64,000 bases of DNA from Neomegalonema perideroedes DSM 15528 (GTDB taxonomy: Bacteria > Pseudomonadota > Alphaproteobacteria > Rhodobacterales > Rhodobacteraceae), in NCBI RefSeq assembly GCF_000374145.1, contig NZ_KB893653.1, positions 977,923-1,041,922 on the forward strand, read 5' to 3'. Below, piece by piece: positions 1-64,000 of the stretch. Made by a program: the position numbers and the translations under genes. The notes beneath the pieces were generated by a model, which was not told the DNA's origin, did no database searches, and saw only the letters and a list, made by a program, of their open reading frames with translations. How positions within the stretch are numbered: the stretch's first letter is position 1; every line of letters begins with the position of its first letter.

Positions 1-816
<816 letters not shown>

Positions 817-884
817 TCCTCCTGCGCTTTGATTCCCTTACGCGACGCGCCTTGGCCGCCGCCATTCCCGGAGGATGACCCGCC

Positions 885-2198
885 ATGGCCGCCGGCCGCG
901 AGAAAAGCCTGAGAAGGACGCTCGCTCAGCTCGGCCTCGGCGCCTTGGTCGTCGGGGGGGCGGCGATGATGCTGCTCGACGCCTCGGGGGATCCCCGCGT
1001 GGAGCGCGCCAAGCAGGCCGCCGCCGAAAAAGCCGCGCCCGCTCTGGAGGTCGCCGCGGGACCGGTGCGCTTCTTCAGCGGGCTCTTCGCCCGCTCGCGC
1101 ACCGCCTTCAGCATCACCGCCGAGAACGCCCGTCTGCGCGCCGAGGTCGAGACTCTGCGCAGCTGGCGCGATTACGCCATGCGGGTTCAGCAGGAGAACG
1201 AGCGTCTGCGCGGGCTGAACAACGTGCGTCCGCCTTTGCGAGTGCTGAGCGTGGTGGGGCAGGTCATCGCCGATTCGGCGGATCAGGCCACCCAGACGGC
1301 CCTCGTCAGCGTGGGCTCCGCCGACGGCGTGCATGAGGGCTCGGCGGCGCTCAGCGGAGACGGCCTGATCGGGCGGGTGCTGGCCGTGGGCGAACGCTCC
1401 TCGCGGCTGCTGCTGCTCACCGACACGCGCAGCCGCATTCCGGTGCGCGTCGAGCCCGCCGGACATCGCGCCCTCCTCGCCGGAGACGGCGGCGATCAGC
1501 CCAAACTCGTCTTCATGCAGCAGAACGTCCGTCTGAATCACGGCGACCGCGTGGTGACCTCCGGAGACGGCGGCGTCTTGCCGCGCGGCGTGGAGGTGGG
1601 CGTCGTGGCGGCGGGCGCGGGCGGAGAGCCCCGCGTGCAGCTCAAGGCCGCCACCAGCGGCATGGAGTTCGTGCGCATTCTGCGTCAGCACGCCGATCTG
1701 GAGATCAATCCCACGGCGGGCGTCATCTTCGGCGCGCCGGGCGGCGGCGGCCTGAGCTTCGGCGGGCGCCGGGAGCAGGATTCCGACGCGCCCGTGGCGC
1801 CGCCTCTGCCTCAGGCCGCCGCGCCCGCGCCGGCTCCGCCCGCCGCGAATCGTCCGCCGCAATCGGCGGCCGCCGCGTCGCCGCGCCCGCCCGCCCCGGC
1901 CTCCTCCCCGACGGGCGCCGTCCCCGCGCCGATCCTCCAGCAGGCGCCTTTGATTCAGCAGGCCCCGGTTCCGGCTCAGCCGACTTCGCCGCCGCCCGTC
2001 TATTCCGTGGCGCAGCCGCCCGCCGTTCCGCCGCCTGCGGCTCCGCCGCCCGCCCCGCCGCCGATCTACGCCCCGGCGCTCCCGGCGAGGAGCGGCCCCC
2101 CGATCTACGATCCCGGCGGGCCTCTGATCTTTCCGCCGCCTGCGGCGGGCGAGCCCACGCCGGGCGTCCGGCTCGATCCCCCGACGGTCTGGCCGTGA
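885..2198 (+). CDS. mreC: Rod shape-determining protein MreC with long Pro/Ala-rich C-terminal tail
   Basis: Periplasmic elongasome scaffold of 437 aa. An N-terminal membrane anchor (about residues 15-35) is followed by a coiled-coil segment rich in Glu/Arg/Leu (about 75-115) and the MreC beta-domain (about 120-290, with GDGLIGRVLAVG and NHGDRVVTSG). From about residue 301 to the end there is a 137-residue low-complexity tail of Pro and Ala with PPxY-like pieces (PPPVYSV, PPPIYAP, GPPIYDP). Typical MreC proteins are about 280-350 aa; Pro-rich tails occur in alphaproteobacterial MreC, but this one is long. The ATG start has GGAGG about 9 nt upstream. The stop overlaps the mreD start (GTGA). 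Confidence 0.93.
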   Translation: MAAGREKSLRRTLAQLGLGALVVGGAAMMLLDASGDPRVERAKQAAAEKAAPALEVAAGPVRFFSGLFARSRTAFSITAENARLRAEVETLRSWRDYAMRVQQENERLRGLNNVRPPLRVLSVVGQVIADSADQATQTALVSVGSADGVHEGSAALSGDGLIGRVLAVGERSSRLLLLTDTRSRIPVRVEPAGHRALLAGDGGDQPKLVFMQQNVRLNHGDRVVTSGDGGVLPRGVEVGVVAAGAGGEPRVQLKAATSGMEFVRILRQHADLEINPTAGVIFGAPGGGGLSFGGRREQDSDAPVAPPLPQAAAPAPAPPAANRPPQSAAAASPRPPAPASSPTGAVPAPILQQAPLIQQAPVPAQPTSPPPVYSVAQPPAVPPPAAPPPAPPPIYAPALPARSGPPIYDPGGPLIFPPPAAGEPTPGVRLDPPTVWP

Positions 2199-2710
2199 GG
2201 CTCGGCGGCGCCCGCTCCGGCGCGCCCCGGACGACGCTCGGCGCGGCGGCGGGGCTGCTCGTCACGATGCTTCTGGCCGTGCTGCTCGACGCGGCGCCGG
2301 GCTCGGGGCCGATGGTCGCGCCGCTGCCGGCGGTGGTCTTGTTCTTCTGGATCACCCATCGCCCGGAGGCGACGCCGCTCTGGATCTCCTTTTTATTCGG
2401 CGCCTTGCTCGACGTGCTGACGGGCGGCGTCCTCGGGGTGAACGCTCTGGCGCTGATGGGGGCGCATTTTCTGGCGGGGCGTCTGGTCTCGGGCTATGCG
2501 CTGTTTTGGATGCGCTGGGCGATCTGCGCGCTTTATCTGGCGGTTTATCTGGGGCTCGGCTGGCTTTTGGCCTCCATGGCGCAATTCGGCGCCGCGCCTT
2601 TGGGGAACGCGCCGCAGCGCTGGATCTTCGGCGTTTTATGGCATCCTCTGCTGGAGGCTCCCTTGCGCCGTCTTTTCGGGGGCCGCATGGCGGCGACGGA
2701 GCGGCGCTGA
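2195..2710 (+). CDS. mreD: Rod shape-determining protein MreD
   Basis: Integral membrane partner of MreC in the cell-elongation complex, 171 aa, with about five hydrophobic helices. The GTG start overlaps the mreC stop by 4 nt (GTGA), which argues for translational coupling. The motif LFGALLDVLTGGVLGVNAL matches the conserved MreD region (F-G-x-x-x-D-x-x-x-G-x-x-G). The gene is small and poorly conserved in sequence, but its position between mreC and mrdA makes the call safe. Confidence 0.9.
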   Translation: MRLGGARSGAPRTTLGAAAGLLVTMLLAVLLDAAPGSGPMVAPLPAVVLFFWITHRPEATPLWISFLFGALLDVLTGGVLGVNALALMGAHFLAGRLVSGYALFWMRWAICALYLAVYLGLGWLLASMAQFGAAPLGNAPQRWIFGVLWHPLLEAPLRRLFGGRMAATERR

Positions 2711-2805
2711 AGCCGCGTTGACGGGGATATGATCTTCGGGAGCGTTGCAAGCGGCGGGTTTTCGGGCGATCTGAAGAACTTGGGACATCCCACGGGAGGC
2801 GCGCC

Positions 2806-4698
2806 ATGAGAGACGAGGAACTGCGCGGGCAGGAGATGGGGCGCAAGCGCTTCACCCGTCGGGTTTTGCTGCTGGGCGGCGTTCAGGGCCTCGTCGGGGC
2901 GGGGCTGGCGGCGCGGATGTATCACCTTCAGGTGGTCGAATCGCCGCAGCACCGGGCCGCCGCCGACCGCAACCGCTTCGACGACAGCATGATCGCGCCG
3001 CCGCGCGGCCAGATCGTCGACCGCTTCGGGCGCCCTCTGGCGGTGAATAAGCAGAATTACCGCCTCTTCGTCTCGCGCGACGGCTCGCCGGACGTGGAGG
3101 AGACCCTCGCGCAATTGGCGCGGCTCATCGATCTGCCGGAGCATCGCCGTCAAAAGGCTCTGCGCGAATTGCGCACCGGCAGCCGCTTCGCGCCGGTGAT
3201 GGTCGCCGAGAATCTCACTTGGGACGAATTCGCCCTCGTCAACGCCAACGCCCCCGCCTTGCCGGGCGTCACGCCGGACGTGGGCTGGATGCGCGATTAT
3301 CCGCAGAAGGATTCCTGCGCCCATGTGGTGGGCTACGTCGCCACGCCCTCGCAGCAGGATCAGGAGGCCGATCCCGAGAACCGCCGCCTGCTGCTGCTGC
3401 CGAGCATGAAGATCGGCAAGAACGGCGTCGAGCGCACCGAAGACCCCATTCTGCGCGGCAAGGCGGGCGCCCGCCGCGCCGAGGTCAACGTGCGCGGACA
3501 GGTCATCCGCGAGATCAGCCGCGACGACGGCGAACGCGGCGCCGAGCTCACTTTGACCCTCGACGCCGATCTGCAGAAATACGCCATGGAGCGCATGGGC
3601 GACTATAGCGGCTCGGTGGTGGTGATGGACGTGCGCACGGGCGATCTGATCGTGCTGGCCTCCATGCCGGGCTACGACCCCAATCCCTTCGTGGGCGGCA
3701 TCAGCCACGCCGCATGGCGCGCGCTCAACGAGGATCCTCTGCGCCCGCTCAACAACAAGGCCGTGGCGGGCTCTTACGCGCCGGGCTCGACCTTCAAGAT
3801 GATCGTGGCTCTGGCGGGTCTCGATTCGGGGATGATCTCGCCGCAGCATACGGTCTTCTGCAATGGGCGAATGCCTTTGGGCGACCATATCTTCCATTGC
3901 TGGAAGCGCGGCGGCCACGGGGCGGTCGACATGAACCGCGCCATCAAGGAATCCTGCGACGTCTATTTCTACGACGTCGCCCGCCGCATGGGCGTCGACC
4001 GCATCGCCGAGGTCGGGCGCAAATTCGGCGTGGGCGAGGCGCCGGACGTCGCCTTGCCCTATGTGCGGCCGGGCGTCATGCCGGACCGCGCCTGGCATCT
4101 GGCGAAATACGGCTACGGCTGGCCGCAGGGCCAGACGCTCAACGTGAGCATCGGGCAGGGCTACGTCGAGATGACGCCGCTGCAATTGGCGCTGATGACC
4201 GCCTCTTTCGCCAATGGCGGCTATGGCGTGACGCCGCGTCTGGTCAAGGCGATCAACGGCGAGGAGGTCAAGCTGGAGCCTCTGGTGGATCTCGGCTTCC
4301 GCCGCGCCCATATCGAGGCCATGCAGCGCTCCATGGACGCCGTCTGCAACGAGCAGCGCGGCACCGGCTATAACGCCCGCATCAAGCTGGCGGGCTATGA
4401 GATGGCGGGCAAGACCGGCACGGCTCAGGTGCGGCGCATCACCGCCGCCGAGCGCGCCCGGCGCGTGCGGGCCAATGAGGAGCTTCCGCGCCATCTGCGC
4501 GACCACGCCTTGTTCGTGGCCTACGCGCCGCGCCATGATCCGCGCTACGCCTGCTCGATCATCGTGGAGCATGGCGGCGGCGGTTCGGCGGTGGCGGCGC
4601 CCATGGTCCGCGACATTCTGACCCGGCTGATGACGCGTCCGCCGCCCTCCGAGGCCGCCGGAGCCTCCGAGGAAGTCGGCCAAGGGAGAGCCGGATGA
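2806..4698 (+). CDS. mrdA: Penicillin-binding protein 2 (peptidoglycan DD-transpeptidase)
   Basis: Class B PBP of the elongasome, 630 aa, cross-linking lateral-wall peptidoglycan made by RodA. A short cytoplasmic tail and one membrane segment (about residues 20-38) precede the dimerisation domain (about 60-230) and the transpeptidase domain. The three active-site motifs are in place: SxxK as PGSTFKM with Ser328, SxN-type SCD at 383-385, and KTG at 536-538 in AGKTGTAQV. The ATG has GGGAGG about 7 nt upstream. The stop overlaps the rodA start as ATGA. Length is normal for PBP2. Confidence 0.96.
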   Translation: MRDEELRGQEMGRKRFTRRVLLLGGVQGLVGAGLAARMYHLQVVESPQHRAAADRNRFDDSMIAPPRGQIVDRFGRPLAVNKQNYRLFVSRDGSPDVEETLAQLARLIDLPEHRRQKALRELRTGSRFAPVMVAENLTWDEFALVNANAPALPGVTPDVGWMRDYPQKDSCAHVVGYVATPSQQDQEADPENRRLLLLPSMKIGKNGVERTEDPILRGKAGARRAEVNVRGQVIREISRDDGERGAELTLTLDADLQKYAMERMGDYSGSVVVMDVRTGDLIVLASMPGYDPNPFVGGISHAAWRALNEDPLRPLNNKAVAGSYAPGSTFKMIVALAGLDSGMISPQHTVFCNGRMPLGDHIFHCWKRGGHGAVDMNRAIKESCDVYFYDVARRMGVDRIAEVGRKFGVGEAPDVALPYVRPGVMPDRAWHLAKYGYGWPQGQTLNVSIGQGYVEMTPLQLALMTASFANGGYGVTPRLVKAINGEEVKLEPLVDLGFRRAHIEAMQRSMDAVCNEQRGTGYNARIKLAGYEMAGKTGTAQVRRITAAERARRVRANEELPRHLRDHALFVAYAPRHDPRYACSIIVEHGGGGSAVAAPMVRDILTRLMTRPPPSEAAGASEEVGQGRAG

Positions 4699-5852
4699 GC
4701 TTTTTCGACGAAGCCCCCCGCCAGAGGCTGAGCCTGCCCGCGCGGTTCCTCAGGCTGCACTGGCCCTTGATCGCGCTGATCGCCGCCGTGGCGACGGTGG
4801 GATTCTTCATGATGCATTCCGTGGGGCGCGGACAAGCGCCTTGGGCGCAGCAGCAGATGACGCGCTTCATCGTCGGCGGGGGGCTGATGGTGGCCATCGC
4901 CCTCGTGGACGTGCGCTTCTGGCGCAAGATCGCTTATCTGGCCTATGCGGCGGGAGTCGCGGGGCTGGTGGCGGTGGACGTCATGGGCGTGGTGGGCATG
5001 GGCGCCCAGCGCTGGATCGACTTCGGATTCGTCCGCTTCCAGCCTTCCGAGCTGATGAAGGTGGCTTTGGTTCTGGCTCTGGCGCGCTATTACCACGACA
5101 TCGGCCCTGTGCGGGCGGGCAAGCTGCTCTGGCTGATCCCGGCTCTGCTGATGATCGCGGCGCCCTGCGCTCTGGTGCTGATTCAGCCGGATCTCGGCAC
5201 GGCGGTGCTGCTGGGCTTAGGCGGATTCTCGGCCATGTTCCTCGCCGGGGCGAGCTGGTGGTTCTTCATCCTGATGGCTTTAGGGCTGGGCGGCGCGATC
5301 TGGGCGGTCTTCGCCTCTCAGGGGACCGACTGGCAATTGCTGCGCGATTACCAATATCGCCGCATCGAGGTCTTCCTCGATCCCACGCAGGATCCTCAGG
5401 GCGCGGGCTACCACATCAATCAGTCGATGATCGCCTTCGGCTCGGGGGGCGTGGAGGGCAAGGGCTATATGGCGGGTTCTCAGACGCAGCTCGATTTTCT
5501 GCCCGAAAAGCGCACGGACTTCATCTTCACCACCTTCGCCGAGGAATTCGGCATGATCGGCGCGGTGAGCCTTCTGGCGCTCTATACGCTGCTGGTCTGG
5601 ATGTGCCTCGCGAGCGCCCTGCGCATCCGCCATAGCTTCGGGCGGATTCTGGCGGGCTCTCTGGCCATGGCCTTCTTCTGCTATTACGGAATCAACATGG
5701 CCATGGTGATGGGGCTGGCGCCGGTGGTGGGCGTGCCTTTGCCGCTGATCTCCTATGGCGGCACCTCGATGATCGCGCTGATGTGCGCCTTCGGGCTGAT
5801 GCTCAGCGCCTTCGTCTATCGCGACGCGCCTTTCGACACGCGCAGGGGATAG
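4695..5852 (+). CDS. rodA: Peptidoglycan glycosyltransferase RodA (SEDS family)
   Basis: SEDS-family lipid II polymerase of the elongasome, 385 aa, with about ten transmembrane helices. Family landmarks are GAQRWIDFGFVRFQPSELMK in the central region, PDLGTAVL, PEKRTDFIFTTFAEEFG and PLISYGGTSM near the C-terminus. The ATG overlaps the mrdA stop by 4 nt, so PBP2 and RodA, which act as a pair, are translationally coupled. Last gene of the mre/mrd cluster; it converges on the hisZG gene across a structured repeat. Confidence 0.96.
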   Translation: MSFFDEAPRQRLSLPARFLRLHWPLIALIAAVATVGFFMMHSVGRGQAPWAQQQMTRFIVGGGLMVAIALVDVRFWRKIAYLAYAAGVAGLVAVDVMGVVGMGAQRWIDFGFVRFQPSELMKVALVLALARYYHDIGPVRAGKLLWLIPALLMIAAPCALVLIQPDLGTAVLLGLGGFSAMFLAGASWWFFILMALGLGGAIWAVFASQGTDWQLLRDYQYRRIEVFLDPTQDPQGAGYHINQSMIAFGSGGVEGKGYMAGSQTQLDFLPEKRTDFIFTTFAEEFGMIGAVSLLALYTLLVWMCLASALRIRHSFGRILAGSLAMAFFCYYGINMAMVMGLAPVVGVPLPLISYGGTSMIALMCAFGLMLSAFVYRDAPFDTRRG

Positions 5853-5881
5853 AGGGGGGAGCCGAAGCGTCTCCCGCCCAT

Positions 5882-5965
5882 GTTTGGCCGTTCGGACGCT
5901 TCAAGTTTTTGTTCGGCCGCGTTTTCGCGACGCGAAGCCGTTTCGGCCTCGCTGGAAAACGCTCA
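5882..5965. repeat. Structured intergenic repeat, copy A
   Basis: This roughly 84-bp element between convergent rodA and hisZG shares clear sequence with 32271-32355. Shared blocks are CGTTC..ACGCT, A(A/G)TTTTTGTTC, CGCG(C/T)TTTC(A/G)CGACGCGAA and CTCGC/TTCGC-(C/T)GGAAA(A/G)CGCTC. Each copy contains a stem-loop; here GCGAAGCC (5932-5939) pairs with GGCCTCGC (5945-5952) with one mismatch. It runs into the hisZG stop codon. This looks like a dispersed intergenic repeat that may also stop or process both converging transcripts. Confidence 0.6.
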
Positions 5966-7921
5966 GGCCCCCTTCAGCCGCGCCTCTAAAGCCTGAAGCG
6001 CCGTGGCCGCCCGCACGCCGATGGGGCGGGTCGTGGCGTAGAGACAGGCCTCGCTGGCCAGCATCGGCGGATGGGTGACGATCTTCAGATGATTGTCGCG
6101 CAGGGTCTCGCCGGTGGAGGTGATGTCCACGATCACATCCGCCGAGCCCGCCCCCGGAGCCGCCTCCGTCGCGCCGAGGCTCTCCACGATGACGTAGTTC
6201 ACCACGCCGCGCTCCTCGAAGAATTCGCGCGTGAGGTTGACGTATTTCGTCGCCACCCGCAGAGGCGCGCCCGTCGCGGCGAAGAGATGCGAAGCCACGT
6301 CGTCGAGGTCGCTCATATCCGAGACGTCGGCCCAGCATTGCGGCGCCGCCGCCACCAGATCCGCCCGTCCGAAGCCGAGCGCCGCCGCCTTGCGCAGCCG
6401 CGAACGCCAGTCCGCCACCTCCTCATTGACGAGATCCTCGCCGGTGACGCCCGCGTCGATCTCTCCGGCGGCGAGCCGATGGGCGATCTCGCCCGCCGAC
6501 ATCAGCCGCAGCTCGATTCCCTTCATGCCTTCGAGCCGCGCGGCGTATTCGCGGGCGCGGCCCACGTCGGTCACGGTCAGCCCGACCTTGGCGAAACGCT
6601 CCTGAAGCTGCTCGCGCAGCCGCCCCTTCGAGGGCAGCCCGAGCCGCAAAGGCGCATGATCGTCCGGCGCTTCGGCCAAGGGCGCGGCGGAGACGCTCGG
6701 GCGCGGATCGGGCGGCGCGATGAGATTGGCGAAGATGGTCGCGCCGATGGCGGGGATCCGCTGGGGGGCGCCCATGGCCTGAAGCAGCTCGCCGTAGCGC
6801 CCGCCGGAAGCGAGGATCTTCTCGCCGCTCCGCATGCGGATGCGGAAGAGGAAGCCGGAGTAATATTCCATCTTGGAGCGGAAGATCCCCCGGAAGCGCA
6901 GCTTATCCGCCGCGCCGATCAGGCGGTTCATGGCCTGGGCGCGCTTGCGCAGGGTCTCGACGGCGGCTTCCGCCTTGACGCCGGTCTCTTTGGCGAGGGC
7001 CTCCAGCCGGTCGGGGGCCTCCACGGCGGGACAATCGATGTCGAGCAGCCCCTCCATGAAGGCGAGCGAGGCCTGCGACAGCGCCGGAGCGAAGGCGTCC
7101 TCCGCCTCCTCGCGCAGCCGCCCGACGATTTCGTCTAAGGGCCGCTGTCCGATGAGCGGCCCGCCCGCCTCCTCGATGACGTCGGCGAGCACGGCGCGGG
7201 CTTCGGCGTCGGGCTCGCGGCCGGAAAGGGCGGTCAGAGCCGCGAAGCGCGCCACGCGGGGCAGGGAATCGATGAAGGCGAGGCGGCCCTCGCCGGGCCG
7301 GGAATAGCCCTCCATCAGGGCGCGGAACTGCGCGGGGCGCCAGTAATGCCGCCGCAGGCGCTGACGCCGGGCGCGGGGCAGGGCGGCGCCGTCGGTCAGG
7401 CGCAGGGCGTCGAGGGCGGCGTCGATGAGGGCGGTGTCGCCCATCTCCACCAGAGGCGCCGCCACGCCCGCCATGCGCAAAGCCTGAAGCGTGAGGGTCA
7501 GAGCCTCGACGTCGCCCTCGATTCCCTCGCTTCCGCCGAAGATCTCGAAGCCGACCTGACGCACCTCGCCGCGCTCGCGGCTCCAGGCGGGGCCGGAATA
7601 GGAATAGCGCCCCGCCGGAGCGGCGCCCCGCGCCATGCGCTCCAGATGATGCGTGGCGATGGGCACGGTGAAGTCCGGGCGCATGCAAAGCTCGCCCCCT
7701 TGCCCGTCGGCGAAGATATAGGCGTCGCCCCGGGTGCGCTCGCCATAGAGCCGCAGCATGGCCGAGGCGTCGAGCAGCGCCGGAGGGGCCACCACCGGGC
7801 AGCCCTGAGTCTGGAGCCAGTCGCGCATGGCCTTCTCGACGGCGTTCAGCCTTCCGAGCGCCGCGCCCGCGTAGAAATCGGCGGGGGCGGCGAGGGAGGG
7901 CGCGAGGGCGCGGGGGCTCAT
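5963..7921 (-). CDS. hisZG: Fused HisZ-HisG: ATP phosphoribosyltransferase regulatory and catalytic subunits in one chain
   Basis: First step of histidine synthesis (ATP + PRPP to phosphoribosyl-ATP). Residues 1 to about 400 form a HisZ domain, a HisS-like class II synthetase paralogue (motif pieces [39 protein letters not shown]). A Pro/Ala-rich linker of about 25 residues ([19 protein letters not shown]) leads into a complete short-form HisG from about residue 424 ([48 protein letters not shown]). HisZ and short HisG are normally separate polypeptides. The frame is open throughout and HisG has no Met of its own at the junction. The ATG overlaps the hisS stop (ATGA); a longer 683-aa reading would start inside hisS and is less likely. 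Confidence 0.9.
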
Positions 7922-9423
7922 TTCGCGTCTCCCTTCACGCGGGCGATGATCTCGCGCACCGTGGCGACCACCTCGCTGAAAGGAACCTCGCGCTGGGCGG
8001 GCTGAGCCTTCCATTCGTCGTTGGACGTGATCTGCGCCGCGAGCTGCGTCCCGAGCGCCAGATCCTTGATCTGCGCCACGCCGCGCGCCCGCTCGTCGGA
8101 GCCGACGATCACCGCCGCCGGAGCCGCGCGCTTATCGGCGTATTTGAGCTGCTTGCCCATATTGGTCCCGGAGCCGAGGAAGGTCTCGGCCCGGATTCCC
8201 GCCGCCCGGAGTTCGCCGCAAAGGGCCATGGTCTCGGCGATATGGGCGGGATCGAGGTTCAGCACCACCACCGGGCCGATGGTCTCCGCCCCGAGGGCGC
8301 CTTTGGCCTCCAGAGCCGCGAGCAGGCGATCCACGCCGATGGAGGCGCCCGTGGCCGGAGTCTTCTGCCCCGTGAAGCGCATGACGAGATCGTCGTAGCG
8401 TCCGCCGCCCGCCACCGAGCCGAAGCGCCGGAGCGCGCCTTTCTCGTCGCGGATTTCAAAGGTGAGTTCGGCCTCATAGACGGGTCCGGTGTAATAGCCG
8501 AGGCCGCGCACCACCGAGGGGTCGATCTTCAGCCGCTCCGGCCCATAGCCGAGCTTATCGAGGATCTCGGCGATGGTCTCCAGCTCCTGAACGCCTTCGA
8601 GCCCCGTCGCCGAGCCGCCCACCAATTCGCGCAAGCGCGCGCAGGTGGCGGCTCCGGTTTCGCGCTCCGCCGAAACGAAGCCGAGGATCAGATCCGCCTG
8701 TTCCTTCGCCAGCTTGGCGCCGGGGGTGAAATCGCCGGATTCGTCCTTGCGGCCCTCGCCGAGGAGCGCCCGCACGCCCTCTTCGCCGAGGCGGTCCATC
8801 TTGTCGACGGCGCGCAAGGTGATTCCGCGGCGGTTCTCTTGGGCCGCGTCCTCGCCCGCGAGCCCCGCCGCCTCCATCACGCCGGACAGCACTTTGCGGT
8901 TATTCACCCGCAGAACGTAATCCCCGCGCGAGACTCCCGCCGCCTCCAACGCGTCGGCGAGCATGGCGCAGATCTCGGCGTCCGCCGCGACGCTCGGGGC
9001 GCCCACGCTGTCGGCGTCGCATTGCCAGAATTCGCGGAAGCGCCCCGGCCCCGGCTTCTCATTGCGCCAGACCGGACCCATGGCGTAGCGCCGGTAGGGC
9101 GTCGGCAATTCGAGGCGATGCTGAGCCGCCACGCGCGCCAGAGGCGCCGTCATGTCGTAGCGCAGCGCCAGCCATTGGTCGTCCTCGTCGCGGAAGGCGA
9201 AGACGCCGCCTTCGGGACGATCCACGTCGGGCAGGAACTTGCCGAGGCTCTCGACGAATTCGAAGGCGGGGGTCTCCAGAGGATCGAAGCCGTAGCGATG
9301 ATAGACCTCCGCGATGCGCCCGAGCATCGCCCGGCGCGCCGAAGCCAAAGGTCCGAAGGAATCGCGCAAGCCTCGCGGCGCCTGCGCCTTCGGGCGCGGC
9401 GCGGGTTTCTGGGAAGCCGTCAT
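7918..9423 (-). CDS. hisS: Histidyl-tRNA synthetase
   Basis: Class II aminoacyl-tRNA synthetase, 501 aa, charging tRNA-His. Visible are class II motif 2 ([20 protein letters not shown]), the histidine-binding [14 protein letters not shown]-type segment ([14 protein letters not shown]), a GGGRYDDL motif and a C-terminal anticodon-binding domain (about 400-495). The N-terminus starts [18 protein letters not shown], a short basic extension. It heads a two-gene operon with the HisZG fusion, whose HisZ half is a paralogue of this protein. The 165-bp upstream gap to the divergent membrane-protein gene must hold the promoters of both. Confidence 0.95.
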
Positions 9424-9588
9424 TGGTTGATCCGCCCTCTTGTGGTTCGGCGGCGCTTATAGCGCATAGGCCCCGCTCCGCCAAGGCGGGCGGGCCTCGG
9501 AAGGGCCGGGAAAGCCGCCCGCCTTGCTCCGAATCGGGAAAGGCGCCAGAATCCTTAACGATCCTTTTCCTCACTCCGGAGCCCCGCC

Positions 9589-10302
9589 ATGAAGCTGAGC
9601 CGGTCGCAAATGGTCCTCTACGGGCTTTGGGGGCTTCTGGGAGTCTCGGCGCTGCTGGCGATCTATGAGCGGACATGGAGTCTGCTCTTCATCTCGGTGG
9701 TCACTTTTCTGCTAACCCTCGGGCCGCGCGTGGTGGAGACTTGGGCGGACATCCGCATTCCGCCGAGCTTCGTGGCGGCCATCGCGCTGTTCGTGCTGGG
9801 GACGATCTTCCTCGGCGAGGTCTTCGACTTCTACAACCGCTTCTGGTGGTGGGACGTCGTGATGCATTTCGGTTCGGCCATCGGCTTCGGCCTGATCGGC
9901 TTCGTGATCGTGCTGATGATGTTCAAGGGCGACGTCTACGCCGCGCCGCCTTCGCTGATCGCCATGTTCGCCTTCACCTTCGCGGTGAGCATCGGCGCCA
10001 TCTGGGAGATCTTCGAATATTTCATGGATCAGACCTTCGGCACGAATATGCAGAAATCCGGTCTGGTGGACACCATGAACGACCTCATCGTGGATTGCTG
10101 CGGCGCTTTTCTGGGAGCTTTGTCGGGCTATCTCTATCTGCGTCAGGAGCGCGCGGGCGGCTTCGCCTGGGTGATCCATGAATTCATCGAGGATAATCCG
10201 AAATTCTTCCCCAAGCGCGTGAAGCGCATCGCCGAGGAAAAGGCCGCCAAAGCTCAGAGCCTGCGCGGCGGGGCGCCTGCGAAAGATGCGGAGGGCGCGT
10301 AA
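9589..10302 (+). CDS. DUF2238/YjdF-like integral membrane protein
   Basis: A 237-aa membrane protein with about six hydrophobic helices and a basic, charged C-terminal tail (about 195-237). The conserved polar pattern inside the membrane part, FYNRFWWWDVVMHFGS, IWEIFEYFMDQTFG and DTMNDLIVDCCGAFLG, resembles the DUF2238 (YjdF) family. Function is unknown. It is divergent from hisS and precedes ruvC by about 40 bp without obvious functional link. Start: ATG at 9589 with GGAG upstream. Confidence 0.6.
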   Translation: MKLSRSQMVLYGLWGLLGVSALLAIYERTWSLLFISVVTFLLTLGPRVVETWADIRIPPSFVAAIALFVLGTIFLGEVFDFYNRFWWWDVVMHFGSAIGFGLIGFVIVLMMFKGDVYAAPPSLIAMFAFTFAVSIGAIWEIFEYFMDQTFGTNMQKSGLVDTMNDLIVDCCGAFLGALSGYLYLRQERAGGFAWVIHEFIEDNPKFFPKRVKRIAEEKAAKAQSLRGGAPAKDAEGA

Positions 10303-10318
10303 GGCGGCTCTGGCGCGC

Positions 10319-10333
10319 GTTCCATCTTCGTGC
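10319..10333 (+). promoter_or_regulatory. Candidate LexA (SOS) box upstream of ruvC
   Basis: GTTC-CATCTTC-GTGC matches the alphaproteobacterial LexA half-site pair GTTC-N7-GTTC at 7 of 8 fixed positions. It lies 11 bp upstream of the ruvC ATG, where a repressor could block the ruvCAB transcript. ruvCAB is a known SOS operon in related bacteria. The single mismatch and the lack of a visible -10 keep confidence moderate. Confidence 0.45.
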
Positions 10334-10344
10334 TAGTCCGGGGC

Positions 10345-10866
10345 ATGGATAAGATCATTCGCGTCATGGGCGTAGATCCGGGCCTTCGCCGCACGGGCTG
10401 GGGCGTGGTGGAGGCGCGGGGCGTGCGTCTGCGCCACTTAGGCAACGGCTTTTGCGCCGCCGAGGGCGAGACTCTGGCCGAGCGTCTGGCCGATCTGCAT
10501 CGCCGCCTCACCGAAGTCATGGAGCTTTGGAGGCCCGAAGAGGCCGCCGTGGAGCAGATCTTCGTCAGCGTGGATGCGGTGGGCAGCCTGAAGCTGGCCC
10601 ATGCGCGGGCGGTGGCTCTGCTGGTTCCGGCTCAGGCGGGAATTCCGGTGGCCGAATACGCCCCGAACCAGATCAAGAAGACCGTGGTGGGCGTGGGCAA
10701 GGCCGATAAGATTCAGGTGCAGCATATGGTCAGGGCGCTGCTGCCGGGGGTGCAGCTGGCGAGTCCGGACGCCGCCGACGCTCTGGCCATCGCCATTTGC
10801 CACGTCTATCAGGGCGGCGGCGCCGCGAGATACGAAGACCTCGCCGCGCGGGAGATCCGGCGATGA
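10345..10866 (+). CDS. ruvC: Crossover junction endodeoxyribonuclease RuvC
   Basis: Holliday-junction resolvase, 173 aa, acting with the RuvAB branch-migration motor. The first acidic residue is in [14 protein letters not shown], the second in [10 protein letters not shown], and the last pair in [12 protein letters not shown], as expected for the four-acid RNase H-like site. I chose the ATG at 10345 because the N-terminus then matches RuvC; a GTG five codons earlier would also be open. The stop overlaps the ruvA start (ATGA). Confidence 0.95.
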
Positions 10867-11549
10867 TTGGAAGACTGACGGGCGTGGTGGGCTATCTGGC
10901 CGAGGATCATGCGCTGATCGACGTGGGGGGCGTGGGCTATCTGGTTCATTGCTCGAACCGGACTTTAAGCGCCCTTCCGGCGGCGGGCGGCCGCGTCAGC
11001 CTCTACACCGAGCTTGAAGTCCGCGAGGACGGTTGGAAGCTCATGGGCTTTCCCAGCCTGTTGGAGCGCGAATGGCATAAACTGCTCACCAGCGTTCAGG
11101 GCGTGGGGGCGAAGGTTTCGCTGGGGATTTTGGGCGCGCTCGGGCCGGAGGGCGTGGCTCACGCCATCGCCTTGCAGGATCCCGCGCCGCTGCGCCGGGC
11201 GCCGGGAGTCGGGCCGAAGCTGGCGCAAAGGCTTTTGTTGGACCTCAAGGGCAAATCTCCGGGCGTGGTCTCTCTCGGCGCCCCCGTGGAGGCCGAATCC
11301 CCCGAGCCCGTGACGGACGCCGCTCCGCCTGAAGCGGCCGCCCGCAAGAAATCCGCGAAATCCGCCAAGCCCGACGAGGAGGCCGAGGCTCGCCGCCGCG
11401 CCGAAACCGAGGCGCTTTCGGCTTTGTCCAATCTCGGCTACGCCCCCGCCGAGGCCGCCGCCGCCATCCGCAAGGCCTCGGCCGAAGGCGTGGCGGGGAC
11501 TTCCGATCTGATCCGCGCGGCGCTCAAGGCGCTGGCGCCGCAAAATTAG
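10863..11549 (+). CDS. ruvA: Holliday junction DNA helicase subunit RuvA
   Basis: Junction-recognition subunit of RuvAB, 228 aa. The N-terminal OB fold begins [12 protein letters not shown], helix-hairpin-helix motifs follow ([31 protein letters not shown]) and the C-terminal domain III ends with [17 protein letters not shown] charged, Ala/Lys/Glu-rich linker (about 145-180) separates domains II and III and is longer than in E. coli RuvA. The start overlaps the ruvC stop (ATGA); the same DNA is open further upstream but the RuvA family N-terminus fixes this start. Confidence 0.95.
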
Positions 11550-11559
11550 CAGGTAAGCC

Positions 11560-12597
11560 ATGGCCGCCCCGCCGCGTCTGCTCGATTCCAACCCCCGCGA
11601 GGAGGATCATGATCCGGCCCTCCGGCCTCAGCGGCTGGAGGAGTTCGTGGGTCAGGAGGCCGCGCGGGCGAATCTGCGGGTCTTCATCGAATCGGCGCGC
11701 TCGCGGAGCGCGGCGATGGATCATGTGCTGTTTCATGGGCCTCCGGGTTTGGGCAAGACGACCCTCGCGCAGATCATGTCCCGCGAATTGGGCGTGAACT
11801 TCCGCATGACCTCTGGCCCGGTGATCGCCAAGGCCGGAGACCTCGCGGCGATTCTGACCAATCTCGAAGCCCGCGACGTGCTCTTCATCGACGAGATCCA
11901 CCGCATGAATCCGGCGGTCGAGGAGATCCTTTATCCAGCCATGGAGGATTTCGAGCTTGACCTCATGATCGGCGAAGGCCCCGCCGCGCGCAGCGTGCGG
12001 ATCGGCTTGCAGCCCTTCACCTTGGTCGGCGCGACGACCCGGCTCGGCCTGCTGACGACGCCTCTGCGCGACCGCTTCGGCATTCCCGTCCGGCTGAATT
12101 TCTACACCGTGCCGGAGCTTGAGATCATCGTGACTCGCGGCGCGCGCATGCTGGGGGCGCAGATCGACCCCGAGGGCGCCCTTGAGATCGCCCGGCGCTC
12201 GCGCGGCACGCCCCGCATCGCCGGACGCCTGCTGCGCCGGGTCCGCGACTTCGCCCATGTCGAGAACGACGGCAAGATCACCCGGGAGCTTGCGGATCGG
12301 GCGCTTTTGCGTCTGGAGGTGGATCAGCGGGGCCTCGATCTTCTCGACCGGCGTTATCTCTCCTGCCTCGCCGAGCATTACGGCGGCGGCCCGGCGGGCG
12401 TGGAGACCCTCGCCGCCGCGCTCTCCGAGGCCCGCGACGCCCTGGAGGAGGTCATCGAGCCTTACCTGATGCAACAGGGCTTCATCGCCCGCACGCCTCG
12501 GGGTAGGGTGCTCACGGGAACCGCCTGGGAGCATCTGGGCCTTCCGAAGCCCCGCGCCGCCGCCCAGAGCGGCCTTTTCGATCAGGACGCCCCATGA
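11560..12597 (+). CDS. ruvB: Holliday junction DNA helicase motor RuvB
   Basis: AAA+ ATPase driving branch migration, 345 aa. Walker A is GPPGLGKTT, Walker B is [11 protein letters not shown], sensor 1 lies in [19 protein letters not shown] and the arginine-finger/sensor 2 region in [20 protein letters not shown]. The C-terminal winged-helix (about 265-335) contains [17 protein letters not shown]. It starts 10 bp after ruvA. Its stop overlaps the next gene by 4 nt. Confidence 0.97.
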
Positions 12598-13436
12598 GCC
12601 GCCGCCCAGAATTCGAGAACGACCGCCCCGACCGCCGCCATGGCCCTTACCGCCACGCCGAATCTTACGAAGAGGAGGGCGGCGCTGAGCATGAAGGCTC
12701 CGATGGGCCTTCCGAAGGCGGTTATTGGCTCTTCGGCATCCATTCGGTGCGCGACGCGCTGCTGAATCCGGCGCGGGTCAAGCGGCGTCTGATTCTCACC
12801 CGCAACGCGGCCATGCGCCTCGAAGACGCGCTTGAGGTCGCGAAGATCGAGCCGGAGATTTCGGATCCTCGCCGCTTCCGGGCGCCTCTGGATCCGCAGT
12901 CGGTGCATCAGGGCGCGGCTTTGCTGACCGATCCTCTGGACTGGGGCGGGCTGAAGGTCTGCGCGCCGCGCGGGCCGAACGACAATCCGCGCGTGCTGGT
13001 GCTGGACCGCGTGACCGATCCGCATAACGTGGGCGCGATCCTGCGCTCTTCGGAGGTCTTCGGCGCGCGGGCGGTGATCGCCCCTTGGCGCCATAGCGCC
13101 ACCGAGGGCGGCGCCTTGGCCAAGGCGGCTTCGGGCGCTCTGGAGCGCCAGCCCTATGTGCGGATCGGCAATCTCGCCCGCGCCATGGAGGACCTGCGCA
13201 AGATGGGCTATGCGCTGGTGGGCCTCGACGGCGAGGCCGAGAAGCCGCTTTCGGAGGCCCTCGCGCCTTTCAAGGATCGGCCTCTGGCGCTGGTTCTGGG
13301 CGCCGAAGGTCCGGGTCTGCGGCATCTGACCAAAGAGACCTGCGATTCTCTGGCGCGGATCTCGGCGGCGGCGGATTTCGCCTCGCTCAACGTCTCCAAC
13401 GCGGCGGCGGTGGCGCTTTACGCGGCCACGGCCTGA
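12594..13436 (+). CDS. rlmB: TrmH/SpoU-family RNA 2'-O-methyltransferase (RlmB-like)
   Basis: SPOUT-class methyltransferase, 280 aa, probably methylating 23S rRNA (RlmB acts at G2251). An acidic, low-complexity N-terminus (1-40) precedes a substrate-binding domain with [18 protein letters not shown]. The knot domain carries the three SpoU motifs [27 protein letters not shown] and [21 protein letters not shown]. The ATG overlaps the ruvB stop by 4 nt. Assignment to RlmB rather than another TrmH paralogue rests on domain architecture only. Confidence 0.82.
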
Positions 13437-13453
13437 GCCGGTCGGCGGGTTCG

Positions 13454-13477
13454 GCTTCGCCGCGGAGGCGGCGAAGC
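13454..13477. other. Strong hairpin after the rRNA methyltransferase gene
   Basis: GCTTCGCCGC and GCGGCGAAGC form a perfect 10-bp stem with a GGAG loop just downstream of the methyltransferase stop. No T-tract follows, so it is more likely an RNA-processing or stabilising element than an intrinsic terminator. Confidence 0.4.
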
Positions 13478-13511
13478 GAGATCCGAGCGAGTCGAGACGG
13501 AGGAGGTTTCC

Positions 13512-13751
13512 ATGCAGACGTCCGGGATGTTCGAACAGATCAAACGCGCCCTCGAGACCGCCCCGCCGAACGGATATGTCGCCGAACTCCATCTTCAGAT
13601 CCTCAAGCACGCCGACTTGCTGGAGGGGATGTCCGGCCGGGAGTTTTGCGAAAAGCTCGATCTGAACCGGTCATGGGGAGCGGAGTTCGCCAAGATGAAG
13701 AAGATCTCCCGGCGCCTGCGGGATGCGGGACTGCGGCCGGAGCTGATCTGA
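13512..13751 (+). CDS. Small helix-turn-helix-like protein of unknown function
   Basis: A 79-aa protein with a good ribosome binding site (GGAGGAGG about 7 nt before the ATG). The central part (SGREFCEKLDLNRSWGAEFAKMKKISRRLRDAG) looks like a compact helical or helix-turn-helix fold with a basic recognition-like helix. It is not obviously co-transcribed with typA, which follows after 212 bp. The last codons and the stop lie within a 16-bp tandem repeat. I cannot assign a function; a DNA-binding role is inference only. Confidence 0.6.
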   Translation: MQTSGMFEQIKRALETAPPNGYVAELHLQILKHADLLEGMSGREFCEKLDLNRSWGAEFAKMKKISRRLRDAGLRPELI

Positions 13752-13796
13752 GGAGGGCCTGATCTGAGGAGGGCCTGATCTGAGGAGGGCCTGATC
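13743..13796. repeat. Three tandem copies of a 16-bp unit spanning the stop codon
   Basis: The unit CTGATCTGAGGAGGGC occurs exactly three times in tandem (13743-13758, 13759-13774, 13775-13790), followed by a partial unit to 13796. The first copy contains the stop codon of the 79-aa gene, so the stop plus a GGAGG-like sequence has been triplicated. Confidence 0.95.
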
Positions 13797-13963
13797 GCTG
13801 CGCCGATCGTCTTGCGGGCGCCGTCCGGGTCGATTCCGGGCCCTTCTGCGTCTCTGAAGCCCCCGCGGCGTGAAAAAACGCGGGCTGCGGCCTCTTCGCG
13901 GGTGCGAAATCGCGAAAAACCCGATAGAAGCCGCTCCGAAACAGACACCGTATCGGGATCTTC

Positions 13964-15784
13964 ATGGATATCCGCAATATCGCCATCATCGCGCACGTCG
14001 ATCATGGCAAGACCACGCTGGTCGATCAGCTTCTGAAGCAGTCCGGCTCCTTCCGCGAACATCAGGCCGTCGCCGAGCGGGTGATGGACAGCAACGACAT
14101 CGAACGCGAACGCGGCATCACCATCCTCGCCAAGGCGACCTCGGTCGAGTGGAAGGGCGTGCGCGTCAACATCGTCGACACCCCCGGCCACGCCGATTTC
14201 GGCGGCGAAGTCGAGCGCATCCTCGGCATGGTGGACAGCGTGGTCCTTCTGGTCGACGCCGCCGAAGGGCCGATGCCTCAGACGAAATTCGTCACCGCCA
14301 AGGCTCTGCGCCTCGGGCTGCGGCCCATGGTGGTGCTGAACAAGGTCGATAAGCCCGAAGCCGAGCCCGACCGCGTCCATAATGAGATCTTCGACATGTT
14401 CGCGGCCCTCGACGCCACCGAGGAGCAGCTTGATTTCCCGATGCTTTACGCTTCGGGCCGCGCGGGCTGGGCCGCCGAGAGCCTCGACGCCCCGCGCAAG
14501 GATCTCACGCCGCTCTTCGACCTCATCGTCAAGCACACGCCCGCCCCCAAGCAGGCCGCCCATAAGGACGAACCCTTCTCCATGCTGGCGACCACGCTGG
14601 AGTCGGATCCCTATCTGGGCCGCATCCTGACCGGGCGCATCGAGACCGGCGTGATCGAGCCGAACCGCTTCCTCAAGGCGATGAACGCCGTGGACGGCGA
14701 ATTCGAGCGCTTCCGCGTCTCGAAGATTCTGGCTTTCCGCGGCGTGCAGCGTCAGCCGGTCGAGCGCGCCGAGGCGGGCGACATCGTCGCCATCGCGGGC
14801 ATGGCCGAGGCCACCGTGGCCGACACCCTCGCGGATCTCTCCATCGAGCAGCCGCTTCCGGCGCAGCCCATCGATCCGCCGACCATCTCCGTGACCTTCG
14901 GCGTGAATGATTCGCCTCTGGCGGGCCGCGACGGCGACAAGGTGCAGTCCCGCGTGATCCGCGACCGCCTCATGCGCGAGGTGGAGAGCAACGTGGCCAT
15001 CCGCGTGACCGATTCCCCGGACGACGGCTCTTATGAAGTCGCCGGGCGCGGCGAGCTTCAGATGGGCGTGCTCATCGAGAACATGCGCCGCGAGGGCTTC
15101 GAGCTCTCGATCTCGCGCCCGCGCGTGATCTATCGCGAGATCGACGGCGTGCGGCACGAGCCCATCGAAGAAGCCACCATCGACGTCGACGAGGCTTATT
15201 CGGGCGTGGTCGTGGACAAGCTCAGCCAGCGCAAGGGCGATCTCGTCGAGATGCGGCCTTCAGGCGGCGGCAAGACGCGCATCGTGGCCCATGTGCCTTC
15301 GCGCGGCCTGATCGGCTATCACGGCGAATTCCTGACCGACACGCGCGGCACGGGCGTTCTGAACCGCGTCTTCCACAGCTGGGCGCCGCATAAGGGGCCG
15401 ATTCAGGGGCGCCGCGTGGGCGTGCTGCTCTCCATGGAGGACGGCGAGGCCGTGGCCTACGCGCTCTGGAATCTGGAGGATCGCGGCAAGCTCTTCACCA
15501 TCCCCGGAGAACCGGTCTACGTCGGCCTGATCATCGGCGAGAACAGCCGCGACAACGACCTTGAGGTCAATCCGATCAAGGGCAAGAAGCTCACCAACAT
15601 CCGCGCCGCCGGCAAGGACGACGCGGTGACCCTCACGCCCCCGATCCGCATGAGCCTTGAGCAGGCCATCGCCTATATCGCCGACGACGAGCTGGTGGAG
15701 GTGACTCCCAAGGCGGTGCGTCTGCGCAAGCGCTGGCTGGATCCCCATGAGCGCAAGCGCCGCGCGCGCTCCGAAAAGGACTAA
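13964..15784 (+). CDS. typA: Ribosome-associated GTPase TypA/BipA
   Basis: Translational GTPase related to EF-G and LepA, 606 aa, binding ribosomes and supporting assembly and stress adaptation. G1 is [11 protein letters not shown]3 [16 protein letters not shown]4 NKVDKPEA; the switch I region contains ERERGITI. Domains II, III and V follow, and the BipA-specific C-terminal domain is present. The C-terminus ends in a very basic stretch ([12 protein letters not shown]), the DNA for which is duplicated downstream. Length is normal for the family. Confidence 0.96.
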
Positions 15785-15935
15785 GCGCAAGCGCCGTGCG
15801 CGCTCCGAAAGGACGAAGCGCAAGCGCCGTGCGCGCTCCGAAAGGACGAAGCGCAAGCGCCGTGCGCGCTCCGAAAGGACGAAGCGCAAGCGCCGCGCGC
15901 ACTGAGAAAGAGGCGGCGCAAGCGCCGCGCTTTGG
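15751..15935 (+). repeat. 33-bp tandem repeat derived from the 3' end of typA
   Basis: The final basic codons of typA (GCGCAAGCGCC...GGACTAA) are repeated downstream about three more times as a 33-bp unit, GCGCAAGCGCCGTGCGCGCT plus CCGAAAGGACGAA, followed by decaying partial copies (GCGCAAGCGCCGCGCGCACTG and GCGCAAGCGCCGCGC). The coding copy differs by one extra A and by a TAA in place of GAA. No protein is evident from the downstream copies. Confidence 0.9.
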
Positions 15936-15950
15936 GAGACCGATATGCGG

Positions 15951-15992
15951 ACGCCTTCCGATCCGGCCGGATCGGAAGGCGTTTCTTCTTTT
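15951..15992 (+). terminator. Intrinsic terminator downstream of typA
   Basis: ACGCCTTCCGATCCGG is followed directly by its exact reverse complement (15951-15982), then by TTCTTCTTTT. This is the cleanest rho-independent terminator in the window and closes the typA transcript after the tandem repeats. Confidence 0.85.
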
Positions 15993-16349
15993 CTGAAGCG
16001 CTCCCCCATCGCCTTTTGAGGGAGGGGCAGGCGCGAATATCGCGCGCAGACCGGCGGGAAATCGAAACCCCTCCTCTCTGCCGGAGAAAGCCCGGAGAGC
16101 TTTCCCTTTCAAGGCGAGTCGCAGATTGCGACTCGAAATCGCTTAACTGCGATCCTCATGCGCGTTTTTGCGGCGGCTGATCCCGCTTTTCAACTAAAGA
16201 ATACGTTGTAAATTGGACGTTCATGGGCGAATTGTCCGGATTTTCCCTGAGACGACCGCATCTTAACTTTTGGCGCCCCTTTTGCTTAACCTCTTTTCAA
16301 CCGGGCCCTTTCGCGGCCTGCGATCAAATCATATGAGGACGTCACCGCT
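15993..16349. other. Gene-free stretch upstream of the XRE regulator
   Basis: About 357 bp without a credible gene. It becomes AT-rich from about 16140, unlike its surroundings, as expected for a promoter region. It holds a perfect inverted repeat, CGAGTCGCA-GAT-TGCGACTCG (16115-16135). I cannot point to a convincing -35/-10 pair. Confidence 0.6.
16115..16135. promoter_or_regulatory. Perfect 9-bp inverted repeat, candidate operator
   Basis: CGAGTCGCA and TGCGACTCG are separated by GAT, about 215 bp upstream of the XRE gene, at the edge of an AT-rich stretch. The dyad size fits a dimeric repressor site; there is no T-tract, so a terminator is unlikely. Which protein binds is unknown. Confidence 0.35.
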
Positions 16350-16754
16350 ATGAAGCACCCTATCGATGTCCATGTCGGCAAGCGGCTGCGTCATCGTCGC
16401 TGGATGGCGGGGATGACCCAGCAGCAGCTCGGCGACGCCGTCGGAATCAAGTTCCAGCAGATCCAGAAATACGAGACCGGCATGAACCGCATTTCGGCCA
16501 GCCGTCTCTGGGAGCTGGCCGGAGCCTTGGGCGTGCCCGTCTCCTTCTTCTTCGACGGCATGGACGAAGCCGTCGGCGCGGAGGGCGCCGCCCTTGACGC
16601 GATCAAGGCTCCCGAGGCGCCCAACGGCGCCCCCTCGGCGGATTTCTTCGCCGATAAGGAGGCTCTGGATCTCGTGCGCGCCTATTACGCCATCCCCGAG
16701 AATCAGCGCCGCCGCATCTTCGACCTGACGCGCGCGCTCGGCGTGGCCGCCTGA
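16350..16754 (+). CDS. XRE-family transcriptional regulator
   Basis: A 134-aa cytoplasmic DNA-binding protein. Residues about 10-66 form a Cro/C1-type helix-turn-helix (GKRLRHRRWMAGMTQQQLG, then FQQIQKYETGMNRISASRLWE). The rest is a short alpha-helical domain with YYAIPENQRRRIFDLTRAL. This architecture matches a regulator conserved across alphaproteobacteria (PraR/PhrR-like in rhizobia). It is monocistronic: a terminator precedes it and another follows. The stop codon lies in a 14-bp direct duplication. Confidence 0.85.
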   Translation: MKHPIDVHVGKRLRHRRWMAGMTQQQLGDAVGIKFQQIQKYETGMNRISASRLWELAGALGVPVSFFFDGMDEAVGAEGAALDAIKAPEAPNGAPSADFFADKEALDLVRAYYAIPENQRRRIFDLTRALGVAA

Positions 16755-16778
16755 GCCCGGCTTCCTGAGCCCGGCTTC
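16751..16778. repeat. 14-bp tandem duplication spanning a stop codon
   Basis: CTGAGCCCGGCTTC occurs twice in immediate succession; the first copy contains the TGA of the XRE gene. Confidence 0.9.
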
Positions 16779-16798
16779 TCGAAATTCGACCGATCCCC

Positions 16799-16832
16799 GA
16801 CGGGCCTCCCGACCGAGGCCCGTCGTGATTTT
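16799..16832 (+). terminator. Intrinsic terminator after the XRE gene
   Basis: GACGGGCCTC and GAGGCCCGTC form a perfect 10-bp stem with a six-base loop, followed by GTGATTTTC. The T-run is interrupted, but the position 45 bp after the stop fits. Confidence 0.65.
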
Positions 16833-16990
16833 CTCCGGCGCGGGAAAGCGGCTGAGCGAATAAGCCTCCCCGTTTTCCGCATAAGCTCTGGAGCTTGCGG
16901 CGTCTTGCTCCTCGCGGTTCCGGCGTCTAGCTTGAGCGCGGCTTTCCGCCGCCCTCCTCCCTGACGCCCCCTAACCGCCGAGGTCCCTCC

Positions 16991-18031
16991 ATGCGCGTCT
17001 CCGCCGATCTTCCGCATATGATCGGGCGCACGCCCTTGATCCTTTTGCGCAAAGTCTCCGAGGCCACCGGCTGCGAGATCTACGGCAAGGCCGAATTCCT
17101 CAATCCGGGCGGCTCGGTGAAGGATCGCGCGGCGCTCTACATCATCCGCGACGCCGAGCGTCGGGGGCTGCTCAAGCCGGGCGGCGTGATCGTCGAGGGC
17201 ACGGCGGGCAACACGGGCATAGGTCTGGCTCTGGTGGGCGCCTCGCTCGGCTATCGCACGGTGATCGTCATTCCCGAGACTCAATCTCAGGAGAAGAAGG
17301 ACATGCTGCGCCTCGCCGGGGCGCGTCTGGTCGAGGTGCCCGCGGCGCCCTATAAGAATCCGAACAACTACGTGCGCTATTCGGGCCGCCTCGCCGAGGC
17401 GTTGGCGAAAACCGAGCCCAAAGGCGCGATCTGGGCCAATCAATTCGACAATGTGGCCAATCGTCAGGCCCATCTGGAGACCACCGGCCCCGAGATCTGG
17501 GAGCAGCTCGACGGCCGCGTCGACGGCTTCGTCTGCGCGGTGGGCTCGGGCGGCAGTCTGGCGGGCGTGGCCATGGCGCTTCAGCCGAAGGGGGTCAAGA
17601 TCGGCCTCGCGGATCCCGAGGGCGCGGCGCTCCACAGCTATTACACGACCGGCGAGCTGAAATCCGAAGGCTCCTCCGTCACCGAGGGGATCGGACAGGG
17701 CCGGATCACGAAGAATTTGGAGGGCGTGAGGCCGGATCTCTCCTGGCTCATTCCCGATTCCGAATCCTTGCCTTATGTCTTCGACCTTCTGGCGGAGGAG
17801 GGGCTTTGCCTCGGCGGCTCCTCCGGGGTGAACGTGGCGGGAGCGGCGCGCATGGCGCGCGAACTCGGGCCGGGCAAGCGCATCGTGACGCTGCTCTGCG
17901 ATTCGGGGACGCGCTATCAGTCCAAGCTCTTCAATCCCGCCTTCCTGCGCGGCAAGGGCCTGCCCGCTCCGGAATGGCTGGAGGCTCGGCCGGAGGCCTC
18001 CCCCTTGCCCGATGTGGCGCAGAGCGTCTAG
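16991..18031 (+). CDS. cysK: Cysteine synthase A (O-acetylserine sulfhydrylase)
   Basis: PLP enzyme making cysteine from O-acetylserine and sulfide, 346 aa. The PLP lysine is in LNPGGSVKDRAAL, the substrate loop in EGTAGNTGIGLALVG and the phosphate loop in VGSGGSLAGVAMAL. The C-terminal part (CDSGTRYQSKLF) fits the roughly 340-aa CysK variety common in alphaproteobacteria. The next gene starts soon after and may be co-transcribed. Cystathionine beta-synthase-like activity cannot be excluded from sequence alone. Confidence 0.9.
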   Translation: MRVSADLPHMIGRTPLILLRKVSEATGCEIYGKAEFLNPGGSVKDRAALYIIRDAERRGLLKPGGVIVEGTAGNTGIGLALVGASLGYRTVIVIPETQSQEKKDMLRLAGARLVEVPAAPYKNPNNYVRYSGRLAEALAKTEPKGAIWANQFDNVANRQAHLETTGPEIWEQLDGRVDGFVCAVGSGGSLAGVAMALQPKGVKIGLADPEGAALHSYYTTGELKSEGSSVTEGIGQGRITKNLEGVRPDLSWLIPDSESLPYVFDLLAEEGLCLGGSSGVNVAGAARMARELGPGKRIVTLLCDSGTRYQSKLFNPAFLRGKGLPAPEWLEARPEASPLPDVAQSV

Positions 18032-18109
18032 ACCGGGCGCTCTCTGATGCAGCCGCGCGCTCCGAAGGGTCCGAACCCTCCGGAGTCCGCGCGTTTTGGC
18101 GGAGGCTCC

Positions 18110-20623
18110 ATGCGCGGCCTGATTCTTCGGCTTCTTCTCCTGACGGCTCTGATCTTCGGCGCGGGTCTGACGGCGCAGCTCTGGCGGGCGCCCGCCACGG
18201 CGGCGCAGACCGAGATGGTCGGCCCCCCCGCCCCCGACCCGCCCGAGGTGCGGCTGCAAAGATGGGAGGACGCCGACCGGACCCGTCGCGAGGAGATCGC
18301 CGGCAGCGAATCGGTGTCCTCCGAACAGGCGCTGGACTGGCGTCAGAAGCTGGATCAGCAGCGCGCCGAGGCCCGCGCGCTCGCCGACCGGGCGCGGGCG
18401 GCTCTGACTCCGCTTCAGGCGCAGCTCGACGCCCTCGGCCCCGCCCCGGACGAAGCCGCCGGACAAACCGAAGACGCCGCCGTGGCGGCGCGGCGTCTGG
18501 AGCTGCGCGAGCAGGCGACGGCTCAAGAGGCTTTGCTGCGGCGGGCGGAGCTGGCGGTCACGCGGGCGGATTCCCTCATCGCGCAGATCTCCGAGCGCCA
18601 GCGCGAGCAATTCAACAATCGGGTTCTGACGCGGGGCTCTTCGCCGACCAATCCGGAGGTCTGGCTCTCCGGGGGGCGCGAAATCGTCTCCACGCTGCAC
18701 GGCTACGCCGCCGACGTGATGGCGGCGGCGCTCTCCGCCGAGACGCGGGAGCGTCTGGCGGCGGCGGCGCCTTTGCTGCTGGCGGCGCTGGTGGGCGGGA
18801 TCTTCTTCGGCGTGAGCTTCAAGCGCCGGGCTCTGCGGGGGCTGCACCGGCTGATGGCCGAGAGCGGGCGCAGCCGCTTCATGCGTCTGATTTTGGCTCT
18901 GGCGGCGGCTTTGGTGCGTCTGGCGGCGCCGATCTTCGCGGCGGTTCTGGCCTTCTGGGCGCTGATGGAGAGCCGGATCCTCGGCGAGGCGGGCGTGGCC
19001 GTCGCGGCCGCCGCGACGGCCGCCGTGATGATTCTGGCGGGCGCGCACGCTTTGTCCAAGGCGGTCTTCGCGCCGACGAATTCGGCGGCGCGGCTGATGG
19101 AGATGACCGACGCCTCGGCCCGCGCGGCGACGGCGGCGAGCATCGGGCTCGGGCTTGCGGCGGCTCTGGATCTGGTGGCGCAGGGCGTGGCGGAGGCGGG
19201 GGGCTTGGGCGTGAACGCCCGGGCGATCTGGGATCTGTTCTACGTCTTCTTCGCCTCGGCCTTCTTCGCGCGTCTGGCCAAGGCGACGGCGGCGCCTCCG
19301 ACGGCCGCGCCGGCGCCCGACCCCAACGCGCCGCCTCCCGAACCCGGCTCCGAGGAGGAGGAGGCTCAGCAGGCGGCTTCCGGCTTCGGCCTGCGCGACG
19401 CCTTGCGCATCGCCTGTTATCTGGCGGCGGTGGCGGCGCCGATTCTGGCTCTGGCGGGCTATTACGTGCTGGCGCGCTACGTGCTGACGCGCATGGCGGG
19501 CAGCGCGGCGCTGATCGCGGTGGGGATGCTGATCTACCACATCGCTCTGGAGGGCGCGGCGCGTCTGACCTCTTCAGGGACTTCGGGGGGCTCGGCCGCC
19601 GAGGAGCGCGCGCCCTGGTGGGCGAGCCTGAGCGTGGGCCTGATCCTGTTTTTGGGGCTCGGCTCTTTGCTGGCTTTGATCTGGGGCGCTTCGGCGCAGG
19701 ATCTCTGGGATTGGGTCAAGCGCCTGCGGGACGGCTTCTCCATCGGCGAGACGCGGATTTCTCTGGGAGATCTGTTGTCGGGCGTGCTGGTCTTCGCGGT
19801 GGTGCTGGGGATCAGCCGCTTCCTTCAGCGGCAATTGCGCAACCGCATCCTCGTCCGCGCCAAGGTGGATCCGGGTCTGAGGGATTCCGTCACGGCGGGC
19901 GTGGGCTATCTCGGCGTGCTGATCGCGCTTTTGGTGGCGGTGGGCGCGGCGGGTCTGGATCTCTCGAAGCTGGCCATCGTGGCGGGCGCCTTGTCGGTGG
20001 GCGTGGGCTTCGGCCTTCAGAACGTGGTGAACAACTTCGTTTCGGGCATCATCCTGCTCATCGAGCGCCCGGTGCGGGCGGGCGACGTGGTGGAGGTCGA
20101 GAACCGCCTCGGCGCGGTGAAGCGGATCAACGTGCGCTCGACCGAGATCGAACTTTTCGACCGCACCATTCTGATCGTGCCGAACTCGACGCTGATCTCG
20201 AACAGCGTGCTGAACTGGACGCGCCAGAACACGATTCTGCGTCTGTCGGTTCCGGTGGGGGTGGTGGCGGGCTCCGACACGGAGCGCGTCCGCGACGTGT
20301 TGTTGTCGGCGGCGCGGTCTCATGCGCGGGTGATGCGCTATCCGGCGCCTCAGGCGATCTTCATGGGCTTCAGCCCGCTGTCGCTGGATTTCGAGCTGCG
20401 CGTCTTCCTCTACCACATCGACGACATGATGAACGTGCGCTCGGATCTCTGCTTCGCCATCGACAAGCGATTCCGGGAGCTGGGGATTCAGCTGCCCTCC
20501 GGCCGCGAGGAGCGCAAGATGGTCCAGATGGATTCGCTGGTGCGCGGCGTGGAGGCGATGGGGCGCCCTCCGGCGCCCCCCGAGCCGCCGCCCGCCGCCG
20601 CGCCCGCCGCTTCAGCCTCCTGA
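18110..20623 (+). CDS. Large MscS-family mechanosensitive channel with DUF3772 domain
   Basis: Inner-membrane protein of about 837 aa. A signal-like N-terminus (MRGLILRLLLLTALIFGAG) leads to a periplasmic coiled-coil/DUF3772 region (about 40-185), then about ten hydrophobic helices. The MscS core is near the C-terminus: VGVGFGLQNVVNNFVSGI (pore helix) and ERPVRAGDVVEVENRLG (beta domain). The tail is Pro/Ala-rich. I prefer the ATG at 18110, which has GGAGG just upstream and begins the signal sequence; an in-frame ATG at 18047 would add 21 residues. The 3' end overlaps the convergent DUF3445 gene by 12 bp. Confidence 0.85.
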   Translation: MRGLILRLLLLTALIFGAGLTAQLWRAPATAAQTEMVGPPAPDPPEVRLQRWEDADRTRREEIAGSESVSSEQALDWRQKLDQQRAEARALADRARAALTPLQAQLDALGPAPDEAAGQTEDAAVAARRLELREQATAQEALLRRAELAVTRADSLIAQISERQREQFNNRVLTRGSSPTNPEVWLSGGREIVSTLHGYAADVMAAALSAETRERLAAAAPLLLAALVGGIFFGVSFKRRALRGLHRLMAESGRSRFMRLILALAAALVRLAAPIFAAVLAFWALMESRILGEAGVAVAAAATAAVMILAGAHALSKAVFAPTNSAARLMEMTDASARAATAASIGLGLAAALDLVAQGVAEAGGLGVNARAIWDLFYVFFASAFFARLAKATAAPPTAAPAPDPNAPPPEPGSEEEEAQQAASGFGLRDALRIACYLAAVAAPILALAGYYVLARYVLTRMAGSAALIAVGMLIYHIALEGAARLTSSGTSGGSAAEERAPWWASLSVGLILFLGLGSLLALIWGASAQDLWDWVKRLRDGFSIGETRISLGDLLSGVLVFAVVLGISRFLQRQLRNRILVRAKVDPGLRDSVTAGVGYLGVLIALLVAVGAAGLDLSKLAIVAGALSVGVGFGLQNVVNNFVSGIILLIERPVRAGDVVEVENRLGAVKRINVRSTEIELFDRTILIVPNSTLISNSVLNWTRQNTILRLSVPVGVVAGSDTERVRDVLLSAARSHARVMRYPAPQAIFMGFSPLSLDFELRVFLYHIDDMMNVRSDLCFAIDKRFRELGIQLPSGREERKMVQMDSLVRGVEAMGRPPAPPEPPPAAAPAASAS

Positions 20624-21487
20624 GGCGGCCAGCCGCTCCAGCTCCGCGAGGGCGCCGCGCCGGGCCTCTTCGCCGCCGCGATATTCGGCCTCGGCGGGCG
20701 TCAGCTTGCCGAGGGCGGCCTTCAGCGCGGTGGCGGTCTCCGGGCTGAGGCTGGCGAAGGGCCGCCTGTGGATCCGGATGCCGAAGACCACCGCCCGCGT
20801 CTGCGGCAGGCGCCGCAGGGTCTGACGCTCCACCCTCAGCCAGAAGGGGCCTTGCGCGGCCTCCTTGCGCCTCAGGACGGGATCCGGGAGCAGCCGCAGA
20901 GCCCCCGTCGGCGCCGCCGACCAATTCGCCCGCCAGACGGGCCGCTCGACGGGCAGGGCGGCGAAGACCCGGTTCACCCGCCGCGCGAGATCCGCGTCGT
21001 AATCGGGGACGGGCGCGTGGATCGGGGTGAGCGGACGCCCGATCTTCTCGCTCAGCAGCCAGCGCGAGGGAAAGCAGAGGCTGGCGGCGCTCAGGAGATA
21101 TTCCGCTTCAGGCGCCGGATCGGGCGGAAGCTGCAACAGACAAAGATCCTCCTGAACCAGCCTGCCCGCCACGGCGAGAGGCCGGTCCGCATCGAGATCG
21201 AGCGTCAGGCCGTCCGGGCGGGTCATCCTCCGCCCCTCCCGCGCGAAGCCGGGCCGCCCGGCCAGATGCCCGGCGAGATTCTCCAGAAGCTCGGCCTGCG
21301 CGGCCTCCGAACCGGGGGTCTCGGCGAAGACCGCCGCGCGCTCTTCGGCGAGCAGCCGATCCCTCTGCGCGACTTCTTCGGCGTAAAGCCCGTCGATCTG
21401 CATCCATTCGGCGGGGTCCAGCGGAAACAACCCCGGATGGCGCGAAGCGCGCGGGTCGGCGAAAGGCGCGAGATCCGAAGAGTGCAT
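20612..21487 (-). CDS. DUF3445 haem-dependent oxidative N-demethylase-like protein
   Basis: A 291-aa protein matching the DUF3445 family, whose characterised members bind haem and oxidatively N-demethylate amines (the DmmD/HODM group in marine alphaproteobacteria). Family-like segments are HPGLFPLDPAEWMQID, LVQEDLCLLQL, LSAASLCFPSRWLLSEKIG, IHAPVPDYDADLARRVNR and WRANWSAAP. No partner genes (DmmABC-like subunits) are adjacent, so the substrate is unknown. The upstream 155 bp is AT-rich and shared with the divergent repeat protein. Confidence 0.75.
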   Translation of the reverse strand: MHSSDLAPFADPRASRHPGLFPLDPAEWMQIDGLYAEEVAQRDRLLAEERAAVFAETPGSEAAQAELLENLAGHLAGRPGFAREGRRMTRPDGLTLDLDADRPLAVAGRLVQEDLCLLQLPPDPAPEAEYLLSAASLCFPSRWLLSEKIGRPLTPIHAPVPDYDADLARRVNRVFAALPVERPVWRANWSAAPTGALRLLPDPVLRRKEAAQGPFWLRVERQTLRRLPQTRAVVFGIRIHRRPFASLSPETATALKAALGKLTPAEAEYRGGEEARRGALAELERLAASGG

Positions 21488-21642
21488 AACCGGAGATTCC
21501 TAAGCTTGGGAAAGACTTGCCGCGATAATTTGTCTTTATTCAAGAATATCGGATGACATTGCCTTCTGAATATCCCATTTTGATACAAGTTAGGGTCGGG
21601 CCGCAAGACGCTCCGACGTTTGCAGCTTAAAGGGGAATTCAC
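21488..21642. promoter_or_regulatory. AT-rich divergent promoter region
   Basis: 155 bp between the DUF3445 gene (-) and the Asp/Gly repeat gene (+). It is strikingly AT-rich for this genome, with a run CGATAATTTGTCTTTATTC and TTTTGATACAAG. It must serve both genes; exact promoter elements cannot be assigned. Confidence 0.5.
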
Positions 21643-22269
21643 ATGGCGATCAATGGCGTGGGCGGCGGTCAGGCGGGCCCCGCAGGTCAGGCTGGAGGCG
21701 CTCAGGGCGGCGGCTTCGCTCAGGCCGCCCAAAACGCGCAAGGCGGCGCGCAAGGCGCTCAGGGCGGCGCCCGGGGCGGCGCTCCTCAGCAGGGCGGCGC
21801 GCAGGGGCTGCAGCCCGAGCGTCGGGGCGGCGGCGATCTTCTGGGCTCCGAAGGCGGCTGGGGCGATCTTGAGGGCGACCTCGAAGGCGGCTGGGGCGGC
21901 GATTCCGGCCTCGGAGACGATCTGTTCGGGGACGACCTCGGGGATGATCTCGGCGGGGATCTGGACGACGGCTTCGCGGCTCTGGTCCGCGGCGGCGAGG
22001 GCGGCGGCGACCTCGGCGGCGATCTGGGCGACGATCTCGGGGATGATCTGGACGGCGGCTTCGAGGCTCTGGTCCGCGGCGGCGAGGGCGACGACCTCGG
22101 CGGCGATCTGGGCGACGATCTCGGCGGGGATCTGGACGGCGGCTTCGAGGCTCTGGTCCGCGGCGGCGAGGGCGGGGACGACCTCGGCGGCGATCTGGGC
22201 GACGACCTCGGCGATGATTTGGGCGGGGATCTCGGCGGCGACGACTTGGGCGGCGGCGACCTGCGCTGA
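21643..22269 (+). CDS. Asp/Gly-rich repeat protein of unknown function
   Basis: A 208-aa protein unlike any family I recognise. Residues 1-65 are Gly/Ala/Gln-rich; the rest is built of short GDLGDDLG-type repeats interrupted three times by the conserved block DGGF(E/A)ALVRGGEG. It contains no Lys, Cys, His, Tyr or Thr and is strongly acidic. The frame is supported by GC at third codon positions, an AAAGGGG ribosome binding site about 9 nt before the ATG and an AT-rich promoter region. No signal peptide is seen. It resembles degenerate calcium-binding repeats only superficially: the RTX nonapeptide pattern is absent. A readable second + frame (246 aa) has worse codon use and no support. Confidence 0.6.
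   Translation: MAINGVGGGQAGPAGQAGGAQGGGFAQAAQNAQGGAQGAQGGARGGAPQQGGAQGLQPERRGGGDLLGSEGGWGDLEGDLEGGWGGDSGLGDDLFGDDLGDDLGGDLDDGFAALVRGGEGGGDLGGDLGDDLGDDLDGGFEALVRGGEGDDLGGDLGDDLGGDLDGGFEALVRGGEGGDDLGGDLGDDLGDDLGGDLGGDDLGGGDLR
21964..22227 (+). repeat. Tandem 84-87-bp coding repeats
   Basis: Three in-frame units begin at 21964 (87 bp), 22051 (84 bp) and 22135. The core GGCTTCG(A/C)GGCTCTGGTCC and the following CGCGGCGGCGAGGGC are the same in all three apart from one base, so the duplications look recent. Confidence 0.9.
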
Positions 22270-22360
22270 TCTGCGCGGATGCGTTTTCGGGGCGGCGCGG
22301 GGGAAGATCTCCGCGTCGCCCTTTTCTTTTGGGCCCGGATGGGTTATGAGGCGTTTCTGA

Positions 22361-24376
<2,016 letters not shown>

Positions 24377-24394
24377 ACGACGCGGAGGAGCGGC

Positions 24395-24901
24395 TTACAA
24401 AAGCCGCTCCAGATAGCGCACCGTCTTGCCGCGATCCTCCAGCCGGGCGCTTCCGACTTCGCGGAAGCCGAGCGCCGCATGAAAGGCGTCCGAGGCGGGG
24501 TTGGGCGGATCGGAGTTCACTTCGCAGACGACGCGCTTCAGCCCCGTTTCCTTCGCAACTGCGAAAAGATCGGCGTAAAGCCGCCGCGCCAGCCCCGCGC
24601 CGCGCGCCTTGGCGGAGACGATCACCCGATCCACATAGGCGAAATCCGCGCCGCGCGCCCGGAACCAGAGGAAATTCGGACTATCGTAATCCGCCGTGGC
24701 GTCCAGCGCGACGAGCAGCGCCTCAGGCGCCCCCTCCGGACCCGCCGCGCGGGCGAGGAGGGCCTCGCCAAGCAGCTTGGCGAAGGCTTCAGGGCTCATC
24801 GAGGAGGTTTCGCGGGCGTGGGCCTCGTTCAAAGCATGAAGCCCCGCCAGATCCTGAGGCAGGATCGGACGGGGCTGATGGTTTTCAAAGACTTCCGTCA
24901 C
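24395..24901 (-). CDS. GNAT-family N-acetyltransferase
   Basis: A 168-aa acetyl-CoA-dependent acyltransferase of unknown substrate. The acetyl-CoA loop is the VSAKARGAGLARRLYADL segment (motif A, R/Q-x-x-G-x-A type), followed by VCEVNSDPPNPASDAFHAALGF, the usual motif B with N and F. I chose the GTG at 24901, which overlaps the stop of the preceding small gene (GTGA); no suitable ATG lies in the N-terminal region. Converges on parE with an 18-bp gap. Confidence 0.75.
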   Translation of the reverse strand: MTEVFENHQPRPILPQDLAGLHALNEAHARETSSMSPEAFAKLLGEALLARAAGPEGAPEALLVALDATADYDSPNFLWFRARGADFAYVDRVIVSAKARGAGLARRLYADLFAVAKETGLKRVVCEVNSDPPNPASDAFHAALGFREVGSARLEDRGKTVRYLERLL

Positions 24902-25218
24902 TTCAGACGGCGCGCGTTGGCGCTGGCCTTGCGGGCGATGGGCTTCAGCGCCGCGCTGGCGATCTGGGGGGCGCCCTTGCCGTTCACCGCCGCGAGGGCG
25001 GCGCTTTGCGCGGCGTGGGCGAAGGCCACGGGCTTCTCCATGGTCATGCGCACGGCTTCGGTGGGGCGCATTTTGCCCTCGGCCATCATCATGGTGCGGC
25101 GCCAGATGACGAATCCCGCGTTCTGGGCCATGGCCTGCGCGGCGGCCGCGAAGGTCCACCAGGCCTGAAAGGCGCGGAACTGGGCCGAAGGGTCGAAAAA
25201 CCAGTCTTGGCGACTCAT
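24898..25218 (-). CDS. Small helical phasin-like protein
   Basis: A 106-aa protein, alpha-helical with few charges in the first half (FRAFQAWWTFAAAAQAMA, NAGFVIWRRTMMMAEG) and an Ala/Lys-rich basic C-terminus (ALKPIARKASANARRLK). Such short amphipathic proteins are often PHA-granule associated (phasins), and a TGC palindrome of the kind bound by the PHA regulator PhaR lies just upstream. The ATG has GGAG about 8 nt before it. The stop overlaps the GNAT start. The phasin call is inference; the coding call is firmer. Confidence 0.5.
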   Translation of the reverse strand: MSRQDWFFDPSAQFRAFQAWWTFAAAAQAMAQNAGFVIWRRTMMMAEGKMRPTEAVRMTMEKPVAFAHAAQSAALAAVNGKGAPQIASAALKPIARKASANARRLK

Positions 25219-25246
25219 GACGTCCACTCCGGATACATGGGTTATG

Positions 25247-25257
25247 TTGCAGTGCAA
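25247..25257 (-). promoter_or_regulatory. TGC palindrome, candidate PhaR-type operator
   Basis: TTGCA-G-TGCAA is a perfect 11-bp dyad 28 bp upstream of the ATG of the phasin-like gene, within its likely core promoter. PhaR in Paracoccus and Rhodobacter recognises TGC-rich dyads before phasin genes. Short motif, so only suggestive. Confidence 0.4.
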
Positions 25258-25324
25258 TATAAATGGGGAAGGGGGCGAAAACAAGGCCGTCTCCGCGGAG
25301 TTCTGCGCGCGACGCGGGAATTTC

Positions 25325-25377
25325 AGGAAAAAAGGGGGGGAAACGACAGGGCCGCCGGGAGGATTTCCCGACGGCCC
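25325..25377 (-). terminator. Intrinsic terminator downstream of glnA
   Basis: On the minus strand GGGCCGTCGGG pairs with CCCGGCGGCCC (25349-25377, one G-T/C-type mismatch, loop AAATCCT) and is followed by CTGTCGTTTCCCCCCCTTTTTTCC. This would end the glnBA transcript before the phasin-like promoter. Confidence 0.65.
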
Positions 25378-25383
25378 GTCGTT

Positions 25384-25413
25384 CAAGGCGATCTCCGGCA
25401 AGGCGATCTCAGG
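25384..25413. repeat. 15-bp tandem duplication
   Basis: CAAGGCGATCTCCGG is followed immediately by CAAGGCGATCTCAGG (one mismatch) between the glnA stop and its terminator. Confidence 0.85.
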
Positions 25414-25452
25414 AGGGCGTCGCGCCTTTGGGGGGCGCGGCGCGGTTCGCGA

Positions 25453-26862
25453 TCAGACCGAGTAGGAGGTCGCGAATTCGATGGGGTGCGGGGTGGTCTC
25501 ATAGGCCAGAACCTCGTCCCACTTGATTTCGGCGTAGGATTCGATCTGGTCCTTGGTGAAGACGTTGCCCTTGAGGAGGAATTCGTGATCCGCCTCGACC
25601 GCCAGCAGAGCCTCGCGCAGCGAGCCGCAGACGGTCGGGATCTCTTTGAGCTCCTCCGGCGGCAGGTCGTAGAGGTTCTTGTCCATCGCCTCGCCGGGAT
25701 TGATCTTGTTCATGATGCCGTCCATGCCGGCCATGAAGATCGCGGTGTAGGCGAGGTAGGGGTTGGCGGTCGGGTCCGGGAAGCGGATCTCGACGCGCTT
25801 GGCCTTGGGGTTGGAGGTGTAGGGAATGCGGCAGCTGGCCGAGCGGTTGCGGGCCGAATAGGCCAGCAGCACCGGCGCCTCATAGCCCGGCACAAGGCGC
25901 TTATAGCTGTTGGTCGAGGGATTGGTGAAGGCGTTCAGAGCCTTGGCGTGCTTGAGGATGCCGCCGATGAAGTGAAGGCAGGTGTCGGAGAGATCGGCGT
26001 AGCGGTTGCCCGCGAAGACCGGCTTGCCCGCCTTCCAGATCGACTGATGGACGTGCATGCCCGAACCATTGTCGCCCTTGATGGGCTTGGGCATGAAGGT
26101 CGCCGAGAGGCCGTAGGCCTGAGCGACGTTGTGGATCACGTATTTATAGGTCTGCATCAGATCGCCGCACTGCGAGAGCGGCGAATATTTGAAGCCCAGC
26201 TCATGCTGGTTGGTGGCGACCTCATGGTGGTGCTTCTCGACCGGCACGCCCATCTTCTTCATGGTCGAGAGCATTTCGCTGCGGAAATCCTGCCCGGAAT
26301 CGAGCGGGTTGACCGGGAAATAGCCGCCCTTGGGGCCGGGACGATGGGCGAGGTTGCCGCCTTCGATCTCTTTCCAGGTGTTGGCGGGCGACTCGGGGCC
26401 CGAGATCTCATAGGCGACGCGATGCGAGGAGACGTCGTAACGCACGTCGTCGAAGATGAAGAATTCGGCTTCGGGGCCGCAATAGATGGTGTCGCCGATT
26501 CCGGTCTGCTTCAGATAGGCCTCGGCCTTTTTGGCGGTGCCGCGCGGATCGCGGGAATAGGGCTCGCCGGTGCCGGGCTCGAGGATGTCGCAGATGATGT
26601 TGACGGTCTTCTGCGCGTAGAAGGGATCGATGGCGGCGGTGGAGGCGTCCGGCGCCATGATCATGTCGGATTCGTTGATGGCCTTCCAACCCGCGATCGA
26701 GGAGCCGTCGAACATGATGCCTTCGGTGAGCAGCTCTTCAGTGACCTCGGAGATGTCATAGGTGATGTGCTGCCATTTTCCGCGCGGATCGGTGAAGCGG
26801 AAATCGACATATTCCGCGTTCTCCGCGGCGATGAGGTCGAGAACGGATTTGGCGTCGCTCAT
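25453..26862 (-). CDS. glnA: Glutamine synthetase type I
   Basis: Makes glutamine from glutamate, ammonia and ATP; 469 aa, forming a dodecamer. Substrate and metal-site segments are visible: FDGSSIAGW, YCGPEAEFFIFDD, NGSGMHVHQS and RFPDPTANPYLA. Tyr398 in KNLYDLPPEE is the adenylylation site used by GlnE. It follows glnB with a 66-bp gap, so the two form the usual glnBA operon, in which PII signals nitrogen status to the adenylylation system. Confidence 0.98.
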   Translation of the reverse strand: MSDAKSVLDLIAAENAEYVDFRFTDPRGKWQHITYDISEVTEELLTEGIMFDGSSIAGWKAINESDMIMAPDASTAAIDPFYAQKTVNIICDILEPGTGEPYSRDPRGTAKKAEAYLKQTGIGDTIYCGPEAEFFIFDDVRYDVSSHRVAYEISGPESPANTWKEIEGGNLAHRPGPKGGYFPVNPLDSGQDFRSEMLSTMKKMGVPVEKHHHEVATNQHELGFKYSPLSQCGDLMQTYKYVIHNVAQAYGLSATFMPKPIKGDNGSGMHVHQSIWKAGKPVFAGNRYADLSDTCLHFIGGILKHAKALNAFTNPSTNSYKRLVPGYEAPVLLAYSARNRSASCRIPYTSNPKAKRVEIRFPDPTANPYLAYTAIFMAGMDGIMNKINPGEAMDKNLYDLPPEELKEIPTVCGSLREALLAVEADHEFLLKGNVFTKDQIESYAEIKWDEVLAYETTPHPIEFATSYSV

Positions 26863-26928
26863 GACTCGTCCTTATGGGATTTGAAAGGCTCGAAACGAAA
26901 ACGGAGGAGGTTTCGGAAGGGGGAGGGG

Positions 26929-27662
<734 letters not shown>

Positions 27663-27747
27663 GCGGGCGTGGTGAAACTGGCAGACACGCAGGATTTAGG
27701 TTCCTGTGCTGAAAGGCGTGTGGGTTCAAGTCCCTCCGTCCGCACCA
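27663..27747 (+). tRNA. tRNA-Leu (anticodon UAG)
   Basis: An 85-nt tRNA. Acceptor GCGGGCG pairs with CGTCCGC, followed by discriminator A and an encoded CCA. The anticodon stem CAGGA/TCCTG encloses loop TTTAGGT, so the anticodon is TAG, reading CUA-type Leu codons. A long variable arm (around GCTGAAAGGC) as expected for class II tRNA-Leu, and GGTTCAAGTCC in the T arm. It lies 74 bp upstream of tig on the same strand. Confidence 0.95.
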
Positions 27748-27821
27748 AATCTCGATCGCCGCGCGACGAAAGACACGCATCCGGCGCGCCTCCGGCCGCC
27801 CACGACAGGACGACGACGAAC

Positions 27822-29159
27822 ATGCAGGTGACGGAGACCAAATCCGAAGGTCTGAGGCGCGAATACGCCGTGGTGATCGGCGCGGCGGAGATCGACGCGA
27901 AGGTCGTCGACAAGCTCCAGAACAACCGCGAGACCTTCGCCATGAAGGGATTCCGCAAGGGCAAAGCGCCCCTCGCGGTGATGCGCAAGATGTTCGGCAA
28001 ATCGCTGCTCGGCGAGACCGTGCAGGAGCTGGTGGACGGCGCCGTCAAGGATCTGGTCGCGCGCCATGAGATGCGCCCGGCCATGCAGCCGGACGTGCGC
28101 ATCACCACCGCCAACTTCCAGGAAGGCGACGACCTGACGCTGGAGGTGGCCATGGAGCTGCTGCCCGAGATCCCCGAGGTCGATTACGCCGACGTGGCGC
28201 TGGAGCGCCTCGTGGTGGAGGCGCCGGAATCCGAAGTGGAGGAGGCGCTGAACAAGATCGCCGAATCCAGCGCGACCTACGCGCCCCGCGAGGAAGGCGC
28301 CGTCTCCGAAACGAAGGATCAGCTCTCCATCGACTTCGCCGGCAAGATCGACGGCGTGGCCTTCGAGGGCGGAACCGCCGAGGACTTCCCGCTGGTTCTG
28401 GGCTCCGGCCAGTTCATCCCCGGCTTCGAGGATCAGCTCCTCGGCAAGAAGGCCGGCGAGGAAGTCGCGGTGAAGGTGACCTTCCCCGAGAATTACGGCG
28501 CGCAGAACCTCGCGGGCAAAGAAGCCGTCTTCGACGTGGTCGTCAAAGAGGTCCGGGCTCCGGCCAAGGCCGAGCTGAACGACGAGCTCGCCAAGAAGTT
28601 CGGCGCCGCCGACCTCGCCGAGCTGCGCGCCCGCGTGGCCGAGCGCGTCAAGGCGGAATACGACTCCGCTTCGCGCGCCCATGTGAAGCGCCGCCTGCTC
28701 GACGCTCTGGACGAGAAGGTGTCCTTCGAGCTGCCGCCGACCATGGTGCGCGTCGAAGCCGACTCCATCGCCCATCAGCTCTGGCACGAAGAGCACCCCG
28801 AGGAGCACGGCCATAACCACGGCTCCATCGAGCCGACCGACGAGCATAAGAAGATCGCCGAGCGCCGCGTGCGCCTCGGGCTGCTTCTGGCGCAGATCGG
28901 CACCGTGAACCAGATCGCCGTGAGCGAGCAGGAGCTGAATCAGGCCATCTTCCAGCAGGCCCGCCAGTATCCCGGCCAAGAGCGCGAGTTCTTCCAGTGG
29001 GTGCGCGGCAATCAGAACGCTCTGAATCAGGTTCAGGCGCCGATCTTCGAGGATAAGGTCGTCGACTTCATCCTCGGCAAGGCGAAGATCACGGATAAGA
29101 CGGTCTCCAAGGAAGAGCTGGAGAAGGCCCTCGCCGAACTTGAGGAAGCCGAACTCTGA
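27822..29159 (+). CDS. tig: Trigger factor, ribosome-associated chaperone/PPIase
   Basis: Ribosome-bound chaperone for nascent chains, 445 aa. The ribosome-binding signature GFRKGKAPLAVM is in the N-domain, the FKBP-type PPIase domain spans about 155-245 (SIDFAGKIDGVAFEGG, GSGQFIPGFEDQL), and a long helical C-domain follows. I start at the ATG at 27822 (MQVTETKSEG), the family N-terminus; the frame is open upstream through the tRNA-Leu gene, which is not coding. tig-clpP-clpX is the classical order. Confidence 0.96.
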   Translation: MQVTETKSEGLRREYAVVIGAAEIDAKVVDKLQNNRETFAMKGFRKGKAPLAVMRKMFGKSLLGETVQELVDGAVKDLVARHEMRPAMQPDVRITTANFQEGDDLTLEVAMELLPEIPEVDYADVALERLVVEAPESEVEEALNKIAESSATYAPREEGAVSETKDQLSIDFAGKIDGVAFEGGTAEDFPLVLGSGQFIPGFEDQLLGKKAGEEVAVKVTFPENYGAQNLAGKEAVFDVVVKEVRAPAKAELNDELAKKFGAADLAELRARVAERVKAEYDSASRAHVKRRLLDALDEKVSFELPPTMVRVEADSIAHQLWHEEHPEEHGHNHGSIEPTDEHKKIAERRVRLGLLLAQIGTVNQIAVSEQELNQAIFQQARQYPGQEREFFQWVRGNQNALNQVQAPIFEDKVVDFILGKAKITDKTVSKEELEKALAELEEAEL

Positions 29160-29168
29160 CCCTATGCG

Positions 29169-29195
29169 CCGGGCGGGGCCCTTGGCCTCGCCCGG
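29169..29195 (+). terminator. Weak hairpin after tig
   Basis: CCGGGCG and CGCCCGG form a 7-bp stem 9 bp after the tig stop, followed by AATTTA rather than a T-run. It could attenuate read-through into clpP; a true terminator is doubtful. Confidence 0.3.
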
Positions 29196-29322
29196 AATTT
29201 ACGCGTAAGCTCCGCATGTTTGATCCGCGAAGCTTGGGAGCCCCCTGCCAAAAGCGGATTCGGCGCCTATATTCAAGACGGGATCGCGACGCCTTCCCCA
29301 ACGCCCCTAATCGCGAGCGAAC

Positions 29323-29949
29323 ATGAGAGATCCGATCGACACCTTCACGAACACCCTCGTCCCCATGGTGGTCGAGCAGACCAGCCGCGGCGAACGGGCT
29401 TTCGACATCTACTCCCGTCTTCTGAAAGAGCGCATCATCTTCCTCGCCGGCCCGGTGCATGACGGCATGGCCACTCTGGCCGTGGCGCAGCTCATGTTTC
29501 TGGAGTCCGAGAATCCGAAGAAGGAGATCTCGCTCTACATCAACAGCCCCGGCGGAATCGTGACCTCGGGCCTGTCCATCTACGACACGATGCAATATAT
29601 CCGCTGCCCCGTGGCGACGCTCTGCGTCGGACAGGCGGCCTCGATGGGATCGCTCCTGCTGACGGCGGGCGAGAAGGGCATGCGCTATTCTCTGCCGAAC
29701 AGCCGGATCATGATCCATCAGCCCTCGGGCGGCTTCAGCGGACAGGTCAGCGACATTCAGATCCACGCCCGCGAGGCCCTTGAACTGCGCGAGCGCCTGA
29801 ACAAGATCTATGTGAAGCATACGGGCCAGAATCTCGAGGCCGTCGAGGCCGCCATGGAGCGCGACAACTTCATGACGCCGGAGCAGGCCAAGGACTGGGG
29901 TCTGATCGACCAGATCTTCGAGAAGCGCCCGGAGGCTCCGGCCGCCTGA
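29323..29949 (+). CDS. clpP: ATP-dependent Clp protease proteolytic subunit
   Basis: Tetradecameric serine protease partner of ClpX/ClpA, 208 aa. The catalytic triad is Ser107 ([10 protein letters not shown]), His132 ([11 protein letters not shown]) and Asp181 (ERDNFM). [13 protein letters not shown] is the conserved strand-turn region. Alternatives to the ATG at 29323 would break the family N-terminus. A 163-bp gap from tig and a 178-bp gap to clpX leave room for separate promoters. Confidence 0.97.
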
Positions 29950-30127
29950 TTTCAGGATTGAATCGCGCGGCGGCGAGGCTTACCGTCGTCGCGCGCTTGG
30001 TCTTGGCGCGGGAATTGCTCTGAAAAGCCTGAAGTCAGGCTGTGCGACAGGCTTCGGAGCGCCGCCCCCCGACCCGCGGACGGCGCGCGAGCGAGGCGAT
30101 GAGGCGAGTTTCCGCCGGGAGGATGCG

Positions 30128-31390
30128 ATGACCACGAAACCGACGGGCGACTCCAAGGGCGCGCTCTACTGCTCCTTCTGCGGAAAGAGCCAGCATGAGG
30201 TGCGCAAGCTCATCGCGGGCCCCACGGTCTTCATCTGCGACGAATGCGTCGAGCTCTGCATGGACATCATCCGCGAGGAGAATAAAACCTCGCTGGTGAA
30301 GCAGCGCGAGGGCGTGCCCACGCCTCAGGACATCGCGCAGGTGCTCGATGATTACGTCATCGGCCAGCGCCGCGCCAAGCGCGTGCTCGCGGTGGCGGTG
30401 CATAATCATTACAAGCGCCTCGCCAACGCCGCCAAGGCGGGCGACGTCGAGCTGGCGAAGTCCAACATCCTGCTGATCGGCCCGACCGGCAGCGGCAAGA
30501 CCCTGCTCGCGCAGACTCTCGCCCGCATTCTGGACGTGCCCTTCACCATGGCCGACGCCACCACCCTCACCGAGGCGGGTTATGTCGGCGAGGACGTCGA
30601 GAACATCATTCTGAAGCTGCTCCAAGCCGCCGACTACAACGTCGAGAAGGCCCAGCGCGGCATCGTCTACATCGACGAAATCGACAAGATCAGCCGCAAG
30701 TCGGATAATCCCTCGATCACCCGCGACGTCTCGGGCGAGGGCGTCCAGCAGGCGCTGCTCAAGATCATGGAGGGCACGGTGGCCAGCGTTCCGCCTCAGG
30801 GCGGCCGCAAGCATCCGCAGCAGGAGTTCCTGCAGGTGGACACCACCAACATCCTCTTCATCTGCGGCGGCGCCTTCGCGGGGCTGGAGCGGATCATCGC
30901 GCAGCGTCAGAAGGGCGCGGCCATCGGCTTCGGCGCCGACGTCCGGCCGCCGGACGACCGCCGCGCGGGCGCCATCCTTCAGGATCTCGAATCCGAGGAT
31001 CTTCTGAAATTCGGTCTCATTCCGGAATTCATCGGCCGTCTGCCGGTCACGGCGACGCTGGAGGATCTGGACGAAGACGCGCTGATCAAGATCCTCGCCG
31101 AGCCGAAGAACGCTCTGGTGAAGCAATATCAGCGGCTCTTCGACATGGAGGGCGTGAAGCTCAACTTCACCGAGGAGGCTCTGCGCGCCATCGCCCGCAA
31201 AGCCATCGAGCGCAAGACCGGCGCGCGCGGCCTGCGCTCCATCCTTGAGGACGTGCTGCTCGACACCATGTACGACGTGCCCGCCGCCCGCGGCCTTGAG
31301 AGCGTCACCGTCGGCGCCGAGGCCATCGAGGGCAAGGGCCAGCCGCTCATGAGCTACGCCAAGGATAAGGACGCCGCCTCCGCCTCCTGA
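30128..31390 (+). CDS. clpX: ATP-dependent Clp protease ATP-binding subunit ClpX
   Basis: AAA+ unfoldase delivering substrates to ClpP, 420 aa. The N-terminal zinc domain has two CxxC pairs (CSFCGKS and CDECVELC). Walker A is [10 protein letters not shown], the pore loop [11 protein letters not shown], Walker [11 protein letters not shown], the ClpP-docking IGF loop [10 protein letters not shown], and sensor 2 lies in [21 protein letters not shown] precedes the ATG. A strong intrinsic terminator follows. Confidence 0.98.
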
Positions 31391-31417
31391 GGCTGAAGGT
31401 CGGTGTCGGAAATTCGG

Positions 31418-31446
31418 AAGGCCGGGCCGCAAAGCCCGGCCTTTTT
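31418..31446 (+). terminator. Intrinsic terminator after clpX
   Basis: AAGGCCGGGC and GCCCGGCCTT form a perfect 10-bp stem with a six-base loop, running into TTTTTC, 28 bp after the clpX stop. Confidence 0.85.
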
Positions 31447-31539
31447 CTTGCGCGGCTTTGGGGTTTCTTCAGGCTCGCGCGCTAGGAAGGGAGTCCGGCG
31501 GGGCGCGGGGGCGTTCCGCGCCTTCCGAAGGAGGCCCGC

Positions 31540-32214
31540 ATGGCCTATGGCAGCGGCCTGCCGCGCATCATGCCCAATCTCACGCGCCATTGCCGCCCCG
31601 GCCTCGCCGAGGCCGTCGTGGCGCGGCATCCGGCTCCGGCCGTGGTTCTCGACATGGGCGCGGGCGGACGCAAGATCGCGCCGCATGTGACGGCGGTGGA
31701 TTTCGTCGCCTTGCCCGGCACCGACGTCGTTTCCGACGTCTGCGCCACGCCCTTTCCAGACGATCACGCCGATTGCATCATCGCCACGGGGCTGATCGAG
31801 CATCTGGAGGACGACCTCGCCTTCCTGCGCGAGGCGCGGCGCATCCTCAAGCCGGGCGGCGAGATCCATGTGGAGATCCCCTTCCTCCAGCAATATCACG
31901 ACGATCCCATCGACGTGCGCCGCTACACCGTCGACGGCCTCGCGCGGGTGATGCGCGCCCAAGGCTTCGAGCCTGTCGACAGCGGCTTTCATATCGGGCC
32001 GGGCGTGGCCATCGCCACGCTCAACGCCTATTACTGGGGGACGGTCTTCGAGGGGGAGAGCCGCGCCGCGAAGATCCTCTCCAACGGGGCGTTTTTTCTG
32101 GCTTCCGTCGTGGGCTGGCCGCTGACGCGGCTCGACCGCTGGCTGATGCGCAAACGCTCGGCGCATCGTCTGGCCTTCGGAGTCTATTGCGTGGCCCGCA
32201 AGCCGCCGGCCTGA
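31540..32214 (+). CDS. Class I SAM-dependent methyltransferase
   Basis: A 224-aa protein. Motif I is VVLDMGAGGRKI, the acidic post-I residue is in VTAVDFVALPG, and motif IV/post-I is ADCIIATGLIEHLEDDLAFL, followed by RRILKPGGEIHVEIPF, as in the Methyltransf_11 group. The C-terminus has a hydrophobic patch (GAFFLASVVGWPLTRLDRWLM) suggesting membrane contact. GGAGG precedes the ATG. The substrate is unknown; neighbours clpX and tyrS give no hint. Confidence 0.75.
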   Translation: MAYGSGLPRIMPNLTRHCRPGLAEAVVARHPAPAVVLDMGAGGRKIAPHVTAVDFVALPGTDVVSDVCATPFPDDHADCIIATGLIEHLEDDLAFLREARRILKPGGEIHVEIPFLQQYHDDPIDVRRYTVDGLARVMRAQGFEPVDSGFHIGPGVAIATLNAYYWGTVFEGESRAAKILSNGAFFLASVVGWPLTRLDRWLMRKRSAHRLAFGVYCVARKPPA

Positions 32215-32252
32215 ACGAAGAAAGGGCGCCGGAGAGAACCCCCGACGCCCTG

Positions 32253-32291
32253 AGAGCGTTTTCCGACCAAGTTGGGGCGTTCAAACGCTCT
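32253..32291. other. Inverted repeat between convergent methyltransferase and tyrS genes
   Basis: AGAGCGTTT (32253-32261) and AAACGCTCT (32283-32291) are perfect inverted arms around a 21-nt spacer, next to and partly overlapping the structured repeat copy B. Confidence 0.5.
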
Positions 32292-32355
32292 AAATTTTTG
32301 TTCTGTCGCGCTTTCACGACGCGAAACCTGATCGGTTTCGCCGGAAAGCGCTCTA
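32271..32355. repeat. Structured intergenic repeat, copy B
   Basis: Homologous to 5882-5965. Its stem-loop is GCGAAACC (32321-32328) pairing perfectly with GGTTTCGC (32334-32341); the corresponding stem in copy A has different bases at the same places. Like copy A it ends a few bases from the stop codon of a minus-strand gene (tyrS) that converges with a plus-strand gene. Confidence 0.6.
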
Positions 32356-32359
32356 AAGC

Positions 32360-33607
32360 CTACAGCGTCACGACCGCATGACGCTTCTTGCCCGCCGAGA
32401 GCTTCAACGGGCCCGCAGCGAGATCCGCCGCGCCGATCAGACGGGCCGGATCGCTGGCGGGCTCGTCGTTCACGCGGGCGCCGCCCTCGGAGAAGAGCCG
32501 CCGCGCCTCCTTGCCGGAGGAGGCCAGCCCCGCCCGCTGGAAGAGCTGCCCCAGAGAAACCCCCGCCGCCGCCTCTTCGGCGCTGAGCGCCACGCTGGGC
32601 AGATCGGCGCCCAGAGCCCCCGCCTCGAAGGTCGCCTGAGCGGTGGCTCTGGCGGCTTCGGCGGCCGCGCGGCCATGGGCGAGGGCGGTCACCTCATCGG
32701 CGAGGATCTTCTTGACCTCGTTGATCTCCGAGCCGCCCAAAGCCCCAAGCCGCGCGATCTCGTCCAGCGGAAGCTCGGTGTAGAGCTTGAGGAAGCGCTC
32801 GACGTCGGCGTCGGGGATGTTGCGCCAGAACTGCCAGAAATCATAAGGCGAGAGCATGTCCGCATTGATCCAGACCGCCCCGCCGAGGCTTTTGCCCATC
32901 TTGCGGCCGTCCGACATGGTGAGCAGCGGCGAGATCAGCGCGAAGAGATCCGGCGTCCCCATGCGCCGCCCGAGATCCACGCCCGTGACGATGTTGCCCC
33001 ATTGATCCGAGCCGCCCATCTGGAGCCGCGCGCCATAGCGCCGGTTGATCTCCACGAAGTCGTAGGACTGGAGCAGCATGTAGTTGAATTCAAGGAAGCT
33101 GAAGGCCTGCTCGCGCTCCAGACGCAGTTTCACGCTCTCCATCGACAACATGCGGTTGATGGAGAAATGGCGTCCGTAATCGCGCAGGAAGTCGAGGTAG
33201 TTGATCTTGTCGAGCCATTCGGCGTTGTCGATCATGATCGCGTCGGTCGGGGCCTCGCCGAAGGTCAGGTAGTTCACGAAGACCTTGCGGATGCCCGCCT
33301 TGTTCTCCTCGATCTTCTCGGGGGTGAGCAAGGGGCGGGCTTCGTCGCGGCCCGTGGGGTCGCCGACGCGCGTGGTGCCGCCGCCCATCAGCACGATGGG
33401 CTTATGGCCGGTCTTCTGAAGCCAGCGCAGCATCATGATCTGCATCAGGCCGCCGACGTGAAGGCTGGTCGCCGTCGCGTCGAAGCCGATATAGCCCGGA
33501 ACGATCTGAGACTTCAGCAGCGCGTCGAGACCCTCGTAATCGCTGCAATCCTGAATGAAGCCGCGGGCTGAAAGCTCCGCCAGAAACTCGCTCTTGAACC
33601 GGGACAT
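32360..33607 (-). CDS. tyrS: Tyrosyl-tRNA synthetase
   Basis: Class I synthetase, 415 aa, charging tRNA-Tyr. The HIGH motif is degenerate as SLHVGGL, the KMSKS loop is KMGKSLGG, and [28 protein letters not shown] (split here as QSYDF and GGSDQWGN) binds tyrosine. A C-terminal S4 RNA-binding domain (about 350-415) carries [19 protein letters not shown] start at [12 protein letters not shown], which has AAGGAC upstream; the frame is open earlier but not family-like. The C-terminus ends basic. Confidence 0.95.
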
Positions 33608-33674
33608 GATGAAAGTCCTTAGGGATGGTCGGGAACAGCGGCTTATAGCCCCCGCCTTCCGCCCCTTACAAGCT

Positions 33675-34316
33675 TCACGCGTAGCCGAGCCGCCGCAGGA
33701 TCTCCCGAAGGCTCGCCTCGGGGCTGGTGAGGACATGCGAAAGCCCCTCAGCCGCCGGGGCCATGGAGGCTTGCGCCAGAGCGACGCTTGCGAAGCCCTC
33801 GGCGAAACCGGCCTTGACCGCCGCGCGGATCGCCGCCCGATAGGTCTCGGCCTCGCCCGCGAGGAAGCGGTCCCATGCGCCTTCGACGAGGCGCAAAGGC
33901 GGCGCCTCGACGCCTTTCGCCCCGGCCAGAGCGCGCAGACGCGCCCCCGTCGGCTCCAGCGTGGTCGGGGCGGCGCAGAGGATCAGGACCGGGCCGGGCC
34001 CGTCCAGAGCCTCGCGGAGCAAGGCCGCCTCGGCGCCGACCACCGGAATCCCGAAGGGCCCTTCGGCCTTTTCGGCGGCCTCGCCGAGCGTGGAGCAGGT
34101 GAGCGCCAGCCCGTCGCAGCCATGGGCGAGGGCCTCCAGAGCCCGCCGCGTCTCCAGCAGAATCGCCTGAGTCGCGCCGCCCGCCGCCTGAGCCGCCGCC
34201 AGAAGATCGGGGCGGACTTCATGACGGAGGATTCCCTCCGGCGCGCCGAGATTCCGCAAAGCCGCCTCGAAGAGGGGCGCGTTGCTCGCCGCCGTATGCA
34301 GCAGGCCGATCTTCAT
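33675..34316 (-). CDS. Aspartate/glutamate racemase-superfamily protein
   Basis: A 213-aa protein starting MKIGLLHTA with one Cys in [14 protein letters not shown], at the place of the first catalytic Cys of Asp/Glu racemases. The second site is less clear; a Cys occurs in [10 protein letters not shown]. The [11 protein letters not shown] segment lacks the usual GCTE motif and has Gln-Ala-Ser where Cys-Thr is expected. So a canonical racemase is unlikely; a decarboxylase/isomerase of the same fold is possible. Its ATG overlaps the stop of the DUF697 gene (ATGA). Confidence 0.6.
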
Positions 34317-34822
34317 CGCGCGCCCCGGTCGACGAGTTCGCCCTCGATGATCACCGAGCCGGGGCCGAAAAGCCGGATCTGCTCGACCGCCCGCGCGGCG
34401 GCGTAACATTCCTCGACGTGCTTGTTCAGAATCCAGGTCATGACGCGATAGCTGATCGCGGCGGCGGCGGCCTGCCCGAGGATGGGGGCGAATCGCGCCG
34501 CCTGCCGGATCCCGAGCGCCCGCGTCAAAGTAAGCGCGATCATCTTGCGCGTGACCGCCCGCGCGATGAAGCTGTTGGAGAATCCCTTGATCGTGCCGTA
34601 AAGCGCGACGCGCTCGGCTTCTTCGAGCTTCTCGATCTGCTCGGGCGCGAGGCCGAAGTCGCGCGAGATCTGCGGCAGGGCGTTCATGAGCATGGCCATG
34701 TCGGCGGCGACGTCCACGCCGGGCAGAGGCGCGGCGGCCAAAACCGCCGAAGTCGCCGCGCGCCGCCGGATCATGGCGCGGCATTCATGGCGAATCGCTT
34801 CGATTTCTTCCACTCTGGGCAT
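34313..34822 (-). CDS. DUF697-like membrane-associated protein
   Basis: A 169-aa protein. The stretch AAAPLPGVDVAADMAMLMNALPQISRDFGL matches the DUF697 pattern (cited here in parts: AAAPLPGVDVAADMAM and LPQISRDFGL), followed by Ala-rich hydrophobic helices (about 95-135) and a short tail. DUF697 is often fused to a GTPase; here the domain stands alone. It forms a two-gene operon with the racemase-like gene. Function is unknown. Confidence 0.55.
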   Translation of the reverse strand: MPRVEEIEAIRHECRAMIRRRAATSAVLAAAPLPGVDVAADMAMLMNALPQISRDFGLAPEQIEKLEEAERVALYGTIKGFSNSFIARAVTRKMIALTLTRALGIRQAARFAPILGQAAAAAISYRVMTWILNKHVEECYAAARAVEQIRLFGPGSVIIEGELVDRGAR

Positions 34823-35116
34823 GGACGACGCTCCCTCTCAGGGCGTTCCGCGGCGCGGAGGCTCGCCCGCGGATGGAGTTCGGCTGAGCCTCGGATATGG
34901 CCTTCCGGCGGCGCCCTCGCAAGAGCGGACGGGTCTTTCTGGATATTTCGTAAATAATCCTCGCTTGGATTTCCGCTTCGCGCGATCCTGCGTATAAGGC
35001 TCTTGGCGAAAGCGGCGGGAGGATTTACTCTCGCTTGCGAGAAACATCAGAAACTTCGCAGGGATTGTTGAAGCGATCCCGCAGAAATCGAGCCATCAAG
35101 CGAGGAGGGCGACTCA
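34823..35116. other. Divergent intergenic region before the repeat lipoprotein
   Basis: About 294 bp without a credible gene, AT-richer between 34940 and 35060. A GCGTATAAGG at about 34990-35000 could be a -10 for the lipoprotein gene. A perfect inverted repeat TCTCGC-TT-GCGAGA lies at 35029-35042. No other feature recognised. Confidence 0.4.
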
Positions 35117-35971
35117 ATGGGAAGGTTCCTCAAAGTCCTTGGCGTATGCCTGATGGCGGGAGCCTCCGCAGGCTGCGCCGCAGGGGTCAACGCCGATTGG
35201 GGCGGAAGGCTGGCGGGCGGCGGTCCCGGCGTCAGCGCGGGGCTGGGCGGCCATATCAAGGTCGTCGACGTTCCTTATCACGGGCCGCATCGCGGAGGCG
35301 GGAGCTATGCGGGCGCCCCCGTCTATAATCCGGGCCCGATCTACTCGACCCCGACTTATTCGGGGCCGACTTATTCGGGGCCGAGCGTCAGCCTCGGCCC
35401 GGTCTACGCGCCGAGCGCGTCGAGCTATCTGCCGTCGAGCTATCCGACCACGAGCTATGCGCCGCCCATCGTGGCGCCGCCGTCTTTCACGCAGGTGGTC
35501 AGGCCGCCGCCGGAGGTGCGTTACGAGCCCCCTGAGATTCAGGTGATCAAGCCGCCGCCCATCGTGAAATACGCGCCGCCCGACGTGCAGGTGGTGAAGC
35601 CGCCCCCGGTGGTGCAATATGCGCCGCCTGAGGTGCAGGTGATCAAGCCGCCGCCCATCGTGAAGCATGAGCCGCCCGACGTTCAGGTGGTCAAGCCGCC
35701 TCCGGTGGTGCGCTATGAGCGGCCCGAGGTGCAGGTGGTGAAGTCGCCGCCCATCGTGAAATACGCGCCGCCCGAGGTGAAGATCGTTCAGCCGCCCCCG
35801 GTGGTGCAATACGCCCCGCCCGCCTATCAGGCGGCGAGCGCGCGCTGCTGCGCGCCTCCGCCTCCGCCGCCCGCCCCCGTCTGCTGCGACCGGCCCGCTT
35901 GGGGCGGAGGGGCTTGGGGCGGCGGACATCAGCCTTGGGCGCCGCGCCGCTACACCGAGTGGCTCGACTGA
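35117..35971 (+). CDS. Proline-rich repeat lipoprotein
   Basis: A 284-aa predicted lipoprotein: signal MGRFLKVLGVCLMAGASAG then Cys (lipobox ASAGC). Residues 30-137 are Gly/Ser/Tyr/Pro-rich (TYSGPTYSGP). Residues 138-233 are six near-identical 16-residue repeats of the form PP(E/D)VQV(I/V)KPPP(I/V)V(K/Q)YA, alternating in the I/V and K/Q positions. The end is Cys/Pro/Trp-rich with two CC pairs (ARCCAPP, PVCCDRPAWGGG). Such Pro-x repeats may span the periplasm or anchor to the wall. GGAGG precedes the ATG. No family recognised. Confidence 0.75.
   Translation: MGRFLKVLGVCLMAGASAGCAAGVNADWGGRLAGGGPGVSAGLGGHIKVVDVPYHGPHRGGGSYAGAPVYNPGPIYSTPTYSGPTYSGPSVSLGPVYAPSASSYLPSSYPTTSYAPPIVAPPSFTQVVRPPPEVRYEPPEIQVIKPPPIVKYAPPDVQVVKPPPVVQYAPPEVQVIKPPPIVKHEPPDVQVVKPPPVVRYERPEVQVVKSPPIVKYAPPEVKIVQPPPVVQYAPPAYQAASARCCAPPPPPPAPVCCDRPAWGGGAWGGGHQPWAPRRYTEWLD
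35528..35815 (+). repeat. Six 48-bp tandem coding repeats
   Basis: Encodes the six 16-residue units. Odd and even units are most alike (for example AAGCCGCCGCCCATCGTGAA recurs in alternating units), which points to growth by duplicating a 96-bp pair. Confidence 0.85.
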
Positions 35972-35994
35972 CGAAACGCGCGGAGGGACCCGCG

Positions 35995-36032
35995 AAGAAA
36001 CGCCGCCGGAGGGCTCCCTCCGGCGGCGTTTT
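35995..36032. terminator. Bidirectional intrinsic terminator
   Basis: CGCCGCCGGAGGG and CCCTCCGGCGGCG form a perfect 13-bp stem (36001-36028) with a two-base gap, flanked by GAAGAAA on one side and TTTT on the other. It lies between the convergent repeat lipoprotein and trxB and can serve both. Confidence 0.8.
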
Positions 36033-36054
36033 CATCTGCGGGAGGAGCCTGCGC

Positions 36055-36999
36055 TCATTCGCCTTCGGCGGAGAGGAAGCGTTCGGCCTCCAGAGCGGCC
36101 ATGCAGCCCATGCCCGCCGAAGTCACCGCCTGACGATAAATATGATCCGTCACGTCGCCCGCCGCGAAGACGCCCGGAACCGAGGTTTCGGTGGAGAAGG
36201 GCTTCACCACCACATAGCCGCCGAGATGGGTCTCCAGCTGCCCCTCGACGAGCTGCGAGGCGGGGGCGTGGCCGATGGCCACGAAAGCGCCCTGCACGGC
36301 GAGATCGCGCGTCTCTCCGGTCTTGACCTGACGGAGCTTCAGGCCGGTCACGCCCTGCTCGCCGGGCTCGCCGAGGATCTCGACGGCCTCATGATCCCAG
36401 ATCACCTCGACGTTGGGATGTTTGAAGAGGCGGTCCTGCATGATCTTTTCGGCGCGCAGGGAATCGCGGCGATGGATGAGCGTCACTTTCTTAGCGAAGC
36501 GCGTCAGAAACAGCGCCTCCTCGACGGCGGTGTTGCCGCCGCCGATCACCGCCACCTCCTTGTCGCGGAAGAAGAAGCCGTCGCAGGTGGCGCAGGCCGA
36601 GACGCCGAAGCCCTTCAGCTTCTCCTCAGAAGGGAGGCCCAGCCAGCGCGCCTGAGCGCCCGTCGCGAGGATCACCGTCTCGGCGTGGTAAACCGCGCCG
36701 GAATCGCAGACCGCCGTGAAGGGGCGCTTGGAGAGATCCAGCGAAGTCGCCACGTCATATTCGATCTTGGCGCCCATGGCGGCGGCGTGTTCGCTCATGC
36801 GCTCCATGAGGGCGGGGCCTTCGACCTTCGAATCTCCCGGCCAGTTCTCGACGTCGCTGGTGATGGTGAGCTGTCCGCCCGGCTGCATCCCGGCGAGTAG
36901 CACCGGCTCCAGCATGGCGCGGGCGGCGTAGACGGCGGCGGTGTAGCCGGCCGGGCCCGACCCGACGATCAGGGTTTTCACGGCGATGGGCGAGGACAT
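36055..36999 (-). CDS. trxB: Thioredoxin-disulfide reductase
   Basis: FAD/NADPH flavoprotein reducing thioredoxin, 314 aa. FAD loop GSGPAGYTAAVYAARA, redox-active CxxC as SACATCDGFFF, NADPH loop GGGNTAVEEALFL, and the second FAD segment GVFAAGDVTDHIYRQAVTSAG. The length and single-domain order are those of bacterial TrxB. It converges on the repeat lipoprotein across a strong terminator. Confidence 0.96.
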   Translation of the reverse strand: MSSPIAVKTLIVGSGPAGYTAAVYAARAMLEPVLLAGMQPGGQLTITSDVENWPGDSKVEGPALMERMSEHAAAMGAKIEYDVATSLDLSKRPFTAVCDSGAVYHAETVILATGAQARWLGLPSEEKLKGFGVSACATCDGFFFRDKEVAVIGGGNTAVEEALFLTRFAKKVTLIHRRDSLRAEKIMQDRLFKHPNVEVIWDHEAVEILGEPGEQGVTGLKLRQVKTGETRDLAVQGAFVAIGHAPASQLVEGQLETHLGGYVVVKPFSTETSVPGVFAAGDVTDHIYRQAVTSAGMGCMAALEAERFLSAEGE

Positions 37000-37176
37000 G
37001 GAGATTTCCCGATCAAGGCGCGCTCCGGGCTTGCGGCTCCGGGAGGGCGCGGGACGTAGGACGCTCTGAGGCGAGGATGTTCCGCGAAAACATATAGGGG
37101 AGCCCGCGAAAGGCTCAAGCGGGAAGCGCGCGGCGGCGGGGATTTCGGCCGCAGGGCCTCTCCGGCGCGCAGGGCG

Positions 37177-37251
37177 TGGTGGGCGGTGAGGGGATCGAAC
37201 CCCCGACCCTCTCGGTGTAAACGAGACGCTCTTCCGCTGAGCTAACCGCCC
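37177..37251 (-). tRNA. tRNA-Val (anticodon UAC)
   Basis: A 75-nt tRNA on the minus strand. Acceptor GGGCGGT pairs with ACCGCCC, followed by A and an encoded CCA. The anticodon stem TCTCG/CGAGA encloses TTTACAC, giving anticodon TAC. D-loop TTAGCTCAGCGGAAGAGC and T-loop GGTTCGATCCC are standard. It follows hupB on the same strand, the lon-hup-tRNA-Val order seen in many alphaproteobacteria. Confidence 0.96.
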
Positions 37252-37478
37252 CTCCAGATCGGCGCATCCGCCGAAGCTCGGCCGGATCTAGAGCGCCGCC
37301 CGGAGGCTTTGCAAGATGTTTCCGCGCCCGCCTTCCGTAAGGGCCTCCGCCGCCGGACATGCGAAAGCCGCCGCGAAGACCTCCGCGACGGCGTTGCTTG
37401 CGCTTCGGAGGCGCGGCCCGCGGAGCTTCGCCGCGATCCTCTGCGGATCCGCGGCGGCCTCGGGCGCGGCCCTGAGAC

Positions 37479-37754
37479 TCAGGCGTTGAGCGTGTCTTTG
37501 AGGCTCTTGCCGGGTTTGAAGCGGGCCTGTTTGGAGGCCTTGATCTCGATGGTTTCGCCGGTGGAGGGGTTGCGGCCCGAGCTGGCGGCCCGCTCGGCCA
37601 CCACGAAGGAGCCGAAGCCCAGCAGCCGGACCTCCTCTCCTTTCTGGAGCGCCTCGGAGATGAGGGCGAGGGTCGCGTCCAGGACCTCGGCGGCTTGCGC
37701 GTTCGTGACGCCGGCGCGCTCGGCGACTCCGGCGACGAGTTCTTTCTTATTCAC
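37479..37754 (-). CDS. hupB: DNA-binding protein HU
   Basis: Nucleoid-associated histone-like protein, 91 aa with a GTG start (37754-37752) preceded by AGAGG. NKKELVAGVAERAGVTNAQA is the N-terminal helix pair, GFGSFVVAERAAS the saddle, and the DNA arm carries GRNPSTGETIEI with the intercalating Pro. The frame is open upstream to 37916 but that part crosses the lon terminator and does not resemble HU. TTGACC in the upstream gap may be its -35. Confidence 0.94.
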   Translation of the reverse strand: MNKKELVAGVAERAGVTNAQAAEVLDATLALISEALQKGEEVRLLGFGSFVVAERAASSGRNPSTGETIEIKASKQARFKPGKSLKDTLNA

Positions 37755-37814
37755 GCTTTCAGGCCTCTTGCTGATGCAAACGACGAATATGGTAACGAAT
37801 CGAGCTTGAAGGTC

Positions 37815-37841
37815 AAAGCAAAAGCGGCCCTTTCGGGCCGC
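37815..37841 (-). terminator. Intrinsic terminator after lon
   Basis: On the minus strand GCGGCCC-GAAA-GGGCCGC is followed by TTTTGCTTT, 23 bp after the lon stop. It separates lon from hupB. Confidence 0.8.
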
Positions 37842-37863
37842 CTCCACGTCTTTTGAACGAGCT

Positions 37864-40293
37864 TTAGGCGTTGAAATTGCGCGGAGCGCCGCCTTCCTCG
37901 CCTCCGGAGCGACCATAGGCGGCGCGCTCGGCGGCCTCCTGATCGGCTTCGCTCCATTCGATGGGCTCCGGGCGACGGGTGAGCGCCGCGTCCAGAACCT
38001 CCGTCATGGTGGAGACCGGGATGATGGTCATCCCTTCCTTCACATTGGCGGGGATCTCGATGAGATCCTTTTCGTTCTCCTTGGGGATGAGGACGGTTTT
38101 GATTCCGCCCCGCAAAGCCGCGAGGAGCTTCTCCTTGAGTCCGCCGATGGCCAGCACGTTGCCGCGCAGAGTCACCTCGCCGGTCATGGCCACGTCCTTG
38201 CGGACGGGCACGCCGCTCAGCACCGAGACGATGGCCGTGGTCATGCCGACGCCCGCCGAAGGGCCGTCCTTGGGGGTCGCGCCCTCAGGAACATGGACGT
38301 GGATGTCCACCTTCTCGAAGAGCGGCGGCCGGATGCCGTATTTCGGCGCCTGAGCCCGCACGTAGCTGGCGGCGGCCTCGATGGATTCCTTCATGACCTC
38401 GCCGAGCTTGCCGGTGGTCTTCATGCGGCCCCGGCCCGGCAGGCGCAGCGCCTCGATGGAGAGCAATTCGCCGCCCACCTCGGTCCAGGCCAGACCCGTG
38501 ACCACGCCCACCTGATCCTCCTGCTCGGCGACGCCGTAGCGGAAGCGCGCCGGGCCGAGCAGCCCTTCGAGATCCTTGGGCTCGACCTTCACCTCTTTGA
38601 TCTTCTCGCGGAGGATGCGGGTCACGGCCTTGCGGCAGAGCCGCGCCATCTCGCGCTCGAGGTTGCGCACGCCGGATTCCCGGGTGTAGAGCCGGATCAC
38701 GTCGCGCAGGGCTTCGTCCGAAAGATGGAACTCCTTCGGCTTCAGGCCATTGGCCTCGACCTGCTTGGGCAGCAGATGCTTGCGGGCGATCTCGACCTTT
38801 TCGTCCTCGGTGTAGCCCGAGAGCGAAATCACCTCCATGCGGTCCAGCAGAGGCCGGGGCATGTTATAGGTGTTGGCCGTGGTCACGAACATCACGTTCG
38901 ACAGGTCGTAATCGACTTCGAGGTAGTGGTCGTTGAAGGTCGAATTCTGCTCAGGATCCAGCACCTCGAGCATGGCCGAGGCGGGGTCTCCGCGGAAGTC
39001 CTGACCCATCTTGTCGATCTCGTCGAGCAGGATGAGCGGATTGCTGGTCTTGGCCTTGCGCAGGGCTTGGATGATCTTGCCCGGCATGGAGCCGATATAG
39101 GTGCGTCGATGGCCGCGGATTTCGGCCTCGTCGCGCACGCCGCCCAGCGAGATGCGGATGAACTCGCGGTTGGTCGCCTTGGCCAGCGACTTGCCCAGCG
39201 AGGTCTTGCCCACGCCCGGAGGGCCGACGAGGCAGAGGATCGGCCCCTTCAGCTTGGTCTTGCGCTGCTGCACGGCCAGATATTCGAGGATGCGCTCCTT
39301 GACCTTCTCAAGCCCATGGTGGTCGGCGTCGAGGATCTTCTCGGCGGCTCCGAGGTCTTTCTTGACCTTGGAGTTCTTGCTCCACGGAATCCCGAGCAGC
39401 CAGTCGAGATAGTTGCGCACCACGGTCGCCTCGGCGGCCATGGGGGGCATCTGACGGAGCTTCTTGACCTCGGCGAGCGCCTTTTCGCGGGCCTCTTTGG
39501 AGAGGGCCGTGGCTTCGATGCGCTTTTCGAATTCGCCCGCTTCGTCGCGGCCGTCCTCGCCCTCGCCGAGCTCGCGCTGAATCGCCTTCATCTGCTCGTT
39601 GAGGTAATATTCGCGCTGGGTCTTCTCCATCTGCCGCTTCACGCGCGACTTGATCTTTTTGTCCATCTGAAGGACGCCGATCTCATTGGCCATGAGGCCG
39701 TAGATGCGCTCCATGCGCTCCGAGACCACGAGGGTCTCCAGCAGGGACTGCTTTTCCGAGATCTTGACCACGAGATGGGCCGCCACCGCGTCGGAGAGCC
39801 GGCCCGGATCCTCGATCTGAAGGATTCCGGCCGCCGCCTCCTGAGGGATGTTGCGGTTCAGCTTGGCGTATTTGTCGAATTCCTCGGCGAGGGTGCGCGT
39901 GAAGGCCGAAGCGATCTGAGGATCGCCCACGCTTTCCTCCAGCGCCTCGATCTCGGCCTCGTAAAAGGCTTCGTTCTCGACGAAGCGGCGGATGCGCGCG
40001 CGGCTCTTGCCCTCGACCAGCACCTTCACGGTGCCGTCGGGCAGCTTCAGCAGCTGAAGCACCGAGGCGATCACGCCGGTTTGATAAATATCCTCAGGCG
40101 CAGGATCGTCCTCGCCCGCTTCGCGCTGGGTGGCGAGCAGGATCTGGCGATTGTCGCGCATGACGCTTTCGAGCGCCCGCACCGATTTCTCGCGGCCCAC
40201 ATAAAGCGGCGCCGCCATATGCGGGAAGACCACGATGTCGCGCAGAGGCAGGACGGGATGACGGGAGACCGTCGGAGAGGTGCTGTCGGTCAT
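37864..40293 (-). CDS. lon: ATP-dependent protease La (Lon)
   Basis: Hexameric AAA+ serine protease, 809 aa, degrading misfolded and regulatory proteins. The N-domain starts near [15 protein letters not shown]; Walker A is [13 protein letters not shown], Walker [11 protein letters not shown]; the protease domain has the catalytic Ser in [11 protein letters not shown] and Lys in [13 protein letters not shown] start at MTDSTSPTV, with AGGAAAAGAC before the ATG; the longer open frame adds an unlikely 25 residues. An RpoH-type promoter lies about 75 bp upstream. Confidence 0.97.
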
Positions 40294-40367
40294 GTCTTTT
40301 CCTGATGGGCGAACCGGCGAGGCCCCGAAATCGGCGGCCGCGGCGGCTCCCGCGATGCGATAAGTCA

Positions 40368-40397
40368 TAAATGGCTTGGGCGGAGGGGATTTTCAAG
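40368..40397 (-). promoter_or_regulatory. RpoH (sigma-32) heat-shock promoter of lon
   Basis: On the minus strand CTTGAAA (40397-40391), a 14-nt spacer and AGCCATTTA (40376-40368) match the heat-shock consensus CTTGAAA-N13-15-CCCCATTTA at all -35 and seven of nine -10 positions. Start would be near 40361, about 68 nt before the lon ATG. lon is a standard RpoH target. Confidence 0.75.
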
Positions 40398-40661
40398 CCG
40401 GGAGGAGGCCGGGAGAGGAAGGGGGGAGCGGAAGAAGGATCCGGGGGTCGTGACCGGGGAATCTGGGCGGAGGCGGGGGATGTTTCAACCTTTCCGGCTT
40501 AGAAAGCTCAGGATCTCGGGCGAATCAGGCTTGATAAATAATGAACGAAGTTCATGATTATTGAGTTTCAGCCGGAGATCGCTTATATCCCGATATGGGG
40601 CGCCGAAGTTCGGCGAGGATGCGCCCTGTCTGCGAAGCCGTGGAGTTGAGGAGCCTCATAG
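40398..40661. other. Intergenic region between lon promoter and ygiB
   Basis: No gene seen. GC-rich and purine-rich on the plus strand to 40480, then an AT-rich patch with the dyad ATGAAC-GAA-GTTCAT (40541-40555), embedded in a longer imperfect palindrome AATAATGAAC...GTTCATGATTATT. This may be an operator or the ygiB promoter region. Confidence 0.4.
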
Positions 40662-41426
40662 ATGAAACGCTCGAAGGCCGTCCATCTTCTGTATTTAGGG
40701 ATCGCCGCCACGGCGCTTCAAGGCTGCGGCGAGGACGAACGGCCCCGGGGCTACGTCGAGCCGCCGACGATTCAAAGCGTGGCGACGGGCGAGGGCGCTT
40801 ATTTCTCCATGCAGGAATGTCAGAGCCGCTTCGATCAGGCCCTCTGCGACCAGTCCGCCGCCGAGGCCCGCGCCGAGCATGCGGAGAACGCGCCGAAATT
40901 CGCCAGTCAGGAATCCTGCGAAGACTTCTCCGGCCCCGGCATGTGCGAGCCCGCGCCTCAGACGGCGGGCGCCTCTTCGGGCGGCTCCTCCTTCATGCCG
41001 ATGATGATGGGCTTCATGGTGGGCCGCGCCATCGGCAATATGAGCGGCGCGGGACGCGGCTATTACGCCGGACCTCCGCAGGGCTGCGACCGCTACGGCG
41101 CCGCGCCGACCACGCCCGGCGCGAATTGCGCGCGTCCGGCGCGCGGCGGGGCGGGCGTCGCCGCCGGAATCTTCTCGACCAGCCGTGCGGGCCGCGACGC
41201 CCCCTTCAGCGGCTCTTCGGCGATGACGGCGGCGCGGGCGCCGGTGGGCGCCGTCGCGGATTCCCGCGTGATGGGCGCGAATCCGGCGGCGGTGCGTTCT
41301 CCGACGATCGCGCGCGTCGCCGCGCCGGCCGCCAGCCGCCCCGGCGCGACCGTCGGCGGCGGAACCACCACGCGCGGCGGATTCGGCTCGACCGGTCAGA
41401 GCCGGGGATGGTTCTCCGGCTCCTGA
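40662..41426 (+). CDS. ygiB: YgiB-like DUF1190 lipoprotein
   Basis: A 254-aa predicted lipoprotein; lipobox ATALQGC at residues 16-22. The conserved Cys pattern of DUF1190 is present (MQECQSRFDQALCDQS, SQESCEDFSGPGMCEPA), then a Gly/Met segment (FMPMMMGFMVGRAIGN) and a Ser/Thr/Arg-rich tail ending TTTRGGFGSTGQ, as in E. coli YgiB. ygiC follows at once, the same pairing as in enterobacteria. The function of the family is unclear; envelope association is supported. Confidence 0.8.
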   Translation: MKRSKAVHLLYLGIAATALQGCGEDERPRGYVEPPTIQSVATGEGAYFSMQECQSRFDQALCDQSAAEARAEHAENAPKFASQESCEDFSGPGMCEPAPQTAGASSGGSSFMPMMMGFMVGRAIGNMSGAGRGYYAGPPQGCDRYGAAPTTPGANCARPARGGAGVAAGIFSTSRAGRDAPFSGSSAMTAARAPVGAVADSRVMGANPAAVRSPTIARVAAPAASRPGATVGGGTTTRGGFGSTGQSRGWFSGS

Positions 41427-41477
41427 GCGCCCGCCTCCTCTCCAAGACCGCCCCCCAGAAAGCTAAGGAGCGCGCCC

Positions 41478-42686
41478 ATGCGCCGCGTCCGTCTCCCCGC
41501 CCGTCCCGACTGGATGGAGAAGGCCGAAGCCGTCGGCTTCACCTATCACACCGAGGGTCTGCCGCCTGAATTGCGCAATCCCAACGGCTCCTATTGGTTC
41601 GAGGACGCCGCATGGGAGTTCACGGCCGATGAGATCGACGTTCTGGAGGAGGCCGCCGAGGAGCTGCACCGGCTTTGTCTCTCGGCGGTCTCGCGGGTGG
41701 TGCATGACGACGAGCTTATGGCCCGCTTCGCCATTCCCGAGCCCTTCCGGCCTTGGATCCGGCGCTCATGGGAGCGCGACGATCCTTATCTGATCGGGCG
41801 GATGGACCTCGCCTTCGCGCCGGGCGCTCCCGGCCTCGACGCGCCGAAGCTCATCGAATATAACGCCGACACCCCCACCACCACCATCGAGACCGCCGTG
41901 ATCCAATGGCGGTGGCTTCAGGACATGAAGCCCGAGATGGATCAGTTCAATTCGCTGCATGAGAAGATCATCGAGCGCTTCGAATGGATCTCCGGCTTCA
42001 TGAGCCGCGGAGAGATCATGTATTTCTCCGGCATGCTCGAAGAGGAGGAGGAGGCGCGCCACATCATGTATTACATGGATCTCGCCGAACAGGCCGGGAT
42101 CAAGACGCGCAACGCCTCGATCACCTCCATCGGCTGGGATTCCGCCCGCAAACGCTTCACGGATCTCAACGACGAACCCATCTGGCGCTGGTTCAAGCTC
42201 TATCCTTGGGAATGGCTCATGGAGGAGGATTTCGGCGCGCATCTCCTTGAGGATAAGCTCCGGGCCATAGAGCCGCCCTGGAAGGCGATCTTATCCAATA
42301 AGAATCTGCTGCCGCTGCTCTGGGACACATTCCCGGACCACCCGAACCTTTTGCCCTCCTTCTGGACGCAGGATCCGCGGCTCGGCCAGTCCTACGTCAA
42401 GAAGCCGGTCTTCGCCCGCGAAGGCGCGAACGTCCGCATCATCCGCGACGGCCGCGTGCTGGAGGAGACGGCGGGGCTTTACGGCGACGGCGCTTATATC
42501 TGGCAGGCTCTGGCCGACATCCCCGAATTCGACGGCGTGCGGCCGATCCTCGGGGCTTGGCTGGTGGGCGACAAGGCGGCGGGCATGATCGTCCGCGAGA
42601 CGGACCGGCGCATCGTCAAGGGCGGCGACCGCGTGGCGCCCCATTGGTTCGCGCCTCGCCCGGAAGATCAGGACGGCGTCGCCTGA
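41478..42686 (+). CDS. ygiC: Glutathionylspermidine synthase-family ATP-grasp protein (YgiC-like)
   Basis: A 402-aa ATP-grasp enzyme homologous to the synthetase domain of Gsp (YgiC/YjfC). Characteristic segments: NGSYWFEDAAWEF, PKLIEYNADTPTTTIE, FSGMLEEEEEARHIMYYMDLA, NKNLLPLLWDTFPDHPNLLP and VKKPVFAREGANV. YgiC homologues lack the amidase domain, and E. coli YgiC does not make glutathionylspermidine, so it probably joins an unknown peptide and amine. Paired with ygiB (51-bp gap). Confidence 0.85.
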   Translation: MRRVRLPARPDWMEKAEAVGFTYHTEGLPPELRNPNGSYWFEDAAWEFTADEIDVLEEAAEELHRLCLSAVSRVVHDDELMARFAIPEPFRPWIRRSWERDDPYLIGRMDLAFAPGAPGLDAPKLIEYNADTPTTTIETAVIQWRWLQDMKPEMDQFNSLHEKIIERFEWISGFMSRGEIMYFSGMLEEEEEARHIMYYMDLAEQAGIKTRNASITSIGWDSARKRFTDLNDEPIWRWFKLYPWEWLMEEDFGAHLLEDKLRAIEPPWKAILSNKNLLPLLWDTFPDHPNLLPSFWTQDPRLGQSYVKKPVFAREGANVRIIRDGRVLEETAGLYGDGAYIWQALADIPEFDGVRPILGAWLVGDKAAGMIVRETDRRIVKGGDRVAPHWFAPRPEDQDGVA

Positions 42687-42690
42687 ACGG

Positions 42691-43158
42691 TCAATGATGC
42701 GCGGCGGGGGCCGCGCCGCGGCCGCGCATCTCGCGCGGCGAGAGGATCGGCGCCTCCGCCTCCAGCCTCGCGCCGGATTCGAAGATCAGCGTGAAGCGGG
42801 CGGTCTCGCCCGCCTCCAGAGGCCCCGTCAGATCGAAGAGCATCAGATGCGCGCCGCCCGGCGCGAGGATCGCCGCCTCGCCCGCCGGGAGCGGCAGCCC
42901 TCCCGCCAATTCGCGCATGCTCAGGATTCCGGCGGCGTCCTCGCGGGTTTCATGGATCTCGACGCGGCCCGCCTGAGGGCTGGAGACGGAGATCAGACGA
43001 TCGTCCTCGGCGCCGCCCTGAAGCGTCAGGAAGGCCGCCGCCGTGCGGGCGCCGGGCGGCGTGGAGCGGGCGTAGGCGTCATGGGCGGAGACGCCTTCGG
43101 CCAGAGCGGGCCCGCCGCCGATGAGGGCGAGGATGAGGGCGAGAATCTTGCGGATCAT
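42691..43158 (-). CDS. Periplasmic copper chaperone PCu(A)C
   Basis: A 155-aa exported protein: signal MIRKILALILALIGGGPALAEG with cleavage after ALA. The Cu(I) motif has its His in VEIHETREDAAGILSM (His and Met 12 apart) and the HxM in GGAHLMLF. Such proteins deliver copper to the CuA centre of cytochrome oxidase. A His/Pro-rich tail ends the protein (AAPAAHH). It follows the CDF gene with a 24-bp gap on the same strand, a plausible metal-handling operon. Confidence 0.85.
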   Translation of the reverse strand: MIRKILALILALIGGGPALAEGVSAHDAYARSTPPGARTAAAFLTLQGGAEDDRLISVSSPQAGRVEIHETREDAAGILSMRELAGGLPLPAGEAAILAPGGAHLMLFDLTGPLEAGETARFTLIFESGARLEAEAPILSPREMRGRGAAPAAHH

Positions 43159-43182
43159 GCGGAGACGCTCCTGAAAAGCCCG

Positions 43183-44118
43183 TCAGGGCCGCGCGGCGGG
43201 AAGGGGGCCGGGGTCCGGATGGGGATCCATATGCAGGATCACATCCGCGTCGGGCCAGAGGCCGAGCATTCCGGCGCGCAGCCTGCGGGCGCGTTCATGG
43301 GCCTCGAAAAGGCTCTGGGCGCCGTCCAGCTCGATATGAAGCTGGATGAAGCGCCGCCCGCCGGAACGCCGCGTCTTGAGGTCGTGCCAGCCGAGCAATT
43401 CGGGATCGGAGTCGCAAAGCGCCCGGATGCGGACGAGCTCCTCTTCAGGCAATTCGCGGTCCATCAGCCCGCTGAGCGCCTCGCCGCCCACGCCCCAGAC
43501 GCTGCGCAGCAGAATCCCCGCCGCCAGCAGCCCCACCGCCGGATCCGCCCAGCCCGGCCCGCCGAGCCCGATGATCCCCAAAGCGAGGATCGCGCCGAGG
43601 GCGGGCAGCAGATCCGAGACGTAATGCAGCGAATCCGCCGCCACCACCAGCGAGCCGGTCTTCTTCACCACGTGGCGCTGAAACAGCACCAGCGCGCCGG
43701 TGACCGCGATGGCGAGGATCATGGCCGCCAGCCCCTCGGGGGCGGCCTGCAAAGGCGCGGGCTCCAGCAGGCGCTGAAGAGAGCGTCCGCCGATCAGCAC
43801 CGCCGAGATCAAAATCAGCGCCGATTGCGCCAGAGCCGCCAGATCCTCCGCCGAGGCGTGGCCGAAGCGGTGATCCTCGTCGGGGGGGCGCTGGGCGTAG
43901 AGGATGGCGGCGAAATTCGCGCCCGAACTCACCACGTCGAGGGCCGAATCCGCCAGCGAAGCGGCCACCCCGAGCGAATCGGTTTTGACCCAGGCCCAGG
44001 CCTTCAGAGCCGTCAGGCCCAGCGCCACCGCCACCGAGACCGCCCCCGCGATCCGAACGAGTCGCCCATGCCGAACATCGGTCGGGGAGGGATTCGGAGA
44101 ATTTACGCGCTCTGACAT
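43183..44118 (-). CDS. Cation diffusion facilitator (Zn/Fe/Mn efflux)
   Basis: CDF-family membrane antiporter, 311 aa with about six TM helices. The CDF signature is SLGVAASLADSALDVVSSGANF (helix II; Asp metal ligands); HYVSDLLPALGAI provides the helix V HxxxD site, and the cytosolic C-terminal domain (about 215-295) ends near HMDPHPDP. The residues fit Zn/Fe (FieF-like) but do not decide the metal. First gene of an operon with PCu(A)C. Confidence 0.88.
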   Translation of the reverse strand: MSERVNSPNPSPTDVRHGRLVRIAGAVSVAVALGLTALKAWAWVKTDSLGVAASLADSALDVVSSGANFAAILYAQRPPDEDHRFGHASAEDLAALAQSALILISAVLIGGRSLQRLLEPAPLQAAPEGLAAMILAIAVTGALVLFQRHVVKKTGSLVVAADSLHYVSDLLPALGAILALGIIGLGGPGWADPAVGLLAAGILLRSVWGVGGEALSGLMDRELPEEELVRIRALCDSDPELLGWHDLKTRRSGGRRFIQLHIELDGAQSLFEAHERARRLRAGMLGLWPDADVILHMDPHPDPGPLPAARP

Positions 44119-44282
44119 TCGCGGGCTCCAGCGGGACGGAAAGGCTTCTTCGGAAGGTTAGCTATATGTTTGCAGGGCTCCCGCGCAAGGAAGTCGAAAG
44201 GAAACTTGCCGCAAGATGATCCGAAATTCCTGCTGAGACCGACGGGCGCCGACGGGCGTTTATCTGGTTGGGAGGCCGCCCC

Positions 44283-45047
44283 ATGACCCTTGCGACGACT
44301 CATTCCTTCGCTGCTTTCGCGCTGCTCGACGCGCCGAAGCCGCTCGATCTCGCCGCTCTGGCCGAGGCTCTGAAGCTGCGTCGGCCCGCGCTGGCCGAAG
44401 GGATCTCCGCGCAGCCGGATCCCGCCTGGCATCTGCGCCTCGGAGGCGGCTCGGTGGCCGTCACGCCGGTGTCGGCGCCGGTCGCGGGGCTGAAGCTCGG
44501 GAAGGGCGCTCCGGCGAAGCTCATCCGTCATCAGGCCCATGTGGTCGCCGCCACGCTGCAAAGCAGCGGCGATTCCCGTCAGGACGCCTTGCTGCTCAGC
44601 TACGTCATGGCCGAGCTTTGCCGCCAGCAGGGCGCGCGGGGCGTCTATTGGCCGACCTCCGGGGCCTTCGCGCCTGCGGATCACTTCGTGGCCAAGACCG
44701 AGGCCGAAGATTCCTGGCCCACCGACATCTGGCTGCGCATCAGCGTTCTGGCCCAGCCCATGCGCGAGGATCCGCGCCGCACGGGATACGGCGTGCGCAC
44801 GCAGGGTCTGCTGCCCTTCTTCGGCTATGAGCTGGACATGCCCGCCTGGGCGGAATCGGCGGGCGTCGACCGCGCGGCGCGCCGGGCGGCGCAGGTGGCC
44901 TCCTATCTGCTCGCCAAGGGCGGCGGCGTTCAGGACGGCGACACTCTGGATTTCGGCGAACCCGCCTGGCGTCTGCGGGCGCGTTTGGTGCGTCAGGGTT
45001 CGGCGGCTTCTCTGCGGCTGCTGCCCGAGGCGCGGCCCGCCGCCTGA
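44283..45047 (+). CDS. DUF4261-like protein of unknown function
   Basis: A 254-aa soluble protein. The core HQAHVVAATLQSSGDSRQDALLLSYVMAELC, followed by GARGVYWPTSGAFAPADHF, fits the DUF4261 group (quoted in parts). ATG at 44283 with GGGAGG upstream. No signal peptide. The gene is monocistronic, with a terminator 30 bp after its stop. No function can be given. Confidence 0.6.
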   Translation: MTLATTHSFAAFALLDAPKPLDLAALAEALKLRRPALAEGISAQPDPAWHLRLGGGSVAVTPVSAPVAGLKLGKGAPAKLIRHQAHVVAATLQSSGDSRQDALLLSYVMAELCRQQGARGVYWPTSGAFAPADHFVAKTEAEDSWPTDIWLRISVLAQPMREDPRRTGYGVRTQGLLPFFGYELDMPAWAESAGVDRAARRAAQVASYLLAKGGGVQDGDTLDFGEPAWRLRARLVRQGSAASLRLLPEARPAA

Positions 45048-45076
45048 GCTTTCTCTTTTCCCTCCCCCTGAAGCCG

Positions 45077-45107
45077 GGCCGCGGCGCGCAAGCGCCGCGG
45101 CCTTTCT
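45077..45107 (+). terminator. Intrinsic terminator after the DUF4261 gene
   Basis: GGCCGCGGCGC-GCAA-GCGCCGCGGCC is a perfect 11-bp stem, followed by TTTCTC, 30 bp after the stop. Confidence 0.75.
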
Positions 45108-45119
45108 CATGCCGGGCGT

Positions 45120-46358
45120 TCAGAGCTCGGCGGTGCGGACCGGGCCGGAGCCGCTGGAGGGGGCGAAGCGGTAATGGCCCACCGGCGGCGAGAGGAAGAG
45201 CATGTTCTCCTCCTTCACGCCCGCGCCGATGTTGTGGATGACGTAAGGGACGCCGGTGCGCTCGTCGCGCTTGTCCGAGACGATGCCCATATGCGGCTGA
45301 GTCCCGCTGATGCGCCAGCTGACGATGTCGCCGGGCTGATAATCCTGCGGATTGCGGGTCGGGTTCAGGCGCTGGGCGTGGCGCTCCAGAAAGGCCTCCA
45401 TGTTCACCACGCGGCGATGGTCGATGTTGGGATCCGGCTCCTTCAGGCCGTAGATCTCGGCGCTGGGGTAATAGGAGAAGGCCTGACGCATGTCCTCATG
45501 CATCATCTGCTGGAAGTCGAAGCCGAGCTGACGATAGGCCCGCACGATCACGTCCGTGCAGACGCCCGTGTCGCCGGGGACGTCGCCCCAAGGATAGGAG
45601 AGCTTCACATAAGCGCCGTCATAGCGGACGGGGCTGCGCGTCTGCGCCCGGGCGGCCTCCACGAGGCGCGGGCCCGCGCCCGGATCGAAGCCGAAGCCGC
45701 GCGCCGGAGCCACCGGGCCGAGGCTCGCGACGCGGCGCAATTCCTCGGGAGCGGGGGCGGAGAGATCGCCGTCGGCGGTGCGGTAGCGTCCGGCGCGGCG
45801 CGGCGCGGCGGAGCCCGTCGCCCCTCCGCTTGAGACATGGCCGTCGGCGCGGTCGCGGACCGGGGCCATCCCGCCGCCGACGCGCGGGGCCGCCTCGGCC
45901 AGAGCGTATTGCGGCGCCTGAGGCGCATAGGCCGCGGCGTCGTAAGTGGGGATGCGCGGCGGCGCGGGCTGATGGACGGGCGTCAGGGGCTGCGGCGCGT
46001 AAAGCGGCGCGGGCGCGCGAGGCGCCGGAGCGTCGTAGGTGGGAATGCGCGGCGCGGCGGCGACCTGATGGAAGGGCGGCCGGGCCGCGGGGGCGGGGGC
46101 CTCGGCGCGGGCCTCCGGGGCTCTGGCGACGGGCGCGTCGTAGAGGGGCGTCCGAGCCGCGGCGCGCGGCGGCGCCGGGCGCGCCGCCGGATCATAGACC
46201 GGAGGCTGAGGCGCGGCGGCCTCGGCGGGCGGCTGCGTCTCGGCGCTCAGGCCGGCGGGCGGCGTCGCAGGGGCGGAGGCCCGCCCAGACGGGCCATGCG
46301 CGCAGCCGGCGAGGCTCAGAGCGGCGGCGGCGAGCGCCGCATAGCGCGGAAGCGTCAT
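45120..46358 (-). CDS. DUF1287 lipoprotein with a long Pro/Ala/Tyr-rich N-terminal region
   Basis: A 412-aa predicted lipoprotein: lipobox AALSLAGC at residues 12-19. Residues 25-220 are Pro/Ala-rich with repeated PxYDAP-like units (PVYDPAARP, TPLYDAPVA, RIPTYDAPAP, RIPTYDAAAY). The C-terminal DUF1287 domain (about 235-405) is an NlpC/P60-like fold with YPWGDVPGDTGVCTDVIVRAYR (catalytic Cys region, quoted here to 22 as GDVPGDTGVCTDV), MMHEDM, DPNIDHRRVVNMEAF and GIVSDK. Likely a periplasmic cell-wall or amide hydrolase; substrate unknown. Confidence 0.78.
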   Translation of the reverse strand: MTLPRYAALAAAALSLAGCAHGPSGRASAPATPPAGLSAETQPPAEAAAPQPPVYDPAARPAPPRAAARTPLYDAPVARAPEARAEAPAPAARPPFHQVAAAPRIPTYDAPAPRAPAPLYAPQPLTPVHQPAPPRIPTYDAAAYAPQAPQYALAEAAPRVGGGMAPVRDRADGHVSSGGATGSAAPRRAGRYRTADGDLSAPAPEELRRVASLGPVAPARGFGFDPGAGPRLVEAARAQTRSPVRYDGAYVKLSYPWGDVPGDTGVCTDVIVRAYRQLGFDFQQMMHEDMRQAFSYYPSAEIYGLKEPDPNIDHRRVVNMEAFLERHAQRLNPTRNPQDYQPGDIVSWRISGTQPHMGIVSDKRDERTGVPYVIHNIGAGVKEENMLFLSPPVGHYRFAPSSGSGPVRTAEL

Positions 46359-46806
46359 GAATGAGGTCCCTCGTCATCCGAATGCCGTTGGCGAGGCTTC
46401 GCCCGGAATGCTCCGGCGAGCGAGGCCCCAAAGGTGAAACAGGGTCGCGCGCGCGGGCCGAAGGGCGATTCTCTCCGCCTGATCCGGGCCGCGCTCTAGG
46501 CTTTACACGGGCTTATTCTGGATTTCATGCCCAAACTTACCGTTACCGGGCGGCCTCTCCCATCGCGCGGAGGGCGCGTCGGATCTTGCATCGCGGCTTT
46601 CGCCTGTCCGCGGATTGTCGCATGATGGGACGGAATAGCCTTAAGGAGCCTTAGCCATGCCGCCCCCTCCGCCCTGTTCCCCCCTCGCCCGCGCCGCCGG
46701 AGCCTTGGTTTTCGCCGCGCCGGGAGAGGGAAGGGGCGGGCCTGCGCCTTTGGGGCGTCCGGCGGGGCCGGGCGCAGAAGGGGGCGGCGGCGGAAGGAAT
46801 CCCGAA
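46359..46806. other. Intergenic region between the DUF1287 and DUF255 genes
   Basis: About 448 bp. The left part must hold the DUF1287 promoter (minus strand). AAGGAGCCTTAGCC directly precedes an ATG at 46657 that is in frame with the DUF255 gene, so the stretch 46657-46806 may be coding (see that entry). Otherwise I see only GC-rich sequence with no clear promoter, repeat or RNA. Confidence 0.4.
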
Positions 46807-48888
46807 ATGATCCGGACGCGCCATCGCGCGCCGAACGGCGCTCCCCTCTTCGTGAACAGGCTGATCGAATCGGCTTCGCCCTATCTGCGCCAGCATGCGC
46901 ATAATCCGGTGGATTGGCGCCCCTGGTCGGAGGCCGCCTTCGCCGAGGCCAAAGCGCGCGGCGTGATGGTCTTCCTCTCCATCGGCTACGCGAGCTGTCA
47001 TTGGTGCCACGTCATGGAGGAGGAATCCTTCGACGACGAGGCCGTGGCGGGGCTGCTCAACCGCGATTTCCTGCCGGTGAAGCTCGACCGCGAGGAATCC
47101 CCCGACATCGACGCGCAATACGCCTCGGCGGCTTTGTTGTTTTCGGGGCGGACGGGCTGGCCGAATAATCTGCTGCTCGTGCCGGACGGGGCATGGCCCG
47201 CCATGACCTTCTCCTATCTGCGCAAGGACATGCTGCTGCGGGCGCTTCAGGCCGCCTTGCAGGAATGGGGGCGTCCCGAGCGGCGCAAGATCATCCTGCA
47301 ACAGGCGCAGCAGCTCGGGGAAGCCGCGCGGGATCTGACTCTGAAGCGTCCGCCGCCCGCGCCTCTGAGCGGCGAGACCTTCGACGCGGCGGCGGACGGA
47401 ATCGCGCGTCAGTCCGATCCTCTGCATGGCGGCTTCGGACAGGGCGAGAAATTCCCCAATGAGGTGGTGAGCCGCTTCCTCCTCGATTCGGCGGCGCGGC
47501 GGGCGGGGCGGACTCCGGCGCTCGACGCGGCGACGACCCTGCTCAAGGCGGTTCTCACAGGCGGCGTGCATGACCAGATCGGCGGCGGCTTCCATCGCTA
47601 CGCCGTGGACCGCGACTGGCGCACGCCGCATTTCGAAAAAATGCTCCCGACTCAGGCTCTGATGATCCGCTCCTTGCTGGCGGCGCAGTCGCTGGAGCCC
47701 GATCCCGTTTATGAGCGCGCGATGAAGCGGACGCTGGCCTTCGTGGCGCGCGAGATGACTTCCCCCGAGGGGCTCTTCCATACGGCGCTCGACGCCGATT
47801 CGCGCGACGCCTCCGGCAAGATGGAGGAGGGCGCTTATTACCTCTGGCGCCCGCAGGAGGCCGAGGCGGCGCTCGGCTCCATGCCGGAGTCGGAAAGACG
47901 TCATGTCCTCTCGACGCTCGGGCTGCTGACCCAGCCGCGTCTGGCCGGAGGCGTGACGCCGCATCTCGACCCGCGCGCGCGGATCGACTTCCCCCGGCTC
48001 GACCCGGCGCTGGATCGTCTGCTGGCCGCGCGCCGGGGGCGTCCCTCGCCCTTCGTGGACGATAAGGCGCTGATCGGCTGGAACGGCCTGATGATCCGCG
48101 CTCTGGCGGAATATTCCATGGCCATGGATTCGCCCGCCGAGGCCGCTTTGGCCGACCGCGCGGCGCAGATCCTCTGGGCGCGCGGGCGCAATCCCGACGG
48201 CTCTCTGGCGCGGGGGCTGATGAACGGCCGCCCCTTCGGCCTCGGCACGGTGGAGGATTACGCCTATCTCGGGCTGGGCTTCGTGGCCCTGCACGACGCT
48301 CTGCGCGACGCCCGCATCCTCTCGGCGGCGGAGAGCCTCGGGGATATGATGTGGAAAGGCGCCTTCCATCCGGATTACGGGCTTCTGGCGGCGCCCGCGC
48401 CGCTCGGGCCGCATATCGACGCCCGCGACATGGCCGCGCCTTCGGGCAACGCCGCCGCCCTTGAGCTTTACGCGCTGTTGTCGCGCCGGACCTCGAAGCC
48501 CGAGAATCACAAGCGCGCCGAGACCTTGTCCCGCGCCTTGTCGGGCTCCATCGGCCAGGAGGCCGGCGCCCACACCGAAGCCATGACCGCGACGCGCATT
48601 CTGCATCAGGGCGAGACCGGCGCCATGCGGGCCTTGGCTCAGGGGCGGCTGACGCTCTGGGCGCGGCGCGACGGGAATCTGCTCAAGATCGACCTCGAAG
48701 CCTCGCCGGGCTGGGTCTGGAACGATCCGCCTCCGACGCTGATCGGGCGGGGGGTCGGCCCGCTCCGCATCGAGAAGCACGGGATTTCGGCGCCGGTGAT
48801 CGGGCCGGGCGTGGCGACGCTGAGTCTGCGGCTCTGCGGCGAGGGGCGCTGTCTGCCCGCCGAGACGACCAGCTTCCGGCTCGGCTGA
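46807..48888 (+). CDS. DUF255 thioredoxin-domain protein (YyaL/SPATA20-like)
   Basis: A 693-aa protein. The thioredoxin-like DUF255 domain is N-terminal ([17 protein letters not shown], then [18 protein letters not shown] with the CxxC site); the rest is a six-hairpin glycosidase-like fold ([26 protein letters not shown] quoted in part, [16 protein letters not shown]). The biochemical role is unknown. Family proteins begin close to [11 protein letters not shown], so I use the ATG at 46807 (GGAAGGA upstream). An in-frame ATG at 46657 with a better ribosome binding site would add 50 Pro/Gly-rich residues. Confidence 0.85.
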
Positions 48889-48891
48889 GGC

Positions 48892-49554
48892 TCAGAAAAC
48901 GGCGGCGTTCAGCGCCGCCTTGAGCTTCGGACCATGGCCCGCGGGCGCCTCCAGAGCCTCGGCGAGGATCTCCGCCTCAAGGGCGGCGATCTCGGCGCGG
49001 GGCGGCGCCGCCTCGACCAGCCCGAGCGCCAGAGCCTCCAGCCCGCTGAGCCGCCTGCCGCCGAGCAGCAGCCATTTCGCGCGCCCCGGCCCCACGAGCC
49101 GCGTCAGCCGCGCGAGGTCGGAGGCGGGCGGAATCACGCCGCGCCTCAGGGCGGGATAGAAGACGGCGGCCTCGGCGGCGAGAATCCGCAGATCGCAGGC
49201 CAAAGCCAGAGCCACGCCCCCCCCGGCCACGGAGCGGTCCATGCGGGCGATGGTCAGCTGCGGCAAGGCGGCGAGGGCGTCGGTGGTGACGGTCCAATCC
49301 TCGATGAAGGCGCGCATGGCGTCTTCGTCTCCGGCCATGGCCTTGACCTCCTCCAGATCGGCGCCGGAGCAGAAAGCCTTCTCGCCCGCGCCCTGAAGCA
49401 CCACCGCCCGCAGCTCCGCGCGCCCCGCGAGTTCGGCGCAGCGGGCGCGGATCAGCGCGCGCTCATGCGGCCCGACGGCGTTGGCTTTGTCGGGGCGGTT
49501 GATCGTGAGGCGGGCGACTCCCCCCTCGACGGCGCAGAGCAGATTTCCGGACAT
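48892..49554 (-). CDS. Enoyl-CoA hydratase/isomerase-family protein, both catalytic Glu absent
   Basis: A 220-aa crotonase-fold protein. The oxyanion-hole segments are FCSGADLEEV and VAGGGVALALACDLRI. The two Glu residues used by true hydratases (Glu in GGxCE and Glu in QPE of the classical enzyme) are here Ala (GGVALAL and YPALRRG). The C-terminal helical trimerisation part is short. So it probably catalyses a different CoA reaction or none. It is shorter than the usual 255-265 aa. Upstream are two hairpins that end the aap operon. Confidence 0.75.
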   Translation of the reverse strand: MSGNLLCAVEGGVARLTINRPDKANAVGPHERALIRARCAELAGRAELRAVVLQGAGEKAFCSGADLEEVKAMAGDEDAMRAFIEDWTVTTDALAALPQLTIARMDRSVAGGGVALALACDLRILAAEAAVFYPALRRGVIPPASDLARLTRLVGPGRAKWLLLGGRRLSGLEALALGLVEAAPPRAEIAALEAEILAEALEAPAGHGPKLKAALNAAVF

Positions 49555-49604
49555 GAGCGGCTCCTGAATGAGGCGGATCCCCTATGCCCCAAAATCCGCC
49601 CATG

Positions 49605-49633
49605 AAAAAGCCCCCCGCCTTGCGGCGGAGGGC
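49605..49633 (-). terminator. Intrinsic terminator of the amino-acid ABC operon
   Basis: On the minus strand GCCCTCCGCC-GCAA-GGCGGGGGGC (one mismatch) is followed by TTTTT. It lies about 88 bp after the ATPase stop. Confidence 0.75.
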
Positions 49634-49678
49634 CTGATCTCGCGTTCCGCGCCGGAAAGGCGGGGCTCTTTACGGTCG

Positions 49679-49719
49679 CGCAATTCACCCGAAAAGTCTT
49701 TCAAACTTTTCGGATTGCG
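49679..49719 (-). other. Stem-loop directly after the ABC ATPase stop codon
   Basis: CCGAAAAGT/ACTTTTCGG is a 9-bp stem with a 7-nt loop, extended by an outer CGCAAT/ATTGCG stem with a 4-nt bulge. No T-run, so more likely an mRNA 3'-stabilising element upstream of the real terminator. Confidence 0.5.
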
Positions 49720-49720
49720 C

Positions 49721-50512
<792 letters not shown>

Positions 50513-50527
50513 CTGGTTCTCCTGAGA

Positions 50528-51934
50528 TTAGCGCGCATGCCCACGCCGCAGCTTCTTCTCCATGGACATGGAGTAGCGCGACATGAGGAAGCAGAAGACG
50601 AAGAAGATGGCGGCCACCACCAGATAGCCGGTCGGGCGCGTCACGGGCGTGGCCCATGAGCTGTCGGCGAAGGTCGAGCTGACCTGTCCGAGCAGATCGA
50701 ACATGCCGATGATCGAGACCAGCGTCGTGTCTTTGAACAGGCCGATGAAGGTGTTCACGATGCCCGGGATCACCAGAGTCAGCGCCTGAGGCAGCACGAT
50801 CAGCCGCGTGGTCTCCCAGAAGCTCAGGCCGAGCGACTGAGCGCCCTCGGTCTGGCCTTTCGGGATGGCCTGAAGCCCGCCGCGCACCACCTCGGCCATA
50901 TAGGCCGAAGCGAAGAGCGTCACGCCGATCAGCGCCCGCAGGAGATCGTTGAAGCTCGTGCCCGGCGGCAGAAACAGCGGCAGCATCACCGAAGACATGA
51001 ACAGAACGGTGATCAGCGGCACGCCGCGCCAGAACTCGATGAAGGCCACCGAGAGGATCTTCACCGCCGGAAGCGTCGAGCGCCGCCCGAGGGCGAGCAG
51101 GATGCCCAGAGGCAAAGAGGCCGTGATGCCCGTCAGAGCCACCACCAGCGTCACCAGCAGGCCGCCCCAGTCGCGGGTCGTGACGCTGTTCAGCCCCCAA
51201 TTCATCGTCGCGGCGAGCGCGAAGACCAGAATATAGGCGAAGAAGAGCCCCAATCCCCAGAAGGCGCCGCTGAAGGCCTTGACCGCCTCGCCGCCCATGC
51301 CTTTGCCGCCCGCCCAGCCGAGCCCCAGCAGGATCGCCGTCGCCAGAGGCCAGACATACCAGAAAGCCTTGGGGGCCGAGAGGTCGGCGCCCGTCAGCAG
51401 CACGAAGGCCACCATCGGGAAGACCACCAGCATCAGGGCCGCGCCGATCTTGCGATAGGGCATTCTGGACCACAGCGTCCAGACCAGCCCCAGCGCCAGC
51501 AGCAGGAAGACGAGATTGGGCCGCCAAAGCTCCGCCATGGGATAGCGCCCATAGATGAAGAGCTTGGCGTTGGCGGCCACATAGGGCCAGCAGGCGCCGA
51601 CCGTCTGGTCGTTGGGCAGCAAGCCGCCCTGCGCCTGCGTGAGGCAGGCTTCGCGCCGCGCGCCGGTCGGGTTGGACCAAATCCCGTCGATGAAGACGAA
51701 TTTGATCAGGCCCCAAATCTGCGAGATTCCGAACCAGAGCAAAAACGCCGTCAGCAGGATCATCAGAACCGAACGGACGCTGGATCCGACGTCCGAGAAA
51801 TCGGTCATCGAATCGAGGAAGTTGCGCCGCGCCCAGCCGTAAAGTCCGGTGGTGTTCGCCGGAGGCGGCAGGATGGGCGCGTCTTCGGTGCGCACGTAAG
51901 CGACGCTCTGCGGAGCGTGAGGAGAAGAAGTCAT
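50528..51934 (-). CDS. aapM: Polar amino-acid ABC transporter permease (AapM/BztC)
   Basis: Inner-membrane permease of 468 aa, longer than single HisM-type permeases, as is usual for AapM/BztC. An N-terminal extension with several TM helices precedes the binding-protein-dependent transport domain (about 250-460), whose EAA-like loop includes EGAQSLGLSFWETTRLIVLPQ. Partners are AapQ upstream and AapP downstream. Confidence 0.93.
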   Translation of the reverse strand: MTSSPHAPQSVAYVRTEDAPILPPPANTTGLYGWARRNFLDSMTDFSDVGSSVRSVLMILLTAFLLWFGISQIWGLIKFVFIDGIWSNPTGARREACLTQAQGGLLPNDQTVGACWPYVAANAKLFIYGRYPMAELWRPNLVFLLLALGLVWTLWSRMPYRKIGAALMLVVFPMVAFVLLTGADLSAPKAFWYVWPLATAILLGLGWAGGKGMGGEAVKAFSGAFWGLGLFFAYILVFALAATMNWGLNSVTTRDWGGLLVTLVVALTGITASLPLGILLALGRRSTLPAVKILSVAFIEFWRGVPLITVLFMSSVMLPLFLPPGTSFNDLLRALIGVTLFASAYMAEVVRGGLQAIPKGQTEGAQSLGLSFWETTRLIVLPQALTLVIPGIVNTFIGLFKDTTLVSIIGMFDLLGQVSSTFADSSWATPVTRPTGYLVVAAIFFVFCFLMSRYSMSMEKKLRRGHAR

Positions 51935-51946
51935 GTCATGTCCTCC

Positions 51947-53191
51947 TTACCGCTCGACCAGCTTCATCCGCGAATTCACGTAATTCATGATCGCAGAGGT
52001 GATGAGGCTGAAGGTGAGATAGACGAGCATCGCGATCACAATCAGCTCGATGGCGCGTCCGGTCTGGTTCAGAGAGATCTGAACCTGAGAGAAGAAGTCC
52101 GGATAGGCGATGGCCACGGCCAGCGAGGAGTTTTTCGTGATGTTCAGATATTGCGAGGTCAGCGGGGGGATGATCACCCGCAGAGCCTGAGGAATCACCA
52201 CGAGACGGAGATTCTTCGATTGGCTGATCCCCAAGGCGTGCGCCGCTTCGGTCTGGCCTTTGTTCACGGCCAGAATCCCCGCGCGCACGATCTCGGCGAT
52301 GAAGGCCGCCGTATAGAGCGACAAAGCCAGCCAGAGCGCGATGAGCTCCGGGATGATCAGCATGCCCTCGCCCTTCTGGAAGCCGCGGCGCAGGACCGGG
52401 CCCTCTTGGACGAAATTCGCCGCCTCCCAGCGCAGAGGCGCGCCCGTCAGCAGGAAGACCAGCAGCGGAAGCCCCAGAATCAGGCCGACCGCGCCCCAGA
52501 AGATCGGGAATTGCTTGCCCGTGGCGTCCTGCCGCTTCTTCGCCCACCAGCGCATGACGAAGGTGAGGATCAGGCCGATCACGAGAGCCCACAGCGTCGC
52601 GCCGAAGCCCGTTTGCGGCAGAGGATAGGGGCCGTAAAGCCCGGTGATGTTGAAGTGGAAGTTGTCCCAGAAGAAAGAGACCTTCCCGCGCGCGTCCGGC
52701 ACCCAAGGGGCGCGCAGCGCGGCGAAATACCAAAAGAAGATCTGCAGCAGCAACGGGGTGTTGCGCAGCAATTCGACGTAGACCGTCGAGAAGCCGTAGA
52801 GCACCGCGTTGTTGGAGAGCCGGAACACGCCGATGACGAAGCCGAGGATCGTCGCCGTGACGATGCCGAGAACGGCCACCAGAAGCGTGTTGATCAGCCC
52901 GACTTTGAGAACGTCGAGATAGGTGATGGCCCGGCCGGACACGTCCATCAGATAAGTGCCGAGCGTGGTGACGGTCTGAAAGCCGGGCGTGTTGCCGAGG
53001 AAGTCGAAGCCCGAACTGATGTTGCGGGCGCGCAGGTTCGCCATGGTGTTGAGGACGATCCAGCCGAAAAAAAGCAAGACGGCGAGGATCAGGGCGACCT
53101 GAAAGAAGATGGATCGGACCTTGGGATCATAAAGCAGCGAGCCCGAAGAGCGCGACGATCCTGAAGACGGAGTCTCAGCGGAGGCGGTCAT
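51947..53191 (-). CDS. aapQ: Polar amino-acid ABC transporter permease (AapQ/BztB)
   Basis: Permease of 414 aa, paired with AapM. The N-terminal tail is Ser-rich (MTASAETPSSGSSRSSGS), then TM helices; the transport domain carries VYVELLRNTPLLLQIFFWYF and the EAA loop GQTEAAHALGISQSKNLRLV. It follows the inner substrate-binding-protein gene after 83 bp and overlaps none. Confidence 0.93.
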   Translation of the reverse strand: MTASAETPSSGSSRSSGSLLYDPKVRSIFFQVALILAVLLFFGWIVLNTMANLRARNISSGFDFLGNTPGFQTVTTLGTYLMDVSGRAITYLDVLKVGLINTLLVAVLGIVTATILGFVIGVFRLSNNAVLYGFSTVYVELLRNTPLLLQIFFWYFAALRAPWVPDARGKVSFFWDNFHFNITGLYGPYPLPQTGFGATLWALVIGLILTFVMRWWAKKRQDATGKQFPIFWGAVGLILGLPLLVFLLTGAPLRWEAANFVQEGPVLRRGFQKGEGMLIIPELIALWLALSLYTAAFIAEIVRAGILAVNKGQTEAAHALGISQSKNLRLVVIPQALRVIIPPLTSQYLNITKNSSLAVAIAYPDFFSQVQISLNQTGRAIELIVIAMLVYLTFSLITSAIMNYVNSRMKLVER

Positions 53192-53274
53192 GAAAACCTC
53201 CTTATGTCGGTGAAGTTGTCCCTCTGATGCGAAGACCGCGCCCTTCGGTCAGGAAGGGCGCGGATCCCGGAGGC

Positions 53275-54339
53275 TTAGCGGACGGGCATGCCGTATTGCA
53301 GGCCCCCGTTCGTCCACAGCGCGTTGGCGCCGCGGGCCAGCTTCAGCGGCGTGTCGGGGCCGACGTTGGCCTCGTAGACCTCGCCGTAATTGCCGACCTG
53401 CTTGATGACCTGATAGGCCCAATCCTTGGGCAGGCCGAGGACGGCGCCGAAATCGTCGCCGAGGCCGAGGAGACGCTGAATCTCCTGATTGCCCTGACCC
53501 TGCGAGACCAGACCGGCCTGCTCGTCGCGGATCTGGTCGACGTTCTCGGAGGAGATGCCGAGCTCTTCGGCGTTGAGCATGGCGTAATGGGTCCACTTCA
53601 CCACGTTCAGCCACTGCTCGTCGCCCTGACGCACCGCCGGCCCGAGCGGCTCTTTGGAGATGATCTCCGGCAGAACCACATGACCCTCGGGGTCGGCGAA
53701 CTTCAGGCGCTCGGCGGCGAGGCCGGAGCGGTCGGTGGTGTAGACGTCGCAGCGGCCGGCCTCATAGGCGGCGCCCACTTCGTCGGTCTTCTCGAAGGCG
53801 ATCAGCTCGAAGCTCATGCCGTGGGAGCGGAAGTAATCCGTCACGTTGAGCTCGGTGGTCGTGCCGGTGTTGGTGCAGATGCGCGCGCCGTCGAGTTCGG
53901 CGGCGGTGCTCACGCCCAGCGAGGCGGGGACCATCAGGCCCTGGCCGTCGTAATAATTCACCCCGGCGAAGATGATGCCGAGCTGGGTGTCGCGGGTCAT
54001 GGTCCAGGTGCTGTTGCGCGACAGGACGTCGATCTCGCCGGATTTCAGCGCCTCGAAACGCTCCTTGGCCGAGAGGGTGCGGAAACGCACCTTGCTCGGG
54101 TCGCCGAAGACGGCCGCCGCCACGCCGCGGCAGAGATCCACGTCGATGCCGGTGAAGTTGCCGGCGGAATCGGAGTTGGAGAAGCCGGGCAGACCCTGCG
54201 ACACGCCGCAGTCCAGACGGCCCTTGCTCTTGACGGCGGAGAGGGTGGAGCCGGAGGTCTGGGCGGAGGCGGGGGTCGAGACGGCGGCGAAGCCGAAGCC
54301 GACGGCCATGACGCCGCAGAGAAGATGACGAAGAGCCAT
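53275..54339 (-). CDS. aapJ: Polar amino-acid ABC transporter substrate-binding protein, inner copy
   Basis: Periplasmic binding protein, 354 aa. A signal peptide of about 26 residues (MALRHLLCGVMAVGFGF...) ends near ASAQ. The ligand-binding core shows TLSAVKSKGRLDCGVSQG, RFRTLSAKERFEALKSGE, DTQLGIIFAG, CTNTGTTTELNV and AYEAGRCDVYTTDRSG. The end ALWTNGGLQYGMPVR is shared with the paralogue upstream. Arg/Asp contacts typical of this family are present in the AELDGARICTNTG and CDVYTTDR parts. Confidence 0.92.
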   Translation of the reverse strand: MALRHLLCGVMAVGFGFAAVSTPASAQTSGSTLSAVKSKGRLDCGVSQGLPGFSNSDSAGNFTGIDVDLCRGVAAAVFGDPSKVRFRTLSAKERFEALKSGEIDVLSRNSTWTMTRDTQLGIIFAGVNYYDGQGLMVPASLGVSTAAELDGARICTNTGTTTELNVTDYFRSHGMSFELIAFEKTDEVGAAYEAGRCDVYTTDRSGLAAERLKFADPEGHVVLPEIISKEPLGPAVRQGDEQWLNVVKWTHYAMLNAEELGISSENVDQIRDEQAGLVSQGQGNQEIQRLLGLGDDFGAVLGLPKDWAYQVIKQVGNYGEVYEANVGPDTPLKLARGANALWTNGGLQYGMPVR

Positions 54340-54568
54340 TCTGAGGAGACCTTTCCTGACGTTCTTTATGCTGCGCCGGTGTTTCGCAACCGCTTTGAAA
54401 AGCCTTTTCGCGGCGAGGTCGCTCCGGCGTCAGAGATCAGGATGCCTCACTTCGTCGCGGGGAAGCAAGACTTGGCGTAAGAGATTCGTCATTTTTATCA
54501 CCCTGCGCGAGATCCTTCGTCCGTCTTGCGCAGGGCGCCCTCAGGTCAGCTTCCGGTCGCCTCCCAGT
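54340..54568 (-). other. Spacer between the two substrate-binding-protein genes
   Basis: 229 bp with no gene. It contains CCCTGCGC (54501-54508) and GCGCAGGG (54528-54535), an 8-bp inverted repeat with a 19-nt loop, followed on the transcribed strand by TGATAAAAATG rather than a T-run. It could be a processing or stability element that sets the ratio of the two binding proteins. Confidence 0.35.
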
Positions 54569-55627
54569 TCAGCGGACCGGGATTCCATATTGCAGGCCGC
54601 CGTTCGTCCAAAGCGCGTTGAGGCCGCGCTCAAGACCCAGAGCGCCGCCGGGGCCGCGCGGGGCGTCGTAGATCTCGCCGTAATTCCCGACCTGCTTGAC
54701 GATCTGATAGGCCCAATCCTTCGGCAGGCCGAAGGCGGCGCCGAAATCGTCGCCGAGGCCGAGGAAGCGCTGAATCTCCTGATTCCCGGTGCTTCCGGCG
54801 GCGAGGGCGCGCTGCTCCTCAAGGATCTGGTCGACGTTCCCGGAGGCGATCCCGAGCTCCTCGGCGTTGAGCATGGCGAAATGGGTCCAGCGGGCCACGT
54901 TCAGCCATTGCTCGTCGCCCTGACGCACCGCCGGGGCCAGAGGCTCCTTGGAGATGATTTCAGGGAGGAGGACATGCTCCGAGGGATTGGCGAAGGTCAG
55001 GCGTTTGGCCGCGAGGCCCGAGGCGTCGCTGGTGTAGACGTCGCAGCGCCCGGCTTCGTAGGCGGAGGCCGCTTCATCCGACTTCTCGAAGGCGATCAGC
55101 TCGAAGCTGAGGCCGTTGCTGCGGAAATAATCGGTGATGTTCAGCTCGGTGGTGGTGCCGGTGTTGGTGCAGAGCCGCGCGCCGTCCAGCTCGGCCGCCG
55201 AGGTCACGCCGAGCGAGGTCGGCACGAGCATGCCCTGTCCGTCGTAGAAATTCGTCGCGGCGAAGATCACGCCGAGCTGGGTGTCGCGCGAGAGGCTCCA
55301 GGTGGTCACGCGGGCGAGGACGTCCACTTCGCCGGACTTCAGCGCCTCGAAGCGCTCCTTGGAGGAGAGCGGACGGAAGCGCACCTTGGAGGCGTCGCCG
55401 AAGACCGCCGCCGCCACGGCGCGGCAATAATCCACGTCGAGGCCGCCGTAATTCCCCTCGGAATCCTGAAGCGAAAAGCCGTCCAGACCCTGCGTGACGC
55501 CGCAGACCAGCTCGCCGCGCGCCTTGACCTCCCGCAGCGTGTCGCCGGGCGCCGCCTGCGCCGCCGTCGCGCCGAAAGCCAGACCGAAAACCAGCGCCGA
55601 GACCGCGCCGCCGAGAAGCGATTTCAT
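54569..55627 (-). CDS. Polar amino-acid ABC transporter substrate-binding protein, outer copy
   Basis: A 352-aa paralogue of the inner copy, about 70% identical by eye, with its own signal peptide (MKSLLGGAVSALVFGLAFG..., ending near AQAA). The domain positions correspond closely (REVKARGELVCGVTQG, SSKERFEALKSGEVDVLA, CTNTGTTTELNITDYF, CDVYTSDASGLAA). Differences cluster in residues near the ligand cleft (for example NSTWTMTR versus VTTWSLSR), so the two may prefer different amino acids. It lies first in the operon; both would use the same permease and ATPase. Confidence 0.9.
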   Translation of the reverse strand: MKSLLGGAVSALVFGLAFGATAAQAAPGDTLREVKARGELVCGVTQGLDGFSLQDSEGNYGGLDVDYCRAVAAAVFGDASKVRFRPLSSKERFEALKSGEVDVLARVTTWSLSRDTQLGVIFAATNFYDGQGMLVPTSLGVTSAAELDGARLCTNTGTTTELNITDYFRSNGLSFELIAFEKSDEAASAYEAGRCDVYTSDASGLAAKRLTFANPSEHVLLPEIISKEPLAPAVRQGDEQWLNVARWTHFAMLNAEELGIASGNVDQILEEQRALAAGSTGNQEIQRFLGLGDDFGAAFGLPKDWAYQIVKQVGNYGEIYDAPRGPGGALGLERGLNALWTNGGLQYGIPVR

Positions 55628-55828
55628 CTTAAACCTCGAGATTCCGCGCGTCGGCGCCTTCCGCGAGAGGAAGGCCGGACGCTCATGCCGCGACCAGAAC
55701 CCAAAGCCTCCGAAGAGGCAACCCCGAAGAACGGGATGAGCTTATTTGGAGCGCGCATTCGAACGGCGCATGAAGGCGCGCCAGCCTCCGCGCCTCTTGC
55801 GGCGGGGCGGGATTTCTGAAACCCATGG

Positions 55829-55848
55829 CCGGCCCCTTCGGAGGGGCC
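55829..55848. other. Short hairpin upstream of the HAD gene
   Basis: CGGCCCC-TTCGGA-GGGGCCG, a 7-bp stem with a stable TTCG-type loop, 20 bp before the HAD gene GTG. It may affect that gene's translation or end transcription from the opposite side; no T-run. Confidence 0.3.
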
Positions 55849-55867
55849 GCAGAGGAAAGCGGCTGAA

Positions 55868-56446
55868 GTGACGAAGATCTCCGCCATCGTTTTCGACGCC
55901 TTCGGCACGCTGATCGAGCCGCCTCCCCGGCGGATTCCGCCTTATGAGGCGCTCGCCCGGCGAATCGGCCGCCGCGAGCTCATGAAGCGGAATCAGCCCT
56001 ATGGCGCGCTGGCCGCCGAGCTGGGCCTGCCGCCCCTCGCGCCGGAGATCCGGGCGGAATGGGCCGCCGACCTCACGCGCTACAGGCTTTTCCCTGAGGT
56101 CGCGCCTCTGCTGGAGGCTCTGCGCGCCAGAGGGCTGAAGATCGGGCTGTGCAGCAATCTCGCTTTCGAATACGGCCGGGTCGTCCGGCGGCTTCCGCCG
56201 GATCTGGACGCCCGCCTGCTGAGCTATGAAGTCGGGGCGGTCAAGCCCGAACCCGAGATCTATCAGGCGGTTTGCGCGGCTTTGCGGATTCGGCCTGAAG
56301 AGGCGCTCTTCATCGGCGACAGCCTCAAGGCCGACGTCGAGGGCCCGCGCGCCTTCGGCATGTCCGCCGCCCGGATCCAGCGCGCGGGCGGACGCAGGCT
56401 CTTCGACGTCCTCGCGGAGGCGGGGATTCCGCCGGAGCGGCCATGA
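55868..56446 (+). CDS. HAD-superfamily hydrolase
   Basis: A 192-aa phosphatase-like protein with a GTG start. Motif I is VFDAFGTLIEPP (nucleophile Asp, second Asp replaced by Phe as in the DxFGT subgroup), motif II GLCSNLAF, motif III Lys in GAVKPEPEIY, motif IV FIGDSLKADVEG. Cap insertion is type C1. The next gene begins 67 bp later, so they may be co-transcribed. Substrate not predictable. Confidence 0.8.
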   Translation: MTKISAIVFDAFGTLIEPPPRRIPPYEALARRIGRRELMKRNQPYGALAAELGLPPLAPEIRAEWAADLTRYRLFPEVAPLLEALRARGLKIGLCSNLAFEYGRVVRRLPPDLDARLLSYEVGAVKPEPEIYQAVCAALRIRPEEALFIGDSLKADVEGPRAFGMSAARIQRAGGRRLFDVLAEAGIPPERP

Positions 56447-56513
56447 AACGCATCAAGGTCTTGGGACGCCGGGCGAATCCCGCGCCGCAAGGCCGCCCAT
56501 TCAGGAGAAAGAC

Positions 56514-57698
56514 ATGAAGGACGCGACCAAAGCCCTGCGGGGAGGACGGGATTCGAAAGCGCAGTTCGGAGCGGTGAATCCTCCGGTGGTGCGCGCCTCG
56601 ACTTATCTCTTCGAAGGCTACGACGGCCTTCAGGAGGCCGAGCGCGCCTTGCCCGGCGAGGCGCTGACCTACGGCACCCACGCCACCCCCACGAGCCTCG
56701 CGCTGGAGAGGGCTTTGCGCGATCTCGAGGGCGGCTTCCGTACGCGGCTTCAGCCTTCGGGGCTGATGGCTATGACGGCGCCTTTGCTGTCGTTCCTTTC
56801 GGCGGGGGATCATCTTCTGATGACCGATTCCGCCTATGGCCCGACGCGGGCCTTTTGTCAGGGGACGCTGAAGCGTTTCGGCGTGGAGACCACCTTCTAT
56901 GATCCGTTGATCGGCGGCGGAATCCGCGATCTGATCCGCCCGAACACCAAGGTCGTCTTCTGCGAATCCCCCGGCTCATGGACCTTCGAGGTTCAGGACG
57001 TCCCCGCCATCGCCGAGGAGGCGCATAAAGCCGGCGCGGTGGTCATGCTCGACAACACTTGGGCCTCGCCCTTGTTCTTCAAGCCCTTCGCGCATGGCGT
57101 GGATCTTTGCCTCGCGGCTCTGACGAAATATGTCGGCGGCCATGCGGATCTGCTCATGGGCTCGGTGAGCTGCGTCGAGTCGGTTTATCCGACCTATCGG
57201 CGCGGACAGCGCGAATTGGGCCTCGCCGTCTCGCCGGACGATTGCGCCCTCGCGCTGCGCGGGCTGCGGACTCTGTCTGTGCGGATGAAGGCCCATGAGG
57301 CGGCGGGGCTGGCTCTGGCGGATTGGCTCATGGGCCGCCCGGAGATCGCGCAGATCCTGCATCCGGGGATGCCCCATGATCCGGGACATCGGATCTGGAG
57401 GCGCGACTTCCTCGGCGCTTCAGGGCTTTTCGGCGCGATCCTCCGGGAGGATCTGTCTTCGGAGGCGCATATCCGGGCGCTGCTCGACGGGCTGGAGCTC
57501 TTCGGGGTCGGCTATTCCTGGGGCGGCTTCGAGAGCCTGATTCTGCCGGTGGACCCGGTCGGCGCCCGCAGCGCGACGGTCTGGCCGCGCGAGGGCCGCG
57601 CCAAGGGGCGGCTGCTGCGCCTCCACGCCGGGCTTGAGGATCTGGAGGATCTCAAGGCCGATCTCGCCGCCGGATTCGCCCGCATGGCGCGGATCTGA
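56514..57698 (+). CDS. metC: Cystathionine beta-lyase / Cys-Met metabolism PLP enzyme
   Basis: Fold-type I PLP enzyme of 394 aa. AGGAGAAAGAC precedes the ATG. The PLP lysine is in ALTKYVGGHADLLMG, cofactor contacts in FEGYDGLQEAE-to-YGTHATPTSLALE and SDYG-like MTDSAYGPTRAF, and VMLDNTWASPLFFKP holds the cofactor Asp. It is closest to the MetC group, which splits cystathionine to homocysteine, but other C-S lyases of this family are hard to exclude. Confidence 0.85.
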   Translation: MKDATKALRGGRDSKAQFGAVNPPVVRASTYLFEGYDGLQEAERALPGEALTYGTHATPTSLALERALRDLEGGFRTRLQPSGLMAMTAPLLSFLSAGDHLLMTDSAYGPTRAFCQGTLKRFGVETTFYDPLIGGGIRDLIRPNTKVVFCESPGSWTFEVQDVPAIAEEAHKAGAVVMLDNTWASPLFFKPFAHGVDLCLAALTKYVGGHADLLMGSVSCVESVYPTYRRGQRELGLAVSPDDCALALRGLRTLSVRMKAHEAAGLALADWLMGRPEIAQILHPGMPHDPGHRIWRRDFLGASGLFGAILREDLSSEAHIRALLDGLELFGVGYSWGGFESLILPVDPVGARSATVWPREGRAKGRLLRLHAGLEDLEDLKADLAAGFARMARI

Positions 57699-57784
57699 TC
57701 GGGACGGGCTTTCGCGCCGCCGCCCTCTCCGGTTAAGAATCAGGCGGAGGGCGGAGTTCGATTCAAGCATCAGGAGCGCGACTT

Positions 57785-58375
57785 ATGTCCGTGCATTCCC
57801 CTTTCTCCAATGATCGGGAGAGGCTGATCCTCCCTTTTCTGGGCGGATTCTACGAGCGTTTCGCCCAGCCCTTCGCCTGGACGGCGCTGCGGTTGGCGGT
57901 CGGGATCATGCTGATCGTCGAAGGCTGGCCGAAGATCATGGCGCCCATGGCGCAAGTCGGCTTCGTGGAGAGCGTCGGCTTTCATCCCGGCTGGTTCTGG
58001 TCTCCGGCTTTGGCCGTGATTCAGGTTCTCGGCGGGGCTTTGATCGCTCTGGGGCTCTTCACGCGGCCCGCGGCTCTGGCTTGCGGCGTCATGCTGCTGC
58101 TGACGCTGCGCTATCATATGGGGCATCCCTACGACGTCGAGGCCCTGCTGACTCCGGCGGGCGTCCAAGCCTTCGCCGCAAGCCCCGAGCTCGCCGCCAA
58201 TCTCAGCGCCAACGGCCGCGCGCTGCTCGCCTCCGACGGAGGCGCCGCCTTCCTCTCGGCGGCGCAGGGCAAAGCCGTGACCAATTCGCTCTTCTGGGCG
58301 GGCGGCGCCTTCCTCTATGCGGCTTTCGGCGGCGGCTATTGGTCGCTCGACGGCTTCAGGCGGAAGCGGCTCTGA
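57785..58375 (+). CDS. DoxX-family membrane protein
   Basis: A 196-aa protein with about four TM segments. The DoxX pattern LRLAVGIMLIVEGWPKIM, FFHPGWFWSPALAVIQVLGGALIALGL-like and PALACGVMLLLTL is visible (GIMLIVEGWPKIM; ALIALGLFTRPAALACG). Such proteins are linked to redox or thiosulfate membrane functions, but none is established here. The ATG has AGGAGCG upstream. It converges on the response regulator gene after 15 bp. Confidence 0.75.
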   Translation: MSVHSPFSNDRERLILPFLGGFYERFAQPFAWTALRLAVGIMLIVEGWPKIMAPMAQVGFVESVGFHPGWFWSPALAVIQVLGGALIALGLFTRPAALACGVMLLLTLRYHMGHPYDVEALLTPAGVQAFAASPELAANLSANGRALLASDGGAAFLSAAQGKAVTNSLFWAGGAFLYAAFGGGYWSLDGFRRKRL

Positions 58376-58390
58376 AGCCTGAGCCGCGCC

Positions 58391-58795
58391 TCACATGCTG
58401 CGGCGGCGCGCGGCGGCGCGGACGGCCTTGTCCAGAGCCTCCAGCAGCGAGGCCCGGCTGAGCGGCTTGCAGACATAGGCGTTCATCCCCGCCGCGAGGC
58501 ATTGGCGTTCGATGGCGGGGTCGTCATGGGCGCTGAGGCCGATGATGGGGATGTCGCGGGCGGGAGGCGGCGCGGCGCGGATGCGGCGCGTGGCCTCCAG
58601 CCCGTCGAAAACCGGCATCTCCAAATCCATGAGGATCAGGTCGAACCAATGGCGCGTGGCGAGCAAAACCGCTTTTTCGCCGTCGGCGGCGACCATGGCC
58701 TCATGCCCGGAGGATTCCAGAATGGCCGAGGCGAGGATGGCGTTGGTCTTGTCGTCTTCGGCCAGCAGGATCTTCAGGCGGGAGGTCGTCATCAT
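58391..58795 (-). CDS. Single-domain response regulator
   Basis: A 134-aa receiver domain with no output domain. The acidic pocket is LLAEDDKTN (Glu13-Asp14-Asp15), phospho-acceptor Asp57 in LILMDLEMP, conserved Ser/Thr in IPIIGLSAHDD and Lys in YVCKPLSRASL. The Arg-rich tail is short. It may act by protein contact (CheY/DivK-like) or in a phosphorelay; no kinase is nearby. Confidence 0.88.
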   Translation of the reverse strand: MMTTSRLKILLAEDDKTNAILASAILESSGHEAMVAADGEKAVLLATRHWFDLILMDLEMPVFDGLEATRRIRAAPPPARDIPIIGLSAHDDPAIERQCLAAGMNAYVCKPLSRASLLEALDKAVRAAARRRSM

Positions 58796-58921
58796 TTTCC
58801 CCGATATGCCGGCGCATGCCTCGCCGCGCGGCGAGTCTGCGGAGGACTCCTGAAGGAAAAATTAAGCCGAACTCGTAAGCCCGGCCTATGACGCTTTCGG
58901 TTCCTAGTCTTTCGCTCCTCC

Positions 58922-59623
58922 TCAACTCGCCTGAGAGGCGAGGCTGACGTCGAGCAGGGCCGCCACATGCAGCGCGGTGGTGTCGTAAAGCGGCGCGCGG
59001 GTCTCGCCCGGCTTGAGCGCCATGCAGATCTCGGTGCAGCCGAGGATGAGCGAATCCGCGCCTTCGGCTTCAAGATCGGCGGCGAAGCCCTGAAAAGCCT
59101 TGCGGGTTTCGGGCGTCACGATCCCCTGACAGAGCTCCTCGAAGATCGCGCGCTGAATGGCGGCGCGGGCGGGCGCCTCGGGAACCAGAGGCTCCAGCCC
59201 CGCCGCGCGCAGCCGGTCGAGGTAAAAGCTCTGCTCCATGGTGTAGGCGGTGGCCAGAAGCCCCGGACGGCGCCGTCCGTCGCGTTTGAGCGCCGCCGCC
59301 GTGGCGTCGCCGATATGGAGGAAGGGGACCGTCAGAGCCTCCTGAATGGGCTCGGCGACCTTATGCATGGTGTTGGTGGCGAGGGCGACCACCTCGGCGC
59401 CGGCGCCCTCCAGACGGCGGGCGATCTCGGCGAGGCGGCGAGCCGCCTCCGCCCAGTCTCCGGCCTTCTGCAAGGCGACGATCTCGGCGAAATTCACCGA
59501 CCAGAGCAGAACCGGCGCGCTGTTCAGGCCGCCGAGCCGCGCCCGCACGCCTTTATTGAGTTGGTCGTAATAGAGCGCGGTGGATTCGCAGCTCATGCCG
59601 CCGATCAGGCCGATGGTCTTCAT
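58922..59623 (-). CDS. Aspartate/glutamate racemase (Thr/Cys type, YgeA-like)
   Basis: A 233-aa protein starting MKTIGLIGGMSCEST. The two catalytic positions are Thr83 (LATNTMHKVAE, Thr where many racemases have Cys) and Cys196 (ILGCTEICMAL). A Thr/Cys pair is the hallmark of E. coli YgeA, the L-aspartate/glutamate-specific racemase, as against the Cys/Cys racemases. I use the ATG at 59623; the frame is open upstream but that extension has no family similarity. It is the second gene of this superfamily in the window. Confidence 0.8.
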   Translation of the reverse strand: MKTIGLIGGMSCESTALYYDQLNKGVRARLGGLNSAPVLLWSVNFAEIVALQKAGDWAEAARRLAEIARRLEGAGAEVVALATNTMHKVAEPIQEALTVPFLHIGDATAAALKRDGRRRPGLLATAYTMEQSFYLDRLRAAGLEPLVPEAPARAAIQRAIFEELCQGIVTPETRKAFQGFAADLEAEGADSLILGCTEICMALKPGETRAPLYDTTALHVAALLDVSLASQAS

Positions 59624-59804
59624 GGGAGACTCGCTTATGCGTTTTTCGGAAGATGAAATTCGGTCTGAGCATAAGCAGGAGTCAAGAGCGATTCCGCCTC
59701 GGCGGCCGCGCGGAGGCTCCTTCAGGCGCCGCATGAAGGCCGAAGCCGCCGCGCGGAGGGCGGGGCGGCTTCTGGAATTCCTCGCATAAGGCGGCGAATC
59801 CCCT

Positions 59805-61688
59805 TCATATTCCGGCGCGGCGGCGCCGCGCGGCGGGCATGGAGTCCTCGGCGCGGAAGAGCTCGGCGAGCTTTTCGGTCAGGGCGCCGCCCAATTGCTC
59901 GGCGTCGGTGATGGTGACCGCGCGGCGATAATAGCGCGTCACGTCATGATTGATGCCGATGGCCACCAGCTCCACGACGTTCTCGCGCTCGATCTGGCGG
60001 ATCACGCCGCGCAGATGCTGCTCCAGATAATTCTGGGAATTGGCGGAGAGCGTGGCGTCGTCCACCGGCGCGCCGTCGGAGATCACCATGAGGATGCGGC
60101 GCTGCTCGGGGCGGCGGCGCAGCCGCTGGGAGGCCCATTCCAGAGCCTCGCCGTCGATGTTCTCCTTGAGCAGCCCCTCGCGGAGCATCAGCCCGAGATT
60201 GCGCCTTGCGCGCCGCCAAGGCTCGTCCGCGCTTTTATAGACGATGTGCCGCAGATCGTTCAGGCGCCCCGGATTGCGCGCCGGGAGCTTGCCCTCCTCG
60301 ACCCATTTCTCTTTCGAGCGCCCGCCCTTCCACGCGACGGTCGTGAAGCCGAGGATCTCGACCTTGACCTTGCAGCGCTCCAGCGTGCGGGCCAGCACGT
60401 CGGCGGAGATGGCGGCGATGGTGATCGGGCGTCCGCGCATGGAGCCGGAATTGTCGATCAGCAGCGTGACCACGGTGTCGCGGAATTTGGTGTCCTTCTC
60501 CACCTTGAAGGAGAGGGGCGTGGTGGGCGTGGCCACGATGCGCGCCAGACGCCCCGCGTCGAGCATGCCCTCTTCGCGGTCGAACTCCCAAGCGCGGTTC
60601 TGCTGCGCCATGAGGAAGCGTTGCAGGCGGTTCGCCAGACGCCCCACGGCGCCTTTCAGCGGCTCCAGCTGCTTGTCGAGGAAGGCGCGCAGGCGCTCCA
60701 GCTCGTCGGGCTCGCAGAGTTCGGCGGCGGGCTTGTCCACTTCGTCGAATTCGCGGGTGAAGATCTTATAATCCGGCCCGCCCGAGCCTTGGGCCTCGGT
60801 CGGCGGCTGACGCGGCGGCGCGCCTTCGCGGGGCGGGGCGTCCCGACGCTCGTCGCCGCCGTCGGGCTCGACCTCCGCCGAGAGGGTGGCGGTGGAATCC
60901 TCGGGGGCGTTCGGATCGGTGAGGACGTCGTCGAAGCTCTCCTCCTCGGTCCAGTCGGATTCGCCGCCGCGCTCTTGGGCTTCGGGATCCTGATCGGATT
61001 CGGGGGGCGGCTCCTGATCCTCGGGCTCCGGATCGGGATCGGGGCCGAGTTGGTCCTCCAGCCCCAGATCCTTGAGCAGGCTCCAGCTTTCGCGGGCGAA
61101 GGCCTCCTGATCGCCGAGCTTGGAGATCAGCCGGTCCAGACTCGCGGCGGCGGGGCCTTCGAGGGTCTCGCGCCAGAGGTCGAAGACCTGCTGCGCCCCC
61201 TGCGGCAGAGGCCGCCCCGTGGCCTTGGCCCGCAAAGCCAGAGCGGCGGCGCGCTCCAGAGGCGCTTCGCTTTGATGGACGAATTCGCTCCAGCCCTTGC
61301 GGCGGGCGTCGTCGGCCAGCAGAGCGTCGAGATTGTCGGCCACGCCGGGCAGAGCCCGCCCGCCGAGCGCCTCGACGCGGGCGGATTCGAGCGCGTCGTA
61401 GATCTCGCGGGCCTTCTCGCCCTGCGGCAGCCGATGATGGTGCTTGAGCTCGTCATGAAAGCGCAGACGCAGGGCCGCCGCGTCGGCCCGGCCGCGCGCG
61501 AGGGTCACGTCCTCCGGCTTGAGCGTCCGTCCGATGGCGCCCACGCCGACTTTCGCGCCGCCGTCGAAGGCGCCTTCGACGCCGCCGAAGTTCAGCTCAA
61601 GCTCCGATTCCAAAGCCAGAGCGCGCGTCGCCGATTGCAGGGCTTCGCGGAAAGGCTTGGTCGGGTCGCGCGCGCGGATCGAGGCCAT
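59805..61688 (-). CDS. cobT: Aerobic cobaltochelatase subunit CobT
   Basis: Part of the CobNST complex inserting cobalt into hydrogenobyrinic acid a,c-diamide. 627 aa. The N-terminal CobT domain (about 1-220) leads to a long acidic, Pro/Asp/Glu-rich segment (about 215-310), then a conserved CobT core (about 320-410), and a C-terminal von Willebrand A domain with MIDAS motif DNSGSMRG and GFTTVAWKG. It acts with AAA+ CobS, whose gene precedes it by 9 bp. CobN is not in the window. Confidence 0.93.
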
Positions 61689-61697
61689 GGCGCGGCC

Positions 61698-62690
61698 TCA
61701 GCCGAGATTGCGCGAGCGGGCCGCCGATTCCGGCAGATCCACCCCGAAGGCGCGCTGATAGAACTCGGCGACCACCGGGCGCTCCAGCTCGTCGCATTTA
61801 TTGAGGAAGCTCAGACGGAAGGCCAAAGCCGGATCGCCGAAGATCAGGGCGTTCTCGGCCCAGGTCAGCACGGTGCGGGGGCTCATGACGGTGGAGATCT
61901 CGCCTTTGACGAAGGCGTCGCGCGACATCACCGCCACCGAAACCATCTGCGAGATGGTCTTGCGGCCCTTTTCGTCCTTGTCGTAGTCCGGCAGCTTGGC
62001 GCGGACGATCTTCGCCTCGACGTCGTGCTCCAGATAATTCAGCGCGGCCACGATGCTCCAGCGGTCCATCTGGCCTTGGTTGATCTGCTGGGTGCCGTGA
62101 TAAAGGCCGGTGGTGTCGCCGAGGCCGATGGTGTTGGCGGTGGCGAAGAGCCGGAAATAGGGATTGGGCCGAATCACTTCATTGGTGTCGAGCAGCGTCA
62201 GGCGGCCCTCGGCCTCCAGCACGCGCTGGATCACGAACATCACGTCGGGGCGGCCCGCGTCATATTCGTCGAAGACCAGAGCCACCGGATTGCGCAAGGC
62301 CCAAGGCAGAACGCCCTCGCGGAAGGTGGTCACCTGCTTGCCGTCCACGAGCTGGATGGCGTCCTTGCCGATGAGGTCGATGCGGCTGACGTGGCTGTCG
62401 AGGTTGACGCGCACGCAGGCCCAGTTCAGCCGGGCGGCCACCTGCTCGATATGGCTGGATTTGCCCGTGCCGTGATAGCCTTGGATCATCACGCGGCGAT
62501 TATGCGCGAAGCCCGCCAGAATGGCGCGGGTGGTCTCCGGATCGAACTGATAGGAGGAATCGCGGTCGGGCGTGTAGCGGTTCGGACGCGAGAAGGCCGG
62601 AACGCGCCAATCAAGATCGATCCCGAAGACCTCGCGGGCTTCGACGGTCGTATCCGGACTCTGGATCAAATCTGCGGCTCCATCGGCCAT
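61698..62690 (-). CDS. cobS: Aerobic cobaltochelatase AAA+ subunit CobS
   Basis: MoxR-type AAA+ ATPase, 330 aa. Walker [16 protein letters not shown], Walker [13 protein letters not shown], sensor [17 protein letters not shown], and the CobS-typical N-terminus. It forms a chaperone-like complex with CobT to drive cobalt insertion by CobN. I start at MADGAADLI; an open stretch of 29 codons upstream is Arg-rich and unlike CobS. Tandem with cobT. Confidence 0.93.
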
Positions 62691-62892
62691 GGCGCTCGGT
62701 CTCCTTCGCAACGTTCTGGGCGTCTTTCGGCGCATCTTACGGCGGCGGACCTTCGCGCAGATTCGCCGCCGCCGCAAGAGGGGCGCGCAAGGGGGCGCGG
62801 GGGAGGGCGTCTGAAAGCCGCAAAAGGCTCGCGCGGGGCGGGGGGCTCATGATATGCCGCAGATCAGGAGCAGTCGCAGGAGAGGCGCGCCC

Positions 62893-63450
62893 ATGTCCAA
62901 GCTATACGCCGAGATCGCCGAGCCTCTGCGGCGGTTGATCGAGCGTCAGAAGATCTTCTTCACGGCCACGGCGGCGGCGGGAACGCGCGTCAACATCTCG
63001 CCGCGCCCGACGGATCTTCTGCGGGTGATCGGGCCGAACCGCGTGATCTATCTGGATCTGACCGGCAGCGGCAACGAGACCATGGCCCATCTGCGCGAGG
63101 ACGGGCGGCTCACCTTCATGTTCTGCACCTTCGAAGGCCCGCCGATGATCCTGCGGCTTTACGGCAAGGGCCGCTCGCATCAGCTAGGCTCCCCGGAGTT
63201 CGAAGCCCTGCTCGCCGAGCATTACGAGGGGCGCCGCCCCACGGGCGCGCGGCAGATCGTCGAGCTTGAGGCGGATCTCGTGCAGACCTCCTGCGGCTAC
63301 GGCGTGCCGCTCTTCGATTACGAGGGCGAGAGGCCGGTCCTCAACGATTGGGCCGAGCGCAAGGGCGAGGCGGGAGTCCGGGAATATCAGCTCCAGAAGA
63401 ACCAGATCAGCCTCGACGGACGTCCGACCGGGCTGGCCGCCGCAAGCTGA
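62893..63450 (+). CDS. Pyridoxamine 5'-phosphate oxidase-fold protein
   Basis: A 185-aa split-barrel protein. The N-terminal part has LIERQKIFFTATAAAGTRVNIS, then RVIYLDLTGSGNETMAHLREDGRLTFMF (in parts: VIYLDLTGSGNETMAHL, the flavin-phosphate region) and RLYGKGRSH. Probably an FMN- or F420/haem-binding PNPOx-like enzyme of unknown role. The ATG at 62893 follows AGGAGAG; it is divergent from cobS. The Fur/Mur gene follows after 20 bp, so they may be co-transcribed. Confidence 0.75.
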   Translation: MSKLYAEIAEPLRRLIERQKIFFTATAAAGTRVNISPRPTDLLRVIGPNRVIYLDLTGSGNETMAHLREDGRLTFMFCTFEGPPMILRLYGKGRSHQLGSPEFEALLAEHYEGRRPTGARQIVELEADLVQTSCGYGVPLFDYEGERPVLNDWAERKGEAGVREYQLQKNQISLDGRPTGLAAAS

Positions 63451-63470
63451 GCAGAGCTAGGGAGACGCGC

Positions 63471-63947
63471 GTGCGGGAGGAAGCCGCCATTCTGGAGAAA
63501 TGCGCCGAGCACGGCCTGCGCCTGACGGGACAGCGCCGGGTGGTCGCGCGGGTGATCGCCGAGACCGAAGGCCATCCCGACGCCGCAGGCATCCACGCCC
63601 GCGCGAGCAAGCTCGATCCGCGGATTTCTCTAGCGACGGTCTACCGGACTCTGAAGCTCTTCGAGGACGTCGGCGCGATCGAGAAGCTGGCCTTTCAGGA
63701 CGGCCGCGCCCGCTATGAGAACGCCGAGCGCGCCCATCACGACCATCTCATCGATCTGAACGACGGGCGGGTGATCGAATTCCTGGAGCCGGAAATCGAG
63801 CGGCTTCAGGCCCGGATCGCCCGGAAGCTGGGCTATCGGCTGATCGGCCATCGTCTGGAGCTTTACGGCGTGCCGCTGGAGCCGGAGCCCGCCAAGGACG
63901 AGGCGGCGCGGCCTGTGGGAAAAGCGTCGCGCGAAAGCCTCTCCTGA
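63471..63947 (+). CDS. Fur-family transcriptional regulator, Mur-like
   Basis: Metal-sensing repressor of about 158 aa, GTG start with GGGAG upstream. The winged-helix DNA-binding domain (about 20-90, ATVYRTLKLFEDVGAI) and the dimerisation domain with HHDHLIDLNDGRVIEF are clear. The Cys pairs of classical Fur (CxxC after HHDHLI) are absent; this is the pattern of alphaproteobacterial Mur, a manganese-responsive Fur. Whether it senses Mn or Fe cannot be decided here. The frame is open upstream into the PPOX gene, which is not used. Confidence 0.85.
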   Translation: MREEAAILEKCAEHGLRLTGQRRVVARVIAETEGHPDAAGIHARASKLDPRISLATVYRTLKLFEDVGAIEKLAFQDGRARYENAERAHHDHLIDLNDGRVIEFLEPEIERLQARIARKLGYRLIGHRLELYGVPLEPEPAKDEAARPVGKASRESLS

Positions 63948-64000
63948 AATCATGAGCCGCGTCCGGCTTCGGCGCCTCTTCACAAGGGGGGCGGCGCGCG
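63948..64000. other. Sequence after the Fur/Mur gene, window end
   Basis: An ATG at 63953 opens a frame that leaves the window after 16 codons (MSRVRLRRLF...). It could be the start of another gene, but too little is visible to support it. Confidence 0.2.

Follow-up and report, generated by a model that had tools for sequence, protein, structure and literature searches.

Introduction

ATP phosphoribosyltransferase catalyzes the first step of histidine synthesis. The short form of this enzyme is described, in the available parts of two papers, as a HisZ tetramer sandwiched by two HisGS dimers, in which HisZ accelerates HisGS, while HisZ with bound histidine inhibits it (PMC9734150, PMC10795190). 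The background section of PMC9413887, as far as its text is accessible, names hisZ-hisG among the his genes that are fused in a variety of genomes, and the accessible portion of the review PMC1963479 lists five other his fusions, none of them with hisG. Table 1 of PMC9413887, in its available form, appears to assign the role of HisZ to HisG and vice versa. Within the accessible portions of the openly licensed literature, neither an experiment on a fused HisZ-HisG protein nor a mention of the Neomegalonema case was found.

The window analyzed in this study is the 64,000-nucleotide stretch of Neomegalonema perideroedes DSM 15528 at positions 977,923 to 1,041,922 of contig NZ_KB893653.1. It contains a gene in which HisZ and HisG are joined. 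We regard this gene as most likely encoding a single-chain short-form ATP phosphoribosyltransferase that arose in place, in which HisZ would still activate and inhibit, and which is predicted to be tetrameric.

A single open reading frame encodes HisZ and HisG

The fused hisZ-hisG gene (5963..7921, minus strand) consists of 652 codons from an ATG start to a TGA end with no internal stop, and both domains lie in the same frame. The regulatory, HisS-like HisZ part (6719..7921, minus strand; residues ~1–401) matched PF13393 in two stretches, the best at residues 24–177. The NCBIfam models for HisZ span residues 26–400; NF008953 scored 216.2 bits, below its curated cut-off of 384, and TIGR00443 scored 108.4 bits, below its curated cut-off of 271.65, which this model exceeds in just 3 of 14 control genomes. 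The short-form catalytic HisG part (5966..6652, minus strand; residues 424–652) was identified by TIGR00070 (residues 425–628, 167.6 bits against a cut-off of 75.75), by PF01634 (residues 477–650, 124.7 bits against 25.5) and by phmmer. In the phmmer comparison with solved ATP phosphoribosyltransferases, the best match of the HisG half was the plant enzyme 6czl from Medicago, ahead of the listed bacterial short forms. HisG_C, the ACT-like C-terminal regulatory domain of the long form, was not among the Pfam matches of the fused protein; the HisG part is 229 residues long, with no other Pfam match behind the HisG domain. Between the two parts lies a linker of about 22 residues (6653..6718, minus strand; residues ~402–423) with low predicted confidence. 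The original prediction, a full HisZ and a short-form HisG in one 652-residue frame, is therefore borne out by the Pfam and NCBIfam domains and by the lack of an internal stop, on the minus strand, which the prediction had left unspecified; its domain borders also held (HisZ at residues ~1–401, HisG from 424), while the linker came out at about 22 residues rather than the 25 or so that had been claimed.

The gene upstream of the fused gene is hisS (7918..9423, minus strand; 501 aa). The hisS product carries both PF13393 and PF03129 and scored 377.5 bits with TIGR00442, above the cut-off of 286.75; by these matches it is an ordinary histidyl-tRNA synthetase. The fused protein, in contrast, had no Pfam match to the anticodon-binding domain PF03129 and scored only 65.8 bits with TIGR00442, under the same cut-off for histidyl-tRNA synthetase. 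The coordinates and the start codon place the hisS stop and the start of the fused gene in an ATGA overlap (7918..7921, minus strand), and the fused gene sits where relatives carry separate hisZ and hisG genes behind hisS.

No second HisG was found in the genome of the window, where PF01634 matched at one place only, and no second HisZ was found there either, TIGR00443 matching at two places that correspond to hisS and the fused gene. Genes for hisB and hisD were present, each above its cut-off. A separate hisG elsewhere, with the copy here degraded, had been named beforehand as an observation that would speak against the fusion; there is one HisG place in the genome and the fused frame is intact.

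Two AlphaFold2 models of the fused protein agreed with each other (pLDDT 88.2 and 88.0, pTM 0.81 and 0.82) and had both domains ordered. The first model was made from an alignment (A1) in which 30 HisZ-only rows were aligned across HisG, and the second from an alignment (A2) that leaves out three HisZ and ten HisG rows. In the two models, pLDDT was below 50 at residues 1–15, ~215–220 and ~408–414, and was 62–67 in the linker block. Foldseek matches of the A1 model included HisZ (3od1, 1z7m), many HisRS structures, and 6czm_A, the ATP phosphoribosyltransferase of Medicago, which aligned over 237 columns with an rmsd of 2.0.

Distribution of the fusion among relatives

The family search covered 394 genomes, 377 of which had a match, and the class search covered 385 genomes, 286 of which had a match; in both, scoring was limited to three candidates per genome, and matches were listed best-first. 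Among the matches listed, an uninterrupted full-length match was found in only two genomes of the family search, both Neomegalonema, and only in the window's own genome in the class search, from whose rows the second Neomegalonema assembly (G001) is absent. Joined matches over both halves in G334 (family search) and in G761, G750 and G446 (class search) contained a stop codon and were rejected as fusions. Long open frames before HisG, for example in G003, G301, G087, G132 and G099, were attributed to chance openness, HisZ lying there in another frame with a stop of its own. A scan of genome contigs yielded the locus of the other Neomegalonema along with two archaeal HisG loci, three in all. 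The phylum search took in 398 genomes, with HisG in 374, and by itself neither demonstrates nor excludes fusions; six of its listed rows, with open frames 400–675 residues long, were followed, and none had a HisZ match beside HisG.

The junction was read at loci L001–L088, representing 73 distinct sources (74 labels, as G001 appears under two names) that are mostly best-scoring matches and not a random draw. HisZ and HisG were separate in 58 sources and fused in two, both Neomegalonema; the other 13, among them G385 with its locus at a contig end, had no HisZ upstream of HisG in the stretch examined. Adjacent HisZ and HisG were accordingly read in 60 genomes, as two genes in 58 and as one gene in the two Neomegalonema, and the genes were separate in 51 of 51 family genomes outside Neomegalonema with HisZ beside HisG. 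In 52 of the 58 separate cases HisG was in the +2 frame with respect to HisZ; its start preceded the hisZ end by 4 bases in 46 of these and by 1 base in five. In two cases HisG was in the +1 frame, and in four, G334 (L036/L066), G761 (L085), G750 (L086) and G446 (L087), the genes were in the same frame and parted by a stop and a few bases. These four represent near-fusion arrangements; in G446 the nearest start is 48 bases away.

Since only the two Neomegalonema were fused among the genomes read, the fusion is most simply taken as a derived state of one genus. As judged from these sequences, the fused gene is the only HisZ-HisG fusion found in the sampled Alphaproteobacteria, unusual and apparently maintained.

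Two further observations were made on the arrangement of these genes. At ten loci (L012, L015, L019, L021, L025, L038, L041, L085, L086 and L088), an alphaproteobacterial HisG of 322–351 aa, about 90 or more residues over the usual 230, lies beside hisZ, at odds with a simple rule that HisZ pairs with short HisG; in the four of them that were scanned (L012, L021, L085 and L088), the extra length is mostly behind PF01634, and no additional Pfam match exceeded its cut-off. In Cereibacter sphaeroides, a 22-kb record labelled plasmid e (L131) carries hisS and hisZ; hisG is not in its incomplete gene table, though the protein match extends into HisG.

HisZ-HisG fusions in other lineages

A tblastn search of a plasmid collection with the fused protein matched 42 records. 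Among the best 30, which were examined, at least two gave single-piece matches running through the junction, in Collinsella aerofaciens (L129:2350-4065, WP_320677953.1, 571 aa, followed by hisD, hisC and hisB) and in Monoglobus pectinilyticus (L130:2170-3840, WP_320690599.1, 556 aa, followed by hisA and hisIE). A single-piece match in Staphylococcus epidermidis corresponded to two annotated genes, and in a Subdoligranulum match HisZ and HisG were in different frames. The two records L129 (NZ_OY725717.1, 900 kb) and L130 (NZ_OY725736.1, 518 kb) are labelled plasmids and carry his genes, L130 also dxs; our guess is that they are probably chromosomal pieces.

As in Neomegalonema, the Collinsella and Monoglobus proteins have HisZ followed by HisG, with PF13393 and PF01634 over their cut-offs in one frame; roughly 20 residues lie between the HisZ and HisG matches, and the HisZ part is ~320–330 residues long, compared with 400 in Neomegalonema. 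This order is identical in all three fusions and is that of the separate genes. In both the HisZ and the HisG trees, the Collinsella and Monoglobus halves were placed across a deep split from Neomegalonema, among rows of Bacillota and Fusobacteriota (in the HisG tree also among other Pseudomonadota). The different HisZ and HisG types on the opposite side of this split indicate that the Neomegalonema fusion is independent of the other two. In the HisG tree, Monoglobus paired with Ilyobacter (support 92) and not with Collinsella. These placements suggest at least two, probably three, independent origins of HisZ-HisG fusions. The rarity implied by the original prediction consequently stands for the family (2 of 377 matched genomes among the matches listed, both Neomegalonema) and fails beyond it, with fusions in Collinsella aerofaciens and Monoglobus pectinilyticus and a mention of such fusions in the available text of PMC9413887.

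In annotation, the Collinsella fusion carries the name hisG alone and that of Monoglobus the name hisZ alone; a pathway survey can therefore mistakenly score one of the two genes as missing.

Conservation of the two halves and histidine control

The second Neomegalonema assembly (G001; loci L084/L031) carries the same uninterrupted fusion in the same frame, and the two fused proteins align without gaps apart from the last residue. Between the two species, the HisZ part differs at 13 first, 11 second and 63 third codon positions, with 61 codons silent and 16 replaced, and HisG residues 424–634 differ at 7, 4 and 30, with 25 silent and 11 replaced. As silent codons outnumber replaced ones in both, each half appears to be under selection as a coding frame. 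The linker, which also aligned without a gap, has 4, 3 and 6 differences in 25 codons, with 4 silent and 6 replaced; with replaced codons in the majority, it looks like a spacer.

At positions conserved in at least 90% of relatives, Neomegalonema keeps 56 of 66 in HisG and 49 of 66 in HisZ, so that 17 of 66 (26%) are changed in the HisZ part. When each relative was left out in turn, the corresponding loss had a median of 2.9% and a maximum of 10.0% (L085) for HisG, and a median of 1.9% and a maximum of 29.5% (L087) for HisZ, where L021 reached 19.3%. The HisZ loss of 26% in Neomegalonema is therefore high but below that of L087, and the HisG loss of 15% exceeds that of every relative tested. 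Among the residues kept in the HisG part are P430–R434, R457, A557–Y560, G583–E586, D599, I600, T601, G604, T606 and L607; judging by position, R434 and R457 are possible counterparts of Arg32 and Arg56 in the Psychrobacter enzyme. The HisZ part keeps Y353, Y354, G356 and G373–Y376, forming YY.G and GGRY stretches that we take to be the histidine-site motifs of HisRS-like proteins.

With the HisZ models scoring below their cut-offs and 17 of 66 conserved positions changed, retained histidine control is uncertain. The HisZ half might no longer sense, leaving an active HisG free of histidine inhibition. The changed share far exceeds the leave-one-out median of 1.9% (yet L087 reaches 29.5% and L021 19.3%), and the path of HisZ to the root is longer than in relatives (see below), but the predominance of silent over replaced HisZ codons between the two species and the retained YY.G and GGRY stretches make this loss of sensing rather unlikely in our estimation. 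A HisZ half that still regulates is the reading we carry forward.

Descent and divergence of the fused gene

In quick trees, both halves of the Neomegalonema protein were of alphaproteobacterial type (SH-aLRT 100 for HisG and 95 for HisZ), and HisZ fell within its family (SH-aLRT 99). Three trees with distant outgroups, by contrast, placed the Neomegalonema HisG pair with moderate support (90/77; SH-aLRT 94; 86/83) outside its family and apart from the remaining alphaproteobacterial rows of this type. Long-branch warnings in the first of these named L087 and L114, not the Neomegalonema pair. A tree in which the pair was held with the family was not rejected (p-AU 0.389), and in a tree rooted on six alphaproteobacterial rows the pair was with the family, a placement forced by the rooting itself.

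Identity to relatives was 49% for HisG, against a mean of 65% among the 23 relatives themselves, and 35% against 50% for HisZ, whereas hisS showed 64% against 67% (22 rows). Root-to-tip lengths, compared with the means of 20 relatives, were 1.53 against 0.86 for HisG (sd 0.16, highest 1.05; about 1.8-fold), 2.37 against 1.60 for HisZ (sd 0.29, highest 1.99; about 1.5-fold) and 0.60 against 0.49 for hisS (sd 0.13, highest 0.71; about 1.2-fold). This comparison uses a single outgroup row and a single control gene, and it can be taken as acceleration only for a gene with descent inside the family. By these sequence measures, both halves are unusually divergent and the adjoining hisS is not. Under descent inside the family, both halves would have accelerated; for a HisG from another source, part of the length would be distance.

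The latter case, in which the fused gene or its HisG half was acquired from a different lineage and took the place of the resident genes, would account for divergent halves next to an ordinary hisS and for the outside position of HisG in the distantly rooted trees. It appears improbable, given that grouping of HisG with the family was not rejected, that the HisZ half lies inside the family, that the position behind hisS is the usual place among relatives, and that the Collinsella and Monoglobus halves fall elsewhere in the trees. Fusion of the resident genes in place is therefore preferred.

The linker and the integrity of the join

Neither of the two Neomegalonema linkers examined contains an in-frame ATG or GTG. 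A TTG at codon 425 is common to both species, and HisG could also, or mainly, be made from an internal start near this codon, giving free HisG in the cell; as inspection by eye revealed no Shine-Dalgarno-like sequence ahead of the TTG and the linker offers no in-frame ATG or GTG, we give such an internal start little credence, and a full-length fused product remains the expected one.

The isolate genome published for Neomegalonema (Meganema) perideroedes Gr1T was sequenced by Illumina, with a coverage stated in the accessible portion of PMC4511698 as 620.1x (table) and 108.2x (text). The published Gr1T assembly has 22 scaffolds, and the assembly analyzed here has 17 contigs with 3,409,949 bases and is rated 98.35% complete. 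Coverage of the second Neomegalonema assembly, a MAG, is shallow, at about 4.3-fold according to its contig name. That an isolate genome and an independent shallow MAG both carry the fusion makes an artefact unlikely, and the join between HisZ and HisG, as read from the two sequences, is very probably real. A sequencing or assembly frameshift that merged two separate genes is hardly credible: an indel could in principle join them, because HisZ and HisG are in different frames in most relatives, with the HisG start 4 bases before the hisZ end in 46 of 58 separate cases, and the second assembly is shallow, but the frame is identical in an independently assembled second species, the isolate was deeply covered by Illumina (PMC4511698, available part), and about 22 linker residues part the domains in both species with no overlapping stop and start remaining.

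Discussion

We propose that separate hisZ and hisG genes behind hisS would have been fused in place to give the Neomegalonema gene. The HisZ domain would bind histidine and would both activate and inhibit the tethered HisG. The hetero-octamer of four HisZ and four HisG would become a tetramer of identical fused chains, in which a flexible linker may let the HisG domains pair in the usual way. As four fused chains supply four of each domain, the simplest assembly is the known particle with tethers. The fixed 1:1 ratio of HisZ to HisG that was originally predicted follows from the single frame, provided that the cell makes the full-length protein. An altered quaternary structure or histidine feedback, also raised there, is a conjecture.

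A further-reaching version is possible but tentative: fusion would have occurred independently at least twice, probably three times, and in Neomegalonema the tether would have re-set the allosteric coupling, yielding an obligate homo-tetramer with activation and histidine sensitivity unlike those of the hetero-octamer and with halves that change faster than hisS. With a natural tether between catalyst and switch, the share of the HisZ effect that depends on assembly could be told apart from the share that stems from the contact itself. The convergent fusions suggest that permanent contact between HisZ and HisG is favourable or at least tolerated.

The separate HisZ/HisGS enzymes of Psychrobacter arcticus (5m8h), Acinetobacter baumannii (8oy0) and Lactococcus lactis (1z7m) have the two domains in common with the Neomegalonema protein, in which no long-form tail was found. 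Reaction and control are presumably also the same. The difference is that Neomegalonema has one chain with a linker of ~22 residues where the standard short form has two proteins. Gene order and place are as in the Rhodobacterales hisS-hisZ-hisG cluster, for example that of Paroceanicella profunda (L132), in which hisZ and hisG are separate. The other his-gene fusions hisIE, hisNB, hisHF and hisIED, listed in the available portion of PMC1963479, join different his enzymes or subunits. They likewise join genes of one pathway; unlike them, the Neomegalonema fusion joins a regulator to its catalyst. The HisZ-HisG fusion as such is already known, and Neomegalonema is a convergent further case.
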